Below, piece by piece: positions 1-64,000 of a DNA stretch of 64,000 nucleotides (the first letter of the stretch is position 1; every line of letters begins with the position of its first letter). This stretch comes from Brevundimonas sp. GTDB taxonomy: Bacteria; Pseudomonadota; Alphaproteobacteria; Caulobacterales; Caulobacteraceae. The position numbers and the translations under genes are program-made. Below the pieces are notes generated by a model. The model was not told where the DNA came from and did no database searches. It worked only from the letters and a program-made list of their open reading frames with translations. The stretch lies in the NCBI RefSeq assembly GCF_013912005.1, contig NZ_JACESB010000011.1, forward strand, positions 18,484 through 82,483. The letters run 5' to 3'.

Positions 1-662
1 GCGGGCTCCAGGCGGTCGATATCGTCGATGAAAACCACGAAGCGGCGCCCGCTCTTCTCTAGCCGCTTGACGAGGTCGTCGTAGGCCGCCTGCAGAGTGG
101 GCTCTCCCAGCCAGGCGTCGATGGTCTGCTCCATCGCCGACTTGACCGCCGCGCCGCCGATGCGGATGCCCACCGCCTCGGGCGGGTGGGCCGTCGCGGC
201 CAGGGTGACCGCGGCCTTCACGGCGGGATCGATCGTCGCCTTGGCGGTCTTGTGCGCCACTTTGCGCACCTTGCGGACGGTCTCGCCGCCGTCCTTCAGC
301 GCTTCGGCGAGCACGCGGAAATAGGCGCTGATCAGGTCCTGATGGCCGGAGAACATCCAGGGGGAGAAGCGCACCATCTCGACCGCGCGGGCCGGTTGGG
401 CGCGGTTTTTGGCCTCCAGGAAGTGGGCGATGAAGTTGAGCGCCGTGGTCTTGCCCGAGCCCCAGGCGCCGTGCAGGCCGATGACATAGCCTTTCGGGGC
501 GGAGAGCTCCCAGAGCACGTCGGCCAGGCGCTGGGCGAACGGCCGATAGCCGAAGTCGTCTTGGGTCCAAGGGTCCTGTCGCGGGGAGTCGTCGGCGAAG
601 CTGAAGCCCTCCAAGGCCGCATTCGTCTCGTCCTCCGCCAAATCGCCCTCCCGGTCCGCCAT
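1..662 (-). CDS. KAP-family P-loop NTPase, N-terminal 220 residues (cut by window edge)
   Basis: The reading frame opens with ATG at 662 and runs leftwards off the window, so only the N-terminal part is seen. It carries a Walker A motif, GAWGSGKT, at about residues 65-72, the KAP-typical RFSPWMFSG segment about 30 residues later, and a Walker B segment RFVVFIDDIDRL near residue 210. These three together are diagnostic of the KAP family of P-loop NTPases. Family members are often membrane-associated and recur in phage-exclusion and other conflict systems (PifA is an example). The gene is divergent from the HEPN protein at 734 with only 71 bp between start codons, so the two probably share a promoter region. 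The C-terminal domain, which would name the effector, is not visible. Confidence 0.88.
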   Translation of the reverse strand, partial: MADREGDLAEDETNAALEGFSFADDSPRQDPWTQDDFGYRPFAQRLADVLWELSAPKGYVIGLHGAWGSGKTTALNFIAHFLEAKNRAQPARAVEMVRFSPWMFSGHQDLISAYFRVLAEALKDGGETVRKVRKVAHKTAKATIDPAVKAAVTLAATAHPPEAVGIRIGGAAVKSAMEQTIDAWLGEPTLQAAYDDLVKRLEKSGRRFVVFIDDIDRLEP

Positions 663-733
663 CGCCTGCTGCGGCGAACTGAACTATCCCACCAGCCGTC
701 GAACCTGAGCTACCCGGACGCCTGCCACAAGCC

Positions 734-2317
734 ATGGCCATACACCCGCTGCCCGAGACGATCGCCGACTTGATGGCGATGGACCTCGCCGCCTTGCCGC
801 CGGAAGAGGCGTTGCAGGCGGCCTCGATCCTGATCGACCTCGGCGACGACGCCGGCGATGCGGCCGCGCTCGACCGGGCCGCCGGCGTCCTCGATTACCT
901 GCAAGCCCGTGGTGGCCTGCCGCCGGGGATCGATTGCCGCATCCACTACTGCCGCGCCAACATCTGGAGCGCCCGACGCAGGATCACCGGCGAGACGCAA
1001 AGCTGGGTCTGGAAATCGGACCTCATCGACGCCGAGCTGCTCGAACTGCGGCGCACGGTGGCGCACGCCGCCTTCCCCGAACTCCCCCCGATCGCGCGGG
1101 CGCAGGCCCTCACCAACCTCGGCAACGTCCTCAATCACATCGGCCGCTTCGTCGAGGCGATCGAGGCGTGGGATCGGGCCTTGGCCGGTGTCCCGAACTT
1201 CGGTATGGCCAACGGCAACCGCGGCCTTGGGCTGATCCATTATGCCAGCGGGCTCTACGACCCCGGCCATCGCGGCGTCCTGGTGCTCGCGGCGCGGCAC
1301 GCGCTCGAACGCACGACCGACCCCGACGTGCTGTGGGAGAGCCCCGGCCTCGAGCCCGCCCAGGCCCACTTCGCCCAACGCGCGGCCGAGATCGACGCCC
1401 ACTTCGATGTTCCAGCGATGTCGGCCGGGTTCGACCTCAACGGCCATTCGCTCGGCCGTGGCCGGCGCGAACGCGACTACCGCCGCTGGTGTCTCAACAA
1501 CCGCCTGTTCCTCAACCCCCTGAACGATGTCGGTCCTTACGCCATCGCCGCTAACGACGTCATGACCCTGCCGTCGCTTACCGTCCGGTTCGAGGACGGG
1601 CCAAGTCCGCCCCCGGTGATCCACTACTTCAACGTCCTGAAGCAGGAATACGCGAGCGCCCGCTACGCGCTTTTTGAGGGTCTGACGTCCGAGGGCGTCC
1701 ATTTCTCGGACCGCGAGGTGCTGCTCTACGACACCCTCGACTTCCCGGCCTTCGGCCACGGCGTCGAGCGCCTGAAGACCGCCTTCCGTAACGCCTATTC
1801 CCTGCTCGACAAGACCGGCTTCCTGCTGAACGCCTACCTGGGTCTCGGCCATGGCGAGCGGCAGGTCAGCTTCAGAAACCTGTGGTTCGAGACGCCAAAG
1901 GCCCGAGCTCTGCACCCCAAGTTCGACGGCGCCGCCAACTGGCCGCTCCGCGGCTTGTTCTGGCTGGCGAAGGACATCTACGAGGACACCTTCCGCAAAG
2001 TCACCGAGCCGGACGCCCAGGCCCTCTATGAGCTGCGCAACCACCTTGAGCACAAGTTCGTCGGCGTGCACGACGACCAGCTGATGGCGGCTTCCATCTG
2101 CCCACTGCCCTCGCCCCCACTGGGGGTCTTCGACATCACCGCCACCGACCTCGCCGCCAAGACCCTTCGGCAACTGAAGTTGGCCCGGGCGGCCCTCACC
2201 TACCTTGCCATGGGCGTTTTCGCCGAGGAGCGCCGCCGCGAAGCCGAGAGCGGTGGCGGCCTCACCATGCCGATGTCGCTCTTCACGTGGAAGGACGCCT
2301 GGAAGCGGCGCGACTGA
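734..2317 (+). CDS. TPR-like protein with C-terminal HEPN domain (LA2681-like)
   Basis: This 527-residue protein has an N-terminal helical region resembling tetratricopeptide repeats (about residues 110-180, including ALTNLGNVLNHIGRFVEAIE). Its C-terminal part resembles the LA2681-type HEPN family. The key feature is RNHLEH at residues 435-440, which fits the HEPN R-x4-6-H catalytic motif with a polar residue after the Arg. Many HEPN proteins with this motif are metal-independent RNases used in toxin, abortive-infection and restriction systems. RNase activity here is inferred from the motif. The ATG at 734 is the first start in frame. No MNT antitoxin is adjacent; the nearest lies 5.6 kb away and is not in the same operon. 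The divergent KAP NTPase is the obvious partner candidate. Confidence 0.75.
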   Translation: MAIHPLPETIADLMAMDLAALPPEEALQAASILIDLGDDAGDAAALDRAAGVLDYLQARGGLPPGIDCRIHYCRANIWSARRRITGETQSWVWKSDLIDAELLELRRTVAHAAFPELPPIARAQALTNLGNVLNHIGRFVEAIEAWDRALAGVPNFGMANGNRGLGLIHYASGLYDPGHRGVLVLAARHALERTTDPDVLWESPGLEPAQAHFAQRAAEIDAHFDVPAMSAGFDLNGHSLGRGRRERDYRRWCLNNRLFLNPLNDVGPYAIAANDVMTLPSLTVRFEDGPSPPPVIHYFNVLKQEYASARYALFEGLTSEGVHFSDREVLLYDTLDFPAFGHGVERLKTAFRNAYSLLDKTGFLLNAYLGLGHGERQVSFRNLWFETPKARALHPKFDGAANWPLRGLFWLAKDIYEDTFRKVTEPDAQALYELRNHLEHKFVGVHDDQLMAASICPLPSPPLGVFDITATDLAAKTLRQLKLARAALTYLAMGVFAEERRREAESGGGLTMPMSLFTWKDAWKRRD

Positions 2318-2739
2318 CGCAAGTGAGTGCTGGTCAGGCTTGTCGCACGAAGCTTGGCGCGTGCCGCGGACGTTGTGAGAGGGCCGGAGAGCTGATGTTC
2401 AAGCCGGCGCGGTGATCAGCTCGCGAACTCCCTGAATCCAGCCAAGCACGACTCCCCAAGACAAGATTCCCCTCATTCACACCCGCTGCTTGTGGCGGAC
2501 CTGCCAAAGCGCGCCCATGGCTCAAGGATTAGCTGCGCCACCGGCCCTTTGGCGGCCGCGGCTCAGCAGCGCTGCCAATACCTGGACTCGACCACAACTG
2601 TTCACCGCGCCTGGCCGCTAGCCCCCTGCCAACGAGCGGACCTTCCGAACGTCGTCCTTGAGTCAGAACACGACGGTGATTCATGCTTGCGAAGGATGAC
2701 GCAAGGCAGGTGCACTCTGGCTAGCCGTGCAATGTTCGG
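2318..2739. other. Intergenic stretch without a recognisable gene
   Basis: After the HEPN stop codon there is about 420 bp in which no open frame resembles a known protein, and no RNA gene or strong hairpin is visible. Short open frames here lack any family motif. It borders two gene remnants on its right side and is probably eroded sequence. Confidence 0.5.
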
Positions 2740-2999
2740 CCGCTAGCGGCCGGGACGATTGGGCAGCGGCGAACTCTCCGTGATCCGGGCTTGCTGCATC
2801 CGCGCAGCTCGCCAGCGCGACCCGCTCTTTGCCGATCTGGAGCGGCTCCGCAGTATTGCCTGAGGCGACGAAGGCCTCTTCCCCCCCGGATGCAGCCGTG
2901 ACTTGAAGCTCTGTCGGATCCGGGTAGCCAGTGAGTGAAGGCGGGGGACACTATTCGGGCGCCCAGCGTCGCCGCATTGCGATCGAGATCATTCCAAGT
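2740..2999 (-). pseudogene. Remnant of a nitrilase-family carbon-nitrogen hydrolase
   Basis: Read on the minus strand in two frames, this stretch gives DLDRNAATLGARIVSPAF, then after a frame change LTGYPD, then GGEEAFVASG, then ERVALASCADAASPDH. These match, in order, four landmarks of small nitrilase-family amidases: the N-terminal helix and Glu strand (usually V-F-P-E-L), the following LTGY, the HPGEEAF segment, and the Cys-containing ALAICAD loop. The catalytic Glu is replaced, and the roughly 70 residues that should separate LTGY from GEEAF, including the catalytic Lys, are missing. The gene therefore carries a frameshift and an internal deletion and cannot be functional. Its ends are approximate. 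It lies just downstream of a broken ridA on the same strand. Confidence 0.5.
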
Positions 3000-3060
3000 C
3001 GATGCGCACTGTGCAGTGGCAAGGCAGTGGCAAGTACGAAGGCGTCTCCCGGCCGACCTC

Positions 3061-3370
3061 TCATGTCCAGGCGATCACGGCGGTGACCTCGATCCCCAGC
3101 CGAGCTTCCGCTGGAGAGAGCACGGCGGCGGCCGGCGGGGCTGCGCCGAACGCCCGGCGATGCGCGGCGGAGATGCACGTGATCTCCGAAGGATTCGTCA
3201 CGTACACGACGGTTCGCACGACGTCCGCGAGCGTGGCTCCAAGAACCGTCAACGCTCTTCCAACCTCGCCACAGCGTCCGCGATCTCGGTTTCGAGATCA
3301 CGTCCCTCTCCCGTCGTCCCGACACGAAGATGAAAGAGTCGACCCGGCGACGGTTGAAATCGGTCTTCAT
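3061..3370 (-). pseudogene. Broken RidA (YjgF/YER057c/UK114) family gene
   Basis: Three consecutive minus-strand frames together spell a RidA-like protein: DSFIFVSG, then TTGEGRDLETEIADAVARL, then LTVLGATLADVVRTVVYVT, continuing to FGAAPPAAAV and IEVTAVIA at the C-terminus. The segments join by adding one base near 3318 and one near 3253, so two single-base deletions explain the break. Intact RidA proteins are about 125-130 residues and deaminate reactive enamine or imine intermediates. Here the N-terminus is also poorly conserved. So few lesions suggest either fairly recent inactivation or assembly errors. The neighbouring nitrilase remnant is more degraded, which favours genuine decay. Confidence 0.68.
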
Positions 3371-3473
3371 GGCGGGAGTGTTTAGCCCAAAGTGTCTCTA
3401 CGGGAGATCCTCACCTCGAGCCTCCAGGCGCGCTTCAGGAACGCAACCGGCCGTTAAAAGGTTGATGTGATAG

Positions 3474-3501
3474 TTGACCTGCGGCCGATAACTCGTAAGT
3501 T
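3474..3501 (+). promoter_or_regulatory. Candidate promoter of the wHTH/ParA/nitrilase cassette
   Basis: A TTGACC box at 3474-3479 and a TAAGTT box at 3496-3501 are separated by 16 bp, in the most A/T-rich stretch before the cassette. The placement puts transcription start near 3508 and leaves a short leader before the ATG at 3523. It is inferred by eye only. Confidence 0.4.
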
Positions 3502-3522
3502 CATCGCGTGAGAGAGAAGCCA

Positions 3523-4173
3523 ATGAGCATTTGGGCGATCATAGACGAAATCGCTGCAGCCCTGCGGGCTGCCGAGGACGCGACGGTTGACCGCAAGGTT
3601 GACGGTCTGCTGTCAGCCTTGACGGAAACGCTTGCTGACGCGCTTCCTAACGCAAGCCAGGCGGTTCTGCGCGAGGGGGCGCAGGCAGCGCGGCGCGCCT
3701 TCGACGCCGTCAGAGACGCTGAGACGGACTCCGCCGCCTTCGCGGCGGGACAGCTTGCCGCCGTGGCCGACGTTTTGGGTTTTGCGGCAGGGCGGGCGGC
3801 GGATGACGGGGCGTTGGCGATGGCGCAGCGAGCGCCTTATGCTTCCTTGCTGGCTGACCTTCGCGGAGGCGCACGCAGCAACCGGCAGCTTCGGCAATCG
3901 CTGGGGATCAAGTCGGAAGAGCACATGTGCCGGCTCCTGAAGGAGATGCGGGACGCCGACCTAGTTACGACCCAGCGGCGGGGACGCGAGGCCTACAATG
4001 CATTGACGCCGGTTGGTCGGTTGCTGGTCGAAACCCGGCTCGGCGTGGCCGAGCCGGCGCGCATCCCCCCGATCGTTGGCATGGGAAACCCATATCAGCT
4101 GACGGCTCTCCCGGTCGCCAATGATTGGGAGGACGGCAGTGCGCTGCCTCGCCTCGATGTCGGGACCGCCTGA
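3523..4173 (+). CDS. Winged-helix DNA-binding protein, first gene of a three-gene cassette
   Basis: The protein is about 216 residues. The N-terminal half is Ala-rich and predicted helical, and includes a run of charged helices that could dimerise. A winged-helix region follows at about residues 105-170: LLADLRGGARSNRQLRQSLG resembles helix 1 and the start of a recognition helix, and VTTQRRGREAYNALTP resembles the wing of MarR/ArsR-like repressors. I chose ATG 3523 over GTG 3508 because AGAGAAG lies just upstream as a plausible ribosome site and the GTG would leave almost no leader. The stop codon overlaps the next start as TGATG, indicating translational coupling. It most likely regulates its own operon, though it might instead act as an adaptor for the ATPase. 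No specific family is recognised. Confidence 0.72.
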   Translation: MSIWAIIDEIAAALRAAEDATVDRKVDGLLSALTETLADALPNASQAVLREGAQAARRAFDAVRDAETDSAAFAAGQLAAVADVLGFAAGRAADDGALAMAQRAPYASLLADLRGGARSNRQLRQSLGIKSEEHMCRLLKEMRDADLVTTQRRGREAYNALTPVGRLLVETRLGVAEPARIPPIVGMGNPYQLTALPVANDWEDGSALPRLDVGTA

Positions 4174-6407
4174 TGGCGGGCCGCGTCACCACCTTCTACT
4201 CCTTCAAGGGCGGGAACGGGCGGAGCATGGCCATGGCCAATGTGGCTTGGGCCTTGGCCACGAATGGCGAGAAGGTGCTCGCCATTGATTGGGACCTCGA
4301 AGCGCCCGGCCTGCACCGGTACTTCCACCCCTTTTTGCGGGATCCGGAGCAGTCCCAAGCTCGCGGCTTGGTCGATCACCTGTGGAACTACGTCCATTAC
4401 AGGACGCACGAGAAGACGCGGCGGGACCAGCTTGCCGAACTGGCCGACGCTTCGGTGATCGTGCAGGAGCTGGAGCTGCCCTTGCGCAAGAGCAAAGGGC
4501 TTCTGCACTTCATTGGCGCTGGCCGGCAAGACGACGAGTATAGCGCCAAGGTCGGCGGCCTCGACTGGGCGACGTTCTACGGCCGCTTCGGCGGCGAGGC
4601 TTTTCTCAACCAAATGATGGGTTGGGCGCGGTCGCGCTACACCCACATTCTCATCGACAGCCGCACCGGAGTGGCCGACACCGCAGGCGTGTGCACGACC
4701 CAGCTGCCTGACGGCCTTGTGCTTTTCCTAGTCTATAATCGCCAGAGCATCGACGGCACGGCGGCGGTCGCGAAATCGATCATGCGGACTCGGCGAGACC
4801 GAGATTTGGGCCCGATCGACATGCTGGTCTGTCCGTCCCGGGTCGAGGAGAGGGGCACGCTCGAGTCGGCGCGCCGCTATGCCGTCGGCAGACTCGCACC
4901 CGCACTGCAACGTCCGCGAAGTGTGTTAGCCCGCGAGCTGAGACGCAACGAGATCCGCCACTACCCCTGGTGCGCTTTCGAGGAGAAGCTGGCGGTCTTC
5001 GAGGACGAGCCTGACGAACGCGGCTCCCTGCTGGACGCAATGCATGTCCTTGCAGGACGGTTGGGGCGCAACCAAAGGGTACGGTCATTCGAACCAGTGA
5101 AGATCGATCCGGAAACCATCGCGCGCTATTGGCGCCGCGCTGCATTCGACGACCCGCGCCTGGCTGAGCTCGAGGAGCTGTCAACCTCGCCGGCGAGCGA
5201 GGTGGCGGCCAAACTCGCGCCTTGGCTTGAGGCGGCATTGGATCAACCCGAGGACCGCACGGATTGGCTGGCGAGCCTCGCTGAAGCCTGCGTGGAACGC
5301 TCGGGGTCCCTAGGGGACGCCATGGACCCCGACACGGTCGCCTTCCTGAGCGACGCGGGGATGGAGCTCGCCCGCATCGTCTATGAGCGCGAAGGCCGCG
5401 AGTTCCGGATCCGGTTCTCTGCAATCCTTCAAAATCGTTCAGACTATCTGCAGCAGATCGGCAACCTGGATGAAGCGCTGGCAAGCGCAGAGGAAGCTGC
5501 ATCCCTCTTGGGACGGGACAAGACGGAGCTGGCGCAGTGGCGACATGTCCGAGCTCTGGAACGGGTGGCTGCATTACAAGACGCGATTGGCGCCAGCGAG
5601 GAGGCGCTTCGCACCTATAGGGAGATGGTGACGCGATTTGACGGTCTTAGCCGCCGTGCATTGCCTTTGGGCGGCGAGCTCGAAGGGCTTCGCGCTCGGC
5701 GGCTGCTGGCTCAAGCCCTATTTGCGCGACGTGAGACCCCGGAGGCTCTCGCCGTCCTCGAGCCGGCCGTGCGCCGCCTGCCGGAACACGAGACGGTCAC
5801 CCGCCTTCGCGACAGCGCGGAAATCGCCACTGTTCTGGGGCTCTACGCCGAGATTGCCATGGCGATCGATGTGGACCTGGGCCGCCGCGCGGTGATGATG
5901 GCGCGGGGGCGGATGGATGCGATCAGTGAGACGCGCGGCGCGCGCGCCTCGCTCGAACGCCGCCTCGCTCTCGCCGAGGCTGAGGGCCTGCGTCGCACGG
6001 GCCGGCCGGACCAGGCGATGTTGGCGCTCGAGGCTCTGGACGACGAAGGTCGCCGAACCTTGGCGGTGCTCGAGAGCCGCGCCGCGATCCTTCTCGATCT
6101 GGGGCGGGCCGATGAGGCCCAGACGTTGCTGTTCGAAGCCATCTCTCGCACATCCGGCACCCCCTCGAACACGGTCCTCGACCTGATCGAGCGCGCGGTT
6201 CGGGCCACCGGCGAACCGTTGCTTCTGATGGAGCTGGCGCTAGGCCAACGCGGCGCACGGCGCAGCGCCAGCGAGAGCGCCGAAGTCCTGAAACTGCTGG
6301 AGCGGGCCGCCGCGTCCCTTCCCGCTGGCCGGCGCCGGGTCGTTCAGACGCTCAAGCGCCTCTTGAGCGCCGATCCGCATGGCCGCGCGTCAGAACCGGA
6401 CGCCTAG
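4173..6407 (+). CDS. ParA/MinD-like ATPase with long helical-repeat C-terminus
   Basis: This protein has 744 residues. The N-terminal SIMIBI-type ATPase domain carries a deviant Walker A, KGGNGRS (residues 12-18). It keeps the signature first lysine of ParA/MinD proteins but has Arg where the usual P-loop lysine sits. The switch segment DWDLEAPG (39-46) and a HILIDSRTG strand near residue 165 complete the nucleotide site. The remaining 400 or so residues are a helical array resembling TPRs (for example LDEALASAEEAASLLGRDK and AMLALEALDDEGRRTLAVL). This layout, an ATP-dependent switch fused to a protein-binding solenoid, is common in bacterial conflict and signalling NTPases. ATG 4173 overlaps the upstream stop; an upstream in-frame ATG at 4125 would overlap the winged-helix gene and is unlikely. 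The C-terminal nitrilase partner starts 2 bp after the stop. Confidence 0.82.
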   Translation: MAGRVTTFYSFKGGNGRSMAMANVAWALATNGEKVLAIDWDLEAPGLHRYFHPFLRDPEQSQARGLVDHLWNYVHYRTHEKTRRDQLAELADASVIVQELELPLRKSKGLLHFIGAGRQDDEYSAKVGGLDWATFYGRFGGEAFLNQMMGWARSRYTHILIDSRTGVADTAGVCTTQLPDGLVLFLVYNRQSIDGTAAVAKSIMRTRRDRDLGPIDMLVCPSRVEERGTLESARRYAVGRLAPALQRPRSVLARELRRNEIRHYPWCAFEEKLAVFEDEPDERGSLLDAMHVLAGRLGRNQRVRSFEPVKIDPETIARYWRRAAFDDPRLAELEELSTSPASEVAAKLAPWLEAALDQPEDRTDWLASLAEACVERSGSLGDAMDPDTVAFLSDAGMELARIVYEREGREFRIRFSAILQNRSDYLQQIGNLDEALASAEEAASLLGRDKTELAQWRHVRALERVAALQDAIGASEEALRTYREMVTRFDGLSRRALPLGGELEGLRARRLLAQALFARRETPEALAVLEPAVRRLPEHETVTRLRDSAEIATVLGLYAEIAMAIDVDLGRRAVMMARGRMDAISETRGARASLERRLALAEAEGLRRTGRPDQAMLALEALDDEGRRTLAVLESRAAILLDLGRADEAQTLLFEAISRTSGTPSNTVLDLIERAVRATGEPLLLMELALGQRGARRSASESAEVLKLLERAAASLPAGRRRVVQTLKRLLSADPHGRASEPDA

Positions 6408-6409
6408 TC

Positions 6410-7882
6410 GTGACACCCGGGGCCCTATTCGCCAAGCTTTGGATGCAGGTGAGTCCCCACGCGGGACCGATGGTCGCCGCGCCGTGGCCTGGCAAGGACG
6501 CCCGTGAATGCGCGACGCTCACCGACCTGCTCCGGAACGGGCGCGATGCGGACGTGCCCCCGGAGATCGAGATCTACCTTGAAGGGGGCAATCTTGGCTG
6601 CCCCTGCGATGCCGCGGCCGCCAATCTCGAGCAGCGTGCCTTCGTGGTGATGTGCGCCTTGGACGACGCCGCAATGGACATCCATCCGGCGATGCCCACT
6701 CGATTGGGCGGCGCCTCCGTCTCGGTCAATGCGATGCTGGCTCAGATGAAGCAGGCTCGCACGGCACGCGGAGAGTACGGCGAACATCAGGGGCGCCGAA
6801 CCCTTCCCAAGGGCCGGCTCGCAGCTCGTCGTGAGACCCCGGAGGCGGTCGCCGCGAGCGGCGCCAATCTGGAAACCCAATTCGACTATCTGACCGTGCT
6901 CGAGCCCCTACCGGAGCGTTTCGTGGTCGAGATCGAGGTGGTGCCGCCGAGACGGAGCCCGTTGCCCAATCCGCCATCCCGGATCGGTCTCGCCCCAATC
7001 GCCGAAGACGCAGACGATTTGGCGTTCACGGCGGCGGTCCGCCGTCAGCGGCCGTTCCTTGACGCCCAACCTCGCGATCCGCAACAGCTGCGGCTCAGGA
7101 CCACCGCAGCGGTGGAGGCGCTTCTCGATCGCGGGGCGGATCTGATCGTGCTGCCTGAGCTGGCTATTCCCAAGGACGCGCCGAGTGCATTGGCCCTGGC
7201 GCTGCGCGCGCGCCCGCCGCAGGACGGGCTGATCGTTTGTGGAAGCGCGCTGACCGAGGACGTGAGCGAGAACGGACTGCATTTCAACGAGGCGGTCGTT
7301 CTGGACGCGCGCGGCCGTGTACTGCTTCGTCAGCGCAAGGTCCACCCATTCAACATGGGCGTACAGCGCATGAGAGACTGCGGCGTGCCGTTCGCCGCCG
7401 GATACGAGAACTCTCCGCATATGGAGGACATCGAGCCCCATAGCGTAGTTCGCATCTGCGACCTCCATGGAGCCGGTCGGCTCATGGTCTCCATCTGCGA
7501 AGACCTTGAGCAGGAGACGCCCGGCGGCGTCGTTGCCCGAGCTGTTCGACCGGACTGGATGATCACGCCGGTGCTCGACGTCGGCCAGACTCTCGGCCGC
7601 TGGACCCACCAGCGCGCGATCGAGATCGCGCGGCGCACCGGGTCGCAGGTGGTGGTCAGCTGCAGCGCCACACTCACTGTTCGAGACAAAGGTTGGGCGA
7701 GCCTCGATAAGGCTCCGGCCGGCGGCCTCGGTCTCGGCCTTCTCTACGAGGGTGAGCGGCGAAGAGTGAGGATCGTGGACGCCTCGGAAGACACTTCGTC
7801 TCCGCGAGCCCTGGTCGTCGATTGGGACCCGGACAGCTGGAACGAGGATGAAGTCGGCGCACGGATGCCGCGTCGGCGTTGA
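6410..7882 (+). CDS. Large nitrilase-superfamily amidohydrolase with N-terminal extension
   Basis: This 490-residue protein starts at GTG 6410, two bases after the ATPase gene. Residues from about 205 to 470 form a carbon-nitrogen hydrolase domain. The catalytic triad appears intact by eye: Glu in DLIVLPELAIPK (about 250), Lys in RQRKVHPFNMG (about 310) and Cys in VSICEDLEQE (about 363). The first 190 residues are not recognised and contain a short CPCD segment. Ordinary nitrilases are 260-350 residues and stand alone or with metabolic genes. Here the enzyme is the last gene of a coupled cassette behind a ParA-like switch, in a defence-gene neighbourhood. That suggests a regulated effector that cleaves an amide- or nitrile-containing metabolite, possibly NAD-like, or a protein side chain. 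The substrate cannot be read from the sequence. Confidence 0.82.
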   Translation: MTPGALFAKLWMQVSPHAGPMVAAPWPGKDARECATLTDLLRNGRDADVPPEIEIYLEGGNLGCPCDAAAANLEQRAFVVMCALDDAAMDIHPAMPTRLGGASVSVNAMLAQMKQARTARGEYGEHQGRRTLPKGRLAARRETPEAVAASGANLETQFDYLTVLEPLPERFVVEIEVVPPRRSPLPNPPSRIGLAPIAEDADDLAFTAAVRRQRPFLDAQPRDPQQLRLRTTAAVEALLDRGADLIVLPELAIPKDAPSALALALRARPPQDGLIVCGSALTEDVSENGLHFNEAVVLDARGRVLLRQRKVHPFNMGVQRMRDCGVPFAAGYENSPHMEDIEPHSVVRICDLHGAGRLMVSICEDLEQETPGGVVARAVRPDWMITPVLDVGQTLGRWTHQRAIEIARRTGSQVVVSCSATLTVRDKGWASLDKAPAGGLGLGLLYEGERRRVRIVDASEDTSSPRALVVDWDPDSWNEDEVGARMPRRR

Positions 7883-7950
7883 CGGATGGAAACGCCGAGA
7901 GTTGAGAACCTGGTTGAGCCATCGGCCGCCGCCTTTAGCCGGAGCCATAG

Positions 7951-8262
7951 TCAGAACACCCAGATCAGATCAGCTTCGATCCTGCGGGCCATCCCACTCG
8001 AGAACGTCCGTCGCTCGACTAGGTCAAGCCGCGTTCCCAATGCATCTGCGATATCGAGGTATATCTGTCCCTGATCGAAGGCATCGAAGTCTGCGTCAGG
8101 CGCCAGACCAAAAGCCACCTCGACATCCGAACCTACTGTCGCCTCGTCCCGGGCCACCGATCCGAACAGGTAGAGGTGGGACACGCCTTCCCTTCTCAGG
8201 GCCTGCTCCATGCTGCTGAGCTTCGCCAAGGCTTCATCGCGACGCATGAAGAAATAGCCCAT
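7951..8262 (-). CDS. Minimal nucleotidyltransferase (MNT-type antitoxin-like), orphan
   Basis: This 103-residue protein contains LFGSVARDEATVGSDVEVAF, the minimal nucleotidyltransferase signature GSxxR followed by SDxD. The usual second acidic residue of the D-x-D pair is Glu here. Members of this family typically pair with a HEPN toxin and inactivate it by AMPylation, with the two genes adjacent. No HEPN gene adjoins this one. It lies 81 bp downstream of hsdR on the same strand, and the nitrilase cassette ends 68 bp away and converges on it. ATG 8262 is used; an ATG five codons in (8247) is an alternative. Function could be antitoxin, remnant of a toxin pair, or an accessory to the restriction operon. 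Confidence 0.75.
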   Translation of the reverse strand: MGYFFMRRDEALAKLSSMEQALRREGVSHLYLFGSVARDEATVGSDVEVAFGLAPDADFDAFDQGQIYLDIADALGTRLDLVERRTFSSGMARRIEADLIWVF

Positions 8263-8343
8263 CTATCGCCGTCAATCGCAACCGCGGGACGCTGATTGCT
8301 CTGCAGGGTACCTGCCCGCCGCCGGCTGAACGCCATGCCCCTT

Positions 8344-11300
8344 TCAGCCCGCGCCACCCCGCGCCCTCAGCGCTTCATAAAGCTGCCCCGGCCCCAGCAG
8401 CGCGTCCTTCAGGCCGTCCTGTATCCTCGGCGACTCCAGCGCCTGTTTGCTCAGGCTGTTGTGCGCCACGAGGGCGTCCATGATGGCGTCGAGAAGCTCC
8501 TTGCCGAGGGTCGGGGAGCTGGCGAACTGGGCCTTGGTGTTGTTGCTGGCCTGCTGGATCAGCTCGTCGGATTCCAGCAGCTTTCCCTTGAGCACCTGGT
8601 TCACATAGACGAGCTGGTCGCTGTCCGTCGTGTCCGCGCCGAACAGGTCATTCACCCGCGCGATGATTTCGTCGAGGAGCGCCTTCTCCTTCTCGTGGAT
8701 GCCGCCTGAGCCCGTCTCGGACATTCCCGGCAGCTTGGGCGCATCGCCCGCCGCATAGGTCAGGTCGCGCTTGCCCTCGTTCTTCAGGGTGTGGTGCGTC
8801 AGCTTGATGCCGGTCAGGTCGACGCCTTCCCGCTCGCGACCGAAGACCAGCAGCGGCAGCAGGCGGCGATAGAAGATCGCCCGCTTTTCGACGTCGGTGT
8901 TGCCGTAGTCGATGATCTGGCTGAGGAAGCTGTAGAGCCGCAGATAGGCGCCCATGTCGCTCTTGAAGAGCTCCAGCGCCCCCATGTGGTCGCGGGCGTC
9001 CGCTTCACCCTGGGCGTTGCCGCTGGCCGTCGCCGTCGTGAGAGCCTGTCGGGCTCCGTTGAAAGCCTTGAGGATACGATCCGCGACCGGCTCCAGTGCG
9101 GAGATCAGCTGCCCCTGCGTGGCCTTCGGATCGAGCTCGACCTTGACCACCCGCTCGACGTCGAAATCGTCGTAGTGGCCGGCGGCGTCCAGCTTGGCGC
9201 GCAGGTCGAAGATCAGGTTCGGGTCGGTCGCGCTCTCCAGCTCGGCCGTCTCGAAATAGGTCCGGAAGGCCGCGAGGACCTCCTCGGAGCTGTTCACGAA
9301 GTCGAGGATGTAGGTCGTGTCCTTGCCGAGGTGTGACCGGTTCAGGCGCGACAGGGTCTGCACGGCCTGGATGCCGGCGAGGCGGCGGTCGACGTACATG
9401 CCGCACAGTTTTGGCTGGTCGAAGCCGGTCTGGAATTTGTTGGCGACCAGCAGCAGGTGGAAGTCCGGGCCGTCGAAGGCCTCGCGGATATCCCGTCCCT
9501 TCAGGCCGGCGTTGAGCTCCTTGCTCGTCTCGGTGAAGGGCTCCGCGCCTGAGTCCTTGTCATTCACCTCACCCGAGAAGGCGACCAGGGTCCCGAGCCA
9601 ATAGCCCTTCTCCTTGATGTATTTCTGGATCGCCAGCTGCCAGCGCACGGCCTCGATCCGGCTGCCCAGCACCACCATCGCCTTGGCCTTGCCGTCCAGC
9701 AGCGGTTGGACGTTCTCGCGATAGTGTTCGACGACGATCTGGACCTTCTGGCTGATGTTCCAGGGGTGCAGCTGCACCCACTTCATGATCGCCTTGTTGG
9801 CGGCCGACTTCTCGACCTCCTTGTCGTCCCAGTCCTGGCCGTCGTGAGCGAGGCGGAAGGCCAGCTTGTAGGGGGTGTAGTTCTTCAGCACGTCGAGGAT
9901 GAAACCCTCCTCGATCGCCTGGCGCATCGAATAGACGTGGAAGGGCGTCGGCAGGCCGTCGTCGCCCTTGCGCCCGAACAGCTCCATCGTCTTGGCCTTG
10001 GGCGTGGCGGTGAAGGCGACGTAGGTGATGCCCTTGTCGTCCGCGCGCCCGGCCATCTTGGCCGCGAGAATATCCTCGTTGGAGATCTCGCCCCCGTCGG
10101 CCAGTTCCGCGGCCTCGGCGGCCGACAGCATCTCCTTCAGCTTGGAGGCGGCCTCGCCCGTCTGGCTGCTGTGCGCCTCGTCGGCGATCACGGCGAAGGC
10201 CTTGCCCTCGGTGGCCGCCAGCTCCTGCACGGCCTCCAGCGCGAAGGGGAACGTCTGGATGGTGCAGACGATGATCTTCTTGCCGGCCGCCAGCGCCTTG
10301 GCCAGCTGTCCGCTCTTGGAGCCGCTCTCGCTCTTGATCGTCTCGACCACGCCGGTCGTTCGCTGGAAGTCGAACAGGGCCTCCTGCAGCTGGCTGTCGA
10401 TGACGTTGCGGTCGGACACGACGATGACGCTGCTGAACAGCTTCCTGTCCTGGGCGTCGTGCAGCTCGGACAGGAAATGCGCCGACCAGGCGATGGAGTT
10501 GGTCTTACCCGACCCGGCCGAGTGCTGGATCAGGAAACGCCCGCCCGGACCCTCCTCCAGCACCTTGGCCGCCAGCTTCCGCGTCGCGTCCAGCTGATGA
10601 TAGCGGGGGAAGATCACGCCGGTGATCGCCTTCTTGGCGTCCCGCCGCGTGACCAGGAAACGCCCGAGGATCTCCAGCCAGCTGTCGCGCTGCCAGACCT
10701 GCTCCCACAGATAGGCGGTCGGGTGCCCGCCGGTCCCGATGGGGTTGCCCTTGCCGCCGTGGTCGCCCCGGTTGAACGGCAGGAAGCGCGTGGCCGGGCC
10801 TTCCAGCCGCGTCGTCATCGCCACCTCGCGGTTGCTGACCGCGAAATGGACCAGCGCGCCGCCGGGGAAGGACAACAGGGGCTCGATCCCCTGCCCCTTG
10901 GGCTTCGGATTCCGGTCGAATTTGTACTGGTCGATGGCGTCCTGAAGACTCTGGGTGAAGTCGGTCTTCAGCTCGGCCGTCGCGACCGGGATGCCGTTCA
11001 GATAGAGGACCAGATCGAGGCAGTTCTCGTTGGCGGTCGAGTAGCGCACTTGCCGCACCACGCGCAGGCGGTTGGCCTGGTAGCGCGCCGTGATGTCGGG
11101 GTTCATGCCCATGGCCGGTTTGAACTGGGCCATCGCCAGCCGTCCCTTGGCGCCCACGATGTCCATTCCATTGCGCAGCACGTCCAGCACCCCGCGCTCG
11201 TCCAGCGACTTGCGCAGCCGGTCGGCGAGGACGGTCTCCGCATTGGCGCCGTGGGTCTTGGACAGGGCCTCCCAGGTCGCGGGCTGGGTCGCCTGAACCC

Positions 11301-11436
11301 AGGCGGTCAGGTCGGCGGGGAACAGGGCGCGGGCGCGATCGTGGCCGGCGGCGTCGCCGGGCGCATGCAGCCAGCCGTGGGCGGCGAGGTGCGCGCAGAT
11401 CTCGTCCTCGAAGCTGATCTCTTTGTGGACGCTCAT
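8344..11436 (-). CDS. hsdR: Type I restriction endonuclease subunit R
   Basis: This 1030-residue protein has the usual HsdR layout. An N-terminal PD-(D/E)xK nuclease core includes LYLNGIPVATAELK near residues 143-157. A superfamily 2 helicase motor follows, with Walker A HSAGSGKT near residue 310, the DEAH motif in VIADEAHSSQ, and the TATP motif in VAFTATPKAK. Helicase motif VI-like LSRLNRS is visible further on, followed by the C-terminal HsdM/S-binding region. Type I enzymes use ATP hydrolysis to translocate DNA and cut distant from an unmethylated target. The gene is last in the operon, 20 bp after the GIY-YIG gene. All key motifs are present, so the enzyme looks intact. Confidence 0.96.
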   Translation of the reverse strand: MSVHKEISFEDEICAHLAAHGWLHAPGDAAGHDRARALFPADLTAWVQATQPATWEALSKTHGANAETVLADRLRKSLDERGVLDVLRNGMDIVGAKGRLAMAQFKPAMGMNPDITARYQANRLRVVRQVRYSTANENCLDLVLYLNGIPVATAELKTDFTQSLQDAIDQYKFDRNPKPKGQGIEPLLSFPGGALVHFAVSNREVAMTTRLEGPATRFLPFNRGDHGGKGNPIGTGGHPTAYLWEQVWQRDSWLEILGRFLVTRRDAKKAITGVIFPRYHQLDATRKLAAKVLEEGPGGRFLIQHSAGSGKTNSIAWSAHFLSELHDAQDRKLFSSVIVVSDRNVIDSQLQEALFDFQRTTGVVETIKSESGSKSGQLAKALAAGKKIIVCTIQTFPFALEAVQELAATEGKAFAVIADEAHSSQTGEAASKLKEMLSAAEAAELADGGEISNEDILAAKMAGRADDKGITYVAFTATPKAKTMELFGRKGDDGLPTPFHVYSMRQAIEEGFILDVLKNYTPYKLAFRLAHDGQDWDDKEVEKSAANKAIMKWVQLHPWNISQKVQIVVEHYRENVQPLLDGKAKAMVVLGSRIEAVRWQLAIQKYIKEKGYWLGTLVAFSGEVNDKDSGAEPFTETSKELNAGLKGRDIREAFDGPDFHLLLVANKFQTGFDQPKLCGMYVDRRLAGIQAVQTLSRLNRSHLGKDTTYILDFVNSSEEVLAAFRTYFETAELESATDPNLIFDLRAKLDAAGHYDDFDVERVVKVELDPKATQGQLISALEPVADRILKAFNGARQALTTATASGNAQGEADARDHMGALELFKSDMGAYLRLYSFLSQIIDYGNTDVEKRAIFYRRLLPLLVFGREREGVDLTGIKLTHHTLKNEGKRDLTYAAGDAPKLPGMSETGSGGIHEKEKALLDEIIARVNDLFGADTTDSDQLVYVNQVLKGKLLESDELIQQASNNTKAQFASSPTLGKELLDAIMDALVAHNSLSKQALESPRIQDGLKDALLGPGQLYEALRARGGAG

Positions 11437-11456
11437 CGTTTCCCCCCGGCTCGCTG

Positions 11457-12353
11457 TCAGCCAGCCAGCTGTGCCGCTTCCCAGTCTTTGTAGGTCTGGC
11501 CGTCCGGCGTCTTCCAGGCCGTCGTCCCTTGGGCCTGCCGCCCGTAAACGATGGCAGCGGCGGCGCTTGGCGAACTAAACGCATAGTTCTCGGCGAAGAC
11601 GCAGTGATCGCCGTTCAGAACCAGAACGCCGGAACGCCGCAGGTCGTCATGCAGACTAGCGTAGCCACTGGTCGCCTTCTCCTGACCTTCCCACGCGGCC
11701 CGCGCCTGTGACCCGGCCTGCACGACGAATTCGCCGTCCTCCAGAACGGCGACGGCCTTCAGCCCCTGCTTGGGATAGTCCAGTGTGAACCGGACGGCAG
11801 GCGTTGCGACGGGCGCGCTGGATGGGGCCGGGGCGGCGGGTCGTACATTCTGCACGAACATGTCGATGCGGACGGCCGGCAGGACCATGAAGAGGTAGTC
11901 GAGGAAGGCTTCCATGTTGGCCCGCGCCGACTCAGACAGCCCGGGACGCGGCGGCGTATTGCCGTTGTCCAGCGGCATGACGCCGACCTTGCGGGCCTCC
12001 TCGACCAGCCTGGATTCCAGGAATTTGGCGTGGGCCTTGTGCAAGTTGTTGGCGGCCGAGGTGACCAGCACGGCCGTCGTCCACCAGTCCTTGCCCGCCT
12101 CGTGGCTCCTCATGCGAGCGGCGATGTCCTCGCCCTCGCCGATATAGGCGAGCGGCTTTCCATCCCGCTCGCCCAGAAGCAGATAGACGCCGGTGAACGA
12201 CGACTGCGGCCGGGCCAGCGCCTCCTTCAACCGGGTGCGCGGGGTGACAAGGACATGGCCGGTCCAGTTGAACACCTCAGCCGTCAGCATCCCATCGGGC
12301 CGGCCATCGATGAAATACAGTTCAAGGGACCGACCCAGCACGCCAGCGCTCAT
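11457..12353 (-). CDS. GIY-YIG nuclease-fold protein with C-terminal DUF4357-like domain
   Basis: The protein has 298 residues. Near residues 52-85 it carries FTGVYLLLGE followed by AYIGEGEDIAARMRSH, which matches the GIY-YIG core including the conserved Arg of the following helix. The C-terminal 60 residues (ATSGYASLHDDLRRSG through WKTPDGQTYKDWEAA) resemble DUF4357. The architecture is seen as a lone gene linked to restriction systems. Its ATG overlaps the hsdS stop by 4 bp and hsdR follows after 20 bp, so it is an integral operon member placed between S and R. It might be a nicking accessory nuclease, a modification-dependent nuclease, or a DNA-binding factor. Whether all catalytic residues are present cannot be decided by eye. 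Confidence 0.83.
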   Translation of the reverse strand: MSAGVLGRSLELYFIDGRPDGMLTAEVFNWTGHVLVTPRTRLKEALARPQSSFTGVYLLLGERDGKPLAYIGEGEDIAARMRSHEAGKDWWTTAVLVTSAANNLHKAHAKFLESRLVEEARKVGVMPLDNGNTPPRPGLSESARANMEAFLDYLFMVLPAVRIDMFVQNVRPAAPAPSSAPVATPAVRFTLDYPKQGLKAVAVLEDGEFVVQAGSQARAAWEGQEKATSGYASLHDDLRRSGVLVLNGDHCVFAENYAFSSPSAAAAIVYGRQAQGTTAWKTPDGQTYKDWEAAQLAG

Positions 12354-13717
12354 GCCGCTTCCGCCTGTTCAGGGGCGAGACCACGCACGTCAATTTTGCC
12401 GGTGACGGCAGCGGAGATCAGGGCGGCGCGGCGTTCCAGCAGAAGGGAGATTGCTTTTTCAGCTTCTGACTCCAGAGTCGAAAACTCCTGAAGTTTCGCA
12501 TCAAGCCAGTTCAGGATTGTCGCCTGCTCGCTGGGAGGCGGCACCGTCATCAGCAGATCGCCCACATCACCAAGACTCAGTTGAATTTTGGTGCCGCCAT
12601 AGCCGCCCATTTCGAGCTGAGTTTTCCCGACACACGACAGAGTGACATAGGCGACCCACTTCGGAAGGAGCCGACCACCAGCTAGGCGCGCTAGAGCGAC
12701 GTGCTGACTCACAAATGCTGTCTCCAGTTCCGACGGAACGACGGCGACCGATCCAAGGAAAGCGGTGATAGAAAACAGTACATCGCCTGACTGGACACGA
12801 GTTCTTTCGCCTTCGGACCCAAGCGGGACAGCTACTCTTTGTATGTCTGCAAGGTCCAAATCAACGCGATCTCGCGTCAGATTTCCGATGCGAAGGAAGA
12901 GTGCTCCCTCATCCGCGTAGTGCTCTGCCCAGCCTCGCGATCCGCTGGTAAGAAACACCAGATTGCGCTTCAGCGGTACAACGTCCCAATGCGCCGGCAC
13001 CTCGCCGAGCCATCCGACGCCGGAGTCCTTCATCGGGTCGGCAGGGTCGAGGCCTTTGGTGACGGCGTGGGAGATGACGGCCTGCCGCTTCTCCTTCAGC
13101 AGTTCGATCAGTCGCCGCTGCGCCTCCACCAGCGCATCGATCTTGCCGGTCTCGCGGTCGAGGAAGGCGGCGACGGCGAGCTGTTCGGATTTCGGCGGGC
13201 AACAGACGAGTGTCGCGGCCAAGGGCTCCAGGTTCAGCGATCTGAAGGTCGCGCCGCCAATACTGCTTTCCCACTGGCAGACGGACGCCGAGGCACGAAG
13301 GGCCCAAAAAACGTAACGCGAGGATGCGTCGTCGTTAACCGCAATTCTCGCCGTCCCTTGGGTCAGGTTCGCACCATTAAGAGACGACGGAACCACCATC
13401 ACTTTTCCGAAGCTTGGCCCGATAGAGCAGACGATGTCGCCAGCCCTCACCGTACTTCGACGATACGCTGCGGCGATGTCCTCCGACGTCCTTAGCAGGT
13501 TGGTTTCGTCCCTGACGCCGGACTCTTCTGACATGTCAGCCGGGCGGATGTAAGGAACGCCGCCATCGATGTCGGGGCCTGCCTGGACTATCCCGTAGGT
13601 GATTGCACGGTACGGATCGACTAAGCGGCTCAGTTTCAGAACTTTCCAGTGTGCTGGCACCTCGCCCAGCCACTCGACTCCGCTGTCCCGATAGCTCCCG
13701 TACTTCGGCACGCTCAC
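12350..13717 (-). CDS. hsdS: Type I restriction specificity subunit S
   Basis: This 455-residue protein shows the internal duplication typical of HsdS. Each half begins with a similar segment: [19 protein letters not shown] near residue 10 and [20 protein letters not shown] near residue 235. Each then continues into a target recognition domain and a conserved spacer helix ([19 protein letters not shown] in the first half and [19 protein letters not shown] in the second). It therefore recognises a bipartite DNA target. The ATG overlaps the hsdM stop by 4 bp, and its own stop overlaps the GIY-YIG start by 4 bp. The target recognition domains are the part most likely to differ between strains. 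Confidence 0.95.
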
Positions 13718-15549
13718 GCCGCCAGCCCCTCGATCATCGCCTTAATCCGGTCGGTGACGGCCAGCAGGTCGGCGTCGATCTCGGCCAGGTCACGCGGCGG
13801 TTCGAACACATAGAAGTGCCGGTTGAACGGGATTTCGTAGCCGACCTTCGTCTTGCTCTCATCAATCCAGGCGTCGGGGGCGTGGGGCAGGACCTCGCGC
13901 CGAAAATAGGTTTCGACGTCCTCAGCGAGCGGCACATTCTCAGTGTCGCGTAGGGCGCTGTCTGGCATCAGCTTGCCCTTGGCCTTGCCTTTCTGGCCCA
14001 CCACCGGCCGCCCCTGATCATCCAGCAGGGGCCGTTCGACCGTGATGGTGCGATAGCCGAAGGCTTCGTTGTCGAAGATGCGAGACAGCGGCTGCAGCCT
14101 GACCTTCCCGCCCTCGGGCGCGGCGGGCGGGGTCTCACCCTCGACCACCACTTCGCGGGCGACGACCTTGCCGTCGGCGTCGGTGACCGTCGCCAGCTGG
14201 GCCGCCTCGAAGCCGCCGAACAGGCGCGTCACGACAGCAATGTCGTCGTCGGACATCTCGCGCCGCTTGGAGCCAAGGCTCTTGCGCATCTTCTTCCAGA
14301 AGACGCTGGCGTCGATCAGCTGCAGCTTGCCTTTGCGGTGCGCCGGCTTCCGGTTCGAGACGATCCAGACATAGGTGGCGATGCCGGTGTTGTAGAACAT
14401 GTCGGTCGGAAGGGCGACGATGGCCTCGACCAGATCGCTCTCCAGCAGATAGCGCCGGATCTCGCTCTCGCCCGAGCCCGCGCCGCCCGTGAACAGGGGC
14501 GAGCCGTTCAGGACGATGCCGAACCGGCAGCCGCCTTCCGACGCCGGCCGCATCTTCGACAGCAGGTGCATCAGGAACAGCAGCGAACCGTCGGACACCC
14601 GCGGCAAACCCGGCCCGAATCGGCCGTTGAAGCCCTGTTGCTCGTGCTCCTGACGGACGACCTTCTCGACCTTCTTCCACTCCACGCCGAACGGGGGATT
14701 GGACAGCATGTAGTCGAACTTGCGGGTCGGGTGGCCGTCGTCGGACAGGGTGTTGCCCGGCGTGATGTTGGCGACGTCCTGACCCTTGATCAGCATGTCC
14801 GCCTTGCAGATGGCGTAGGACTCGTCGTTCAGCTCCTGGCCGAACATGGTCAGGCGCGCGGTCGGGTTCAGACCCGCCAGATAGTCCTCGGCCACCGACA
14901 GCATGCCGCCGGTGCCGGCGGTCGGGTCATAGATGGTGCGGACCACGCTGGGCTTCGACAGCAGGTCATCGTCCTCGACGAACAACAGCGACACCATCAG
15001 CTTGATGACCTCGCGCGGGGTGAAATGCTCCCCCGCCGTCTCGTTCGAGAGTTCCGCGAACCGCCGGATCAGCTCCTCGAAGGCGAGGCCCATCTGGTGG
15101 TTGTCGACCGAGCCGGGGTGCAGATCGATCCGGGCGAATTTCTCGGCCACCTGGTACAGCAGGCCCGCCTTGGCCAGGCGGTCGATCTGGGTCGCGAACT
15201 CGAACCGCTCGAAGATGTCGCGAACTGCCGGCGAGAAGGCCTGGATGTAGGCATACAGGTTCTGGGCGATGTGGTCGGCGTCGCCGATCAGCTTCGCCAT
15301 GTCCATCGGCGAGGTATTGTAGAAACTCTGCCCCGCCGCGCGAAGCAGGAACGGCTCGGGGTTCAGGCCTTCGCCCGACCGCTTCTCGAACTCCGCCAGC
15401 ACCGCGGGCTTGGTCGCCGCCAGCACGCAGTCCAGCCGGCGCAGAACCGTGAACGGCAGGATCACCTTGCCGTAGTCCGACTGCCTGTAATCGCCCCTGA
15501 GCAGATCGGCGACCGACCAGATAAAGGCCGACATGGACTGATGATTCAT
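13714..15549 (-). CDS. hsdM: Type I restriction-modification DNA methyltransferase subunit M
   Basis: This 611-residue protein is an N6-adenine methyltransferase. The SAM-binding motif [10 protein letters not shown] lies near residue 210 and the catalytic NPPF motif in [13 protein letters not shown] near residue 285. An N-terminal HsdM helical domain precedes these ([20 protein letters not shown], then [11 protein letters not shown]). The C-terminal region pairs with HsdS. A strong ribosome site GGGGAG sits about 7 bases before ATG 15549. It is the first gene of the hsdM-hsdS-GIY-YIG-hsdR operon and has a plausible promoter at 15700-15728. Confidence 0.96.
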
Positions 15550-15683
15550 GCGTTACTCCCCGAGCAATCAGGGATAGCACGTGCACGGCGTCTGCGCGCA
15601 AGGCGAGGCGATATTCGAGAAGCGGACGTGGGCGAGCCCGCGGCCTTCGACCCTTTGATGGTCGGCGGGGGCGGAAACGGGGG

Positions 15684-15705
15684 TAGGATTGCCTTGGAAA
15701 TCCTA
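15684..15705. repeat. Perfect 7-bp inverted repeat overlapping the hsdM -10 box
   Basis: TAGGATT (15684-15690) and AATCCTA (15699-15705) form a perfect inverted repeat with an 8-bp spacer. On the minus strand the second arm contains the proposed -10 box, so a protein bound here would block hsdM transcription. The cognate regulator is not evident in the window. Confidence 0.5.
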
Positions 15706-15728
15706 ACTAGTTGATTTCAGATACTCAA
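15700..15728 (-). promoter_or_regulatory. Candidate promoter of the hsdM-hsdS-GIY-YIG-hsdR operon
   Basis: On the minus strand TTGAGT (complement of 15723-15728) is followed after exactly 17 bp by TAGGAT (complement of 15700-15705). This is close to the sigma-70 consensus and lies in the most A/T-rich part of the gap. It leaves a leader of about 145 nt before hsdM. Confidence 0.5.
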
Positions 15729-15951
15729 TTGCCACCCAAGCGCGGACTCTCTGTCCGCCACCGGCCTCTGGCAGGTACCGCCACTTGCCGCGGTCTGGGT
15801 ATGCCTGCCGGAGCCGCGGCGCGCGAGGCCCTCATCCTTTCGAAGGGCTCGCGCAAGCCCCCGATCCCGCGCCATCGCACGCTTGCCCCGGCCGCGAGTG
15901 TATGGCGGGGCCGGCGCGCAGGCCGAGGCCGTCGCCACGGCGCGAGTCCGG

Positions 15952-16743
15952 TCAGTCGGCGTGGGCCCCGCCCTCGCAGGGCAGCACGGCGCCCGTCGTC
16001 CAGCGCGCCTCGTCCGACAGCAGGTAGAGCGCGGCGCGGGCCATGTCGTCGGGGTGCGCGATGTAGTTCATGGGAAAGGCGTCGGCCATGGCCGCGCGCC
16101 CCTCGTCCGTCGGGATCCAGCGGTCGAACATTTCAGAGCGGGTGGCGCCGGGAGCGATGCAGTTCACGCGGATGTTCTGGCGCGCATACTCCAGGGCGAC
16201 GCATCGGGTGAGACCGGTCAGGGCCCACTTCGACGCCGCATATATCCCGTTGTGGGCGGCGCCGACCATGCCGCCGATCGACGAGGTGTTGACGATCGAG
16301 CCGCCGCCCGAGACCAGCATGGCCCGGATCTGGTGCTTCATGCAGAGGAAGGGCCCCCGCAAATTGGTGGCCATCACGGCGTCGAGGCTGTCGGCGGGGA
16401 GTTCGGTGAACGGCGCCCGTACGCCCCCGACGCCGGCGTTGTTGAACGCGCCGTCCAGCCGCCCGAACCTGGCGACCGTGAAGGCGATGGCGGCCACGAC
16501 CGAGGTCTCGTCCCGCACGTCGCAGGCGACGGCGGCGACGGGCAGCCCTTCGGCCCGCAGTTCGGCGGCGAGGGCCTCGATCCGGTCCGCGCGCCGCGAG
16601 GCGGCCACGACCGACGCGCCTTCGGCGGCGAAACGGCGAACCGCCGCGGCGCCGATGCCGCTCGCGGCGCCGGTGACGAAGACGACGCGATCCTTCAGGC
16701 GCGCGCCGGCCCAAGCCAGCGGCGGGGGAGTCTGGTAAGACAT
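15952..16743 (-). CDS. Short-chain dehydrogenase/reductase (SDR), TetR-controlled
   Basis: This 263-residue classical SDR has the dinucleotide-binding motif VTGAASGIG near residue 25, the NNAG motif at about 105, a Ser in NTSSIGG, and the catalytic pair in IYAASKWALTG. It would oxidise an alcohol or reduce a ketone with NAD(P). The hydrophobic C-terminal segment ends TTGAVLPCEGGAHAD, as in many family members. The gene diverges from a TetR regulator at 16811 across a 67-bp gap filled by two operators, so it is almost certainly that regulator's main target. The substrate cannot be read from the sequence. Confidence 0.92.
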   Translation of the reverse strand: MSYQTPPPLAWAGARLKDRVVFVTGAASGIGAAAVRRFAAEGASVVAASRRADRIEALAAELRAEGLPVAAVACDVRDETSVVAAIAFTVARFGRLDGAFNNAGVGGVRAPFTELPADSLDAVMATNLRGPFLCMKHQIRAMLVSGGGSIVNTSSIGGMVGAAHNGIYAASKWALTGLTRCVALEYARQNIRVNCIAPGATRSEMFDRWIPTDEGRAAMADAFPMNYIAHPDDMARAALYLLSDEARWTTGAVLPCEGGAHAD

Positions 16744-16757
16744 GTCCGGGTTCTCTA

Positions 16758-16799
16758 GTTGACAGCGTCAACCTGAACCGGCCGGTTGACGCTGTCAAC
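16758..16799. promoter_or_regulatory. Double operator between the SDR and TetR genes
   Basis: Two 15-bp elements, GTTGACAGCGTCAAC (16758-16772) and GTTGACGCTGTCAAC (16785-16799), are exact reverse complements of one another. Each is itself a palindrome of the form GTTGAC-N3-GTCAAC. They are separated by 12 bp, a centre-to-centre distance of 27 bp. The pair fills the gap between the divergent SDR and TetR start codons, and is the expected site for two repressor dimers regulating both directions. Confidence 0.85.
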
Positions 16800-16810
16800 C
16801 CGAGGGAGGC

Positions 16811-17386
16811 GTGGGCTTGAGTACGCGGGATGCGATCGTGGCGGCGGCGGGCGAACTGCTGGACGAGGCAGGTCCCGAAGCGGTGACCTTGCGGGCGGTC
16901 GCCCAGCGGGTCGGTCTCTCGCACAACGCCCCCTACAAGCATTTCGCTGACAAGGAGGCGCTCCTGGCCGCGGTCGCGGCGGTCGAACTGCGAAGGCGGG
17001 CGGACGCGCCGCGGCCGCCGCAGGGCGAGCCTCTCGCGATGCTGAAGCGCATGCTGCGGGACAATGTGCGCTGGGCCGTGCAGCATCCCGCGCGGTTCAA
17101 GCTCACCTTCGGCAGTTGGACGCGGCACGACGAGGACCTGGGCGAGGCGGCCCACGCCGCCCGGATGCGGTTCGTGAAGGCGGTCGCCTCCGCCCAGGCC
17201 GCGGGCGCACTCCCCCCGGGCGATCCGGAGCGCGTGTCGGCGATGCTGCTCGCCCTTGGCCACGGCGCGGCCGACCTTGCGCTGGGCGGCCACCTGTCGC
17301 GCGAGGGCAAGGGTCATGCGGATCCGGAGGACCTCGTGGACGACCTCTTCGATCTGTTCGAGCGCGCAGCCCCGGGCAGAAAGTGA
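16811..17386 (+). CDS. TetR/AcrR-family transcriptional regulator
   Basis: This 191-residue regulator begins at GTG 16811, with a TTG two codons later as an alternative. An N-terminal helix-turn-helix is clear: TRDAIVAAAGELLDEAGPEA, then VTLRAVAQRVGLSHNAPYKH with the usual YxHF. The C-terminal domain (from about residue 65) is helical and resembles the WHG-type ligand-binding domain of small TetR proteins. It is divergent from the SDR gene, with the double operator between them, so it most likely represses both until an inducer binds. It converges on the SDR gene at 17458. Confidence 0.9.
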   Translation: MGLSTRDAIVAAAGELLDEAGPEAVTLRAVAQRVGLSHNAPYKHFADKEALLAAVAAVELRRRADAPRPPQGEPLAMLKRMLRDNVRWAVQHPARFKLTFGSWTRHDEDLGEAAHAARMRFVKAVASAQAAGALPPGDPERVSAMLLALGHGAADLALGGHLSREGKGHADPEDLVDDLFDLFERAAPGRK

Positions 17387-17457
17387 CGGCGCGGGCCGGG
17401 CGGTCGGCGCCGTGACAACAACACGCCGCGACGCCCCTCGGCGCCGGAGAGTGCCCG

Positions 17458-18222
17458 CTAGTCCGCCGTCCAGCCTCCATCCACCAGCACCGAGCTCCCG
17501 GTCATCAGGCTGGACGCGTCGCTGGCCAGCAACAGCAACGGGCCGGACAGCTCCTCCATGCGGCCCAGGCGGCCGAACTTGATGCGGCCGAGCACGAACT
17601 CGCGCGTGCCCGGCGTGTCGAGGATCGGTCGGGTCAGGGCGGTGTCGATGAAGGTGGGACAGAGGGTGTTCACGCGGATCCCCGCCGGCGCCAGATCGAT
17701 GGCCATGCAGCGGGTCAGGCCTTCAAGCGCCCACTTGGACGCGCTGTAGAGCGAGCGGCCCGCCCCGCCGGCGTGGCCCATCTGCGACGAGACATTGATG
17801 ATCGAGCCCGGCTTGCCGGCGGCCAACAGACCGCGCGCCACCGCCTGGGCGACGAACAGGGCCGCCTTGAGATTGAGATCGAGCACCGCATGGTAGTCGG
17901 CCTCCGTCACCTCGGTGATCGACCGGATGCGGTTGGCCCCGGCGTTGTTGAGCAGGATGTCGAACGGGCCCCGGGCGGCGATCTCCTCGCCCACCCGCGC
18001 CGTGTCGGTGACGTCGAGCACGAAGCCGTCGGCCTGCAGGCCGGCGTCACGCAGTTCGCGCACCCGCGCCTCGATTTCGTCGCCGCTGCGGGCGCACAGG
18101 GTCACGTGGGCCCCGGCCTGGGCGAATACGGCCGCGCCGGCCGCGCCGATGCCGCGCCCGGCCCCGGTGACGAGCGCCCTCTTCCCGTCGAGCCGGAACG
18201 ACGGCGGCGGGGTCAGGCTCAT
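17458..18222 (-). CDS. Short-chain dehydrogenase/reductase (SDR)
   Basis: This 254-residue classical SDR has cofactor motif VTGAGRGIG near residue 18, NNAGANR near residue 92 and the active site SLYSASKWALEG (Tyr about 157, Lys about 161). The C-terminal GSSVLVDGGW is typical. It is the second gene after the DUF3089 protein, with start and stop overlapping as ATGA (18219-18222), so the two are translated together. The pairing suggests that the hydrolase frees an alcohol that the SDR oxidises, but this is inference. Confidence 0.92.
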   Translation of the reverse strand: MSLTPPPSFRLDGKRALVTGAGRGIGAAGAAVFAQAGAHVTLCARSGDEIEARVRELRDAGLQADGFVLDVTDTARVGEEIAARGPFDILLNNAGANRIRSITEVTEADYHAVLDLNLKAALFVAQAVARGLLAAGKPGSIINVSSQMGHAGGAGRSLYSASKWALEGLTRCMAIDLAPAGIRVNTLCPTFIDTALTRPILDTPGTREFVLGRIKFGRLGRMEELSGPLLLLASDASSLMTGSSVLVDGGWTAD

Positions 18223-19403
18223 GGACGATCCTCCCCGGACCTGGCCTGGTGCGCCTGCGACTGGGCCCGGACGAGATCGATCAGGCTGCCCATGGCGTGG
18301 TCCATGTCGATCAGGTGCAGGCCCCAGGAGTAATCCGGGCCTGTGGCCCGCACGATATGGCCGGCGAGGTCATCGGCGCGCGGATCGGCCGGATCGGCGT
18401 TCACGCGCAGCTCGAGATAGTCGAATTCGCCCCGGCGGACGCATTCGGTGGTCAGGAGCCCCGGGGTGGTCACGAAGTCGGTGGCGATGTCGCGCGGCGG
18501 CTTCAGCCACTCCGGTTGTTCGGCCCCGCCCGACCCGTTGAGGAAGCCCCGGGTCAGGAAATAGGACCGCGGGCGTCCGGGGCCGCCGGCGAGGCTGGCC
18601 GGGTTGACGCAGGCGATCCTCAGACCCTCGCGAGCACGGCCGAAGCGCGCGTCCGCCGCCGGCGGCGCGCGGTCGCGATAGGTGGCGTAACTGACCACGC
18701 AGCCGGTCTGTCCGGCCGACCGGCAGAGGGGGATCGACCGGAAGGAGCCTCCGACATCGGCGCCCGCGGGAACGGTGACAGGAGCGCCGATGATCAGGGC
18801 GGAGACGAGCCGCTCCTGGACGGGGCGGCCGTCGATTTCCTCGGCGATCAGGCGGGTCAGCATCGCTCCGCCCTGGCTGTGGCCGATGAGGACCACGCCG
18901 CGGCCGCCGTTCTCATTGGCCAGGTACCAGTTCCAGGCGTCGCGAACGTCAGAATAGCCCCCGACGCCGGCGGGCGGCGGTTCGCCCTGCGGCGGCGGGC
19001 CGCCCGCGGGCGCGCGCAGACGGCGAAGCGTGCCCTGGCGGTAGAGCGGCGCGAAAAGCCGGCACGCCTCGCCGAAGCGGGCGAATTGCAGCCTCACGGC
19101 GCTGTACTCGGCCTCGTCGGGCTGCAGGTCGGACTGCCACGTCGGGTCGTTGGAGACGGTGGGATAGACGTAGAAGCAGTCGATTTGCGGGGCGTCGGCG
19201 GGTCGGTGTCGGTCCACCGACAGCGCGCCGTCGGGCCCGATCGCGGTCGCATCGAGGTCGACGTCGCAGGCGTCCTGCGGCAGGTCGGGGCGGCACAGCC
19301 ACGAGCGGCCGTCGGCGTAGGCGGGGTCGGGGCCTGCGGTGGTCGGGGGAGCGACGTCCACGACCAGGGTCGCGGCCAGGGCGACGACGGCGGCGGCGAT
19401 CAT
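18219..19403 (-). CDS. DUF3089 alpha/beta-hydrolase, probably exported lipase/esterase
   Basis: This 394-residue protein begins with a hydrophobic signal-like segment (MIAAAVVALAATLVVD). It then shows the DUF3089 landmarks: DCFYVYPTVSNDPTW near residue 75, FAPLYRQGTL near 117, and the nucleophile elbow VVLIGHSQGGAML near 170 (G-H-S-Q-G). The fold is that of an alpha/beta hydrolase, and lipolytic activity is a family-level inference. Its start lies 23 bp after the terminator of the upstream TonB receptor gene, so it probably relies on its own promoter or on partial readthrough. It overlaps the SDR gene downstream by 4 bp. Confidence 0.87.
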   Translation of the reverse strand: MIAAAVVALAATLVVDVAPPTTAGPDPAYADGRSWLCRPDLPQDACDVDLDATAIGPDGALSVDRHRPADAPQIDCFYVYPTVSNDPTWQSDLQPDEAEYSAVRLQFARFGEACRLFAPLYRQGTLRRLRAPAGGPPPQGEPPPAGVGGYSDVRDAWNWYLANENGGRGVVLIGHSQGGAMLTRLIAEEIDGRPVQERLVSALIIGAPVTVPAGADVGGSFRSIPLCRSAGQTGCVVSYATYRDRAPPAADARFGRAREGLRIACVNPASLAGGPGRPRSYFLTRGFLNGSGGAEQPEWLKPPRDIATDFVTTPGLLTTECVRRGEFDYLELRVNADPADPRADDLAGHIVRATGPDYSWGLHLIDMDHAMGSLIDLVRAQSQAHQARSGEDRP

Positions 19404-19425
19404 GGTCAGCTCCGGTCAAGAAAAC

Positions 19426-19450
19426 GGGCGGACGGCCGGACCGTCCGCCC
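19426..19450 (-). terminator. Rho-independent terminator after the TonB receptor at 19470
   Basis: GGGCGGACGG (19426-19435) and CCGTCCGCCC (19441-19450) form a perfect 10-bp stem with a 5-nt loop. On the minus strand the hairpin is followed by TTTTCTT. It starts 20 bp after the receptor stop codon and lies just ahead of the DUF3089 gene. Confidence 0.85.
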
Positions 19451-19469
19451 AAGGTTCAGGAGACAGGCT

Positions 19470-22400
19470 TCAGAAGGACTTGCGGATCCCGATTTCGAAG
19501 GTCCGTCCCAGCGGGTTGGCCGTCCACGGGTCGTAGCCGAACTCCTCCTGCGCCGGCGGCGGATCACGGTCGAATAGATTGGCGACCGTGGCGGTGAGGG
19601 TGGTGTCGTCGCTCAGCTCGAACCGATAGGTCACGTCCGTGGTGATCCAGTCCTCGCCGCTCTCGCCGTACTGCACCCCGGCACGCTCGTCCTCGACGGC
19701 CGAGACATAGTTGACCCCGACGCGGACGCGGTGGCGATCCAGGCTGTAGTTGAGCCCGAGGTTGGCCCGCCATTCCGGCGCCGCCTGGCCGAAGGTGGCG
19801 AAGTTCAGATAGCCGAGCCGGTCGTCGCCGGTGGACACCGTCACGCCGTCGAGCTCCGTCGGTCCGGTCTTCAGTTCGGTGACCCGGGTCGCCGTCAGCT
19901 CGGCCGAGAAGTCGCCGCCGCCCAGGGGCATGGCGTAGCTGGTCTGCAGGTCGAAGCCCTTGGTGGTCTGACCGGGGCCGTTGCCGAACAGGGTGGTCAC
20001 CATCGAGAAGCTGCCGACCCCGCTCATCCCCACGGCGCAGCCGCTGTTGAAGGTGATGCGGTTGAGCAGCGGCTGGGCGGCCGGATCGCAGGTGGTGATC
20101 GTCCCGCCGGGTCCGTTGAACACGAGGCTGGCGATCTGGTTGGGGTCGGCGATCTGGCCGATCTGATCCTCGGTCTCGATGTCGAAGTAGTCGAGGATGA
20201 ACCGGAAGCGGTGGTCCGCGCCGAAGCCGCGGCTGTCCCAGATCAGCCCGAGGTTGGACGTCCGGGCCGTTTCGGGCTCCAGATTGGTGTCGGTGATGAA
20301 CTGCGCCGCCAGCCAGTTGCCGGCCGCGACCGTATAGGTGCGCGCCGCGATGGTGATCTGGCCCGGCAGGACGCCCACCGGCGGCGACTGGTAGTTGGTG
20401 CCGTAGGAGCCGCGCAGCGACAGCGGGCCCCACACGTTCCAGCGCCCGGCGACCTTGTAGACGGTGGCCCCGAGGCCGCCCGAAAACTCCTCGCGGCGCG
20501 CCGCCAGCTGGATGTCGAGGTTGTCGAACACCGGGATCTGCAGCTCGCCGAAGATCGAGTACTGCTCCCGGTCCGCCGAGTCCGGCGGATTGGTGGCGAA
20601 CAGGACGAACGGGCCCGGCGCGTTGGGCGTGCAGCCGCGGAAGCGCGGATCGTTCGTGGGCAGCGGGATGGGGGGCAGGTTGGGCGAGCCGACCCCGTTG
20701 CCGCTGGTGAAGTTCGACGGCCATTCGCACTGGATGGAGCCGTTGAACAGCGGGCTGCTGACCACCTCGCGCGTCTCGAAATGCCGCCACTGACCGCCGG
20801 CGGCCCAGCCGAGGTCGCCGCCCGGCAGCCCGACGGCGAGCGTGCCGTCGAACACCAGGTCTATGGTCACGTCGTGCGACAGGGTTTCGGTCGCGCGCGG
20901 ATCGAACAGCCAGTCCGCGACCTCCTCGAGGTTCTCCTCGGCGGGAATGTGGTTGGGGTTGGCCAGCCCCAGCATGGGCTGTTCGGCGAAGGCGGTGGAG
21001 AAGGGGTTCCACCAGTGGCAATCGCCGACCCCGGCCAGCGCCGGATTCTGCGTGCCGAAGCGGGCCGGGTCGAGATCGGGCGCGCGGCAGTTCGGCCCGC
21101 CGAAGCCGTTCAGCGCCTCCTGCAGCCGGAAGCCGATGGTGTCGGGGTGGGTGTTGTAGTTGCGGGCGTAGTTGTAGGTGACGGCGAAATCGTAGCCGAC
21201 GTCCCGCGCCGGCCCGGCCCAGCCGCCCAGACGGCCGTTGAGGCCGGCGGAGGCGCGGAAGATCTGGTTCTCGATCCGGTCGGACACGCCTTGTCCGTCG
21301 CCGTTGGAGTAGAACGGATTCCCGCCGTGGCCCATCAGGCGATAGGTGATGGGCGTGAAGCCGGAGGCCCCGCTGATCCCGTTGCGCGCCGCGAAGGACG
21401 CGGCGTAGGGGTTCGTGATCGGGACGTAGAGCTGGTAGAGCGCGCCGGTGGCGAGCGCCGGCCCGTTGACGATCGGCTGGGCCGGCGAGCCCATGACCTG
21501 CGGCAGGGTGATGTCGGCGTAGGACGCTTCGGCATGGAAATCCATGTCGGGCGTGATCTCGGCGTTCAGCTGGGCGTAGACGCGCCAGGTGTCCTGGTCC
21601 TCCACCAGGCGGTAGTACGAGATGTAGTTGTAGGCGCAGGTGAAAGCGTTGTCATAGCGGCCTCCGACGGCCGCGCAGCTCTGGGCCGTGAAGTCAGAGA
21701 CGAGCCCGAGCGGGGCCCCCCATTCGCCCACGTCCGTGGCGCTGGGCACGGCCGGCAAGGGCCCGCGAGGCACCCAGCCGGCGAGGTTCGTGAGCGTCGA
21801 CCACGGCGCGGGGTTGTAGCCGGGCCCGACCTCCAGGGAGTCGTAGGTGAAGTCGCGCTCCAGCGTGCTCAGGCGGGAGCGGTGCTCGTACTCGAGCGAC
21901 CACAGGAAGTTGACCCGGTCCTCGCCGATCCCTCCCAGCAGGCCGAGCGAGTAATCGCCGTCGGAGCCATCGACGTACTTGTACTGGGCCTGGGCCTCCA
22001 GGCCGTTGAACCGGGAACGGGTGATGAAGTTGACGACGCCGCCGGTCGCGTCGGCGCCGTAGATCACCGCCGCCCCGTCCTTGAGGAGCTCCGTCCTGGC
22101 GAGGGCGATGAACGGCACATTGCCGGTGTTGATGTTCATCCGCCGGCCGTTGAGCAGGACCAGGGTCTTGTCCGCGCCGAGGCCGCGCAGGTTGAAGTTG
22201 ACCGAGCCGACGAGGGTGGGACCGCCGAAGTAGTAGGATTCGCCGGTGGTGGGGCCGGACACGGTGAGGTTCTTGGCGAACTCCAGTGCGGTCGGCGAGC
22301 CCTGCGCCTCCATGTCTTCGCGGGTGTAGACTTCCACCGGCAACGCCGCGTCCTCGGGCGTGCCGCGGATGTTGGAGCCTGTGACAACGATATCGTCCAG

Positions 22401-22538
22401 TCGGCTCTGCGGCTCCTGCCGGGGATCTTCCGGGGCAGGCCCTGGCGCCTGCTGGGCCGCGGCCGGCGAAGCCGCGCCCAGACAGGCGGCGGCGAAAATC
22501 ACGACTCCAGACGCGCTGGAGAGCGCTAGCTTCCTCAT
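19470..22538 (-). CDS. TonB-dependent outer-membrane receptor (1022 aa)
   Basis: The protein starts with a signal peptide ending AAAQQAPGP. A TonB box-like DIVVTGSNIRG lies near residue 50, followed by a plug domain (LRGLGADKTLVLLNGRRM, then VIYGADATGGVVNFITR) and a 22-strand barrel with the C-terminal sequence GRTFEIGIRKSF ending in Phe. The long form with a large barrel is common in Caulobacterales and sphingomonads, where such receptors import sugars, aromatic compounds or metal chelates. It is divergent from a TetR regulator at 22711, and a copy of the shared 28-bp operator lies 24-51 bp before its start codon. A strong terminator follows. The ligand is probably what the nearby esterase and MFS gene pair handles. 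Confidence 0.95.
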   Translation of the reverse strand: MRKLALSSASGVVIFAAACLGAASPAAAQQAPGPAPEDPRQEPQSRLDDIVVTGSNIRGTPEDAALPVEVYTREDMEAQGSPTALEFAKNLTVSGPTTGESYYFGGPTLVGSVNFNLRGLGADKTLVLLNGRRMNINTGNVPFIALARTELLKDGAAVIYGADATGGVVNFITRSRFNGLEAQAQYKYVDGSDGDYSLGLLGGIGEDRVNFLWSLEYEHRSRLSTLERDFTYDSLEVGPGYNPAPWSTLTNLAGWVPRGPLPAVPSATDVGEWGAPLGLVSDFTAQSCAAVGGRYDNAFTCAYNYISYYRLVEDQDTWRVYAQLNAEITPDMDFHAEASYADITLPQVMGSPAQPIVNGPALATGALYQLYVPITNPYAASFAARNGISGASGFTPITYRLMGHGGNPFYSNGDGQGVSDRIENQIFRASAGLNGRLGGWAGPARDVGYDFAVTYNYARNYNTHPDTIGFRLQEALNGFGGPNCRAPDLDPARFGTQNPALAGVGDCHWWNPFSTAFAEQPMLGLANPNHIPAEENLEEVADWLFDPRATETLSHDVTIDLVFDGTLAVGLPGGDLGWAAGGQWRHFETREVVSSPLFNGSIQCEWPSNFTSGNGVGSPNLPPIPLPTNDPRFRGCTPNAPGPFVLFATNPPDSADREQYSIFGELQIPVFDNLDIQLAARREEFSGGLGATVYKVAGRWNVWGPLSLRGSYGTNYQSPPVGVLPGQITIAARTYTVAAGNWLAAQFITDTNLEPETARTSNLGLIWDSRGFGADHRFRFILDYFDIETEDQIGQIADPNQIASLVFNGPGGTITTCDPAAQPLLNRITFNSGCAVGMSGVGSFSMVTTLFGNGPGQTTKGFDLQTSYAMPLGGGDFSAELTATRVTELKTGPTELDGVTVSTGDDRLGYLNFATFGQAAPEWRANLGLNYSLDRHRVRVGVNYVSAVEDERAGVQYGESGEDWITTDVTYRFELSDDTTLTATVANLFDRDPPPAQEEFGYDPWTANPLGRTFEIGIRKSF

Positions 22539-22561
22539 GGCATCCTCCCGACGATGAGCTT

Positions 22562-22589
22562 CTTACTCATTCATTCTAGAGTGAGGATT
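22562..22589 (-). promoter_or_regulatory. Shared operator, copy B (TonB receptor / TetR divergent region)
   Basis: On the minus strand this reads AATC, CTCACTC, six bases, GAATGAG, TAAG. The halves CTCACTC and GAATGAG form a 6-of-7 inverted repeat. The same 28-bp pattern without gaps occurs at 26507-26534 and 31767-31794. It lies between the receptor start (22538) and the TetR start (22711), consistent with autoregulation. Confidence 0.65.
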
Positions 22590-22710
22590 ACCGATCCGCC
22601 GTGGTTCGTCAAACGCAAATAGGTGACCGGGGCGCGGTGAGGCTGGAAAGCGGGACGGCGGCGGTTTAGGCCTGCCCCACGCAAGCGGTTCGACGGCGGG
22701 AGACTGACAC

Positions 22711-23427
22711 TTGGCAGGAGCAGAGGAACAGGCGGCGTCGAAGGGTAAGGCCAGGGCCGCGACGTCGGGTCGGGCCAAGAGTCGGCCCCGGACCAAGGCG
22801 GAGCAACGGGCCCAGAGCCTGGAGCAGATCCTGGACGCCGCCGAATACCTGTTCTCGAAGCGCGGGCTGGACGGGGTCACCCTGCGGGACGTCGCCCAGC
22901 GGGTCGGCATCCACACCACGCTGCTGCACTACTATTTCAAGGACAAGACCAACCTGTTCGAGGCCGTCTTCGCCCGCCGCGCCGGCGTGACCAGCGGCCG
23001 CCGGATGGTGGCGCTGGAGCAGTACGAGGCCGAGGCCGGCGACAACCCGACGGTGGAAGGGGCGCTGCACGCCTTTCTCGACACCGACCTGGACCTCTAC
23101 TACCAGGGCGGCGAGCCGTGGATGAACTACGCCGCCTTCTGCGCCCGCGTCAGCAACACGCCGGAGGGCGCGGCCCTGATGGACCAGCACTTCGACCCGG
23201 TGGTGCTGAAGCTGATGCAGATCCTCAAGCGCGCCCTGCCCGACTACTCGGAAGAGGACATCTTCTGGGGCTACCACTTCGTCTCAGGGGCGCTGATGAA
23301 CACCCTCGGACGCACCGGCCGCATCGACCGGCTGTCGGGCGGCGTCTGCCACTCGGACGACTTCCCCGCCATCAAGAAGCGCATGGCGCGCTTCATGGCG
23401 GCGGGGTTCATGGCCCTGAAGCGCTGA
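22711..23427 (+). CDS. TetR-family regulator, candidate controller of a three-promoter regulon
   Basis: This 238-residue protein starts at TTG 22711 behind GGGAG. A basic Ala/Lys-rich tail of about 30 residues precedes a clear TetR helix-turn-helix (LEQILDAAEYLFSKRGLDGV, then TLRDVAQRVGIHTTLLHYYF). The C-terminal ligand domain is long and acidic and contains ALHAFLDTDLDLYYQGG. It is divergent from the TonB receptor and converges with the esterase gene, whose stop is 3 bp away. Because it is the only regulator next to copy B of the shared operator, it is the simplest candidate for binding all three sites. Confidence 0.9.
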   Translation: MAGAEEQAASKGKARAATSGRAKSRPRTKAEQRAQSLEQILDAAEYLFSKRGLDGVTLRDVAQRVGIHTTLLHYYFKDKTNLFEAVFARRAGVTSGRRMVALEQYEAEAGDNPTVEGALHAFLDTDLDLYYQGGEPWMNYAAFCARVSNTPEGAALMDQHFDPVVLKLMQILKRALPDYSEEDIFWGYHFVSGALMNTLGRTGRIDRLSGGVCHSDDFPAIKKRMARFMAAGFMALKR

Positions 23428-23430
23428 ACC

Positions 23431-25083
23431 TCAGCGGGCGTCGGGCCGGTCGCAGGCGGGGTCGGGTCCCGGCAGCACCGGCGAGGCCGTGCCGACGTTC
23501 CAGTTCCACGCCATGTCGCCGCTGAGCCGGCGGCGGCAGACCGATCGCTCGTGCAGGACGAACATGCCCGGCATCAGCCCGGCCTCCGGGCGCGGCGTTT
23601 CGGCGAAGCGCAGGTAGGCCCTTCCCTCGCGGAAGGCCGGCCAGTCCGGGCCCCGAGGGCTGGCCGGACGACCGTCGCGGGCGAAGGCGGTCCAGTAATC
23701 GGTCATGGTCCGCGACAGGCCCATCTCGGCCGCCGTGTCAGGCACGCGGGGCCACAGGGGCGGAGTGCGGTCCGGCGTGCCGAAAACGTAGGGCAGTTCG
23801 CTGGCGTGAAAGGCGTGCAGGCCGGCGCCGTCCGCGGCCGGATAGCCGTGGTCCCACAGATAGACCCAGGCCGGCTGGCCCAGCGCCATCTGGCTGCGCG
23901 CCAGCCGCTCCGTGGTCCAGCCGTAGAGGGCGTCGCGCGCAGCGGCGAGGCTGGCCGCGTCGAGATCGGAGGCGGGATACAGGCGCAGGAACGCGTCGGC
24001 CAGGTCATTGTAGCGCTCGCGGATCAGCCGTTCGTACTCGGCCGCGTCGGCGGGCTTGGGCGGCGCCAGCACACGCAGCGAGCGGATCTCGCCGCTGTTG
24101 AAGCCGGTCAGGATCGGCACGGGCGCCTGCTCGCCGCGCTCGAACACCGCCGGCAGCTGGTCGGTCAGGAAGACGCCGTCGACGACGCCGGACGGGCCGA
24201 AGCCCGCGCCCGCCGCGCCGTCGGTCAGCGCCTGGGCGTCGAGCGCCCGCAGGGCGTCCAGGTCGGCGGCGCCGAGGGAGGCCGCGACCGCCTCCCCCGC
24301 CGCCTCGGCCGCGGGCATGCCGTGCGCTGGCCGGCGCAGCTCCGGCAGGGAGATCATGTAGGCGCTCTGGGCCACGGCCTTGTGGAACAGGCCGCGCGCC
24401 TCGGGCGAGGCCATCAGGTACATGACGCTGAGGGCTCCGGCCGATTCCCCGGCGATGGTGACGTTGCCCGGGTCCCCGCCGAAGGCCGCGATATTGTCGC
24501 GCACCCAGCGCAGGGCGGCGATCTGGTCCTGCAGGCCGTAGTTGCCCGAGACGCCCCGGTCCGACTCCGCGCTCAGCGCCGGATGGGCGAGATAGCCCAG
24601 GGCGCCGAGGCGGTAGTTGATCGAGACGACGATCACGCCCCGCTCGGCCAGCCGGCGACCGTCGTACATCGGTTCGCGGCTGGAGCCGCCGGTCAGGGCC
24701 CCGCCGTGGATCCAGACGAACACCGGCGCCGCCCGGGCCTCCCGCGGCGCCCAGATGTTCAGGGTCAGGCAGTCCTCGCTCGTGGCGCCGAGGTCGGTCG
24801 AATAGAGGTGACGCGCGCGCGGGGTCGGCTGCACGCAGGCCGGACCGAAGTCCGACGCGTCGCGCACCCCGCTCCAGGGCTCGGCCGGCTGTGGCGCACG
24901 CCAGCGGTTCGCGCCCACCGGCGGAGCGGCGTAGGGGATGCCCTTGAAGGCGATCACCTCGCCGGCGCCTGCGCCCTGGACGGCGCCGGCGGGGGCCCGC
25001 ACCACCGGACCGCCCGCCGCCGCCCCGGCGGTCAGAAGCAGCGATCCGAGGATCGCCGCCGCGCCGAGCCGCGCCCGTTTCAT
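23431..25083 (-). CDS. Type B carboxylesterase, exported
   Basis: The protein has 550 residues, starting at ATG 25083, which overlaps the MFS stop as ATGA; a further 14 upstream codons in frame lie within the MFS gene and are unlikely. The N-terminus is a signal peptide ending LLTAGAAAGG. The nucleophile motif is VTIAGESAGALSV (GESAG, Ser about 210). The acidic residue is in FNSGEIRS and the catalytic His in HAFHASELPYVFG. A Cys pair at LTLNIW and upstream fits the family. It would hydrolyse carboxylic esters in the periplasm. Operon position after the MFS transporter suggests that the pair processes and imports one substrate. Confidence 0.94.
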   Translation of the reverse strand: MKRARLGAAAILGSLLLTAGAAAGGPVVRAPAGAVQGAGAGEVIAFKGIPYAAPPVGANRWRAPQPAEPWSGVRDASDFGPACVQPTPRARHLYSTDLGATSEDCLTLNIWAPREARAAPVFVWIHGGALTGGSSREPMYDGRRLAERGVIVVSINYRLGALGYLAHPALSAESDRGVSGNYGLQDQIAALRWVRDNIAAFGGDPGNVTIAGESAGALSVMYLMASPEARGLFHKAVAQSAYMISLPELRRPAHGMPAAEAAGEAVAASLGAADLDALRALDAQALTDGAAGAGFGPSGVVDGVFLTDQLPAVFERGEQAPVPILTGFNSGEIRSLRVLAPPKPADAAEYERLIRERYNDLADAFLRLYPASDLDAASLAAARDALYGWTTERLARSQMALGQPAWVYLWDHGYPAADGAGLHAFHASELPYVFGTPDRTPPLWPRVPDTAAEMGLSRTMTDYWTAFARDGRPASPRGPDWPAFREGRAYLRFAETPRPEAGLMPGMFVLHERSVCRRRLSGDMAWNWNVGTASPVLPGPDPACDRPDAR

Positions 25084-26390
25084 GCCGCGCTCCTTTCCTC
25101 GCGTCCCAGCACCCGCGCCAGCCACAGGAAGAGGCCGATCGCCAGCACATAGAAGGGGGTGATGGTGTACAGCGCGATCTGCAGCGAGTTCTCCGGGAAG
25201 TCGGCGCGGAAGTAGTCGCTGGCCGCGCCGACATAGGTCGGCCCGAGGCCCAGGCCGATGAAGTTCATGATCAGCAGCAGCAGGGCCCCCGACATGACGC
25301 GCTGGTTCGGCTTCACCTCTTCCTGCACCAGCGCCACCGAGGACGACAGATAGAAGTAGTTCAGGAAGGTCGGAAACAGCAGGAAGACGAGCGCCAGCTG
25401 CCAGCCCGGGGCCCAGACGAACAGCAGGTAGAAGGGGATGGCCAGCGTCAGGGACGCCGCCGGGATCAGGGCGTAGGCCTTCTTGCTGATGCGGGTGAAG
25501 CGGTCGATCGCCCAGCCCGAGACGAAGATGCCGCCGCCCATGCCGATGAGCACCACCAGGGCGTACCAGACCGCCACATCCTCGAGCGTCATCCCCTTCT
25601 CGCGCATCAGGAACAGGGTGGCGAAGTTGCCGAGGCCGTAGGTGATGAACTGGGTGGCGCCGCTGCCCAGGGACGCCAGCATCAGCGCCGGCCGGGTGAC
25701 GAACATCTTCAGGGTCTCGAGAAAGCGCGCCTTCTCCGGCGCCGCGATCACGGCTCCGGAGGCGTCCAGCCCGCCACGCTTCGGCTCCTTGACGATGAAC
25801 AGCAGGGCGACGGCGGCCACCACCCCGATGATGCCGATGCTCACGAAGGCGTCGCGCCAGCTGAAGGCGGCGGCCACCGAGGCGCCGAAGGCGATGCCCA
25901 ACGCCGCCCCGACCGGCGGGCCCAGATTGTAGATGCCCAGCGCCATGCCGCGCCGGCCGGTGGGGAAGTAGTCGGAGATGATGGCGTAGGAGGGCGGCAC
26001 GCCACCGGCTTCGCCGAAGCCCACCGTCATCCGCGCCACGGCGAACTCGCCGAAATTCCGGGCCAGTCCGCAGGCGGCGGTGGCAGCGCTCCAGATGGCG
26101 CAGGCCGCGGACAGGATGGCGATGCGGTTGGTCCGGTCGGCCAGCCAGCCGACCGGGATCGCGATGAAGCAGTAGAAGAAGGCGAAGTACAGCCCGCCGA
26201 CCAGCCCCAGCTGACCGTCGGTGACGTTGAGGCCGTCCTGGATCGGCTTGGCCAGGATCGACAGCAGCTGCCGGTCGAGGAAGTTCAGAACGTAGATGAA
26301 CCAGAGCATCCCGAGCGCCGTCCAGGCGCGGGGACCGACGGGCCGGGAACGGGCCGGAGCGCCGGCGGCGGGGAGAGGGGCGTCGGTCAC
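25080..26390 (-). CDS. MFS transporter, Spinster-like
   Basis: This 436-residue protein has the 12-helix pattern of the major facilitator superfamily. The N-terminal part reads FIYVLNFLDRQLLSILAKPI, followed by GLVGGLYFAFFYCFIAIPVG and the loop GWLADRTNRI (the family's G-x-x-x-D-R motif). A second half begins near FVTRPALMLASLGSGATQF. Similar proteins move aromatic acids, sphingolipid-type lipids or terpenoid acids. It is first in a two-gene operon with the carboxylesterase (4-bp overlap). Shared operator copy A lies 117 bp upstream of its start. Confidence 0.93.
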   Translation of the reverse strand: MTDAPLPAAGAPARSRPVGPRAWTALGMLWFIYVLNFLDRQLLSILAKPIQDGLNVTDGQLGLVGGLYFAFFYCFIAIPVGWLADRTNRIAILSAACAIWSAATAACGLARNFGEFAVARMTVGFGEAGGVPPSYAIISDYFPTGRRGMALGIYNLGPPVGAALGIAFGASVAAAFSWRDAFVSIGIIGVVAAVALLFIVKEPKRGGLDASGAVIAAPEKARFLETLKMFVTRPALMLASLGSGATQFITYGLGNFATLFLMREKGMTLEDVAVWYALVVLIGMGGGIFVSGWAIDRFTRISKKAYALIPAASLTLAIPFYLLFVWAPGWQLALVFLLFPTFLNYFYLSSSVALVQEEVKPNQRVMSGALLLLIMNFIGLGLGPTYVGAASDYFRADFPENSLQIALYTITPFYVLAIGLFLWLARVLGREERSAA

Positions 26391-26506
26391 GCGACGGCCC
26401 TCCGGGGCGCAGGTCGCACCCCCCTGGAAATCACCACATCGTCCTCCCGGTTATTGTTGGTTTATGGCGTGGTTCCGGCACGAGACCAGCAAGTCGCCCC
26501 GCCGTC

Positions 26507-26534
26507 AATCTTCACTCTCACGCAAGTGAGCATT
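26507..26534 (+). promoter_or_regulatory. Shared operator, copy A (upstream of MFS-esterase operon)
   Basis: The site reads AATC, TTCACTC, six bases, AAGTGAG, CATT. The inner CTCAC-GCAA-GTGAG is a perfect inverted repeat. It aligns without gaps with copies at 22562-22589 and 31767-31794. It is between the MFS start (26390) and the 3' end of the serine hydrolase gene, so the MFS operon is the only plausible target. Confidence 0.62.
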
Positions 26535-26610
26535 ATGCCCGCTCCAGGATGCGACGGCCCCTTCAACGACGGCGGACCGGCGCGGACGCCGGAGACGATG
26601 AAGATGTCGG

Positions 26611-27864
26611 TCACGGGGCCGCCTCGAAGGCCCGGGCGCCGGTCAGGGCCTGATAGGTGAAGACGCGGGCCTTGCGACGGAATTCGTCGCTGACGGGATC
26701 GGCGACCCGCTGGATCATGCCGACGAAGACGATGTCGTGCTCGGGATCGATCCAGAACCAGGTGCCGCCGCTGCCGCCCCACGCCAGGCTCCCCCGCCCT
26801 TCGAGGGAGCCCATCCGGGCCGGATCCCGCATGATCGAGAACCCGAGGCCGAAGCCGAAGGCGGGGTTGAACGGCAGGAGCCGCAGCGGGTGGGAGCGCG
26901 CCAGAACCGGCTCCGGGATCATGTTGCCGGCCATCAGCCGCACCGTCGCCGGCGCCAGGATGCGGACGCCGTCCAGCGCCCCGCCGTTAAGGATCATCTG
27001 GCAGAAGCGGGCGTAGTCCGGCGCCGTCGAGATCAAGCCCCCGCCCCCGCCCTCGAACGGCGGCGGCCGCGACAGGTCGTTCACCGGCACGCCGAAGGTC
27101 TCGGTCGCCGGCCGCAGCCCGCCCGCCCCGTCGTCGGCATAGAGGACGCAGGCCCGCGGCAGGTCCTCCGTCCGCAGGTGGAAGCCGGTGTCGCGCATAG
27201 CCAGCGGCTCAAGGATGCGCTGCCGCAGGAAGTCGCCGAAGGGCCGGCCGCTGATCCGCTCCACCACCAGACCGAGCAGGTCTGTAGCCACCGAGTAGAA
27301 CCACTCCCCGCCGGGCTGGAACATCAGCGGCAGGGCGGCGGCGCGGCGCGCCAGTTCGTCGAGGCTTCCGGCGGTCAGCACGCCGTTGTCCCTGTAGGCC
27401 CGCTCCACCGGATGATGGTCGAACAGGCCGTAGCCGAAGCCGGCGGTGTGGCTCATCAGCTCGCGCATGCTGGGCGGTCGCGCGGCGTCCTGCAGCCGCA
27501 TGCCGCCGGCGTCGAAGTCGACGCAGACCTTCAGATCCGAGAACTCGGGCAGGAAGCGGGTGATCGGATCGTCGAGGGTCCAGCATCCCTCCTCGAACAG
27601 GATCATGGCCGCGACGCTGGTGACCGGCTTGGTCATCGAATAGATGCGGAACAGGGCGTCGCGCGCCAGCGGCTCCGGATCGCCCAGCCACCGGCCGCCG
27701 AACGTGTCGAAGCGGACGATCCGTCCGCGCCGCATCAGCAGGGTGGAGCCGCCGGCGATCCGGCCCTGCTCCACCATCCCCGCCATATGGTCGCGCAGGC
27801 GCTGCAGGCGTCCGGAGTCGAAGCCCCCCTCCTCCGGCCGGTCGTATGCGGGGAGGAGCGTCAC
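26611..27864 (-). CDS. Serine hydrolase, beta-lactamase/EstB-like
   Basis: This 417-residue protein begins at GTG 27864, 4 bp after the ligase stop. The active-site motif SxxK is SMTK in FRIYSMTKPVTSV near residue 75, and a Tyr follows in EWFYSVATDLLG. The C-terminal motif is GGSGGTWFWIDP. The order matches class C beta-lactamases, penicillin-binding proteins and EstB-type esterases. With a CoA ligase in the same operon, an esterase or amidase acting on the pathway substrate is more likely than antibiotic resistance. No signal peptide is evident, consistent with a cytoplasmic enzyme. Confidence 0.9.
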   Translation of the reverse strand: MTLLPAYDRPEEGGFDSGRLQRLRDHMAGMVEQGRIAGGSTLLMRRGRIVRFDTFGGRWLGDPEPLARDALFRIYSMTKPVTSVAAMILFEEGCWTLDDPITRFLPEFSDLKVCVDFDAGGMRLQDAARPPSMRELMSHTAGFGYGLFDHHPVERAYRDNGVLTAGSLDELARRAAALPLMFQPGGEWFYSVATDLLGLVVERISGRPFGDFLRQRILEPLAMRDTGFHLRTEDLPRACVLYADDGAGGLRPATETFGVPVNDLSRPPPFEGGGGGLISTAPDYARFCQMILNGGALDGVRILAPATVRLMAGNMIPEPVLARSHPLRLLPFNPAFGFGLGFSIMRDPARMGSLEGRGSLAWGGSGGTWFWIDPEHDIVFVGMIQRVADPVSDEFRRKARVFTYQALTGARAFEAAP

Positions 27865-27868
27865 AGGT

Positions 27869-29443
<1,575 letters not shown>

Positions 29444-29477
29444 CCTGGTCGTTCGATAGGTCCCGTTACGGCGCTCT

Positions 29478-29504
29478 CCGGGGCGACGGCGGACGCCGCC
29501 CCGG
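29478..29504 (-). terminator. GC-rich hairpin after the TonB receptor at 29515, terminator candidate
   Basis: CCGGGGC (29478-29484) pairs with GCCCCGG (29498-29504), and an inner GGCG/CGCC stem extends it past a 3-nt bulge. On the minus strand it lies directly after the receptor stop codon, but no T-run follows, so it may be only a partial terminator or an mRNA stabiliser. Confidence 0.4.
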
Positions 29505-29514
29505 TTCGCGCGGG

Positions 29515-31689
29515 CTAGAAGAGACGGGTGAGGACCAGGCCGTACTGGCGCGGCGGACCGGCGTAGCGCAGGCCCGCGTTGATCGCGGCGATGTAGGTCT
29601 GGTCAGTCAGGTTGGTGGAGAAGGCGGACAGCCGCCAGTCGTCCCGGGCGTACGTCAGGAGGGCGTTGACGATGTTGCGCGCCTCCAGCCGGTCCCCCAG
29701 CGCCTCGTTGGCGAAGATCGAGGTCCACGCCTCGCCGATGTGAGCGTAGTCGACCCGCGGCGTCAGGGTCGCCCCGCCGCCGAGGTCGAAGGTGCGCTCG
29801 ACCCCGATGTTGAAGGTGAACTCCGGCGCATAGCTCTGGCTGTTGCCGGCCAGGTTGAAGCAGTTGGGGCTCGTCGGGCCGGTCTCCGCGTCGCACAGGC
29901 CGGTGCGGCCCACGCGGGGGTCGGCGGCGAAGAAGTCGCCCAGTTCGGAACTGGACAGCGAGGCTGCGACGTCCATGGCCCATGGGCCGAAACGCGCCTG
30001 GGCCGAGCCTTCGAGACCCATCAGGACCGTATCGCCGCCGACGTTCATGATCGAGGCGATCTGCGGATACTCGGGATCGCCGATGTTGACCTGGAAGTCC
30101 TGGTACACGGTGTAGTAGGCGCCCAGCTGGGTGCGCAGGCGGCCGCCGAGGAATGTGGACTTCCAGCCCAGCTCGTAGTCGACGAGATCCTCGGGCCCGA
30201 AGGAACGTGGAGGACGGTACAGGTTCGGCGGGTTCAGCCCGCCCATCTTGTGGCCGGTGGCGATGAAGCCGTAGACGAAGTTGTCGTCGTCGAGCTTCCA
30301 GTTCAGCGTCAGCTTGCCGGTGACCTTCTCGTCCTCCACCGACTCGTCCTGCAGCAGGACGATGCCGAACTGCGGATAGGTGGTGTAGACCTCGTCATTG
30401 GTCGAGGTGGAGTGGGCGTAGCGCGCGCCCAGCTGGAGCTGCAGCCGGTCGCTGATGTCGTAGCTGACCTGCCCGAAGACGGCCGCGGTCTCCTTGGGCG
30501 TGTCTCCGAACAGCGAGATGTCCAGCACCCCCTCCGGGAAGCCGATGACGTATTCGCCGTAGGGGAAGGTCGCCGCGGGGAACCGGGCGTCGTCATGCTG
30601 GTAGTACAGGCCGACCAGCCAGCTCAGGCGCTGGTCCTCCGGCGACAGCAGGTTGAACTCCTGGGACCAGATCGTCTCCTCGAACCGGTCGGCGAAGGTG
30701 TTGTTCAGCAGGCTGGTGCCGTCGAGGTCGGTCGAGAACAGGCTGACCCCGTCCTGGTAGCCGGTGATCGACCGCAGCGTCACCCCGTTGTCGAAGGCGT
30801 AGCTGACGTTCAGCGACGACCTCACGAAGGTGTCGTGGGCCCGGTTGGGGCCGTTGCTGGTGATCTCGAACGGATCGTTCGTCGCCAGGGCGGGATCAGA
30901 CGGATAGCCGCCCAGATCGATGTCATTGAAGTCCGTCTTCCACAGCACGCGCAGGGCGTCGGTCGGCGTCCACAGGAAGCTGGCCCGCAGACTGGTGGAA
31001 TCCACCTCTCCCGGATTGCCGGTGTAAGGTCCGGTGATGTCGTAGAAGCTGCCGCGGGTCTCGTGATTGAAGGCGAAGCGGGCCGCCAGCGTATCCCCGA
31101 GCGGGAGGTTCACCGCCCCTTGGGCCTTGAACTGGTCGTAGTTGCCGACCTGGCCGGCGAGGTAGCCGTCGACCCCCGAAAAGTCGGGATTGCGCGAGTT
31201 CAGGAAGACGGCGCCGCGGGTGGCGTTCGCGCCGGCGAAGGTGCCCTGCGGGCCGCGCAGAACCTCGAGGCTGGCGATGTCGTAATAGGGCTCGGTCTGG
31301 AAATAGCCGGGAAAGGCGGCCACGCCGTCGCGGTAGGTGATCACGCCCACGCCGATAGCGGTCGTGGCTTCCGACTTGCCGATGCCGCGGACGTTGAAGA
31401 AGTTGCCCTGACCGAAGTTCTGCACCGTCGTCGACGGGGCGGCGAACTGCAGCTGGTCCAGCGAGGTGACCCCCTTGTTCCGCAGGTCGTCGCCGGTCAG
31501 CACGGTGGCGGCGACGGCGGTGGTCTGCAGGCTGGTCGAGCGGCGCTCGGCGGTGACCACCACCTCGCCCAGGACGGCGGCGTCGTCCCGTTCCGGCTCG
31601 GGGGTCCGGGCCGGCGCCTCCTGGGCGGACGCGGCCTGCGCCCACAACAGCGCCGCGACCGACGCGGTGAAACAGAGCTTGCGACTCAT
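29515..31689 (-). CDS. TonB-dependent outer-membrane receptor (724 aa)
   Basis: A signal peptide ending AAASAQEAPA precedes a TonB box GEVVVTAERRS near residue 42, a plug (LDQLQFAAPSTTV, VRGIGKSEAT, LEVLRGPQGTFAGANATRGA) and a barrel ending GLVLTRLF with a terminal Phe. It resembles receptors of the FecA/IroN-like type that dominate sphingomonad and Caulobacter genomes. It is divergent from the SDR at 31851, and operator copy C lies between them. Together with the downstream ligase and serine hydrolase it forms a cassette of uptake, hydrolysis and CoA activation. Confidence 0.95.
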   Translation of the reverse strand: MSRKLCFTASVAALLWAQAASAQEAPARTPEPERDDAAVLGEVVVTAERRSTSLQTTAVAATVLTGDDLRNKGVTSLDQLQFAAPSTTVQNFGQGNFFNVRGIGKSEATTAIGVGVITYRDGVAAFPGYFQTEPYYDIASLEVLRGPQGTFAGANATRGAVFLNSRNPDFSGVDGYLAGQVGNYDQFKAQGAVNLPLGDTLAARFAFNHETRGSFYDITGPYTGNPGEVDSTSLRASFLWTPTDALRVLWKTDFNDIDLGGYPSDPALATNDPFEITSNGPNRAHDTFVRSSLNVSYAFDNGVTLRSITGYQDGVSLFSTDLDGTSLLNNTFADRFEETIWSQEFNLLSPEDQRLSWLVGLYYQHDDARFPAATFPYGEYVIGFPEGVLDISLFGDTPKETAAVFGQVSYDISDRLQLQLGARYAHSTSTNDEVYTTYPQFGIVLLQDESVEDEKVTGKLTLNWKLDDDNFVYGFIATGHKMGGLNPPNLYRPPRSFGPEDLVDYELGWKSTFLGGRLRTQLGAYYTVYQDFQVNIGDPEYPQIASIMNVGGDTVLMGLEGSAQARFGPWAMDVAASLSSSELGDFFAADPRVGRTGLCDAETGPTSPNCFNLAGNSQSYAPEFTFNIGVERTFDLGGGATLTPRVDYAHIGEAWTSIFANEALGDRLEARNIVNALLTYARDDWRLSAFSTNLTDQTYIAAINAGLRYAGPPRQYGLVLTRLF

Positions 31690-31766
31690 AGAACCCTCCC
31701 TCGTGATCTGCCGGCGTTCTTCGGCGCCGTCGTCCGCCTTGGTCCCATCCCGAGCCGATCCATGTC

Positions 31767-31794
31767 AATCCTAACTCATCACTGAATGAACATT
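31767..31794 (+). promoter_or_regulatory. Shared operator, copy C (TonB receptor / SDR divergent region)
   Basis: The site reads AATC, CTAACTC, six bases, GAATGAA, CATT, matching copies A and B without gaps. It lies 78 bp before the receptor start (31689) and 57 bp before the SDR start (31851), so it can control both. An outer inverted repeat, GTCAAT/ATTGAC, also brackets the site. Confidence 0.62.
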
Positions 31795-31850
31795 GACGCC
31801 GCGGCGGCCCGGCGGCAGTTTCGCTGCGCTGCAATACGGGAGGTGGCGCG

Positions 31851-32729
31851 ATGACGATCGATCTGGGCGGACGGGTGGCGGTGGTGACGGGGGCCGGAGG
31901 CGGCCTCGGCCGGAGCCATGCGCTCGCCCTGGCCCGCTACGGGGCGAAGGTGGTCGTCAACGATCTCGGGGAGGACGCCGCCCGCGCGGTGGCGGAGGAG
32001 ATCGCGGCGGCCGGCGGAGAGGCCGTTCCGGTCGCCTGCAGCGTCACCGACCGCGAAGCCGTCGTGGCCATGATCGAGGACGCGGTCGCCCGCTGGGGCT
32101 CGCTCGACATCCTCGTCAACAACGCCGGCATCCTGCGCGACCGCACCTTCTCCAACCTCGAGATCGAGGACTTCGAGGTGGTGTTCGGGGTCCACCTGAT
32201 GGGCTCCGTCATCGCCACCAAGGCGGCCTGGCCGCACATGCGTCGGCAGGGCTACGGCCGGGTGATCTTCACGACCTCATCCTCCGGCCTGTACGGCAAC
32301 TTCGGACAGTCGAACTACGCCGCGGCCAAGATGGGTCTCGTCGGCCTGATGCAGACCCTGGCGCTGGAGGGCCGCAAGTACGGCATCCACGTCAACTGCC
32401 TGGCCCCCAGCGCGGCCACCCGGATGACCGAGGACCTCTATTCGCCGGAGGACCTGCGGGGTCTCTCCACCGACCTGGTCAGTCCGGGAGTGGTCGCTCT
32501 GGCGGACCAGAGCGCGCCGACGCGGATGATCCTGCTCGCCGGCGCCGGCGCCTTCGAGCAGGCGCACATCACCATGACGCAGGGCGTCTACGTCGGCGAC
32601 CGGGCCGACGCGGCCGAACAGATCGCCGCCCGCTGGGCCCGGATCGGCGACCGCAGCGGGGAACTGGTGCCGGAGTCGGGGTCGGCCCAGTACCACCACG
32701 AGGTCAGGCACTCCGATCGGGTCGCCTGA
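31851..32729 (+). CDS. SDR of the multifunctional-enzyme hydroxyacyl dehydrogenase type
   Basis: This 292-residue SDR has the motif VTGAGGGLGRSHALALARYG near residue 12, NNAGILRDRTFSNLE (the HSD17B4-like NNAGILRD form) near 90, Ser in TTSSSGLYGN and the active site NYAAAKMGLVG. The NNAGILRD signature and long C-terminal tail are shared with (3R)-hydroxyacyl-CoA and related dehydrogenases of beta-oxidation-like pathways. It is divergent from the TonB receptor and under operator copy C. A close paralog with the same NNAGILRDKSF form is at 48858. The convergent XRE gene follows. Confidence 0.93.
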   Translation: MTIDLGGRVAVVTGAGGGLGRSHALALARYGAKVVVNDLGEDAARAVAEEIAAAGGEAVPVACSVTDREAVVAMIEDAVARWGSLDILVNNAGILRDRTFSNLEIEDFEVVFGVHLMGSVIATKAAWPHMRRQGYGRVIFTTSSSGLYGNFGQSNYAAAKMGLVGLMQTLALEGRKYGIHVNCLAPSAATRMTEDLYSPEDLRGLSTDLVSPGVVALADQSAPTRMILLAGAGAFEQAHITMTQGVYVGDRADAAEQIAARWARIGDRSGELVPESGSAQYHHEVRHSDRVA

Positions 32730-32977
32730 AGCCGGACGGACCGGCCCACCGAAGGATCGGCCACGCCGGGAAGCGGGAGGTCGGCTGGTGGAGAACGGTC
32801 GCCGCACAGGCTCCGGGCGCCCTGCCCTTCCCTGCCCGGCGGAGACAAGCTGTCGTCAGACTGCCTGCACCGCCATCGCGCGCCTACAGCACATCCACAC
32901 GCATCCGTGAGCGGCCCGCGGGGGGGGGGCGGGGTTGGACGTCGGCCTCTGACGACGGCCCGAACCCCGGGGCGTTC

Positions 32978-33601
32978 TCAGACCGCGTCGAAGGGCACCA
33001 GCAGGCTGTTGCCGCCGAAGTCGCGGACGAGGCTGTGGTAGAGCGCCTCGTCGATCCGCTTGATCTCGCAGATGCACCATATGTCGCCGTCGACGGTGAA
33101 ATGCGGAGTGTCGAGCGTCTGGATGTAGGTGGTCTGGCCCGGCAGGGTCGGGTTGAGAACGTTGACCGTCATGGCCAGGGCGAGATCGCCGCGGAAGATG
33201 CCGGCCGCCTCCCAGCGCTCGGTCACCGCGTCGGTCTGGTCGCCGAACGAGCCGTAGACGCTCATGCCCCGGACCTCCGGCACCGAGAGCTGGGCTTCCG
33301 TGACCACGGCCCGGCTGGCCTCGAGGAAGACCGCCCCCTTGCCCATCAGCGAGGTGGGCCACAGGGCGTTCCGCACCCGCATGCGCACGGCCTGGTCCTG
33401 GCGCGCGGCCTGGCTGCGCCGGGCGAGGTCGCGGATCTGACGCCGCATCCGGACGCCGGGCGTGTCGAGACCCCTTTCCCAGCGTGAGACGGTGGTCTGA
33501 TCCACGCCCAGATGGGCGGCGAGAGCCGCCTGGCTCAGGCCATGCCGCGCCCGGTGGCTCCTGAGCAGAGCCGGCCAGTAGTCCCTTCCCCCCGTCGTCA
33601 C
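32978..33601 (-). CDS. XRE-type transcriptional regulator with unknown C-terminal domain
   Basis: This 207-residue protein starts at GTG 33601. The N-terminal 60 residues form a clear helix-turn-helix of the XRE family, with LLRSHRARHGLSQAALAAHL leading into GVDQTTVSRWERGLDTP. The remaining 140 residues (from NALWPTSLMGKGAVFLEASR) are not recognised and may bind a small molecule. It is divergent from the TonB receptor and GDPD pair at 33765, so it probably regulates uptake of their substrate. Confidence 0.87.
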   Translation of the reverse strand: MTTGGRDYWPALLRSHRARHGLSQAALAAHLGVDQTTVSRWERGLDTPGVRMRRQIRDLARRSQAARQDQAVRMRVRNALWPTSLMGKGAVFLEASRAVVTEAQLSVPEVRGMSVYGSFGDQTDAVTERWEAAGIFRGDLALAMTVNVLNPTLPGQTTYIQTLDTPHFTVDGDIWCICEIKRIDEALYHSLVRDFGGNSLLVPFDAV

Positions 33602-33764
33602 CCCACGCCTCCACCCCCGTGGCCGCGCGTCGATACTAGCGGCGGCATGCGGCGCCTGCGTGACGGCAGGTGTTCTCAGGTCCGCCTGTTGCGCCCGGGT
33701 CTTGAAAGCGTCGAGCGCCAGTCACGGCGGGCGCCTAAGCGGAAGCCTCGTCAAGGAGGGCTTC

Positions 33765-35738
33765 ATGTCGTCATATGTCACCCGACCGCTGAAGGCGGTC
33801 ATTCTGGGGTCGGCGGCCGCGGCCGCCGTTTCGGGCCCGACCTGGGCGCAGTCGTCCCCGCAGGAGGCCGGGAACGTGGACCGGCTGGACGAGATCATCG
33901 TCACGGCCTCGCGGCGGGAACAGCCGCTGGAACAGCTGGGCAGTGCGATCACCGTGGTGTCCCGCGAGGACATCGAGCAGCGGCAGCTGACCTCCCTCGA
34001 CGAGATTCTGGAGCATGTGCCCGGCGTCACCCGCGTTCGCTCGGGCGGCATCGGCCAGAACACCCAGGTGCGCATGCGCGGCTTCACGACCAAGCACGTC
34101 CTGGTGATGGTCGACGGGGTGAAGCTCAACAACCCCTCCGAGGCCGACAACCAGTACGGCCTGGAGCACCTCCTGCTCGAGGACGTCGAGCGCGTCGAGG
34201 TGCTCCGGGGGCCGCAATCGGGGGTCTACGGAGGCGACGCCTCGGCGGGCGTGATCAACGTCATCACCCGCCGGCCGCAGGGCGACCCGGACCTGCGGCT
34301 GTCGGCCGCCGGCGGCAGCCACGACACCTGGCAGGTGTCGGCGGGCTCCAACGGCCGCATCGACAACGCCGGCTATGTGGCCAGCGCCAGCTATTACCGG
34401 ACCGACGGCATCTCCCTCGCCAGCCGGCCGCCCGGCAACATCGAGCCCGACGGCTACGAGAACCTGACGCTGAGCAGCCGCGCCGACTGGGACGTCACCC
34501 CGACTCTCAATCTGGAAGCCTGGCTGCGCTATGTGAAATCGACCAACGATGTCGATGTCGGCTCCCTGCCGCCCGGCAATCCCCAAGGCCTTCCCGGCTA
34601 TCTGTTCCAGGACAGCCCCGGCGAATCCGAGAACGAGCAGGTGTTCACCGTGCTGCGCGGCCGGCTCGAGCAGCTGGGCGGACGTCTGACGCACGAGGTC
34701 AAGGCGTCGCTGGTCAACATGGACTCGGTCTACACCACGCCCGGGGTCCGGCAGGAGAGCCGGGGACGGACCACCGAGGTCGGCTACTACGGCAACCTCG
34801 AACTCGGCGCCGAGGGCGGCTTCGTCCTCGCCGGCGTCGAGCACAAGACGGACGAGGGCCGGTTCGAACAGCCCAGCGGCGGCGGCTACGCCACCGTCGA
34901 CGACTCCATCTCGGAGACGGGGGTCTTCGTCACCGCCACCGTCGCGCCGGTCGCGGGCGTCTACCTGTCGGGCGCGGCGCGCTACGACGACAACTCCCTG
35001 TTCGGGGGGAACACCACCTACCGGCTGAGCGGCGCGTACAACCTTCCCGACGGGGCCGATATCGGCGGCGTCGACACCCGCCTGCGCGCCTCGTGGGGCA
35101 CGGGCGCCGAGGCGCCCGGCTTGCGCCAGCTGCGCGGCTCGTCCCCGACCTACCAGGGCAATCCGGACCTGACCCCGGAAAGCTCGTGGATGTGGGACGC
35201 GGGCCTCGACCAGTCGCTCGAGAACGGCTTCGCCCGCTGGAGCCTGACCTACTACAAGGGCGAGGCCACCGACGGGATCTTCAACATCTACGACGGCCCC
35301 ACCGGGATCACCACGCCGCGCAACACCGACGGTCTGGTGTTCTTCGAAGGGGTGGAGGCCGAGGCCATGATCCGGCCGGCGCCGTGGATCGACCTGGGGG
35401 CCACCTACACCTGGAACTCGACGGAACAGGAAGGCGCCGGCGTCCAGCTGTTCGGTCGGCCGCAGAACGAGGCGAGCTATACGATCACCGTGCGGCCGAC
35501 CCGCCGTCTGAGCGTCACCGCCGACGGCTACTGGCGGGATGAGTTCTTCAGCGACTATCCGACCAGCTATCTGATGCCGGGCTACTCGCTGCTGAACCTC
35601 GGCGTCCTGTTCGACCTGACCGACCGGATCCGCGTCGCCGCCAACATCCACAACCTGCTCGACAAGACCTACGAGGAGAAGCTGGGGGATTCCACCTACG
35701 GCCGCACCGCGCAGATCCGCGTCACGGCGACCTTCTGA
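33765..35738 (+). CDS. TonB-dependent receptor, BtuB/siderophore-like (657 aa)
   Basis: The start is ATG 33765 behind the strong site AAGGAGGG. A signal peptide ends GPTWAQSSPQ. The TonB box region DEIIVTASRREQPLEQLG is followed by a plug with MRGFTTKHVLVMVDGVKLNN and VEVLRGPQSGVYGGDASAGV, and a barrel ending AQIRVTATF. Plug features (VDGVKLN, LRGPQS) resemble BtuB and catecholate receptors. No cobalamin riboswitch box is visible upstream. It is 10 bp before a GDPD gene and divergent from an XRE regulator, which points to a phosphodiester or nutrient scavenging role. Confidence 0.94.
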   Translation: MSSYVTRPLKAVILGSAAAAAVSGPTWAQSSPQEAGNVDRLDEIIVTASRREQPLEQLGSAITVVSREDIEQRQLTSLDEILEHVPGVTRVRSGGIGQNTQVRMRGFTTKHVLVMVDGVKLNNPSEADNQYGLEHLLLEDVERVEVLRGPQSGVYGGDASAGVINVITRRPQGDPDLRLSAAGGSHDTWQVSAGSNGRIDNAGYVASASYYRTDGISLASRPPGNIEPDGYENLTLSSRADWDVTPTLNLEAWLRYVKSTNDVDVGSLPPGNPQGLPGYLFQDSPGESENEQVFTVLRGRLEQLGGRLTHEVKASLVNMDSVYTTPGVRQESRGRTTEVGYYGNLELGAEGGFVLAGVEHKTDEGRFEQPSGGGYATVDDSISETGVFVTATVAPVAGVYLSGAARYDDNSLFGGNTTYRLSGAYNLPDGADIGGVDTRLRASWGTGAEAPGLRQLRGSSPTYQGNPDLTPESSWMWDAGLDQSLENGFARWSLTYYKGEATDGIFNIYDGPTGITTPRNTDGLVFFEGVEAEAMIRPAPWIDLGATYTWNSTEQEGAGVQLFGRPQNEASYTITVRPTRRLSVTADGYWRDEFFSDYPTSYLMPGYSLLNLGVLFDLTDRIRVAANIHNLLDKTYEEKLGDSTYGRTAQIRVTATF

Positions 35739-35748
35739 GGAGCCGGCC

Positions 35749-36714
35749 ATGACCCTTCGCAGGCTCCTCGCCGCCTCCGCCGTCGCCCTGGCGATGTCCG
35801 CGGCGCCGCTGGCGGCGTCGGCCCAGACCGGCGCCCTGCCGGCGGCGGCCTCGCCGGTGGTGAATCCGTTCCCCACCACCACCGACCTGATGCGGTGCCT
35901 CGTGCGGCAGGGCGTGGTCCTGACCAGCGGCCACCGCGCCGGCCCTGCGCCGGGCTATCCCGAGAACGCGATCGAGACGGCGGCCCACACCCTCGCCCAG
36001 GCCCCGATGCTCATCGAGATGGACGCCCGCGTCACCCGTGACGGCGTGATCGTGTTCATGCACGACGACACGCTGGACCGGACCTCCACCGGCTCGGGCC
36101 CCGTCGGCGCCCGCACCCTGGCCGAGTTGCAGACGCTGCGGCTGAAGGATGATGGGGGCGCCGTGACCGGCTTTCCCATCCCGACGCTGACTCAGACCCT
36201 GGAGTTCATGCGCGGGCGCGGCATCCTCGCCATCGACGTCAAGGAGGACGCCGCCATCCCCGCGATCGCCGAGGCCATCCGGGCCGCGGACGCCCGCAAC
36301 TACACGCTGATCAACCTGTATCGCCCGTCGCAGGCCCGCGCCTTCCACCGGATCGACCCCGGGCTCAGCCTGATCCATCCGGTCAGCAGCCTCGGCGATC
36401 TCGAGGTGCTCCGGCTGGTGGGGGTCAATCTGCAGGCGCTCTCGGCCTGGACCGGCATCGACCGCTTCGACCCGCGGGACGAGTCGCTGTGGGCCGCGCT
36501 GCGGCGCGAGGGCGTGCCGGTGATGTACGCCACCCTGTTCGCGGCCGATCGCGACGTCGCCGCCGGCAAGGGGCCGGAAATCTTCAACGGCCTGGCCGAC
36601 GCCGGCGTCGACGTGATCCCGACGGACCACCATCTCGAAGCCTTCGCCGTCCTCGACGCGCGGCGGAGCGCCGGAGCCGGACTGGCGGCCTGCGGAGCCT
36701 CGCCGCACCCCTGA
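35749..36714 (+). CDS. Glycerophosphodiester phosphodiesterase family protein, exported
   Basis: This 321-residue protein has an N-terminal signal peptide (VALAMSAAPLAASAQTG). The active-site segments of the GDPD family are present: GHRAGPAPGYPEN, LIEMDARVTRDGV, and FMHDDTLDRTSTG. These supply the His, Glu and Asp residues that hold the metal and cleave the diester. It releases glycerol-3-phosphate from glycerophosphodiesters in the periplasm. The gene starts 10 bp after the TonB receptor and is likely co-transcribed with it, suggesting an uptake-and-cleavage unit. The C-terminal end keeps the IPTDHHLEAF segment of the barrel. Confidence 0.93.
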   Translation: MTLRRLLAASAVALAMSAAPLAASAQTGALPAAASPVVNPFPTTTDLMRCLVRQGVVLTSGHRAGPAPGYPENAIETAAHTLAQAPMLIEMDARVTRDGVIVFMHDDTLDRTSTGSGPVGARTLAELQTLRLKDDGGAVTGFPIPTLTQTLEFMRGRGILAIDVKEDAAIPAIAEAIRAADARNYTLINLYRPSQARAFHRIDPGLSLIHPVSSLGDLEVLRLVGVNLQALSAWTGIDRFDPRDESLWAALRREGVPVMYATLFAADRDVAAGKGPEIFNGLADAGVDVIPTDHHLEAFAVLDARRSAGAGLAACGASPHP

Positions 36715-36807
36715 TCGGGGCCCGCGCCGGGCCGCCCCCGCACCGGGAAGACGTCCCGCCCTTCGGCCCGCCCCCATCGACGGCGGCGGGCCGACGCCGG
36801 TTGCCGT

Positions 36808-37326
36808 TCAGGCGAACGAGAGCGGGCGCCAGGGTCGCGCCGGACCCCCGGATTCGTCGCGCGCGCCGGCCGGAGCCTTCCCCCGGGCGCGACGCGGTGA
36901 TCGTCCGGCGCGCGCTCGTCTCCATCGCCGGGCGACCATGCGGACAGGGACCGACGACAGGGCTCTGACGCGGGTTGTGGCGGACAACGCCGCCCCCAGC
37001 ACGACGACGTCGAGGTAGAGCGAGATGTCGAACACGGCGAACCAGACGACCACGTCCGGCGCCATCAGGCTGAAGAACCGAAGCCCCTCGGCTTCGAACA
37101 GCCAGAACAGGAGGCCGCCGATCACCGCCAGAGCACAGAAGAAGAGGACGTGACCGGGCCGAACCCGTTGCAGACGCCTGGCGGGCGCTTCGACAAGCAG
37201 CCGTCGGAGGTCCGACCCCGGCGGCGCCAGACCGGCGGCCAGGAGCACCACGCCCAGCATCGCAAGCAGCATCGCACTCTCCAGCCAGGTTCCCGTGTCA
37301 CATGGCGTGGTCGCCGCATCCGTCAA
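36808..37326 (-). CDS. Small hypothetical membrane protein
   Basis: This 172-residue protein has three hydrophobic segments: SAMLLAMLGVVLLAAGLA near residue 17, VLFFCALAVIGGLLFWLF near 60, and FDISLYLDVVVLGAALSA near 98. An Arg-rich tail of about 50 residues lacks the look of a conserved domain. No enzyme family is recognised, and codon choice matches its neighbours. It is followed on the left by the GDPD gene, convergent to it. It is on the same strand as the upstream ligase gene, but a gap of 25 bp separates them and it may not belong to that operon. Confidence 0.6.
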   Translation of the reverse strand: MTDAATTPCDTGTWLESAMLLAMLGVVLLAAGLAPPGSDLRRLLVEAPARRLQRVRPGHVLFFCALAVIGGLLFWLFEAEGLRFFSLMAPDVVVWFAVFDISLYLDVVVLGAALSATTRVRALSSVPVRMVARRWRRARAGRSPRRARGKAPAGARDESGGPARPWRPLSFA

Positions 37327-37351
37327 CCCGCGGCGCCCCCGGGCGGCGGAG

Positions 37352-38896
37352 CTAGATGCGCCGCTCCCGCCCCGCCCAGAAGGGATCGCGGATCGCCCGC
37401 CGCAGGGGCTTGCCGACGGCGCTCAGCGGAACCTCGTCGATGAAGCGGATGTCCTTCGGGACCTTGTAGCCGGCGAGCCGCTCGCGGGCGAAGGCGACGA
37501 GCGTCTCCACCGCCGCCGCCTGCCCCTCCCGCAACACGACGAAGCCTGTGACCGCTTCGCCCCACTGCTCGTCCGGCAGGCCGACCACCACGGCGGCGCG
37601 CACGGCCGGGTGGGCGGCGAGCACGTCCTCCACCTCGCGGGGATAGACGTTGTAGCCCCCCGTCACGATCATCTCCGAGACCCGGTCGATGAGGTAGAGG
37701 CAACCGTCCGCATCGAACCGCCCGACGTCGCGCGTGCGCAGCCAGCCGCCGGGCAGGAAATGTTCGGCGTTCAGGTCAGGCGCGTCGTGATAGCCCTTCA
37801 TGACGAAGGGCGCGCGGACCGCGATTTCCCCGGGCTGGCCGGGAGGGACCGGCGCGCCGGTCTCGTCCAGCAGCCGGATCTCGCAGTCCACGGCGGGGAA
37901 GCCGCAGGCGAGGCGCCGGTGGGCGACCTCGGGCGCATGGTCCGCCTTCGACAGCGCGGCGATCGCCAGCGGTGCTTCGGTCTGGCCGTAGTACTGGACC
38001 AGCCTGGGGCCGAAGAAGGCGAGCGCCCGCTCCATCAGCGGCAGGGGCATGGGCGAGGCGCCGTACAGGAGGGTGTGAACGCTGTCGAAGTCCGCCGGTC
38101 GCGCGTCCGGGTGATCCAGCACCATGCCGATCATGGTCGGCACCAGGTTCAGCGCCGCCGGCCGCCAGCGCCGCACCGCCTCCAGATAGGAGGCCGGGGT
38201 GAAGCCCGGCAGGACGGCCGAGGCCCCGCCGCGCAGCCAGAACGGCAGGACGAAGACGCCGCTGGCGTGGATCATCGAGGCGGCGTGGAGCATGACCTCG
38301 CCCTCGGCCGGGTCGATCAGGTTGTTCAGGACGTTCAGCACGACGGCGGCGTAACTGGCTTGGGTGTGCTCCGCCGCCTTGAGGCTGCCGGTGGTGCCGG
38401 AGGTGTAGAGCGCCAGCACCACATCGTCCGGCTCCGGTTCGCCGACGGCGGGGGCCGCGTCCGACGCGTCGGCCGCCAGCGCCAGCAGGTCGTCGCCGGC
38501 CGCCTCGGTGCCGAGGCCCGCGACCACCAGGCCGGGGACGACCGCCTGCAGCTCCAGCGCCCGCGCCGCCAGGTCCGGCCCGTGCAGCAGCAGGTCGACC
38601 TGCATGCCGTTCAGCATCGCCGCCTGCTCCACCGCCGACAGGCGCGGGTTCAACGGCACGCGGACGGCGCGCGCCTTCACGCAGGCGAAGTCCAGCGACA
38701 GGCTGAACGCGGCGTTGTGGGCGAGCAGGCCGATGCGCCGTCCGGGCGCCACGCCGTAGCGCTCGATCAGGACGTGGGCGAGACGGTTGGCCAGGCCGTC
38801 GACCTCGGCGAAGGTCCAGCGCGCGTCGCCGCAGAGAACCGCGGTGCGATCCGCGAAGCGGCGGGCGCCGCGCTCGATCATCTCGGTGGTCAGCAC
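37352..38896 (-). CDS. Acyl-CoA ligase (AMP-forming)
   Basis: The start is GTG 38896 (VLTTEMIERGARRFADR) with AAAGGAA 7 bp upstream, 13 bp after the preceding hydratase stop. Reading further up adds 13 residues that lie over that gene's end, so they were rejected. The P-loop is TSGTTGSLKAAEHTQ near residue 145. The motif GGWLRTRDVGRFDADG and the C-terminal GKPLRRAIRD lysine complete an ANL-superfamily enzyme of about 514 residues. It activates an acid to the CoA thioester. It ends the operon CoA-transferase, hydratase, hydratase, ligase. Confidence 0.92.
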   Translation of the reverse strand: MLTTEMIERGARRFADRTAVLCGDARWTFAEVDGLANRLAHVLIERYGVAPGRRIGLLAHNAAFSLSLDFACVKARAVRVPLNPRLSAVEQAAMLNGMQVDLLLHGPDLAARALELQAVVPGLVVAGLGTEAAGDDLLALAADASDAAPAVGEPEPDDVVLALYTSGTTGSLKAAEHTQASYAAVVLNVLNNLIDPAEGEVMLHAASMIHASGVFVLPFWLRGGASAVLPGFTPASYLEAVRRWRPAALNLVPTMIGMVLDHPDARPADFDSVHTLLYGASPMPLPLMERALAFFGPRLVQYYGQTEAPLAIAALSKADHAPEVAHRRLACGFPAVDCEIRLLDETGAPVPPGQPGEIAVRAPFVMKGYHDAPDLNAEHFLPGGWLRTRDVGRFDADGCLYLIDRVSEMIVTGGYNVYPREVEDVLAAHPAVRAAVVVGLPDEQWGEAVTGFVVLREGQAAAVETLVAFARERLAGYKVPKDIRFIDEVPLSAVGKPLRRAIRDPFWAGRERRI

Positions 38897-38909
38897 GGCG
38901 GAGTTCCTT

Positions 38910-39680
38910 TCACAGGTCGTCGAAATCGCCGCCACGGCCGCGGCCGGCGGCGAAGCGGGCGGCGCCGGCCTTGGCGGCGGCGAGGATGGCGGCGCCCGCG
39001 CCCCGCCCCTCCCGCCGCAGCGCCTCCGCCTCGTCCAGACCCCACTGCCCGCGGGCGCTGTCCCGGTCGATGCGAAGGCAGTCCTGGGGGAAGCGCGCGA
39101 TCTGCAGCGCCAGGGCGACGGCCGCCTCGCGCGCTCCGCCGGCCGGAGCCAGCCGGTTGGCGAGGCCGATCTCGAACGCCTCCTTCGCCTCGACCGCGCG
39201 TCCCGTGAGGATCAGGTCCATGGCCCGGCTGTGTCCGATCAGGCGCGGCAGCCGGACCGTCCCGCCGTCGACCAGCGGCACGCCCCAGCGGCGGCAGAAC
39301 ACCCCGAACAGGGCCGTCGCCGACGCGATCCGCAGGTCCGCCCAGAGGGCCAGCTCCAGTCCGCCGGCCACGGCCGGACCCTCCACCGCGGCGATCACCG
39401 GCTTGCCCGTGTCCATTCGCGTCGGGCCCATCCAGCCGGGACCGTCGGGCTCATAGGCGCCGGTTCCCGCGGCCACCGCCTTGAGGTCGGCGCCCGCGCA
39501 GAACACCCCGCCCGCTCCGGTCAGCACCGCCACCCGGGCGTCCCCGTCCCGGGCGAAGTCCTCGAAGGCCGCGCGCAGGGCGGCGCCCGTCGGGGCGTCC
39601 ACCGCGTTGCGCCGTTCCGGACGGTTGAGGGTGACGATCGTCACCGGCCCCTCGCGCTCGACGATCACGGGGTTCGACAT
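38910..39680 (-). CDS. Enoyl-CoA hydratase/isomerase
   Basis: This 256-residue crotonase-fold protein begins MSNPVIVEREGPVTIVTLNR at ATG 39680, 2 bp after the preceding hydratase. Landmarks are LNRPERRNAVD near residue 20, GAGGVFCAGADLKAV near 60 (the oxyanion-hole region), and VEGPAVAGGLELALWADLR near 103. The pair of acidic residues used by hydratases in the second catalytic segment is partly visible. The reaction adds or removes water across a CoA-linked double bond. Position between another hydratase and the ligase places it in a degradative or carnitine-like CoA pathway. Confidence 0.93.
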   Translation of the reverse strand: MSNPVIVEREGPVTIVTLNRPERRNAVDAPTGAALRAAFEDFARDGDARVAVLTGAGGVFCAGADLKAVAAGTGAYEPDGPGWMGPTRMDTGKPVIAAVEGPAVAGGLELALWADLRIASATALFGVFCRRWGVPLVDGGTVRLPRLIGHSRAMDLILTGRAVEAKEAFEIGLANRLAPAGGAREAAVALALQIARFPQDCLRIDRDSARGQWGLDEAEALRREGRGAGAAILAAAKAGAARFAAGRGRGGDFDDL

Positions 39681-39682
39681 GG

Positions 39683-40540
39683 TCAGCCCCGCTTCGACAC
39701 CTGGGTGGCGATCGGCTCCCCGCTGTCGCGCTCGGCCACCGCCTGCTTGAAGCCGACCTCCTGGGCCCGCTCGCGGAACCAGATCCCTTCCGGAGAATGG
39801 CGGGCCACCCCGTCGAAGAAGGTGGCCATCATCTGGGTCGAGTTCAGGCCCATGTTCTCGTAGGCCTGGTTGACCACCATCTTCGTCATCATCAGCTGGT
39901 TGCGCGGCACGCCCTGCAGGCGGCCGACCAGCCGGGCGATCTCGGCCTCGAAGCCGTCCTGCGGCGCCGCTGCGAGGGCCAGCCCCATGGCCTCGGCCTC
40001 CTTTCCGGTGATCACGTCCCCGGTCATCATCATCCGCTTCGCCGCCTGCGGGCCGAGGCGGTAGACCCACATGGACGGCGTCGGCACGCCCCACACCCGG
40101 GCCGGCGGATAGCCGATCCTCGCGTCCTCGGTCATGATCAGGAAGTCGCAACACAGGGCGATGTCCGAGCCGCCCGCCACGGCGGCGCCGTGCACGCAGG
40201 CGATGGTCGGCTTGCGCGCCCGCCACAGGCTCATGAAGTCCTGGGTGTTGCGCCACATCATGGCGAAGTCGAGGGTCGGGTCCCACGGCATGTCCTGACT
40301 GCCCGCCACCACGCCTTTGGCTTCGGCGTAGTCGACAAGGTCGTAGCCGCCGCAGAAACCGGGGCCTGCGCCCCGGACCAGGATCACATGGACGTCCGGG
40401 TCGGCCTCGGCCTGGCCGACGGCCCGGGCGATTTCCCCGGGCATGTGCTCGTCGATGGCGTTGAAGCGGTCGGGCCGGTTCAGGGTGATCGTCGCCACCC
40501 GGCCGTCGGTCGCATAGGCGATGGAGCGGAACTCGGACAT
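39683..40540 (-). CDS. Enoyl-CoA hydratase-like protein (crotonase family)
   Basis: This 285-residue protein starts at ATG 40540, MSEFRSIAYATDGRVATITL. The crotonase landmarks are LNRPDRFNAIDEHM, GAGPGFCGGYDLVDYAEAKG (the oxyanion-hole loop), and CVHGAAVAGGSDIALCCDFL. It also has an inserted segment around DMPWDPTLDFAMMWRN, making it longer than the companion at 38910. Two crotonase proteins side by side suggest successive steps such as hydration then thioester hydrolysis or cleavage. The exact reaction is not clear. Confidence 0.91.
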   Translation of the reverse strand: MSEFRSIAYATDGRVATITLNRPDRFNAIDEHMPGEIARAVGQAEADPDVHVILVRGAGPGFCGGYDLVDYAEAKGVVAGSQDMPWDPTLDFAMMWRNTQDFMSLWRARKPTIACVHGAAVAGGSDIALCCDFLIMTEDARIGYPPARVWGVPTPSMWVYRLGPQAAKRMMMTGDVITGKEAEAMGLALAAAPQDGFEAEIARLVGRLQGVPRNQLMMTKMVVNQAYENMGLNSTQMMATFFDGVARHSPEGIWFRERAQEVGFKQAVAERDSGEPIATQVSKRG

Positions 40541-40542
40541 GG

Positions 40543-41655
40543 TCAGGCCTTGCAGTGTTGGGCGGTGTGCTGCCCCAGCGAGGGGGCCGGGGAAGGCGAG
40601 CCGCGTTCGCCGTCGAAGCGGGCGACCGGCGACGGCAGCCGCACCCGGCCGACGACCGGATGGACTTGCTCGCGCCAGAAACCGGTGGCGGCGAGCTGGG
40701 GGTGTCGATGCAGGGCGGCGCCGTCGTTGACCCGGCCGCACGGCACGCCCTCCCCGCGCAGGGCGTCGAGCAGCCGCTCGACGGAGAGCGCCGCGGCTTG
40801 CGGCGCGGCGATCTCCCGCAGGGCCTCCCAGTGGCCGAAGCGGGAGGCCATGTCGGCGAAGCGCGGATCCTGCAGCAGGGCCGGAAGCCCCAGGGCGCGG
40901 CTGAAACCGGCGAACTCCGCGTTGCTCAGCATGATGGCCACCACCCAGCCGTCCGCCGCCCGCCACGGCCGGTAGATGGCGGCCACGTCGGGCATGGGCG
41001 AGGCCGGCTCCTGGAAGGCCAGCGCCGAGTGCATGTCGATCGCCCCGAAGGCGGCGGCGGCTTCCAGCATGGAGACGTCCACGGTGCGGGGCCGTCCATC
41101 CGCCGCCCGCGCCGCCAGAGCTGCGGTGATCGCCTGGGCCGCATAGAGGCCCGCCACCTTGTCGCAGAGATACTGGGCCGCCAGTCGCGGCTCCCCGAGG
41201 TCGTTTCGCCCGGCCATGGCGGCCTCGGCCTGAATGACCGGGTCGTAGGCGCGGTCGCCCGCCATGGGTCCGACGTCGCCGAAGCCGGAGATGCGGGCGA
41301 TGATCAGGTCATCGCGGCGCGACCGCAGCGCCTCGGCGGTAACGCCGAGCTTCTCCATCACCCCCGGCCGGTAGTTGTGAACCAGGACGTCCGCGCCGGC
41401 CGCAAGGTTCAGCAGGGCGGCGACCGCCATCGGCTGCGTCAGGTCGAGCACGACCGACTCCTTGCCGGCGTTCAGGGCGAGGAAGGAGCCGCTCATGCCC
41501 TCGCGCCGCGCCCCGAGCGCCCGCGCCGTATCGCCGGCCGGCGGTTCGACCTTGATCACCCGCGCGCCCTGCTGGGCCAGCAGACTGGTGGCGAGCGGCC
41601 CGGCCACCACCGTGGTGAGGTCCAGCACGGCCACGGTCGAAAGCGGAGCGGTCAT
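40543..41655 (-). CDS. CoA-transferase family III (CaiB/BaiF type)
   Basis: This 370-residue protein has the N-terminal VLDLTTVVAGPLATSLLAQQ and GARVIKVEPPAGDTARALG of the class III family, and YDPVIQAEAAMAG, which includes the Asp region that forms the covalent acyl intermediate. It moves CoA between carboxylic acids without ATP. It is the first gene of the four-gene operon (gaps of 2, 2 and 13 bp) and divergent from the PaaX-type regulator at 41715 across a 59-bp gap. Having both a CoA-transferase and an ATP-dependent ligase is notable and suggests two ways to prime the same or related substrates. Confidence 0.93.
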   Translation of the reverse strand: MTAPLSTVAVLDLTTVVAGPLATSLLAQQGARVIKVEPPAGDTARALGARREGMSGSFLALNAGKESVVLDLTQPMAVAALLNLAAGADVLVHNYRPGVMEKLGVTAEALRSRRDDLIIARISGFGDVGPMAGDRAYDPVIQAEAAMAGRNDLGEPRLAAQYLCDKVAGLYAAQAITAALAARAADGRPRTVDVSMLEAAAAFGAIDMHSALAFQEPASPMPDVAAIYRPWRAADGWVVAIMLSNAEFAGFSRALGLPALLQDPRFADMASRFGHWEALREIAAPQAAALSVERLLDALRGEGVPCGRVNDGAALHRHPQLAATGFWREQVHPVVGRVRLPSPVARFDGERGSPSPAPSLGQHTAQHCKA

Positions 41656-41691
41656 GGCGTCTCCTTCGATGATCCGCCACCATGCGGGCCA

Positions 41692-41719
41692 GTGACGAGA
41701 GTTTGTGACGTACTGTGAC
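41692..41719. promoter_or_regulatory. Three GTGAC direct repeats in the CoA-transferase / PaaX gap
   Basis: GTGAC occurs at 41692-41696, 41705-41709 and 41715-41719, with start spacings of 13 and 10 bp. The last copy includes the GTG start of the PaaX-like gene. The cluster could be a regulator-binding site for the divergent promoters, but it might also be chance. Confidence 0.3.
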
Positions 41720-42539
41720 CGGAACGGACGTGATCAGCAACATTGTTTCGCCGCCCGATGCGCGGACCCTGGTGCTCGACCTGTTCGCCGCCCATCCCGG
41801 CGGCCGCTTCACCACGGCCGAACTGGTTCGCGCCGGGGGAATCTTCGGTCTCTCCCCGACGGCCGTGCGGACAGCCGTCGCGCGGCTCCGGCGCGAGGGC
41901 CGGCTCGCCGCGCTGAGCCGGGGGGTCTATGCGGCTGGACCCGCCGCCGACGCCTGGCGGCGTCGGGTGGAGGGCTGGCGGGACGCGCCGGGCCGCCGCA
42001 CCGAATGGCGCGGCGGCTGGCTGATGGCGGCCGCCCGGCCGTCCAGCCTTGCGCGGACGGCCTGGCGTGCGACGCTGCGGGCCCTGGAGGTCGAGGGCTT
42101 TCGACAAACCCGGCAGGGCCTCTGGCTCCGTCCGGACAACCTCGTCGGCGGCCTCGAGGCCTGCCGCACCCGTCTGATCGAGTACGGCGCCGCGCCCGGC
42201 CTGATGTCCGCCCGCCTCGACGCCCTCGACCCCGGCTCCGCCAGGGCCGTCCCCGGGCTGTGGGACGCCGCCGCCCTGGCGGAAGCCCGCCGCGCCCTGC
42301 TCGAGCGGCTGCGCCAGAGCCTCGAACGCCTGCACCAGATCCCCGCCGACGCGGCGGCGCGGGAATCGCTCACGGTCGGCCGCTCCGCGGTGCGGGCCAT
42401 CGTTCGCGATCCGCTTCTGCCCGACGAGTGGGAGGACGCCCCGTCGCTCGCCGACCTCGTTGCGGCCATGGAGCCGTACCAGGGCGCCGGCCGCGCGATC
42501 TGGCTCGCCTACCTGGGCCGCGGCGCGTCGACGGATTGA
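41715..42539 (+). CDS. PaaX-family transcriptional regulator
   Basis: This 274-residue protein starts at GTG 41715 (another GTG, 41730, is possible). The N-terminal winged helix reads FTTAELVRAGGIFGLSPTAV then AVARLRREGRLAALSRGVY, typical of PaaX, the phenylacetyl-CoA-responsive repressor. The central and C-terminal domains contain the usual WRDAPGRRTEWRGGWL and the long basic helices seen in the family. Here it sits beside a CoA-transferase/hydratase/ligase operon rather than a phenylacetate operon. The inducer is therefore probably the CoA thioester produced by that operon. Confidence 0.88.
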   Translation: MTGTDVISNIVSPPDARTLVLDLFAAHPGGRFTTAELVRAGGIFGLSPTAVRTAVARLRREGRLAALSRGVYAAGPAADAWRRRVEGWRDAPGRRTEWRGGWLMAAARPSSLARTAWRATLRALEVEGFRQTRQGLWLRPDNLVGGLEACRTRLIEYGAAPGLMSARLDALDPGSARAVPGLWDAAALAEARRALLERLRQSLERLHQIPADAAARESLTVGRSAVRAIVRDPLLPDEWEDAPSLADLVAAMEPYQGAGRAIWLAYLGRGASTD

Positions 42540-42639
42540 CCGGGCCGCGTGCGGGCGCCGGCGGCGCGCCGTGCGGCGACCTGAAGCACCGTCCGCCGGA
42601 TCGGCGACTTCGCGGGTCAAAGCTGGTAGGACCGCCTCG

Positions 42640-42987
42640 ATGCTCCAGCCCATGTGGAACATGATCAGGCGGGTCGGGTTCGTCGGCGGAATGCTGCTGG
42701 CCCTGGCCTTCGCTGCGCCGGCGCTGGCGAGCCACGCCTGCGCCAGCGACCTGGCGCCGTCATGGGGGCAAGCGACGGCGAGCGCTCTCGCCCATGGCGA
42801 GGCCCAGTGTCCCGATTGCGGGCCCGCTTGCGCCAACGGCTGCTGTCACGCACCGCATGTGGCGACGCCGCCGAATGCGGTGATCGAGTCGAAAGGTCCG
42901 CAGTTCGCGGCGCCTGTCGCCTGGGCGCATATGACCGGGCGGCCGCTGGATTCGCCCGCGGGCCCCGACCGGCCCCCACGCCTCTGA
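42640..42987 (+). CDS. Small exported Cys/His-rich protein, CzcI-like
   Basis: This 115-residue protein starts at ATG 42640, with alternative ATGs at 42652 and 42658. A signal peptide (IRRVGFVGGMLLALAFAAPA) ends ALASH. The mature part is dominated by Cys and His: CPDCGPACANGCCHAPH near residues 57-73. Small Cys/His proteins of this kind often precede RND metal-efflux genes and may bind metal or tune expression. The gene lies about 100 bp upstream of the adaptor gene on the same strand. No enzymatic function is suggested. Confidence 0.7.
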   Translation: MLQPMWNMIRRVGFVGGMLLALAFAAPALASHACASDLAPSWGQATASALAHGEAQCPDCGPACANGCCHAPHVATPPNAVIESKGPQFAAPVAWAHMTGRPLDSPAGPDRPPRL

Positions 42988-43087
42988 TCCTCGACCGGGC
43001 AACGCCCGGACCTGCCTGAGCAACGCCCGGCCTCGCGGCCGCGCGTCCTGAACTCTGGGCCCGGCTCGCGTCGGGCGAGGATCCAAC

Positions 43088-44236
43088 ATGCAAATCCAAA
43101 GACACTGGCTGATGACCGGCGCCGCCGTCATCGCCGCCGTGGGCGTGGGCTTCGGCGCCGCCCAGTTCATGAACCGGCCCGCGAAGACGGAGGCCGGCCA
43201 CGCCGAACAGGATCAGGCCGGAGGCGCGGTCGAGGGCTTCGTCGCCCTGCCGCCGCAGCAGGCGGCCGAGGCCGGCGTTTCGATCATCACGCTGCAACGG
43301 GGCGGGGGAACGGAGCTCAAACTGCCGGGCCGCGTCGATTTCGCTCCCGGCGCGGAAGCCGCCGTCGACGCGCCGCTCGCCGGCGCAGTGGCGCGAGTCC
43401 ACGTCGGGCCGGGTGACCGGGTGTCGGCCGGCTCGCCGCTGGTCACCCTGCGCAGCCCCGACGGGGCGGCTTCTCGCGCCACGGCGGACGCCGCCTCGGC
43501 CGCCGCAGACGCCGCCCTGGCCGCCGAGCGCCGGGACAGAACCCTCTTCGAGCAGGGCTGGATCTCGCAGGCCCGGCTCGACATGACCGCAGCCGAAGCC
43601 CGTCGCGCCGAGGCCGAACTTCGGGCGGCGCGCGCCCGAGTCGGCGCCTACGGCGCGCCCGGCTTCAACGGCATGACCGTGGTCCGGAGCCCGATCGCCG
43701 GCGTCGTCAGCCGGCTGAGCGCCGCCCCCGGCCAGGTTCTGCACGAGGAAGCGCTCCAGGTCGCCGCCGTCGCGGATCCCCGTCGGGTCGAACTCGTCTT
43801 CGAGGCCCCGCCCTCCGCGGCCGTTCTCCTGAAGGTCGGCGACCGGCTCGAAGGCGCGATCGCCGGCGCCCGGGCCGTCGCGGGCGTCGTGACGGCGATC
43901 GCGCCGGCGAGCGAGCGCGGCGTCGTCATCGTCCGCGCCCGCGCGGATGGCGACGTGCCGCCCGCCGGGACGGTGGTGTCAGCGCGGATCCCGGTCGGCG
44001 CGGGGACCGGCGCCTTCGTCGTCCCGCTGGACGCGGTCCAGACCCTCGAGGGCGTCCAGTCGGTCTTCGTCGCGGAGGAGAGCGGCTTCCGCGCCCGCCC
44101 TGTCGTGACCGGCCGCACCTCCGACGGACGGATCGAGATCCTGTCCGGCCTGACCGGCTCCGAACGCATCGCCGGCGCCGGCGCCTTCCTGCTCAAGGCC
44201 GAACTGGCCAAGGGCGAGACCGAGCACGGACACTGA
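43088..44236 (+). CDS. czcB: RND efflux periplasmic adaptor subunit, CzcB/CusB type
   Basis: This 382-residue protein begins with a membrane anchor or signal segment (GAAVIAAVGVGFGAAQFM). The barrel-sandwich hybrid domain is evident in VDAPLAGAVARVHVGPGDRV, then the alpha-hairpin (AEARRAEAELRAARARVGAY) and the return strand VVRSPIAGVVSRLSAAPGQV. Such adaptors join the inner-membrane RND pump to an outer-membrane channel. The pump gene follows 2 bp later, so they form one operon. No CzcC-type outer-membrane gene lies alongside. Confidence 0.92.
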   Translation: MQIQRHWLMTGAAVIAAVGVGFGAAQFMNRPAKTEAGHAEQDQAGGAVEGFVALPPQQAAEAGVSIITLQRGGGTELKLPGRVDFAPGAEAAVDAPLAGAVARVHVGPGDRVSAGSPLVTLRSPDGAASRATADAASAAADAALAAERRDRTLFEQGWISQARLDMTAAEARRAEAELRAARARVGAYGAPGFNGMTVVRSPIAGVVSRLSAAPGQVLHEEALQVAAVADPRRVELVFEAPPSAAVLLKVGDRLEGAIAGARAVAGVVTAIAPASERGVVIVRARADGDVPPAGTVVSARIPVGAGTGAFVVPLDAVQTLEGVQSVFVAEESGFRARPVVTGRTSDGRIEILSGLTGSERIAGAGAFLLKAELAKGETEHGH

Positions 44237-44238
44237 TC

Positions 44239-47200
44239 ATGCTGGACCGTATCATCGACAGCTCCGTCCGCTTCCGCTGGTTCGTCGTCGGGCTGGCCGT
44301 CGTTCTGGCGATTCTGGGCGGACGCGAGCTCCTGCGCCTGCCGATCGACGCTGTGCCGGACATCACCAACCGCCAGGTCCAGATCACCACCGTCGCCCCG
44401 GCTCTCGGCCCGGAAGAGGTGGAACGTCAGGTCACCTTCCCGCTGGAGACCGAACTGGCCGGGCTGCCCGGCCTGGTCGAAACCCGCTCCCTGTCGCGGC
44501 ACGGCTTCTCCCAGGTCACCGCCGTCTTCACCGACCGGACCGACATCTACTTCGCCCGCAACCTGGTCAACGAAAGGGTGCAAGCGGCGCGCGAGGATCT
44601 GCCGGAGGGCCTGTCGCCGTCCATGGGCCCGGTCGTGACGGGTCTGGGCGAGGTCTACATCTGGACGCTCGACTTCACCGGCGCCGCCGCCCGGTCCGGC
44701 GTCCCCTATGTGACCGCCGAAGGCGAGCGGCTGGTCACCGATGCGGAGAAGGCCACCTACCTCCGCACGGTCCAGGACTGGATCGTGGCGCCCCAGCTCA
44801 AGACCGTCCCCGGCGTCGCCGGCGTCGATGTGCTGGGCGGCTATGTGAAGGAATACGCCGTCCATCCCGATCCCGGCCGCCTCGCGGCCTACGGCGTCGG
44901 GCTGGTTCAGCTGGTCGAGGCGCTGGAGCACGCCAACCGCATCGCGGGCGCCGGCTACGTCAATCGCGCCGGAGAGGCCTATATCGTCCGCGCCGACGCC
45001 CGGCTGAAGAGTCTGGAGGACCTCGCCCAGACGCCGATCCTGAACCGCGGCGGACAGGTGATCCGCGTCTCCGACGTCGCCACGGTCGAGATCGGCCGCG
45101 CGCCCCGTCTTGGCTCCGCCAGCGCCGACGGCCGCGAGACCGTCGTCGGCACCGCCCTGATGCTCCAGGGCGAGAACTCCCGCGAGGTCGCCCACCGGGT
45201 CGGCGAACGGCTCGAGTCGATCAAGGCCAGCCTCCCGCCCGGCGTCGTCCTCCGCCCCGAACTGGACCGCACGGACCTGGTCGAGGCGACGATCCGGACC
45301 GTGGAGCACAACCTCGCCCTCGGCGCCCTGCTGGTCGTGGCGGTTCTGTTCCTCGCGCTGGGCGCCGTCCGGGCCGCCGTCATAACGGCGCTGGTCATCC
45401 CGCTGAGCTTCCTGTTCGCGGCGTCGGCGATGAACCGGTTCGGGATCAGCGCCAATCTGCTGAGCCTCGGCGCCCTGGACTTCGGCCTGATCGTGGACGG
45501 GGCGGTGGTGGTCATCGAGAACACCATGCGCCGGCTCGGCCTCCGGCGCAGCGAGGCGGGGCGCGCGCTGACCGCGGCCGAACGGCTGTCGGTCGCGGCC
45601 GCCTCGGCGCGCGAGATGGCGCGGCCGGCGGCCTTCGGACAGGCGATCATCCTGCTGGTCTACGCCCCGCTGCTGATGTTCGAGGGAGTGGAGGGCAAGA
45701 TGTTCGGACCGATGGCCGCGACCGTCATGCTGGCCCTGGGAGCGGCCTTCGTCCTCAGCTTCACCTTCGTGCCGGCGATGGCCGCGCTGATCGTGCGGGA
45801 GCCGAAGGCCGATCACGAGGAGACGCGTCTCACGCGGGCGGCCAGGGCGAGGTACGCGCCCTTGCTCGCGGCGGCGATCGCCCGACCCCGGATCGTCATG
45901 GCGGGGGCGGGCGTCGCCCTGCTGGCGGGGCTGGCCGCGTTCCTGATGCTGGGGCGGGAGTTCGTGCCTGAACTGGACGAGGGGGATATTCTGGTCCAGG
46001 CGCTGCGCGTGCCCTCGACCTCGCTCGAACAGAGCCAGGCCATGCAGTTCCGCGTCGAGACGACCCTCAAGGCCATGCCGGAGGTGGCGCGCGTCTTCAC
46101 CCGCACCGGCACGGCGGAGGTGGCGTCCGATCCGATGCCGCCCTCGATCTCCGACACCTTCGTCATCCTCAGGGACCGCGAGGACTGGCCGGACCCGGCC
46201 CTGACCAGGAGCGAACTGGTGGCCCGGATGGAGCGACGGCTTTCGACCCTGCTCGGGGCCAGCTACGAATTCACCCAGCCGATCGAGATGCGGTTCAACG
46301 AGCTGATCGCCGGGGTCCGTTCCGACGTGGCGGTGATGATCTATGGCGACGACTTCCCGGCCATGGACCGGACCGCCCGGCAGGTGGCGGCTGTGTTGAA
46401 CGGCATCGAGGGCGCCGCCGACGTCAGGGTCGAACAGATCTCCGGCCAGCCCACGATCACGGCGAGCGTGGACCGGACCGTCGCGGCGGCGCACGGGGTG
46501 CATGCCTCGGACGCGGCTGACGCCCTGGCTATCGCTCTCGCCGGTCGGGCCGCAGGACAGGTCAATGAGGGCGACAGACGGTTCGACGTCGTCGTCCGGC
46601 TGGGCCAAGACCTCCGCAACGATCCCATCGCCATGGAGCAGCTGCCGGTCATGTCAGAGAACGCCGAGGCCGGTGCGCCGACCGTGCCCCTTTCCTCGGT
46701 CGCCCGCTTCGACGTGGCCGAGGGTCCGAACCAGATCAGCCGCTCCAACGGCAAGCGGCGGATGATCGTGCAGGCGAACGTGCGCGGTCGCGACCTTGGC
46801 GGCTTCGTCGCCGAGGCGCAGGCCAGGGTCGCCGAACAGGTCCAGCCGCCGCCGTCCGGATGGATCGAATGGGGCGGCCAGTTCGAGAACCTGCAGCGCG
46901 CCTCGGCGCGGCTGGGGCTGATCGTGCCGCTCGTCTTCCTGACCATCGGCGGGCTGTTGTGGATGGCGCTGGGCAGTTGGCGTGACGCGGTGCTGGTGTT
47001 CGCCGGGGTGCCGCTGGCCCTCGTCGGCGGCGCCCTTGCTCTGGCCCTGCGCGGCATGCCCTTGTCGATCAGCGCCGCAGTCGGCTTCATCGCCGTCTCC
47101 GGGGTTGCGACCCTGAACGGCCTGGTTCTGATGCAGGCGATCCGGCAGCGCACGGCCGGAGGCGTGGAGCCGGCGCGGGCCGCGCTCGACGGCGCGGTCA

Positions 47201-47403
47201 GCCGCCTCCGCGCCGTCCTGACCACGGCGCTGGTCGCCGTGCTCGGGTTCGTGCCGATGGCCTTCGCCGCCGGCGCGGGCGCCGAGGTTCAGAAGCCGCT
47301 GGCGACGGTGGTGATCGGAGGTCTCACGACGGCCACGCTGCTGACCCTGATCGTCCTGCCGGTCCTCGCAGCAGCGTGGTGGAGGCGGAGCCCCCCTGCT
47401 TGA
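44239..47403 (+). CDS. czcA: Heavy-metal RND efflux pump, CzcA family
   Basis: This 1054-residue membrane protein has 12 hydrophobic segments in the RND order, with two large periplasmic loops. The first helix is followed by LPIDAVPDITNRQVQITT, typical of CusA/CzcA. The proton-relay helix is LDFGLIVDGAVVVIENTMRR, which fits the DFG-x3-DGA-x3-EN signature of heavy-metal-exporting RND proteins. The metal (Zn, Co, Cd or Cu/Ag) cannot be read with certainty. The DFG/D/E pattern favours divalent cations of the Czc group. It is co-transcribed with the adaptor at 43088. Confidence 0.94.
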   Translation: MLDRIIDSSVRFRWFVVGLAVVLAILGGRELLRLPIDAVPDITNRQVQITTVAPALGPEEVERQVTFPLETELAGLPGLVETRSLSRHGFSQVTAVFTDRTDIYFARNLVNERVQAAREDLPEGLSPSMGPVVTGLGEVYIWTLDFTGAAARSGVPYVTAEGERLVTDAEKATYLRTVQDWIVAPQLKTVPGVAGVDVLGGYVKEYAVHPDPGRLAAYGVGLVQLVEALEHANRIAGAGYVNRAGEAYIVRADARLKSLEDLAQTPILNRGGQVIRVSDVATVEIGRAPRLGSASADGRETVVGTALMLQGENSREVAHRVGERLESIKASLPPGVVLRPELDRTDLVEATIRTVEHNLALGALLVVAVLFLALGAVRAAVITALVIPLSFLFAASAMNRFGISANLLSLGALDFGLIVDGAVVVIENTMRRLGLRRSEAGRALTAAERLSVAAASAREMARPAAFGQAIILLVYAPLLMFEGVEGKMFGPMAATVMLALGAAFVLSFTFVPAMAALIVREPKADHEETRLTRAARARYAPLLAAAIARPRIVMAGAGVALLAGLAAFLMLGREFVPELDEGDILVQALRVPSTSLEQSQAMQFRVETTLKAMPEVARVFTRTGTAEVASDPMPPSISDTFVILRDREDWPDPALTRSELVARMERRLSTLLGASYEFTQPIEMRFNELIAGVRSDVAVMIYGDDFPAMDRTARQVAAVLNGIEGAADVRVEQISGQPTITASVDRTVAAAHGVHASDAADALAIALAGRAAGQVNEGDRRFDVVVRLGQDLRNDPIAMEQLPVMSENAEAGAPTVPLSSVARFDVAEGPNQISRSNGKRRMIVQANVRGRDLGGFVAEAQARVAEQVQPPPSGWIEWGGQFENLQRASARLGLIVPLVFLTIGGLLWMALGSWRDAVLVFAGVPLALVGGALALALRGMPLSISAAVGFIAVSGVATLNGLVLMQAIRQRTAGGVEPARAALDGAVSRLRAVLTTALVAVLGFVPMAFAAGAGAEVQKPLATVVIGGLTTATLLTLIVLPVLAAAWWRRSPPA

Positions 47404-47413
47404 GCCGGCGCCT

Positions 47414-47427
47414 GCCTGGCGCCAGGC
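47414..47427. terminator. Palindrome between convergent czcA and hydrolase genes
   Basis: GCCTGGCGCCAGGC is a perfect 14-bp palindrome in the 29-bp gap between the two convergent stop codons. It can form a hairpin in both transcripts but lacks a T-run on either side, so a bidirectional terminator is plausible rather than certain. Confidence 0.4.
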
Positions 47428-47432
47428 GTCCC

Positions 47433-48350
47433 TCAGCCCCGGCTCGCGGCGGCGAGCTCGTCGACGGCTGCGGCGACGTCCTGAGCGGCGAAGTGGTGGG
47501 CCATGTGGCCGAGGCCGGGCAGGTCGACGAACCGCGCCTCCGGCATCAGGGCGGCGAGGAGCCGCCCGTTCTGGCCGTTGCGAACGACCAGATCGCGATC
47601 TCCACCCAGGATGCGGACGGGAACCGTGCACCGCGGGGCCGCCGCCAGCAATCTGACCAGATCCGGCCCCGCCGCCAGGGCGTCCTCGCCGATCCTGATC
47701 CCGCAATCGCTTCGGCCTGCGAGGGCGAAGGGAAACTCCGTCTCCACCTCCCGCGGCATCTCCTGGGGCAGGTACATGGCCCGCCAGAGCAGGGGGAGCA
47801 GGGAGCGGTCGGTCGTTTCGCGCGCGCCCAGGCCGATCAGGTCGCCGACGAAGGGCGTCGCCCTCGGGCCGAACAGAGCGTGCTCGAGGCGAATCTCCGG
47901 GCGTCCCAGCGGCGCAATGGCGACGACGCCGCCGACCCGCTCCGGCCGGTCCAGGGCCATGGCCAGGGCGACCGAGGCGCCGAACGAGTGGCCGACGAGA
48001 ACCGGCCGCTGAACCTCCATCGCCTGCAGCGCCCTGTTCAGCGCCCGCGCCTGGCGCCAGAAGCCGGCGTCCACGAACCGGCGCGAGGCGCTGCGCCCGC
48101 ATCCGGGGCGGTCGAAGGCGAGAACCCTGTACCGGGACGCCAACGTCCCGCCCAGCGCGATGATCATGTCCTCAAGGCAGGTCAGAACGCCGTGGATCAG
48201 CACGACCGGCGTCCCCGCCCCGAGGCCGGCGAAGGCCAGGGACAGCCCGTCGCCGGCAGAGACGTGCGTCCGCTCCAGCTCCCGGCCCGGACGGTCGATC
48301 AGGGGCGGGGCCGAGGCGCGCGCGGCGGGGATCGTCTGCAAAAGGCTCAC
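47433..48350 (-). CDS. Alpha/beta hydrolase
   Basis: This 305-residue protein shows VVLIHGVLTCLEDMI, the oxyanion HG motif, near residue 50, the nucleophile elbow VLVGHSFGASVALAM near 122, and a late HMAHHFAAQDVA with the catalytic His near 285. The Asp is likely in ILGGDRDLVV. It is a soluble esterase, lipase or hydrolase of the alpha/beta fold. Substrate unknown. It is a single gene, convergent with the metal pump and divergent from the second catabolic cassette. Confidence 0.92.
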   Translation of the reverse strand: MSLLQTIPAARASAPPLIDRPGRELERTHVSAGDGLSLAFAGLGAGTPVVLIHGVLTCLEDMIIALGGTLASRYRVLAFDRPGCGRSASRRFVDAGFWRQARALNRALQAMEVQRPVLVGHSFGASVALAMALDRPERVGGVVAIAPLGRPEIRLEHALFGPRATPFVGDLIGLGARETTDRSLLPLLWRAMYLPQEMPREVETEFPFALAGRSDCGIRIGEDALAAGPDLVRLLAAAPRCTVPVRILGGDRDLVVRNGQNGRLLAALMPEARFVDLPGLGHMAHHFAAQDVAAAVDELAAASRG

Positions 48351-48453
48351 GGGGCATCCTCGTCCGTCCGGCTGAACAGCCCTGCATCGGGTTCGTTCCT
48401 CGCCCGCCGCCGGGCGCGCCGCGCCGAACGATCAGGCGCCCCGTGCGTGATAT

Positions 48454-48753
48454 TTGCTCACCCGGGCGTGGATCGGCCCCGCGGAGATCGAGGCGGTCGT
48501 GACCGGCCCCCCTCCGGCTTCCCTTGCCGCGGCGATCGGGCGGCCGGATTCCGGGTGGGGCGAAGGGCCGGTGCTGGTCATCCGGCCCCGCGACCGGGAC
48601 GGCGCTTCCGACGATGACATCCTCGCCCCGTTGCGCGGAAGGGTCGCTCCGTGGTGGTTTCCCGGTGGAGTGATCCGGCTGGAGCGCATGCCGCTGGCTG
48701 CGACCGGCAAGATCGACAAGATGCGTTCGAGGGTTGACCATGGCGCTTGCTGA
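48454..48753 (+). pseudogene. C-terminal stub of an acyl-CoA ligase
   Basis: Only the last 95 or so residues of an ANL-superfamily ligase remain. They run from IGPAEIEAVVTGPPP through LAAAIGRPDSGWGEGPVLVI and end LERMPLAATGKIDKMR, with the C-terminal lysine motif. The corresponding part of the ligase at 27869 reads AEIEEIVGAEPG, GRSHPRWGERPVMVV and MPLAATGKIDK. The AMP-binding domain, including the P-loop, is absent upstream; the frame opens only with a TTG. The fragment cannot function alone. It lies 104 bp before the SDR at 48858, on the same strand. Confidence 0.78.
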
Positions 48754-48857
48754 CAACCGAACCGACCCTGCGGCGCCGGGGGCGCAGGGCGCACGGTCCG
48801 CAGACGCCTGACCTCCGGGCCCGGCCCGACCACACCACCAACACACGGAGACACGGA

Positions 48858-49742
48858 ATGAGCCTCGCAGGGCGGATCGCCATCATCACGGGGGCGGGCG
48901 GCGGACTGGGCCGTCAGCACGCCCTCTACCTCGCCCGGCAGGGCGCCCGGGTCGTCGTCAACGACCTTGGCGAGGCGGCGGCGGCGCAGGTGGCGGAGGA
49001 GATCCGGCAGGCGGGCGGCGAGGCCATGGCCGCGGCCGGCTCGGTCACCGACGAGGCGGCGATGGCGGCCATGGTGGAGGGGGCGGTCGCCTCCTGGGGC
49101 CGGGTCGACATCCTCGTCAACAACGCCGGCATCCTCCGCGACAAGAGCTTCGCCAAGATGAGCCTGGACGACTTCCGGCTGGTCGTCGACGTCCACCTGA
49201 TGGGGGCGGCCATCTGCACCAAGGCGGTGTGGGAGCTGATGCGCGAGCAGCGCTACGGCCGCATCGTCATGACCACCTCGTCGTCGGGCCTGTACGGCAA
49301 CTTCGGCCAGGCCAACTACGGGGCCGCCAAGATGGCGCTGGTCGGTCTGATGCAGACGCTGGCCATCGAGGGGGAGAAGTACGACATCCGCGTCAACAGC
49401 CTCGCGCCCACGGCGGCGACGGGCATGACCGCCGGCATCCTCCCCGACGAGGCGCTGCAGCAGCTCGATCCGGCGCTGGTCAGCCCGGCCCTGCTCCCGC
49501 TCGTCGTCGAGGACGCGCCGACGCGGGCCATCGTCTGCGCCGGGGCCGGCCACTTCGCCCGCGCGTGGATCACCCTCACGCCGGGCCAGTACATCGGCGG
49601 CGGCGACGATGCGGGCGAGCGACTCCGCGCCGCCTGGGAGGCCGTCTCCGATCCGGCCGGGTCGATCGCCCCGGACTACGGCTTCACCCAGGCCCAGCGC
49701 GAGGTCGCGAGCGCCGCGGCCCATGGGACCCGGACCTCCTGA
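48858..49742 (+). CDS. SDR of the hydroxyacyl dehydrogenase type, paralog of the 31851 gene
   Basis: This 294-residue protein begins MSLAGRIAIITGAGGGLGRQ at ATG 48858. It has NNAGILRDKSFAKMSLDD, the Ser in MTTSSSGLYGN and the active site NYGAAKMALVGLM. It matches the SDR at 31851 over nearly the whole length, including NFGQ-N-Y and the tail. It is followed two bases later by the serine hydrolase (49745), so the pair is co-transcribed. Function as a NAD-dependent hydroxyacyl- or steroid-type dehydrogenase is inferred. Confidence 0.93.
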   Translation: MSLAGRIAIITGAGGGLGRQHALYLARQGARVVVNDLGEAAAAQVAEEIRQAGGEAMAAAGSVTDEAAMAAMVEGAVASWGRVDILVNNAGILRDKSFAKMSLDDFRLVVDVHLMGAAICTKAVWELMREQRYGRIVMTTSSSGLYGNFGQANYGAAKMALVGLMQTLAIEGEKYDIRVNSLAPTAATGMTAGILPDEALQQLDPALVSPALLPLVVEDAPTRAIVCAGAGHFARAWITLTPGQYIGGGDDAGERLRAAWEAVSDPAGSIAPDYGFTQAQREVASAAAHGTRTS

Positions 49743-49744
49743 GC

Positions 49745-50788
49745 ATGCGCCGACCGACCCCCTCGCGCCGCGGGATGCTGGGCGGAGCCGCCGCCCTGCT
49801 GACCGGCTGCGTCAGCGGCCCCGGGCGGGGTCTGGCCGACGAGGGCGGGCTGCAGGCGGCGGCGGAGCTGGCCATCGCCCAGGCGAGCTCCGGCTTCCTC
49901 GCAAGGCGGGACGGCGAGACCCGGATCGAGCGCTACGCCGCGGGCTGGGGACCGGAGCGCCCGCGCGAGGTCGCCTCGGTCGCCAAGAGCTTCGTCGCCG
50001 TCCTGGTCGCCATGGCGGCGGAGGACGGCGCCCTCGCCGGCCTGGATCAGCCCGCCGCCGCCTTCATCCCCGCCTGGCGTGAGGATGCGCGCGCCGGGAT
50101 CACCCTGCGCCACCTGATGAGCATGACCTCGGGCCTCGACGACAGGGGTCTGGCGCTCCGCAACGTCGCCGGCGACCAGTTCGCCCTCAACGCCGCCGCG
50201 CCCCTGCGCCACCCGCCGGGCGCGCGCTGGGCCTACAACACGGCCGCCTACCACCTGCTGTTCCACATCCTCGCCGCCGCGACGGGGGAGACGGTGGAGG
50301 CGTTCGCCCGGCGACGGCTGTTCGGCCCCCTCGGGATGAATCACACGACATGGATCACCTCGCCCGGAACCGGTCCGCGCGGGCCCGTGGTCAACTACTA
50401 CAGCGCCGTCTCGACGGCGCGGGATCTGGCCCGCTTCGGCCGGCTGGTGCTGGACGGGGGGCGGAGCGAGGGCGGCCGCCTGCTCGGCGCCGACAGCCTG
50501 CACGCCCTGCTGGTCCCGTCGCAGGCGCTGAACCCGTCGTACGGCCTGCTCTGGTGGCTCAACAGCCGGCCGGGGAAGGACGCCTTCGGTCGTGGCGACA
50601 GCCTGCGCTTTCCCTCGGCGCCGTCCGACACGGTGGCGGCGCTCGGCGCCGGCGGGCAGATGCTGCTGGTCGTCCCGTCCCGCCGGCTGGTCGTGGTCCG
50701 GCAGGGAGATCCGCCCCCCTCCCCCGCCCTCGCGGACGAGCTTCTGGCCGCCGTGCTCCGCGCCTCGCCGGGCGGCGGCGGGGTCTGA
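49745..50788 (+). CDS. Serine hydrolase (class C beta-lactamase fold), exported lipoprotein-like
   Basis: This 347-residue protein starts at ATG 49745, two bases after the SDR stop. The N-terminus RRPTPSRRGMLGGAAALLTG followed by Cys combines a twin-arginine-like stretch with a lipobox, so it is probably exported and anchored. The active-site motif SxxK is SVAKSFV near residue 83. The second motif is YNTAAYH (Y-x-N type) near residue 160. The last motif region (GAGGQMLLVVPS) is present but not exact. It is followed by a TonB receptor. A cytoplasmic serine hydrolase with the same fold sits in the first cassette at 26611, which supports a common function in cleaving the imported substrate. Confidence 0.9.
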   Translation: MRRPTPSRRGMLGGAAALLTGCVSGPGRGLADEGGLQAAAELAIAQASSGFLARRDGETRIERYAAGWGPERPREVASVAKSFVAVLVAMAAEDGALAGLDQPAAAFIPAWREDARAGITLRHLMSMTSGLDDRGLALRNVAGDQFALNAAAPLRHPPGARWAYNTAAYHLLFHILAAATGETVEAFARRRLFGPLGMNHTTWITSPGTGPRGPVVNYYSAVSTARDLARFGRLVLDGGRSEGGRLLGADSLHALLVPSQALNPSYGLLWWLNSRPGKDAFGRGDSLRFPSAPSDTVAALGAGGQMLLVVPSRRLVVVRQGDPPPSPALADELLAAVLRASPGGGGV

Positions 50789-50842
50789 ACGCAAGCCGGG
50801 GCTCCGCCGGGCTGCAGATTGCGCTCCGGGACGAAGTCGGAC

Positions 50843-53488
50843 ATGGACCACGCCATGCGACCGCCGTTCAGCACACTCTCCTTGCTCTCTCTCGCTGTCT
50901 GCGGCGGGTTTTATTCCCCGGCGCACGCCCAGTCCGCCGCCGGCGATCCCGCCCGCCTCGACGAGGTGGTGGTCACCGGCTCGCTCATCCCCCGCCGCGA
51001 CACGCCTGCGCCGATGGAGATCGTGACCCGTGGCGATCTGGAGCGTCGCGGGGTGCTCGAGGCGTCGGCCCTCGTCGCCCTGTCGCCGGCGAACTCCGGC
51101 TCCGAGTGGCAGGTCGACCAACTGAACGCGCCGCAGAGCTCCGGCACGGCCCAGTTCAACCTGCGCAATCTCGGGCTCGGCTCCACCCTCGTCCTCGTCG
51201 ACGGCCGCCGCCAGGCGGTCAGCGCGGTCACGGCGACCGACGGATCGACCTTCGTCGACGTCAGCTCGCTCGTCCCGCTGATCGCCATCGAACGCATCGA
51301 CATCCTCAAGGAGGGCGCCTCCGCCACCTACGGCTCGGACGCCGTGGCGGGGGTGGTCAACTTCGTCACCCGGCGGCGGGTGCAGGGCGGAGAGGTCCGG
51401 CTGCGCCACGGGGCCGCCGACGGCTCCGCCGAAACGACGCTGGAGGCGATCGCTGGCGGGCGCTGGCTGGGCGGCGACCTCGTGGTGGCCGGCGCCGCCT
51501 TCCACCGGGACTCCCTCGGCAGCGACGACCGCGCCTTCACCCAGGCCGCGACCCACGGCTTCGCCCCCTGGTCGGCGGTGACCAGCTACGGCCAGCCCGG
51601 CTCGTATTTCCGGCCATCGACCGGCGGCTTCGCCCCCGACCCGGACTGCGACGAGCCCGCCTTCGACAAGGCCTTCCGCACCTCGCCCGCCGATCCCTTC
51701 TGCCGGCTGGACTACTCCGACTTCTTCGACCTCGCGCCCGAGGAGGACCGCACCCAGCTGTACGCCAGCTGGCGCGGACCGGTGGCGGAGGGCGTCCGCC
51801 TGGGTCTCCAGGCCGGCCGGGCGGTCACCGACGTCACGGTGCGCCAGTCGCCGTCCCTGCCGATCCTCGCCGGCTCGCCGACCGTGCCCGCCGGCCATCC
51901 GGACAATCCGTTCGGCGAGGACGTGGTGTTCCGCGGCCGCCTCCTCGGGGCCGAGGCCGGGGCGTCGACGGCGACTTTCGGCTATGAGACGCGCCGCGCC
52001 GCGGCCGAGCTGGACGGTCCCGCCGGGGGCGGATGGACCTGGAGCCTCGCCGCCGCCTTCAGCCGCCAGACCGTGGCCTATGACAAGCCGGACGTGATCC
52101 GCAGCGCGCTGGAGAACGCCCTGCGCGGCCTCGGCGGCCGCGACTGCGACCCGGCCACGGGTGTGCCGGGCCAGGGCCCCTGCCAGTGGTTCAACCCGTT
52201 CGGCAGCGCCGTCCTCGGCACGGGCACGGCCAATTCGCCGGAGCTGATCCGCGACCTGACCGGCTCCACCGGCCTGCGCGGATCCTCCAGCCTCGCCACC
52301 TTCGACGCCCTGGTCGCCGGGCCGGCGGCCGAGGGCGGCTGGGGCGCGCTCGACCTCGCCTTCGGGGTCCAGACCCGCCGCACCGCCTTCCGTCAGGACT
52401 GGAGCGAGCTCGCCAACGCCGGCGAACTGCTGACCGCGGGCCTGTCACCCGACTTCAGCGGCTCGCAGACGGCCGCGGCCGCCTTCGGCGAGGCGCGGCT
52501 GGCGCTCGGCGAGCGCGTCGAGGCGCAGCTCGGGGCCCGCTATGAGCGGGAGGCCGGCGCGGAGTCGCTCAGCCCCAAGCTCGCCGTCGCCTGGCGGCCG
52601 GCCGCCGATCTGACGCTGCGGGCGTCCTGGGCCGAGGGCTTCCGCTCGCCGTCGATCTACGTCCGCGACGGCGCGCAGGCCTCGCAGCCCTCCGTCCTCG
52701 ACGGCGGCGCCTTCGTCTTCGTCAACACGGTCACCCGCGGCGATCGCGGGCTGAAGCCGGAGCGCTCCCGGACCTGGACGCTGGGGGCGGTCTGGACGCC
52801 CTTCGCCGGCGTGACCGCCGCGCTCGACGGCTGGCGCTTCGCCTACGACGACCTCGTGGTGAAGGCCCCGGCCCAGCCGCTGATCGACCAGGCGCGGGCC
52901 GACGACCTCGCCGGCCGGGTCGGCACGGAGGCGCAGCGACGTGTCCACCGCGACGCCACCGGCGCGCTCAGCCTCGTCGAGCTCGACTTCATCAACGCCG
53001 CCTCGATCCGCACCAGCGGGCTCGACTTCAGCCTGCGCGTGGACCGCGCGACGCGGCTGGGCGCGATCCGGGCCTCGACCGACTGGACCTACGTCCACGC
53101 CTACGACATCCGCCTGGACGCCGCGGGTCCGGTCGTCTCCGGCGTCGGCTCGACCAACCTGTCCAACATCGGCCGTTCGCTCCCGCGCGTGCGGGGCGAG
53201 GCCGGCGTCGGCTGGTCGGGCGGTCGCTGGTCGGCCGACGCTCTCGCCCACTACGTATCGGGCTACCGGAACGACCGCGCCGGCGTCACCGACCCCGACA
53301 TCGACGCCTGGCTCACCTTCGATCTGGTCGGGGAGGTCGAGCTGTCGCGCGGCGTCTCCCTCGCCCTCGGCGTGCGCAATCTCGCCGACGAGAAACCGCC
53401 GCTGGCGCAGTTCGCCCTCGGCTACGACCCCGCGGTGGCGGATCCCCGCGGGCGGGTGCTGTTTCTCTCCCTGTCCCGGAGCTGGTAG
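50843..53488 (+). CDS. TonB-dependent outer-membrane receptor (881 aa)
   Basis: The start is ATG 50843, with ATG 50855 as an alternative. A signal peptide ends FYSPAHAQSA. The TonB box DEVVVTGSLIPRR is near residue 40, the plug has LVLVDGRRQAV and TYGSDAVAGVVNFVTRR, and the barrel ends RVLFLSLSRSW, with a terminal Trp rather than Phe. It is closer in type to the long receptor at 19470 (LVLLNGRRM, VVNFITR) than to the one at 29515. The gene follows the serine hydrolase by about 55 bp on the same strand. Confidence 0.95.
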   Translation: MDHAMRPPFSTLSLLSLAVCGGFYSPAHAQSAAGDPARLDEVVVTGSLIPRRDTPAPMEIVTRGDLERRGVLEASALVALSPANSGSEWQVDQLNAPQSSGTAQFNLRNLGLGSTLVLVDGRRQAVSAVTATDGSTFVDVSSLVPLIAIERIDILKEGASATYGSDAVAGVVNFVTRRRVQGGEVRLRHGAADGSAETTLEAIAGGRWLGGDLVVAGAAFHRDSLGSDDRAFTQAATHGFAPWSAVTSYGQPGSYFRPSTGGFAPDPDCDEPAFDKAFRTSPADPFCRLDYSDFFDLAPEEDRTQLYASWRGPVAEGVRLGLQAGRAVTDVTVRQSPSLPILAGSPTVPAGHPDNPFGEDVVFRGRLLGAEAGASTATFGYETRRAAAELDGPAGGGWTWSLAAAFSRQTVAYDKPDVIRSALENALRGLGGRDCDPATGVPGQGPCQWFNPFGSAVLGTGTANSPELIRDLTGSTGLRGSSSLATFDALVAGPAAEGGWGALDLAFGVQTRRTAFRQDWSELANAGELLTAGLSPDFSGSQTAAAAFGEARLALGERVEAQLGARYEREAGAESLSPKLAVAWRPAADLTLRASWAEGFRSPSIYVRDGAQASQPSVLDGGAFVFVNTVTRGDRGLKPERSRTWTLGAVWTPFAGVTAALDGWRFAYDDLVVKAPAQPLIDQARADDLAGRVGTEAQRRVHRDATGALSLVELDFINAASIRTSGLDFSLRVDRATRLGAIRASTDWTYVHAYDIRLDAAGPVVSGVGSTNLSNIGRSLPRVRGEAGVGWSGGRWSADALAHYVSGYRNDRAGVTDPDIDAWLTFDLVGEVELSRGVSLALGVRNLADEKPPLAQFALGYDPAVADPRGRVLFLSLSRSW

Positions 53489-53569
53489 GTCGCCCGGGCA
53501 GCCGGGCGGCGCGGCAACGCCTTGCCCGACGGCGCGTTGTGGTGACGAGTTGAAAGTCCGGGGGCCCTC

Positions 53570-55669
53570 CTGCGCGAAGAAGCCGAAACGCCCGCCGGGA
53601 GTCCTGACGCAGCCGCCGATCTGCGACAGCTGATCGACGCCATCCCCGCCCTCGTCGCCTGGGTCGGCGCCGACGAACGGTACCGCTTCGTCAACCGCGC
53701 CTACGCCGGCTGGTTCGGCGACCGGCCCGTCGTGGGGCGGACCATCCGTGAAGTCGTCGGCGAAGCCGCCTATGAGCGGGTGGAGCCGTACATCCAGCGG
53801 GCGCTGGCCGGCGAGGCGCTCGCCTTCGAAAGCCGCCTGCCCTACGCCGAGGGGGCGCGCGAAGTGCGCGTCGACTACGCCCCCCGCCACGCTTCGGACG
53901 GGTCGCCGTCCGGGTTCTATGCGCTGGTCCGCGACATCACCGCCGCCCGCATCGCCGAGCGCGCCGTCGCCGAGAGCGAGGCGCGGCTGCGGTTCCTCGA
54001 CGATCTCGGCCAGGCCGTGGCCGCGGAGACCAGCGCCGACGCCATTCTCGCCACCACCACCCGGATGGTCGCCCAGCACCTCGGCCTCTCGAACTGCGCC
54101 TACGCCGACATGGATGCGGACCAGGACGGCTTCACCATCCGCGGCGACTGGGCCGCTCCGGGGTCGCCCAGCATCGTCGGCCATTACCGCCTCGCCGACT
54201 TCGGCCGTCTGGCGGTGCAGGAGCTCGGGGCGGGGCGGCCGTTGATCGTCAACGACAACCTGCGCGAACTGGCCCCGGAGGAGGCGAAGACCTTCCAGGA
54301 CATCGGCATCGCCGCCACCATCTGCATGCCGCTGGTCAAGGCCGGCCGGCTCACCGCCCTGATGGCCATTCACGACCGCGCGCCCCGCGTGTGGACCGAG
54401 CGTGAGCTGGCCCTGATCACCGAGGTCACGGAACGGTCCTGGGCCCACGTCGAGCGGGCGCGGTCGGAGTCGGAACTGCGGCGGCTGAACGCGTCGCTTG
54501 AGGCGCGGGTCGACGATGAGGTGGCGCGGCGCACCGAGGCCCAGGCCGCCCTGCTCCAGTCGCAGAAGATGGAGACCATCGGGCAGCTGACCGGCGGCGT
54601 CGCCCATGACTTCAACAACCTGCTGACCCCGATCGTGGGCGCGCTCGAACTGACGGTGCGGCGGGCGGAAGGGGACGAGCGGCTGCGGACCCTCGCCACC
54701 GGCGGCCTGCAGGCGGCGGAGCGGGCCCGGACCCTCGTCCAGCGGCTGCTCTCTTTCTCGCGCCGCCAGCACCTCGAGCCGCGCGTCGTCGACCTGCAGC
54801 TGCTCCTCGACGGCATGACCGATCTGATCCGCCGCTCCCTGGGGCCGCAGATCGAGCTCGACGTCCGCTGCGAGGCCGGACTGTTCGTGCGGGTGGATCC
54901 GCACCAGCTGGAGCTCGCTGTGCTCAACCTCGCGGTGAACGCCCGCGACGCCATGCCGGCCGGCGGCCGGCTCGACTTCCGGGCGTGGCGCGACTCGCGC
55001 CCGCTGGCCGGCGAGCCCGACTGGATCCACCTGGCGGCGGTCGACACCGGCTCGGGCATGGCCCCCGAGGTGCTGGAGCGGGCCGTCGAACCCTTCTTCA
55101 CCACCAAGCAGGTCGGCAAGGGCACCGGTCTGGGCCTGTCGTCGGTGCAGGGGCTGGCGCTCCAGTCCGGCGGCGGCTTCCGCCTTGAGAGCCGGCCCGG
55201 CGAGGGGACGACGGCGACGCTCAGCTTCCCGGCCGTGGACGCGGCCCTGTACCGCGGCGTCGCGCCGGCCGCCCGGGTGCAGCCCGCGCGTCTCGACGGG
55301 CTGACCATCCTGCTGGTCGACGACGAGGATCTGGTGCGCGCCGCCACGGCGTCCATGCTGACCGGCGCGGGCGCGGCGGTGATCGAGGCCAGTTCCGGGC
55401 TTTCGGCGACCGGCATCCTCGGTCAGGGCGTGCGCCCCGACGTGCTGATCACCGACTATGCGATGCCGGGGATGGACGGCCGCGTCCTCGCCCGCGAGGC
55501 GCGGTCGCAGCATCCGGGGCTGCCGGTGCTCCTGATCACCGGCTACGCGCACCTGTCGGAGACGGGGCCGGTCCTGCCCAGGCTGGCCAAGCCCTTCACC
55601 GAGGCGGACCTGACCGCCGCCGTCGGTCGGGTGCTGCAGGAGACGACGGGCGGGCCCTCCGGCGCCTGA
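53570..55669 (+). CDS. Hybrid histidine kinase (PAS-GAF-HisKA-HATPase-REC) with aberrant 5' end
   Basis: Read from CTG 53570 the protein is about 699 residues. A PAS domain (LIDAIPALVAWVGADERYRF) is followed by a GAF domain (LGQAVAAETSADAIL), the phosphoacceptor helix GGVAHDFNNLLTPIVGALEL, an ATPase domain (VNARDAMPAGGRLDF, GTGLGLSSVQGL) and a receiver with ILLVDDEDLV and DYAMPGMDGR. The frame is open back to a stop at 53543-53545, but no ATG, GTG or TTG exists before GTG 53732, which would cut the PAS domain in half. Either CTG is used, or one base is missing in the GGGGGCCC tract at 53560-53567: restoring it lets TTG 53550 read straight in. It probably phosphorylates its own receiver. It converges with gspM. 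Confidence 0.85.
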   Translation: MREEAETPAGSPDAAADLRQLIDAIPALVAWVGADERYRFVNRAYAGWFGDRPVVGRTIREVVGEAAYERVEPYIQRALAGEALAFESRLPYAEGAREVRVDYAPRHASDGSPSGFYALVRDITAARIAERAVAESEARLRFLDDLGQAVAAETSADAILATTTRMVAQHLGLSNCAYADMDADQDGFTIRGDWAAPGSPSIVGHYRLADFGRLAVQELGAGRPLIVNDNLRELAPEEAKTFQDIGIAATICMPLVKAGRLTALMAIHDRAPRVWTERELALITEVTERSWAHVERARSESELRRLNASLEARVDDEVARRTEAQAALLQSQKMETIGQLTGGVAHDFNNLLTPIVGALELTVRRAEGDERLRTLATGGLQAAERARTLVQRLLSFSRRQHLEPRVVDLQLLLDGMTDLIRRSLGPQIELDVRCEAGLFVRVDPHQLELAVLNLAVNARDAMPAGGRLDFRAWRDSRPLAGEPDWIHLAAVDTGSGMAPEVLERAVEPFFTTKQVGKGTGLGLSSVQGLALQSGGGFRLESRPGEGTTATLSFPAVDAALYRGVAPAARVQPARLDGLTILLVDDEDLVRAATASMLTGAGAAVIEASSGLSATGILGQGVRPDVLITDYAMPGMDGRVLAREARSQHPGLPVLLITGYAHLSETGPVLPRLAKPFTEADLTAAVGRVLQETTGGPSGA

Positions 55670-55675
55670 TCAGGC
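55664..55675. repeat. Palindrome spanning the back-to-back stop codons of the kinase and gspM
   Basis: GCCTGATCAGGC is a perfect 12-bp palindrome. Its central TGATCA supplies the stop codon of the kinase (55667-55669) and of gspM on the other strand (55670-55672). The convergent genes therefore have no spacer between them. Confidence 0.6.
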
Positions 55676-56185
55676 CGTGGCGTCCCCCGTCTCGCAGGCC
55701 CCGTCGCGAATCCCGCCCTCGAGATTGACCGTGGCGTCGGCGTTCTCGACCACGCCGAGGCGACAGATCCGCAGGCCATGGTCGGCTTCCAGCGCCGACA
55801 GCCAGGCGAAGCCCGTCCCGCTGGGGACGGAGGCGACGCGGAAGGCCAGTCCCCCGTCCGGACCCATCGACAGATCGGCGGCCAGCCCCGCGGCCTCGGC
55901 CGTGCGCCGCACCAGCGGCTCCAGCCCCTCCGCCCCGGCCCGGCGGGGCCCCGACGTCTCCGGCGCCAGTCGCGCGAGGTCCCGCCGGGCCGCGGCGGCC
56001 TCGACCGTCGCCTCGGCCCGGCGCTCCGCGGCCGCCGAGCGCCAGTCCATCAGCGGCCGCACGAGACCCAGCCACGCCGCCGTGGCGACGAACAGCGCCG
56101 CCATCACCACCAGCAGACGCCGCTCGCGCAGCGTCCGCCCCTCCCACCACTGCGCCGCCGGCGCCGGAAGCCGCATCTCCATCAC
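55670..56185 (-). CDS. gspM: Type II secretion inner-membrane protein M
   Basis: This 171-residue protein has one membrane helix (RLLVVMAALFVATAAWLGLV) near residue 24, then a helical stalk rich in Ala and Glu (AAERRAEATVEAAAARRDLA) and a C-terminal ferredoxin-like domain. It is the size and shape of GspM, which pairs with GspL at the inner-membrane platform. Its ATG overlaps the gspL stop by 4 bp. It is the last gene of the operon seen here. Its stop codon abuts the kinase stop codon, the two forming TGATCA. Confidence 0.88.
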   Translation of the reverse strand: MMEMRLPAPAAQWWEGRTLRERRLLVVMAALFVATAAWLGLVRPLMDWRSAAAERRAEATVEAAAARRDLARLAPETSGPRRAGAEGLEPLVRRTAEAAGLAADLSMGPDGGLAFRVASVPSGTGFAWLSALEADHGLRICRLGVVENADATVNLEGGIRDGACETGDATA

Positions 56186-57282
56186 AGGGCTCCTATGGTG
56201 ATGTCGCTGACCACCCGGCCGGCGTCGTCCGCGGTGCCGGTGACGGTCACCGACATCCCCGCCTCGATCATCGCGGCGCGCAGGGCCTCGATGTCCCCGT
56301 AGGCCGGATGGCTGACCGTCGCCTTCACCCCCTCGCCCGGATCGGCGATCAGAATGTCGAGTTCGGCTCCCTCGACCCGCTCCACGGCCGCGAACAGGGC
56401 GGCGGCCGCCGCGCTCACGCCGCCGGGCGGCGGCGCGACGCCCGCCTGCCGGCGCAGGTCGGCGGCCGGATCGGGCGAGTCGGCCAGCGCCGGGATGCGC
56501 GCCGCGATCGCCTCGCGGGTCTCCGCCCGCATCCGCTCCGCCGCCATGTCGTCGCGGAGCGCGCCGGCCAGCAGCAGCGCCAGCGGCGAGACCGCCACCG
56601 CCGCCGCGAGCGCCGCCGCCCGGCGCCAGCTCCCCGCCGGTCGCTTGCCGGCGCGAAGCCCGTCGAGCAGGTTCAGCGGCGGCCGCCGCGCGGCGGCGAT
56701 CAGCCCCTGCTCGACCGCGGCGGGCTCGGCCACCGGCGTGATCGTCCGCCCGCCGGCCACCAGCTCCGCCAGCTCCGGCTGGACCGCGGCGGCGAAGCGG
56801 CGGCCCCTCAGGGCCAGGCTGCCGTCAAAGGTCACGGCGTTCAGCGCCCCCTCGTCCTCCGGCTCCGGCACCGTCAGCACGTCGGGCAGCACCACGTCCG
56901 GGGCGGCGCCGAGGCTCTCCAGATGATCCACCCACGCCTGCAGCAGCGGACGGCTGACCACCGCCGTCAGCCGCGGCTCGCCCGGCGGCGGCGCCTCCCC
57001 CACGGCGACGACCAGCCGGTCGCCCGGCGCGGCGACGGTCTCGCGCAGGGCCCAGGCCGCGGCGGCCCGCACCTGCGCCGGCGATCCCGGCGGCAGCTCC
57101 AGCCAGCGCACGGTGACGTCCGCGCCCGGTGCGACGGCGACGGTGCGCATCGGCTCCAGCGCAAGCGGGCGTTCGGCGTCCAGCAGGCCGCGATCGCGCA
57201 CGCGCCCGTCCTCGCCGACCACCAGCCAGGGGGCGGGATCGGCGCTGTGCGCCGGGATCAGGATCAGGCGGATCGGCTTCAT
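56182..57282 (-). CDS. gspL: Type II secretion inner-membrane protein L
   Basis: This 366-residue protein starts at ATG 57282. The cytoplasmic actin-like domain includes VTVRWLELPPGSPAQVRAAA and the motif PPLNLLDG near residue 201 (GspL proteins carry NLLQG here). A single membrane helix follows near residues 222-242 (RAAALAAAVAVSPLALLLAG), then a periplasmic domain. It links the GspE ATPase to the membrane platform. Overlaps gspM by 4 bp and gspK by 4 bp. Confidence 0.88.
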   Translation of the reverse strand: MKPIRLILIPAHSADPAPWLVVGEDGRVRDRGLLDAERPLALEPMRTVAVAPGADVTVRWLELPPGSPAQVRAAAAWALRETVAAPGDRLVVAVGEAPPPGEPRLTAVVSRPLLQAWVDHLESLGAAPDVVLPDVLTVPEPEDEGALNAVTFDGSLALRGRRFAAAVQPELAELVAGGRTITPVAEPAAVEQGLIAAARRPPLNLLDGLRAGKRPAGSWRRAAALAAAVAVSPLALLLAGALRDDMAAERMRAETREAIAARIPALADSPDPAADLRRQAGVAPPPGGVSAAAAALFAAVERVEGAELDILIADPGEGVKATVSHPAYGDIEALRAAMIEAGMSVTVTGTADDAGRVVSDITIGAL

Positions 57283-58262
57283 TCGTCGGGAGTCCAGCGC
57301 TGGATGACAGTGCGCACCGCGCCGTCGCCGGGCGCGTGCAGAAGGGCGGTGCGCACGGCCCGCAGGCCGGCGAGCTCGACGTCGATGCGCACCTCGAAGA
57401 AGCGGGTCTGGACGGTCAGCTGCTCGTCCGCCGCCGTCGGCAGCGCCGCCGCCCCGGGATCGGCGCGGAAGGCGGCCACATCCCGCCAGCCGGCGGCCGG
57501 GCGGCGCTCGATCAGCCGCCGCGCCTCCGCCGCCGGCAGGGCGCCGTCCGCGAGCATCACCAGCAGCGGCGCCTGGGCCGGGCTCAGGGTGTTGACGTTC
57601 AGCATCGCGGGCCGGGTGGTCGGCAGGGCGCACAGCCAGGGTCGCAGGCGCCGGTACAGGGCGGGGTCCATGCCCTGCACCGCCCTCAGCTCGCTGACCT
57701 CGGCCAGCATCACCCCGGCGGTCCGGTACGGCTCCGCCAGGCCGGCGTAGGCGCCGTCCTCGGCGCCGAGGGGCCGCGGCTCGGAATCGGCGTCCATCCA
57801 GTCGACCAGGGCGTCGGCCACGGCGCGCATCCGGCTCTCCGGCGCCCCGACCGCGCGGCCGAGCGCGAGGAACTGCGCCACCCCCTCCGGCCGCGCCGTC
57901 AGGTCCTCGCCGATGCCCTGCACCACGCTGTTCAGGTTGAAGCAGGCCTGGCCGTCGGCGACCACGGCGCTGAGCGCGCCGTCCTCCAGCGGAAAGTCGA
58001 GCCGACGCCCGTTCCACTGCGGCTGCACCGGGGTGCGCGCCGGATCGGCGGCGACCAGGCGGCCGATCTCGCGTCGGGCCAGAAGCTCCGCCCCGGCGGC
58101 GTACCACTGGGCCTGGGCCTGCCGCTCGACGTTGCTGGTCCGCCGCACGGAGAAGCGCACGTCGTCCAGCAGGGCCGCCGCCACCGCCGCCATCACCGCC
58201 ACCAGCAGCAGCACCGTCAGCAGCGCCATGCCCTCGCGATCGCGCTGTCGCCGCCCGGCCAT
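57279..58262 (-). CDS. gspK: Type II secretion minor pseudopilin K
   Basis: This 327-residue protein starts at ATG 58262. A short basic leader (RRQRDRE) ends in Gly before MALLTVLLLVAVMAAVAAAL, the pseudopilin cleavage site and helix. The fifth mature residue is Thr, not Glu; GspK characteristically lacks that Glu, which lets it cap the pseudopilus tip with GspI and GspJ. The C-terminal half contains the LNVNTLSPAQAPLLVMLADG stretch, typical of GspK. The ATG overlaps the gspJ stop as TGATG. Confidence 0.93.
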   Translation of the reverse strand: MAGRRQRDREGMALLTVLLLVAVMAAVAAALLDDVRFSVRRTSNVERQAQAQWYAAGAELLARREIGRLVAADPARTPVQPQWNGRRLDFPLEDGALSAVVADGQACFNLNSVVQGIGEDLTARPEGVAQFLALGRAVGAPESRMRAVADALVDWMDADSEPRPLGAEDGAYAGLAEPYRTAGVMLAEVSELRAVQGMDPALYRRLRPWLCALPTTRPAMLNVNTLSPAQAPLLVMLADGALPAAEARRLIERRPAAGWRDVAAFRADPGAAALPTAADEQLTVQTRFFEVRIDVELAGLRAVRTALLHAPGDGAVRTVIQRWTPDE

Positions 58263-58855
58263 CAGACGCCGCCGACCAGGAACAGCTGATCCATCGGACC
58301 GAAGCCCTCCAGCGTCATGCGCAACCGCACGGCGTCGGGCAGCGGCCGCTCCGGGGTGGTCAGATAGGCCGGCGCCTCGGCCCCGTCGCGTACGAAGCTG
58401 ACCGACAGGTCGCGCACCCCCCGGTACAGCACCTGCGGCGGTCCCGGGCGGCTGCCGTCGAGATGGCCCGACACCCGGCGCTCCAGGCGGCCGTCGACCA
58501 GCCGGTACTCGACCCGCTGCAGGGAGGGGCGCGGCCGCTCGCCGGGATTGCTCCAGCCGGCCCGGACGAGGGTCAGCACCGGCTCGCCCGGCGCGCCGGC
58601 GCCGGTCATCGGCTGCGGCATCGGCCGGCCCGTCGGTCCGCGGGCGCGGCGCGGGGCCGCCTGTCCGATATCCGCCCGCAGCAGGCTGCGCAGGCGCTGC
58701 AGGTCGGCGGTGCGCTCCGTCGCCGCCTTGACCGCGAAGCGCGTGTCGATCGAACGCGCCAGCACGGCCGTCCCCGCGGCCGCCAGCAGGGCGAAGATCG
58801 CCAGCGACACCAGCACCTCGACGAGGGTGAAACCGGCCCGGTCGCCGCCGCTCAT
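58262..58855 (-). CDS. gspJ: Type II secretion minor pseudopilin J
   Basis: This 197-residue protein starts at ATG 58855. The leader MSGGDRAG is followed by FTLVEVLVSLAIFALLAAAG, a class III prepilin signal with Glu at mature position 5. The rest (LQRVEYRLVDGRLERRVSG and DLSVSFVRDG) matches GspJ, which forms the tip complex with GspI and GspK. The start overlaps gspI by 4 bp, and the stop overlaps gspK by one base. Confidence 0.92.
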   Translation of the reverse strand: MSGGDRAGFTLVEVLVSLAIFALLAAAGTAVLARSIDTRFAVKAATERTADLQRLRSLLRADIGQAAPRRARGPTGRPMPQPMTGAGAPGEPVLTLVRAGWSNPGERPRPSLQRVEYRLVDGRLERRVSGHLDGSRPGPPQVLYRGVRDLSVSFVRDGAEAPAYLTTPERPLPDAVRLRMTLEGFGPMDQLFLVGGV

Positions 58856-59214
58856 GGCGCCCGCTCCACGAACAGGGTGCGGTCCGCGGCCAGTCCCTCG
58901 TCCGTCGACACGCGGATGTCCACGCGCAGCAGGCGCGGATCGTCGGTGGCGGCCACCGTCCGAGTCCAGCGCCAGGGCCGGTCGGCGAGGGTCGCCGCGC
59001 CGTCGGTGACGCCCTCGGCGAGGGCCGGCGCGATCGCCGCCTCCACCGCCAGGTTCTCCGCCACCACCCCGCCCAGGGTCCGGTCCGCCACCCGCGCCGC
59101 CGACCGCGTGCTCTCGCCCGTGAGGTTGAGCAGGGCCATGGCCGCGAGGCTGAACACGGCCAGCGCCACGAGCAGCTCGACGAGGCTGAAGCCGTCCCGC
59201 CTGCAATCAATCAT
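58852..59214 (-). CDS. gspI: Type II secretion minor pseudopilin I
   Basis: This 120-residue protein begins MIDCRRDGFSLVELLVALAV, a short leader, Gly, and the mature FSLVE sequence with Glu5. Size and the absence of a long C-terminal domain fit GspI. It starts 8 bp inside the gspH 3' end and overlaps gspJ by 4 bp. GspI nucleates the pseudopilus tip with GspJ and GspK. Confidence 0.92.
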   Translation of the reverse strand: MIDCRRDGFSLVELLVALAVFSLAAMALLNLTGESTRSAARVADRTLGGVVAENLAVEAAIAPALAEGVTDGAATLADRPWRWTRTVAATDDPRLLRVDIRVSTDEGLAADRTLFVERAP

Positions 59215-59671
59215 TGATCGACACCTCGCCGGCCCCGTCCACGGCCACGCGCACGCCGCGGCCGTCGCGCGTCAGCGCCAGCTGCGCCGGCTCGGCCGCG
59301 CCGGTCGGATCGAAGCTCACGCGCAGCGGCGGCTCGACCGGGGCGGCGGTCACGCCGTCGCTCCACCGCTCGGCGCGGAACGGGCCTTCGGCCAGCGGCG
59401 ACCAGCCGGCCCCGTCGAACACCGAAAAGGCGTAACCGGCCGCCGTCGCCTCCACGGCGACGGTGCGGTTGGTCAGGATCGCCTCCTCCCGCGCGCGCTG
59501 CAGGCGGGCGGCGAACCGCTCCGCATCCTCGCCGGCCGAGGGGCGGGGGTCGGGCATCGTCAGCACCACGGCCCCGGCGGCGAGGCCGATGATGGCCACC
59601 GTCATCAGCAGCTCCACGAGGGTGAAGCCGGCCCGGGGCTCAGACCTGCCAGTTGCCGAGGTCGGCGTCAT
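59207..59671 (-). CDS. gspH: Type II secretion minor pseudopilin H
   Basis: This 154-residue protein starts at ATG 59671, 32 bp inside the gspG 3' end. After a 15-residue leader the mature sequence GFTLVELLMTVAIIGLAAGA starts with the pseudopilin signature. The rest contains ERFAARLQRAREEAILTNRT and AAEPAQLALTRDGRGVRVAV, as in GspH, which links the tip to the main filament. The rather long overlap with gspG is unusual but no better start exists in frame. Confidence 0.9.
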   Translation of the reverse strand: MTPTSATGRSEPRAGFTLVELLMTVAIIGLAAGAVVLTMPDPRPSAGEDAERFAARLQRAREEAILTNRTVAVEATAAGYAFSVFDGAGWSPLAEGPFRAERWSDGVTAAPVEPPLRVSFDPTGAAEPAQLALTRDGRGVRVAVDGAGEVSIND

Positions 59672-60098
59672 CGCCCTCGCCCCCTTCCCGGCCGTCGGCC
59701 CCGAAGGACCAGACGTCGAACTGGCCGCCGTGCGCGCTGTTGCGGCGGTACTGGTAGGGATTGCCCCACGGGTCCTCGGGCAGGCGGCGGACGTAGCCGC
59801 CCTGCCGGTAGCGCTCGGGTCGGGCCAGGCCGGACGGCGCGGCGACCAGCGCCTGCAGCCCCTGGGAGTCCTCGGGGAAGGTCAGGTTGTCGAGCCGGTA
59901 GGTCTCCAGCGCCTGCTCCAGCACGGCGATGTCCGCCCGCGCCTTGCCGACCATGGCCTTGTCCTGGCTGGGCAGGACGTTGATCGCCACCACCGTGGCC
60001 AGCAGGCCGATGATGACGATGACCACCATCAGCTCGACAAGGGTGAAGCCGGCGCGCTTGCGGCGGCGGGCGGCGGCGGCCTGTTTCGGTTGGGTCAT
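59640..60098 (-). CDS. gspG: Type II secretion major pseudopilin G
   Basis: The start is ATG 60098, preceded by AAGGAG seven bases upstream; an upstream ATG five codons earlier covers the ribosome site and is less likely. The basic leader TQPKQAAAARRRKRAG is followed by FTLVELMVVIVIIGLLATVV, with Gly at -1 and Glu5. The C-terminal part has LPEDPWGNPYQYRRNSAHGG and FGADGREGGEGDDADLGNW, the calcium-binding loop and Trp signature of GspG. It forms the filament that pushes exoproteins through the secretin. Confidence 0.96.
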   Translation of the reverse strand: MTQPKQAAAARRRKRAGFTLVELMVVIVIIGLLATVVAINVLPSQDKAMVGKARADIAVLEQALETYRLDNLTFPEDSQGLQALVAAPSGLARPERYRQGGYVRRLPEDPWGNPYQYRRNSAHGGQFDVWSFGADGREGGEGDDADLGNWQV

Positions 60099-60109
60099 GG
60101 CGGGCTCCT

Positions 60110-61324
60110 TCAACTCAGGGCCAGGGTGTTGATCTGCAGGATAGGCAGCAGGATCGAGAGCACGATGAGCGCCACGACGCCGCCCATGACCACGATGATC
60201 GCCGGCTCCAGCAGGCTGAGCATCACCGCGGTGAAGGTCGAGAACTCCCGCTCCAGGTAGTCGGCGGCGCGTTCCAGCATCGGCTCCAGCCGGCCGCTGC
60301 TCTCGCCGGAGGCGGTCATGTGCACGAGGATCGGCGGGAACACCCCCGCCACCCGCATCGCCGCCGACAGGCCGCCGCCTTCGCGCACCGCCTCGGCCAT
60401 GCGCTCGGTGGCCTGGCGCAGGGCGCGGTTGTGGACCGTACGGGCGGTGATCGTCAGCCCCTCCAGCACCGGCAGGCCGGCCGCCAGCATGGTCGACAGC
60501 GTCCGCGCCATCCGGGCCCCGTGCAGGTCGCGGCTCAGCCGCCCGACCACCGGCAGCCGCAGCACGGCCGTGTCCACCCGCAGGCGGAAGGCCGGATTGC
60601 GCAGGCCCAGCGCCAGCCCCGCGGCGGCCAGCACGACCAGCAGGACGCCCAGCCAGCCCCAGTCCCGCATCAGCCCGGACACCCCGATCACCAGCCGCGT
60701 CAGCAGCGGCAGGGTCTGGTTCATGCTGTCGAACTGGTCGACCACCTTGGGCACCACGAAGGTCATCAGCGCGGCGATCACGCCCAGGGCGACCACCGCC
60801 AGCACCGCCGGATACACCAGCGCCGTGATCACCTTGCCGCGCACCTGCTGGTCGCGCTCCAGACCGTCGGCCAGCCGCTCGAGGATCGGCCCCAGCGCGC
60901 CCGACGCCTCTCCCGCCGCGACCATGGCCCGGTACAGCGGCGGGAAGGCCGCGCCCTGCTGGCCCATGGCGTCCGACAGGCGCCGCCCCTCGAGCACCCC
61001 GGTGTGCACCCCGTCCAGCACCCGACGGACGATGGGCCGCTCGGCCTGCAGGGCGATGCTGCGCAGCGCCTCCTCGATCGGCGCGACCGACACCAGGGTG
61101 GCCAGCTGGCGCGTGGTCAGGGCGAGGGTCCGGGAGTCGAGCCGCAGCCCGCGCGTCGCCCGCTTCGGTCCCGACGCGGCCCGCGCCTGGCCGGCCGTGA
61201 CCTGCAGCGGCAGGAGCCGGCGGCGCCCCAGCGCCGCCCGCACGGCCGCCTCGTCCGCCGCCGTCAGCGTGCCGGTCACCGTCCGGCCGCCGGCGTCCGC
61301 CGCCACATAGTCGAACACCGCCAT
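60110..61324 (-). CDS. gspF: Type II secretion inner-membrane platform protein F
   Basis: This 404-residue protein starts at ATG 61324, which overlaps the gspE stop as TGATG. Two homologous GspF domains each carry the pattern seen in RRLSDAMGQQGAAFPPLYRA and GLSAAMRVAGVFPPILVHMT. Three hydrophobic segments include VLAVVALGVIAALMTFVVP and LGVLLVVLAAAGLALGLRN, with the last near the C-terminus. It is the polytopic platform that anchors the pseudopilus and couples to GspE. Confidence 0.95.
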   Translation of the reverse strand: MAVFDYVAADAGGRTVTGTLTAADEAAVRAALGRRRLLPLQVTAGQARAASGPKRATRGLRLDSRTLALTTRQLATLVSVAPIEEALRSIALQAERPIVRRVLDGVHTGVLEGRRLSDAMGQQGAAFPPLYRAMVAAGEASGALGPILERLADGLERDQQVRGKVITALVYPAVLAVVALGVIAALMTFVVPKVVDQFDSMNQTLPLLTRLVIGVSGLMRDWGWLGVLLVVLAAAGLALGLRNPAFRLRVDTAVLRLPVVGRLSRDLHGARMARTLSTMLAAGLPVLEGLTITARTVHNRALRQATERMAEAVREGGGLSAAMRVAGVFPPILVHMTASGESSGRLEPMLERAADYLEREFSTFTAVMLSLLEPAIIVVMGGVVALIVLSILLPILQINTLALS

Positions 61325-62835
61325 CAGGCCGCCGCCCCGGCTTCCGCCCGGCCGCCGTCCTCGTCCGCCTGCTGACGCGTCACCCGCACCGCCTCCTCGA
61401 CCGAGGTGACCCCGGCCTGGACCAGCGCGCGGGCCCGTTCCGACAGGGTTCCGCCGCGGTCGAAGGCGGCGGCCACGATGGCCTCCTCGCCGGCCTCGGC
61501 CGCGATCAGTCGCCGGATCCGGTCGTCGACGCGGATCACCTCGTAGAGGCCGGCCCGGCCGACATAGCCGGTGTGGTTGCAGTGGGCGCAGCCGTGCGCC
61601 CGCCACACCGTCTGCCCGACCGGCACGCCCGCCAGCCGCGCCGTGGCCGGATCGGCGGACTCCGCCTGCCGGCACTCGCCGCACAGCCGGCGCACCAGCC
61701 GCTGCGCCACCACCAGCCGCAGGGTCGAAGCGAGCAGGAAGGGCTCCACGCCCATGTCGCGCAGCCGCGTCACGGCGCCGACCGCGTCGTTGGTGTGCAC
61801 CGTCGACAGCACCAGGTGGCCGGTCAACGAGGCCTGGACGGCGATCGCCGCCGTCTCCACGTCCCGGATCTCCCCGACCATCACCACATCAGGGTCCTGG
61901 CGCAGGATGGCCCGCAGCCCGGCGGCGAAGGTCATTCCCACCCTGGCGTTCACCTGGGTCTGGCCCACCCCGTCGATGGCGTACTCGACCGGGTCCTCGA
62001 CGGTCAGGATGTTGCGCGTGGCGTCGTTCAGCAGCGACAGGCCGGCGTACAGCGACGTGGTCTTGCCCGAGCCGGTGGGACCGGTCACGAGGATGATGCC
62101 GTTGGGCTCGCGCAGCGCCGCCTGGAAGGCCTCCAGCGCGTCCGGCGCCATGCCCAGCTGGTCCAGCCGCAGCTCGGCCTGGTCCTTGTCGAGGATGCGC
62201 AGCACCACCCGCTCGCCTCCGCGGGACGGCAGGGTCGAAACCCGCACGTCCAGCGACTTGCCGCCCAGCGCCAGCGGGATGCGGCCGTCCTGCGGCGTGC
62301 GCTTCTCGGCGATGTCCAGGCGCGCCATCACCTTGATGCGCGACACCAGCAGCGGCGTGATCCGCGGGCTCAGCGAATGGGCCTCGCGCAGGACGCCGTC
62401 GACACGCATGCGCACCGTCAGGGCGCTCTCGAACGGCTCCAGGTGGATGTCGGAGGCGCCGAGGCGCACGGCTTCGGCGATGATGCCGTTGATCAGCCGG
62501 ATCACCGGCGCGTCGTCGGCGCTGTCCAGAAGGTCCTCGGCCGCGGGGATGTCCTCGATCAGGCTGTCGAGCCCCGACGGCACGTCGAAGTCATCGCCGC
62601 CCGCGGCGCGCAGGCTGTCGTCGGCGTAGGCGCGCGACAGCTGGCGATCGAACGCGGCCTGCTCCAGTCGCTCGACCCGCAGCGGACGTCCAAGGGCGCG
62701 ACGCGCCTCGACCAGGGCCAGGGGATCGGCCCCCTCCCGCAGCCCCACCACCGCCACCTCGCCGGCGTCCAGCAGCACGACGCCGTGGCGCTTGGCGAAG
62801 CCGTAGGGCAGGTCCGGATTGACCACGGTGATCAT
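61324..62835 (-). CDS. gspE: Type II secretion ATPase E
   Basis: This 503-residue protein starts at ATG 62835 (MITVVNPDLPYGF), 7 bp after the gspD stop. It has Walker A GPTGSGKTTSLYAGL near residue 260, the Asp box LTVEDPVEYAIDGVGQ, Walker B ILRQDPDVVMVGEIRDVETA and the His box STVHTNDAVGAV. A zinc tetra-cysteine motif (CGEC and, after an insert, CAHC) is visible in the last third, as in most GspE proteins. It powers pseudopilus assembly at the inner membrane. Confidence 0.96.
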   Translation of the reverse strand: MITVVNPDLPYGFAKRHGVVLLDAGEVAVVGLREGADPLALVEARRALGRPLRVERLEQAAFDRQLSRAYADDSLRAAGGDDFDVPSGLDSLIEDIPAAEDLLDSADDAPVIRLINGIIAEAVRLGASDIHLEPFESALTVRMRVDGVLREAHSLSPRITPLLVSRIKVMARLDIAEKRTPQDGRIPLALGGKSLDVRVSTLPSRGGERVVLRILDKDQAELRLDQLGMAPDALEAFQAALREPNGIILVTGPTGSGKTTSLYAGLSLLNDATRNILTVEDPVEYAIDGVGQTQVNARVGMTFAAGLRAILRQDPDVVMVGEIRDVETAAIAVQASLTGHLVLSTVHTNDAVGAVTRLRDMGVEPFLLASTLRLVVAQRLVRRLCGECRQAESADPATARLAGVPVGQTVWRAHGCAHCNHTGYVGRAGLYEVIRVDDRIRRLIAAEAGEEAIVAAAFDRGGTLSERARALVQAGVTSVEEAVRVTRQQADEDGGRAEAGAAA

Positions 62836-62842
62836 GGCCGCC

Positions 62843-64000
62843 TCATTCCCCGACCGGCGGCAGCGGCGAGATGACGATGTCGCCCGGCGCCGCGAGGGGA
62901 GCCGGCGCGGTCGGCGGCTGGGTGCGCATGTATTCGCGCAGCATCTCGTCCAGCCCGGGCTCGCGGTCGGGCGCATTGTTCAGCTGCTGCTGGCGCATGT
63001 AGCCCCAGCGATCGGCGCTCAGCTGCTGGGCGTCGGCCTGGCTGCGGATGATGGTCGGGCGGATGAAGACCATCAGGTTGGTGCGGCCCCGCTGCCGGCT
63101 CGTCGACCGGAACAGCGCCCCCAGCCCCGGGATGTCGCCCAGCCCCGGCACCTTGTCGATCGCCAGGCGGTCGTTCTGGTCGAGCAACCCGCCGGCCACG
63201 GCGATGTCGCCGTCGTCGACCACCAGCGTGGTCTCCAACTGGCGCTTGTTCAGCACCAGGTCCGTGGCCGCGTCGGTCAGCACCCCGTTGATGCTCGACA
63301 CCTCCTGGCGCAGGAACAGGGTGATCGAACCGCCGGCGTTGATCTGCGGCCGCACCACCAGCTTCACGCCGATGTCCTGCCGCTGCGTGGTGCGAAACGG
63401 ATTGGAGTTGCCGTCCAGCAGCGTCTCGCCCGTGGTGATCGGCACCTCCTGGCCGACCAGGATGGTCGCCTCCTCGTTGTCCAGCGTCATCAGCGACGGG
63501 GTCTGCAGCAGGTTGGAGCCGTCGTCGGTCTTGGCCGCATTGATGATGAAGCCGAACAGGCCGTCGCCGATGCGGCCGCCGCCGCCGCCGATGAAGCCGT
63601 TGGCCCCCAGCAGGCTGTTCAGGGCGAGGTTCTGCAGCTGCTCCCGCAGCGGGTCGTCCTCGTCCAGCTGGCCCGCCCCGACGCCGCCGGCGATGGGGAC
63701 CAGCGGCGCGGCGCTGTCGGAATAGTTGGTCAGGCCCAGCGGATTTCCGTCCTCGCCGGCGAGCAGCCACTGCACGCCCAATTCGCGCACGGCGTTGTCC
63801 GACAGCTCGACGACGATCGCCTCGATCAGCACCTGCTGGCGCCGCTGGTCCAGCTGTCGGATCACCTCGGCCAGCATGCGCTGGGTGTCGCCCGAGGCCG
63901 AGATCACCAAGGCATTGGCCCCGGGGAAGCGGGCGATGGTGGCGCGCTGGCCCGGCAGGGGCGCGGCCGGGGCCAATGCCTTGGTGATCTCGGCCTCGGG
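62843..64000 (-). CDS. gspD: Type II secretion outer-membrane secretin D, C-terminal part (cut by window edge)
   Basis: The frame enters from the right edge and ends at 62843. It begins in the N3-type domain with FPGANALVISASGDTQRM and the VRELGVQWLLAGEDG segment, then the secretin barrel region with VGQEVPITTGETLLDG and TLVVDDGDIAVAGGLLDQND, and the family motif VPGLGDIPGLGALFRS. The short S-domain tail ends VISPLPPVGE. A Gly-rich stretch (GGGGGRIGDG) is typical of the gate region. It forms the 12- to 15-subunit outer-membrane channel. The N-terminal domains lie outside the window. Confidence 0.95.
   Translation of the reverse strand, partial: PEAEITKALAPAAPLPGQRATIARFPGANALVISASGDTQRMLAEVIRQLDQRRQQVLIEAIVVELSDNAVRELGVQWLLAGEDGNPLGLTNYSDSAAPLVPIAGGVGAGQLDEDDPLREQLQNLALNSLLGANGFIGGGGGRIGDGLFGFIINAAKTDDGSNLLQTPSLMTLDNEEATILVGQEVPITTGETLLDGNSNPFRTTQRQDIGVKLVVRPQINAGGSITLFLRQEVSSINGVLTDAATDLVLNKRQLETTLVVDDGDIAVAGGLLDQNDRLAIDKVPGLGDIPGLGALFRSTSRQRGRTNLMVFIRPTIIRSQADAQQLSADRWGYMRQQQLNNAPDREPGLDEMLREYMRTQPPTAPAPLAAPGDIVISPLPPVGE

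Follow-up and report, generated by a model that had tools for sequence, protein, structure and literature searches.

A recurrent operon pairing a KGGVGR-type ATPase with a stand-alone nitrilase is a candidate bacterial conflict module

A three-gene operon in a defence neighbourhood

What might a nitrilase do in one operon with a ParA/MinD-like ATPase, surrounded by defence genes? The question is raised by three forward-strand genes in the window, by which we mean the whole stretch of 64,000 nucleotides of Brevundimonas sp. DNA that was analysed. The genes form a conserved, co-inherited operon in which genes 1 and 2 overlap at a TGATG and genes 2 and 3 are separated by a 2-bp gap, both as had been claimed.

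3523..4173, + strand: gene 1, 216 aa, with a helical N-terminus and a winged-helix-like C-terminal half (about residues 107-171)
4173..6407, + strand: gene 2, 744 aa, with a KGGxGR ParA/MinD-like ATPase domain (about residues 1-300) and a TPR-like helical tail
6410..7882, + strand: gene 3, 490 aa from a GTG start, with an N-terminal region of ~190 aa followed by a C-N hydrolase (nitrilase) domain

An in-frame GTG at 3508 provides an alternative start for gene 1 and would give a protein of 221 aa. Judged by sequence, gene 1 is a predicted regulator or antitoxin-like partner, gene 2 a predicted switch and sensor, and gene 3 a predicted effector. Gene 1 itself is real and is kept across the other copies of the triad; the winged helix originally assigned to it is tentative, with Pfam (1e-3) and NCBIfam (2.5e-4) matches that all lie below cut-off. 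The single candidate promoter proposed for the operon found no support in a scan of positions 3200-8000 for the sigma-70 consensus, the one promoter type covered, which returned 0 sites.

The neighbours named in the original prediction (KAP, HEPN, MNT and type I restriction-modification genes) were all confirmed. Together with them, the three genes seem to ride as cargo on an integrase island of ~24 kb, located at a tRNA-Ser gene.

734..2317, + strand: TPR and LA2681-like HEPN protein in the same island (Pfam HEPN_LA2681, 1.6e-64)
7951..8262, - strand: MNT-type minimal nucleotidyltransferase (Pfam Polbeta/NTP_transf_2, PADLOC PDC-S09)
8344..15549, - strand: type I restriction-modification cluster (Pfam, PADLOC)
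8344-11436, - strand: HsdR, part of the type I cluster
11457-12353, - strand: PDC-S14/DUF4357 protein, part of the type I cluster
12350-13717, - strand: HsdS, part of the type I cluster
13714-15549, - strand: HsdM, part of the type I cluster
15747..15762, no strand: candidate right attachment site, a 16-bp copy of the tRNA-Ser(GGA) 3' end

The tRNA-Ser(GGA) gene lies upstream of the window (C3:10145-10234), GC content shifts at about 16 kb, and the 16-bp copy is likely the right attachment site of the island. What speaks for this repeat is mainly where it lies, since the search for attachment sites gave a better score to a 21-bp, 95% match to the DNA just past the tRNA, at C3:51370. A search for the empty site among 60 other genomes found the right flank in one genome only (G1211), where the tRNA is absent from that place. 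PADLOC models match 5 of 6 island genes vs 0 of 4 genes outside the island, with the window as the sole background control.

Recurrence of the triad and its genomic contexts

The gene order winged-helix protein, ATPase and nitrilase recurs at six loci where none of the three reading frames is interrupted; the loci represent five genomic contexts. At a seventh locus (L013) an insertion sequence splits the ATPase, and genes 1 and 3 are still open. Intergenic gaps are tight (-4 to +5 bp in the window, L012, L016/L017, L065 and L115). The three genes diverge in parallel, at 39/44/42% for genes 1/2/3 between the window and L012 and 61/56/57% between L065 and L115. They are under purifying selection, with dN below dS in 9/9 comparisons, although synonymous sites are near saturation and dS is infinite in three of the nine. 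Recurrence and selection together mark the arrangement as more than a coincidence. The triad is rare, being present in 4 of the 390 genomes of the window's family. It was found in 0 of 297 genomes from the family of G425, an uninformative sample that was picked by guess and is possibly Rhizobium-like. Among viral contigs none of 34 ATPase and 22 nitrilase pattern matches was confirmed, and phage records gave no match.

Defence or candidate-defence genes adjoin the triad in four of the five contexts, so that location in defence islands is recurrent. The neighbours are FRG, SIR2 and KAP/QatA-like genes at L012, FRG, SoFic and an integrase at L065, and PDC-S31 and JetA at L115. The fifth context is plasmid-borne, and three plasmid copies of the triad adjoin repABC; here the annotation of L013 holds no defence system beyond a VapC/Phd pair, and for the surroundings of L016 the scan covered two proteins. 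The original prediction had named ordinary metabolic neighbours as the finding that would speak against it. The three-gene unit escapes this objection and the nitrilase family is partly hit by it, through relatives that lack the ATPase: at the three loci examined closely, L014 and L015 (both annotated) and L049 (read from open reading frames), these lie among ordinary genes.

The nitrilase and the ATPase

As claimed, the nitrilase keeps its Glu, Lys and Cys residues and begins with 190 residues (1-190) that hold no recognised domain. It belongs to the nitrilase superfamily by its match to Pfam CN_hydrolase (34.2 bits against a cut-off of 23.2, E 2.3e-8, residues 208-365) and by catalytic residues E250, K310, E339 and C363 (Glu-Lys-Glu-Cys) that are invariant in 5/5 aligned triads; we take E339 to be the second Glu from the spacing in Nit2. 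The Pfam model does not match the enzymes of L065 and L115 at a threshold of E 0.01, the two most divergent in the triads, which were joined to the family through their similarity to the window protein. A profile search of solved structures places a formamidase nearest (E 4e-6), with Nit2 and N-carbamoyl amino acid hydrolases also among the best matches. In a tree built from 33 of 43 assembled rows, the eight-member nitrilase family is a clade of its own (100/100), outside the reference rows that we labelled NadE-, Lnt- and amidase-like by reading motifs. Ten rows were left out: L068, L069 and L073 for excessive divergence, L094 as redundant, L096 because its motif was unclear, and L083, L085, L086, L087 and L103, in which the frame was wrong or the motif could not be located. 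A NadE-type glutaminase, considered for its ICED motif, was rejected: the NadE-like rows fall elsewhere in the tree, and L065 and L115 read ICQD.

The P-loop of gene 2 reads KGGNGRS with Arg17 at the usual lysine position, as described in the original prediction. The domain scores 147 bits (E 6e-43) against the NCBIfam model NF047398, 'KGGVGR-motif variant AAA ATPase', whose curated cut-off of 90 is also exceeded by the ATPases of L012, L065 and L115, and PADLOC PDC-M28B matches it at 3.6e-25. Residues K12, R17, D39, D41 and D162 are identical in 5/5 aligned triads. The domain score and the P-loop Arg place the protein among the KGGVGR-motif variants; this Arg might signify an inactive ATPase domain. 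The long helical-repeat tail is a tentative solenoid, with TPR matches that are all below cut-off. A ParA/MinD partition or division ATPase was also considered and rejected, as the family models point to NF047398 and the operon partners are a winged-helix protein and a nitrilase, with no ParB-type protein among them. Pfam AAA_31 and CbiA fall just below cut-off, MipZ reaches 20.8 vs 20.7 bits, and the MinD equivalog models lie far below theirs.

Relatives of this ATPase exchange partners. L055 encodes a TIR gene overlapping by 4 bp with an ATPase-FGE-sulfatase, L051 combines TIR and SLOG with an ATPase-NACHT-FGE-sulfatase, L052 is an ATPase-TIR fusion, and others adjoin caspase, HEPN, hsdR or MqsA-family genes. 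Among the 12 plasmid loci that were opened for relatives of the ATPase, one (Tistrella) has ordinary urea-transport surroundings, and an hhalign comparison of gene 1 with the gene upstream at L057 gave 0.1%. Because the relatives pair with TIR, TIR plus SLOG, caspase, HEPN or MqsA-type genes, the position of the nitrilase seems to be that of an effector.

A candidate conflict module and its known relatives

Recurrence beside phage-defence genes suggests an immune module, as yet uncharacterised, whose effector is an amide- or nitrile-cutting enzyme. We therefore favour, with some confidence, a mobile intracellular conflict module that is probably anti-phage and of abortive-infection type; the best reading is a variant of the KGGVGR-ATPase conflict systems in which the nitrilase effector stands alone. 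Sensing of an invader, through a cue or a protein, would fall to the TPR-like solenoid of gene 2. The KGGxGR domain would bind nucleotide but, having Arg where a P-loop usually has lysine, would probably hydrolyse it slowly or not at all. A change of state or assembly of the ATPase could then release or assemble the nitrilase, possibly through a physical complex, and the Glu-Lys-Glu-Cys site would either hydrolyse an amide or nitrile that is essential to metabolism or make a toxic product, so that growth stops. Gene 1 would repress the operon or hold the effector in check.

The triad could instead stabilise mobile elements in the manner of a toxin-antitoxin or addiction module, serving to maintain islands and plasmids instead of combating phages, with the nitrilase as toxin, gene 1 as DNA-binding antitoxin and the ATPase as an added checkpoint. 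The mobile contexts (the integrase island, the repABC plasmids, and insertion-sequence and integrase neighbours) fit this, as does the MqsA-family antitoxin that takes the position of gene 1 in related ATPase operons. A gene-1-like gene also stands beside ATPase-less nitrilases at L014 (blastp E 2e-5) and L015 (hhalign 80%), although the similarity of the L049 partner is not significant (13%). Because such a gene accompanies these nitrilases, the pair of winged-helix protein and nitrilase may be the older core, which later recruited the ATPase. Against a stabiliser, the ATPase-less pairs examined are not on evidently mobile DNA, genes 1 and 3 stay open at L013 beside the split ATPase, the nitrilase differs from the usual small toxins in its large size and full enzyme fold, and four of five contexts hold defence neighbours, so that we regard it as unlikely.

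Somewhat less likely still is an operon for metabolism or signalling that has moved horizontally, in which a regulated nitrilase or amidase for an environmental compound would be served by a ParA-like localisation or assembly ATPase. The structural matches to formamidases, Nit2 and N-carbamoyl amino acid hydrolases agree with it, and the ATPase-less relatives adjoin dehydrogenase, NAD synthase and oxidase genes; yet the triad has no coupled transporter or catabolic gene in the contexts read, its neighbours are of defence type, and its ATPase family recurs with TIR, SLOG, NACHT, caspase and HEPN. That the system has already been described elsewhere, for instance as PADLOC PDC-M28 or KGGVGR/TPR with the nitrilase as an unreported accessory, seems very improbable: the PDC-M28B and NF047398 matches point that way, but in the literature outside subscription papers and preprints we found nothing with 'KGGVGR' or 'PDC-M28'. 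Over the same scope nothing joined nitrilase with 'biological conflict systems', and what paired it with 'defense island' or 'abortive infection' was, in the text available, DRT-related or off-topic.

The original prediction of a conflict module is thus retained as the preferred reading, and its word 'undescribed' was too strong, because the ATPase domain has an NCBIfam model and a PADLOC candidate-defence model and DRT1 already provides a nitrilase effector; the variant with a stand-alone nitrilase would be new. PMC7159879 describes MinD/ParA-like domains in VMAP/vWA conflict systems. In the sense of that text, an NTPase, a sensor or solenoid and an effector encoded together, with swapped effectors, the triad has the make-up of an NTP-dependent conflict system, although Pfam finds in the three proteins none of the domains that the text treats as core (vWA/MoxR, VMAP, AP-ATPase, caspase); a caspase does lie near one relative of the ATPase. 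The predicted layout of regulator, switch-plus-solenoid and enzyme agrees with the four defence contexts and with the partners of the relatives, its solenoid being the tentative part.

Among known systems, the metabolic nitrilases (NadE glutaminase, Lnt, Nit2/amidases, formamidase) share the predicted Glu-Lys-Cys fold, but the triad family lies outside their rows. Pairs of an MqsA-type antitoxin and a KGGVGR ATPase on Rhizobium and Massilia plasmids likewise place a DNA-binding gene directly upstream of the ATPase; that gene is of Xre/MqsA rather than winged-helix type, and no nitrilase follows. The KGGVGR ATPases at large (NF047398, PDC-M28B) offer the same domain, a short operonic upstream partner, a variable C-terminal sensor region and immune-type neighbours, whereas the triad has a TPR-like tail and a separate nitrilase gene in place of TIR, SLOG, NACHT, FGE-sulfatase, caspase, HEPN or MqsA-type partners. 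This exchange of TIR for nitrilase around one ATPase family hints at a general role of the KGGxGR domain as an effector adaptor.

Nitrilases are rare in immunity, and DRT1, a UG1 reverse transcriptase with a nitrilase domain, is the one studied case in the sources available. According to PMC13275509, its C1116A mutation abolishes immunity, so that the Cys is needed for defence, and the substrate is not known. Both systems place a nitrilase domain in a defence setting together with a helical-repeat region. Membership of DRT1 was rejected for the triad, in which Pfam finds no reverse transcriptase domain and the nitrilase, encoded by a gene of its own, has a distinct N-terminal domain. The two nitrilase families are separate clades within a joint grouping (81/81) that includes one further nitrilase, and the PADLOC DRT1-nitrilase model matches the window enzyme weakly (1.5e-5) and none of three other triad enzymes tested. 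The chances are about even that the triad represents a second, reverse transcriptase-independent nitrilase immunity, in which a stand-alone nitrilase gated by a KGGxGR switch with a TPR sensor occupies the slot that TIR NADases hold in sister systems and halts the cell by hydrolysing an amide or nitrile essential to its metabolism. As a stand-alone gene with a separable switch, it would lend itself to purification and assay more readily than DRT1, a filamentous fusion, and could make the substrate of an immune nitrilase directly testable.

Anatomy and conservation of the three genes

The original prediction described three tightly coupled genes, and all three reading frames, the TGATG overlap between genes 1 and 2 and the 2-bp gap between genes 2 and 3 are present in the window:

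3523-4173, gene 1, winged-helix-like protein
4173-6407, gene 2, ParA/MinD-like ATPase
6410-7882, gene 3, nitrilase

The gene 2 product carries the expected KGGNGRS motif and matches both NCBIfam NF047398, the KGGVGR-motif variant AAA ATPase (147 bits, cut-off 90), and the PADLOC candidate-defence model PDC-M28B (3.6e-25). TPR matches are seen in its proposed helical-repeat tail, every one below the Pfam cut-off, and the winged helix proposed for gene 1 likewise rests below cut-off in Pfam and NCBIfam. The nitrilase assignment stands, with residues 208-365 of the gene 3 product over the Pfam CN_hydrolase cut-off (E = 2.3e-8); Pfam recognises no domain in residues 1-190. The claim of one candidate promoter is unconfirmed, since a consensus promoter scan found none.

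The three proteins diverge in parallel among five triads, namely the window, the Rhizobium loci L012 and L016, and loci L065 and L115 from the window's bacterial family. Identities for genes 1/2/3 are 39/44/42% between the window and L012, 69/60/59% between L012 and L016, 61/56/57% between L065 and L115, and 20/29/26% between the window and L065. dN is below dS in 9/9 comparisons (pN 0.18-0.43, pS 0.66-0.77); synonymous sites are therefore near saturation, and dS is infinite in three of the nine. ATPase residues K12, R17, D39, D41 and D162 are identical in 5/5 triads, as are nitrilase residues E250, K310, E339 and C363, which are also kept in a seven-row alignment that includes nitrilase relatives lacking the ATPase. 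From its spacing, as in Nit2, we take E339 to be the second glutamate of the nitrilase tetrad. The L065 and L115 nitrilases, which do not match the Pfam nitrilase model at E 0.01, were assigned by similarity to the window protein (4.8e-28 and 5e-25, respectively).

Recurrence and genomic setting

The same row of genes occurs in further loci. Nitrilase tblastn against 72,556 plasmid records returned relatives that were full-length in two Rhizobium plasmids, at 41-42% identity, and partial in ten Azospirillum records, two of which were opened. Both Rhizobium plasmid loci hold the full row, intact in L012 and with the ATPase split by an IS21-type element in L013. A one-genome-per-species scan gave a further 109 pattern matches, of which only L016 and L017, both from Rhizobium, were confirmed; their listed ORFs are identical, and they share ParB-like and repABC surroundings with L013. 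Within the window's bacterial family, the nitrilase profile matched in 4/390 genomes (E 1e-6): the window, G830 (L065) and G1236 (L115) with all three genes, and G775 (L066), where a Mutator-family transposase lies inside the nitrilase gene and neither the ATPase nor gene 1 was detected on the 4.9-kb contig. Altogether, the three genes are all open in six loci; a further locus has its ATPase split, and another is a broken fragment. Counting L013, L016 and L017 as one, the triad loci represent five contexts. Intergenic gaps run from -4 to +5 bp in five ATPase-intact triads (window, L012, L016, L065 and L115, the last derived from gene coordinates). The interruptions suggest that the module can be lost:

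L013 7299-11996, IS21-type element, in the ATPase gene
L066 1395-4224, Mutator-type element, in the nitrilase gene

The window triad itself lies in a probable island, some 24 kb long, with likely borders marked by a tRNA repeat:

C3:10145-10234, tRNA-Ser(GGA) gene, on the window's contig (C3) and upstream of it
C3:10382-11641, tyrosine integrase, upstream of the window
C3:10221-10236 and C3:34230-34245 (window 15747-15762), 16-base repeat of the tRNA 3' end
L048 14088-15707 (also on C3, upstream), 539-aa protein flanked by MNT and HEPN_AbiU2 genes and without a match in Pfam or PADLOC
window 734-2317 and L048 15907-18521, KAP NTPase with HEPN_AbiU2 and HEPN_LA2681-TPR neighbours

The repeat copy in the window stands directly after hsdM, where GC climbs (0.61-0.68 in eight 2-kb bins before 16 kb, 0.67-0.77 in 24 bins after). 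We grade the borders as likely because the repeat is short, a 21-bp match elsewhere scores above it, and no empty site is demonstrable. The cargo reads MNT, the 539-aa protein, HEPN_AbiU2, KAP, HEPN_LA2681-TPR, the triad, MNT and HsdR/PDC-S14/HsdS/HsdM, and PADLOC matches 5/6 scanned island genes versus 0/4 beyond the att site. The KAP and two HEPN genes are possibly a second uncharacterised unit of the same island.

Elsewhere, L012 has an upstream FRG protein and, downstream, 2-deoxyribosyltransferase, SIR2 and KAP (QatA-like, 4.5e-16) genes. L065 neighbours include FRG, DUF3800, SoFic (2e-40), integrase-like and resolvase genes. In L115, a divergent DUF2971/PDC-S31 gene (4e-26) adjoins the triad, JetA (7e-187) is separated from the nitrilase gene by about 9 kb, and IS110 and an integrase-like gene (below cut-off) are also present. 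L013, L016 (two neighbouring genes scanned) and L017 sit beside a ParB-like gene and repABC, with an annotated VapC/Phd pair about 10 kb away in L013. By raw count, defence or candidate-defence neighbours thus occur in four of the five contexts. In two distant lineages the triad is preceded, within a few kb, by an FRG-domain gene (L012 7200-8816, L065 1749-3323).

Partners of the ATPase and of the nitrilase

Relatives of the ATPase occur with exchanged partners. Searching plasmids with the ATPase gave 13 records, of which 12 were opened (H19, with coordinates near-identical to H18, was left out); two are triads and ten are other loci. In R. beringeri a TIR gene overlaps the gene of an ATPase with an FGE-sulfatase tail (39% over 297 aa) by 4 bp, and in S. 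chiapasense the ATPase and TIR are fused. Relatives occur with caspase and SAV_2336 genes nearby (Pseudanabaena), with an MqsA-family gene immediately upstream (R. phaseoli, Pfam-tested; R. gallicum and Massilia), with an upstream HEPN gene and a nearby type III restriction gene (Calothrix), near hsdR (Nostoc), with an unassigned partner near HipA genes and integrases (Polymorphobacter), and in the ordinary context of urea transport genes (Tistrella). Among 71/398 genomes with a profile match, the one followed closely for its ATPase, G441, holds a composite conflict operon:

L051 6746-11834, a single row of overlapping genes for TIR, SLOG and KGGTGR-ATPase-NACHT-FGE-sulfatase

PMC7159879 places both FGS domains and MinD/ParA-like domains in conflict systems, the latter predicted to be inactive.

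The nitrilase relatives lacking the ATPase (L014, L015 and L049) are surrounded by ordinary genes. A gene 1-like gene adjoins the nitrilase in L014 (E 2e-5) and L015 (hhalign 80%); in L049 the similarity of the neighbour to gene 1 is insignificant (hhalign 13%):

L014 10918-11430 and L015 10897-11433, gene 1-like gene directly beside the ATPase-less nitrilase, Azospirillum plasmids

These loci suggest that wHTH and nitrilase genes were paired in the absence of the ATPase, in a role that need not be defence; this pairing may represent the system's older core.

In a 33-row nitrilase tree, the eight members of the family group as a single clade (100/100), whose joining with the DRT1 nitrilases and a further nitrilase has a support of only 81/81. 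L079 and L080 match the DRT1-nitrilase model, have ICSEL/VCSEL instead of ICYDAT, and are sister to the DRT1 rows. Viral contigs and phage records yielded no relatives. Separately, L068 6914-8776, L069 7137-8459 and L073 6939-8702 weakly match the nitrilase C-terminal half and share a CTLRS motif; by sequence reading, the L069 protein precedes DndA/C/D-like genes and the L068 protein lies near an HsdR-like gene, and neither has a Pfam or PADLOC match.

Proposed mechanism and precedent

The analysis shows the anatomy, conservation and mobility of the triad, and partner swapping around its ATPase. Its most likely role is that of an abortive-infection module, in which the solenoid of gene 2 would sense, the KGGxGR domain would gate, the nitrilase would execute, and gene 1 would repress or restrain. 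We infer the trigger, complex, substrate, toxicity and protection of such a module. With most subscription papers and all preprints outside its scope, a literature search found no paper on KGGVGR (alone or with nitrilase), PDC-M28, nitrilase in biological conflict systems or carbon-nitrogen hydrolase in phage defense; literature mentioning nitrilase with abortive infection or defense island exists. The precedent is DRT1, a reverse transcriptase defence system with a nitrilase domain. PMC13275509 gives the substrate of this nitrilase as unknown and reports that it is activated by tetramer assembly, that DRT1 behaves as an abortive infection system, and that the nitrilase substitution C1116A abolishes immunity.
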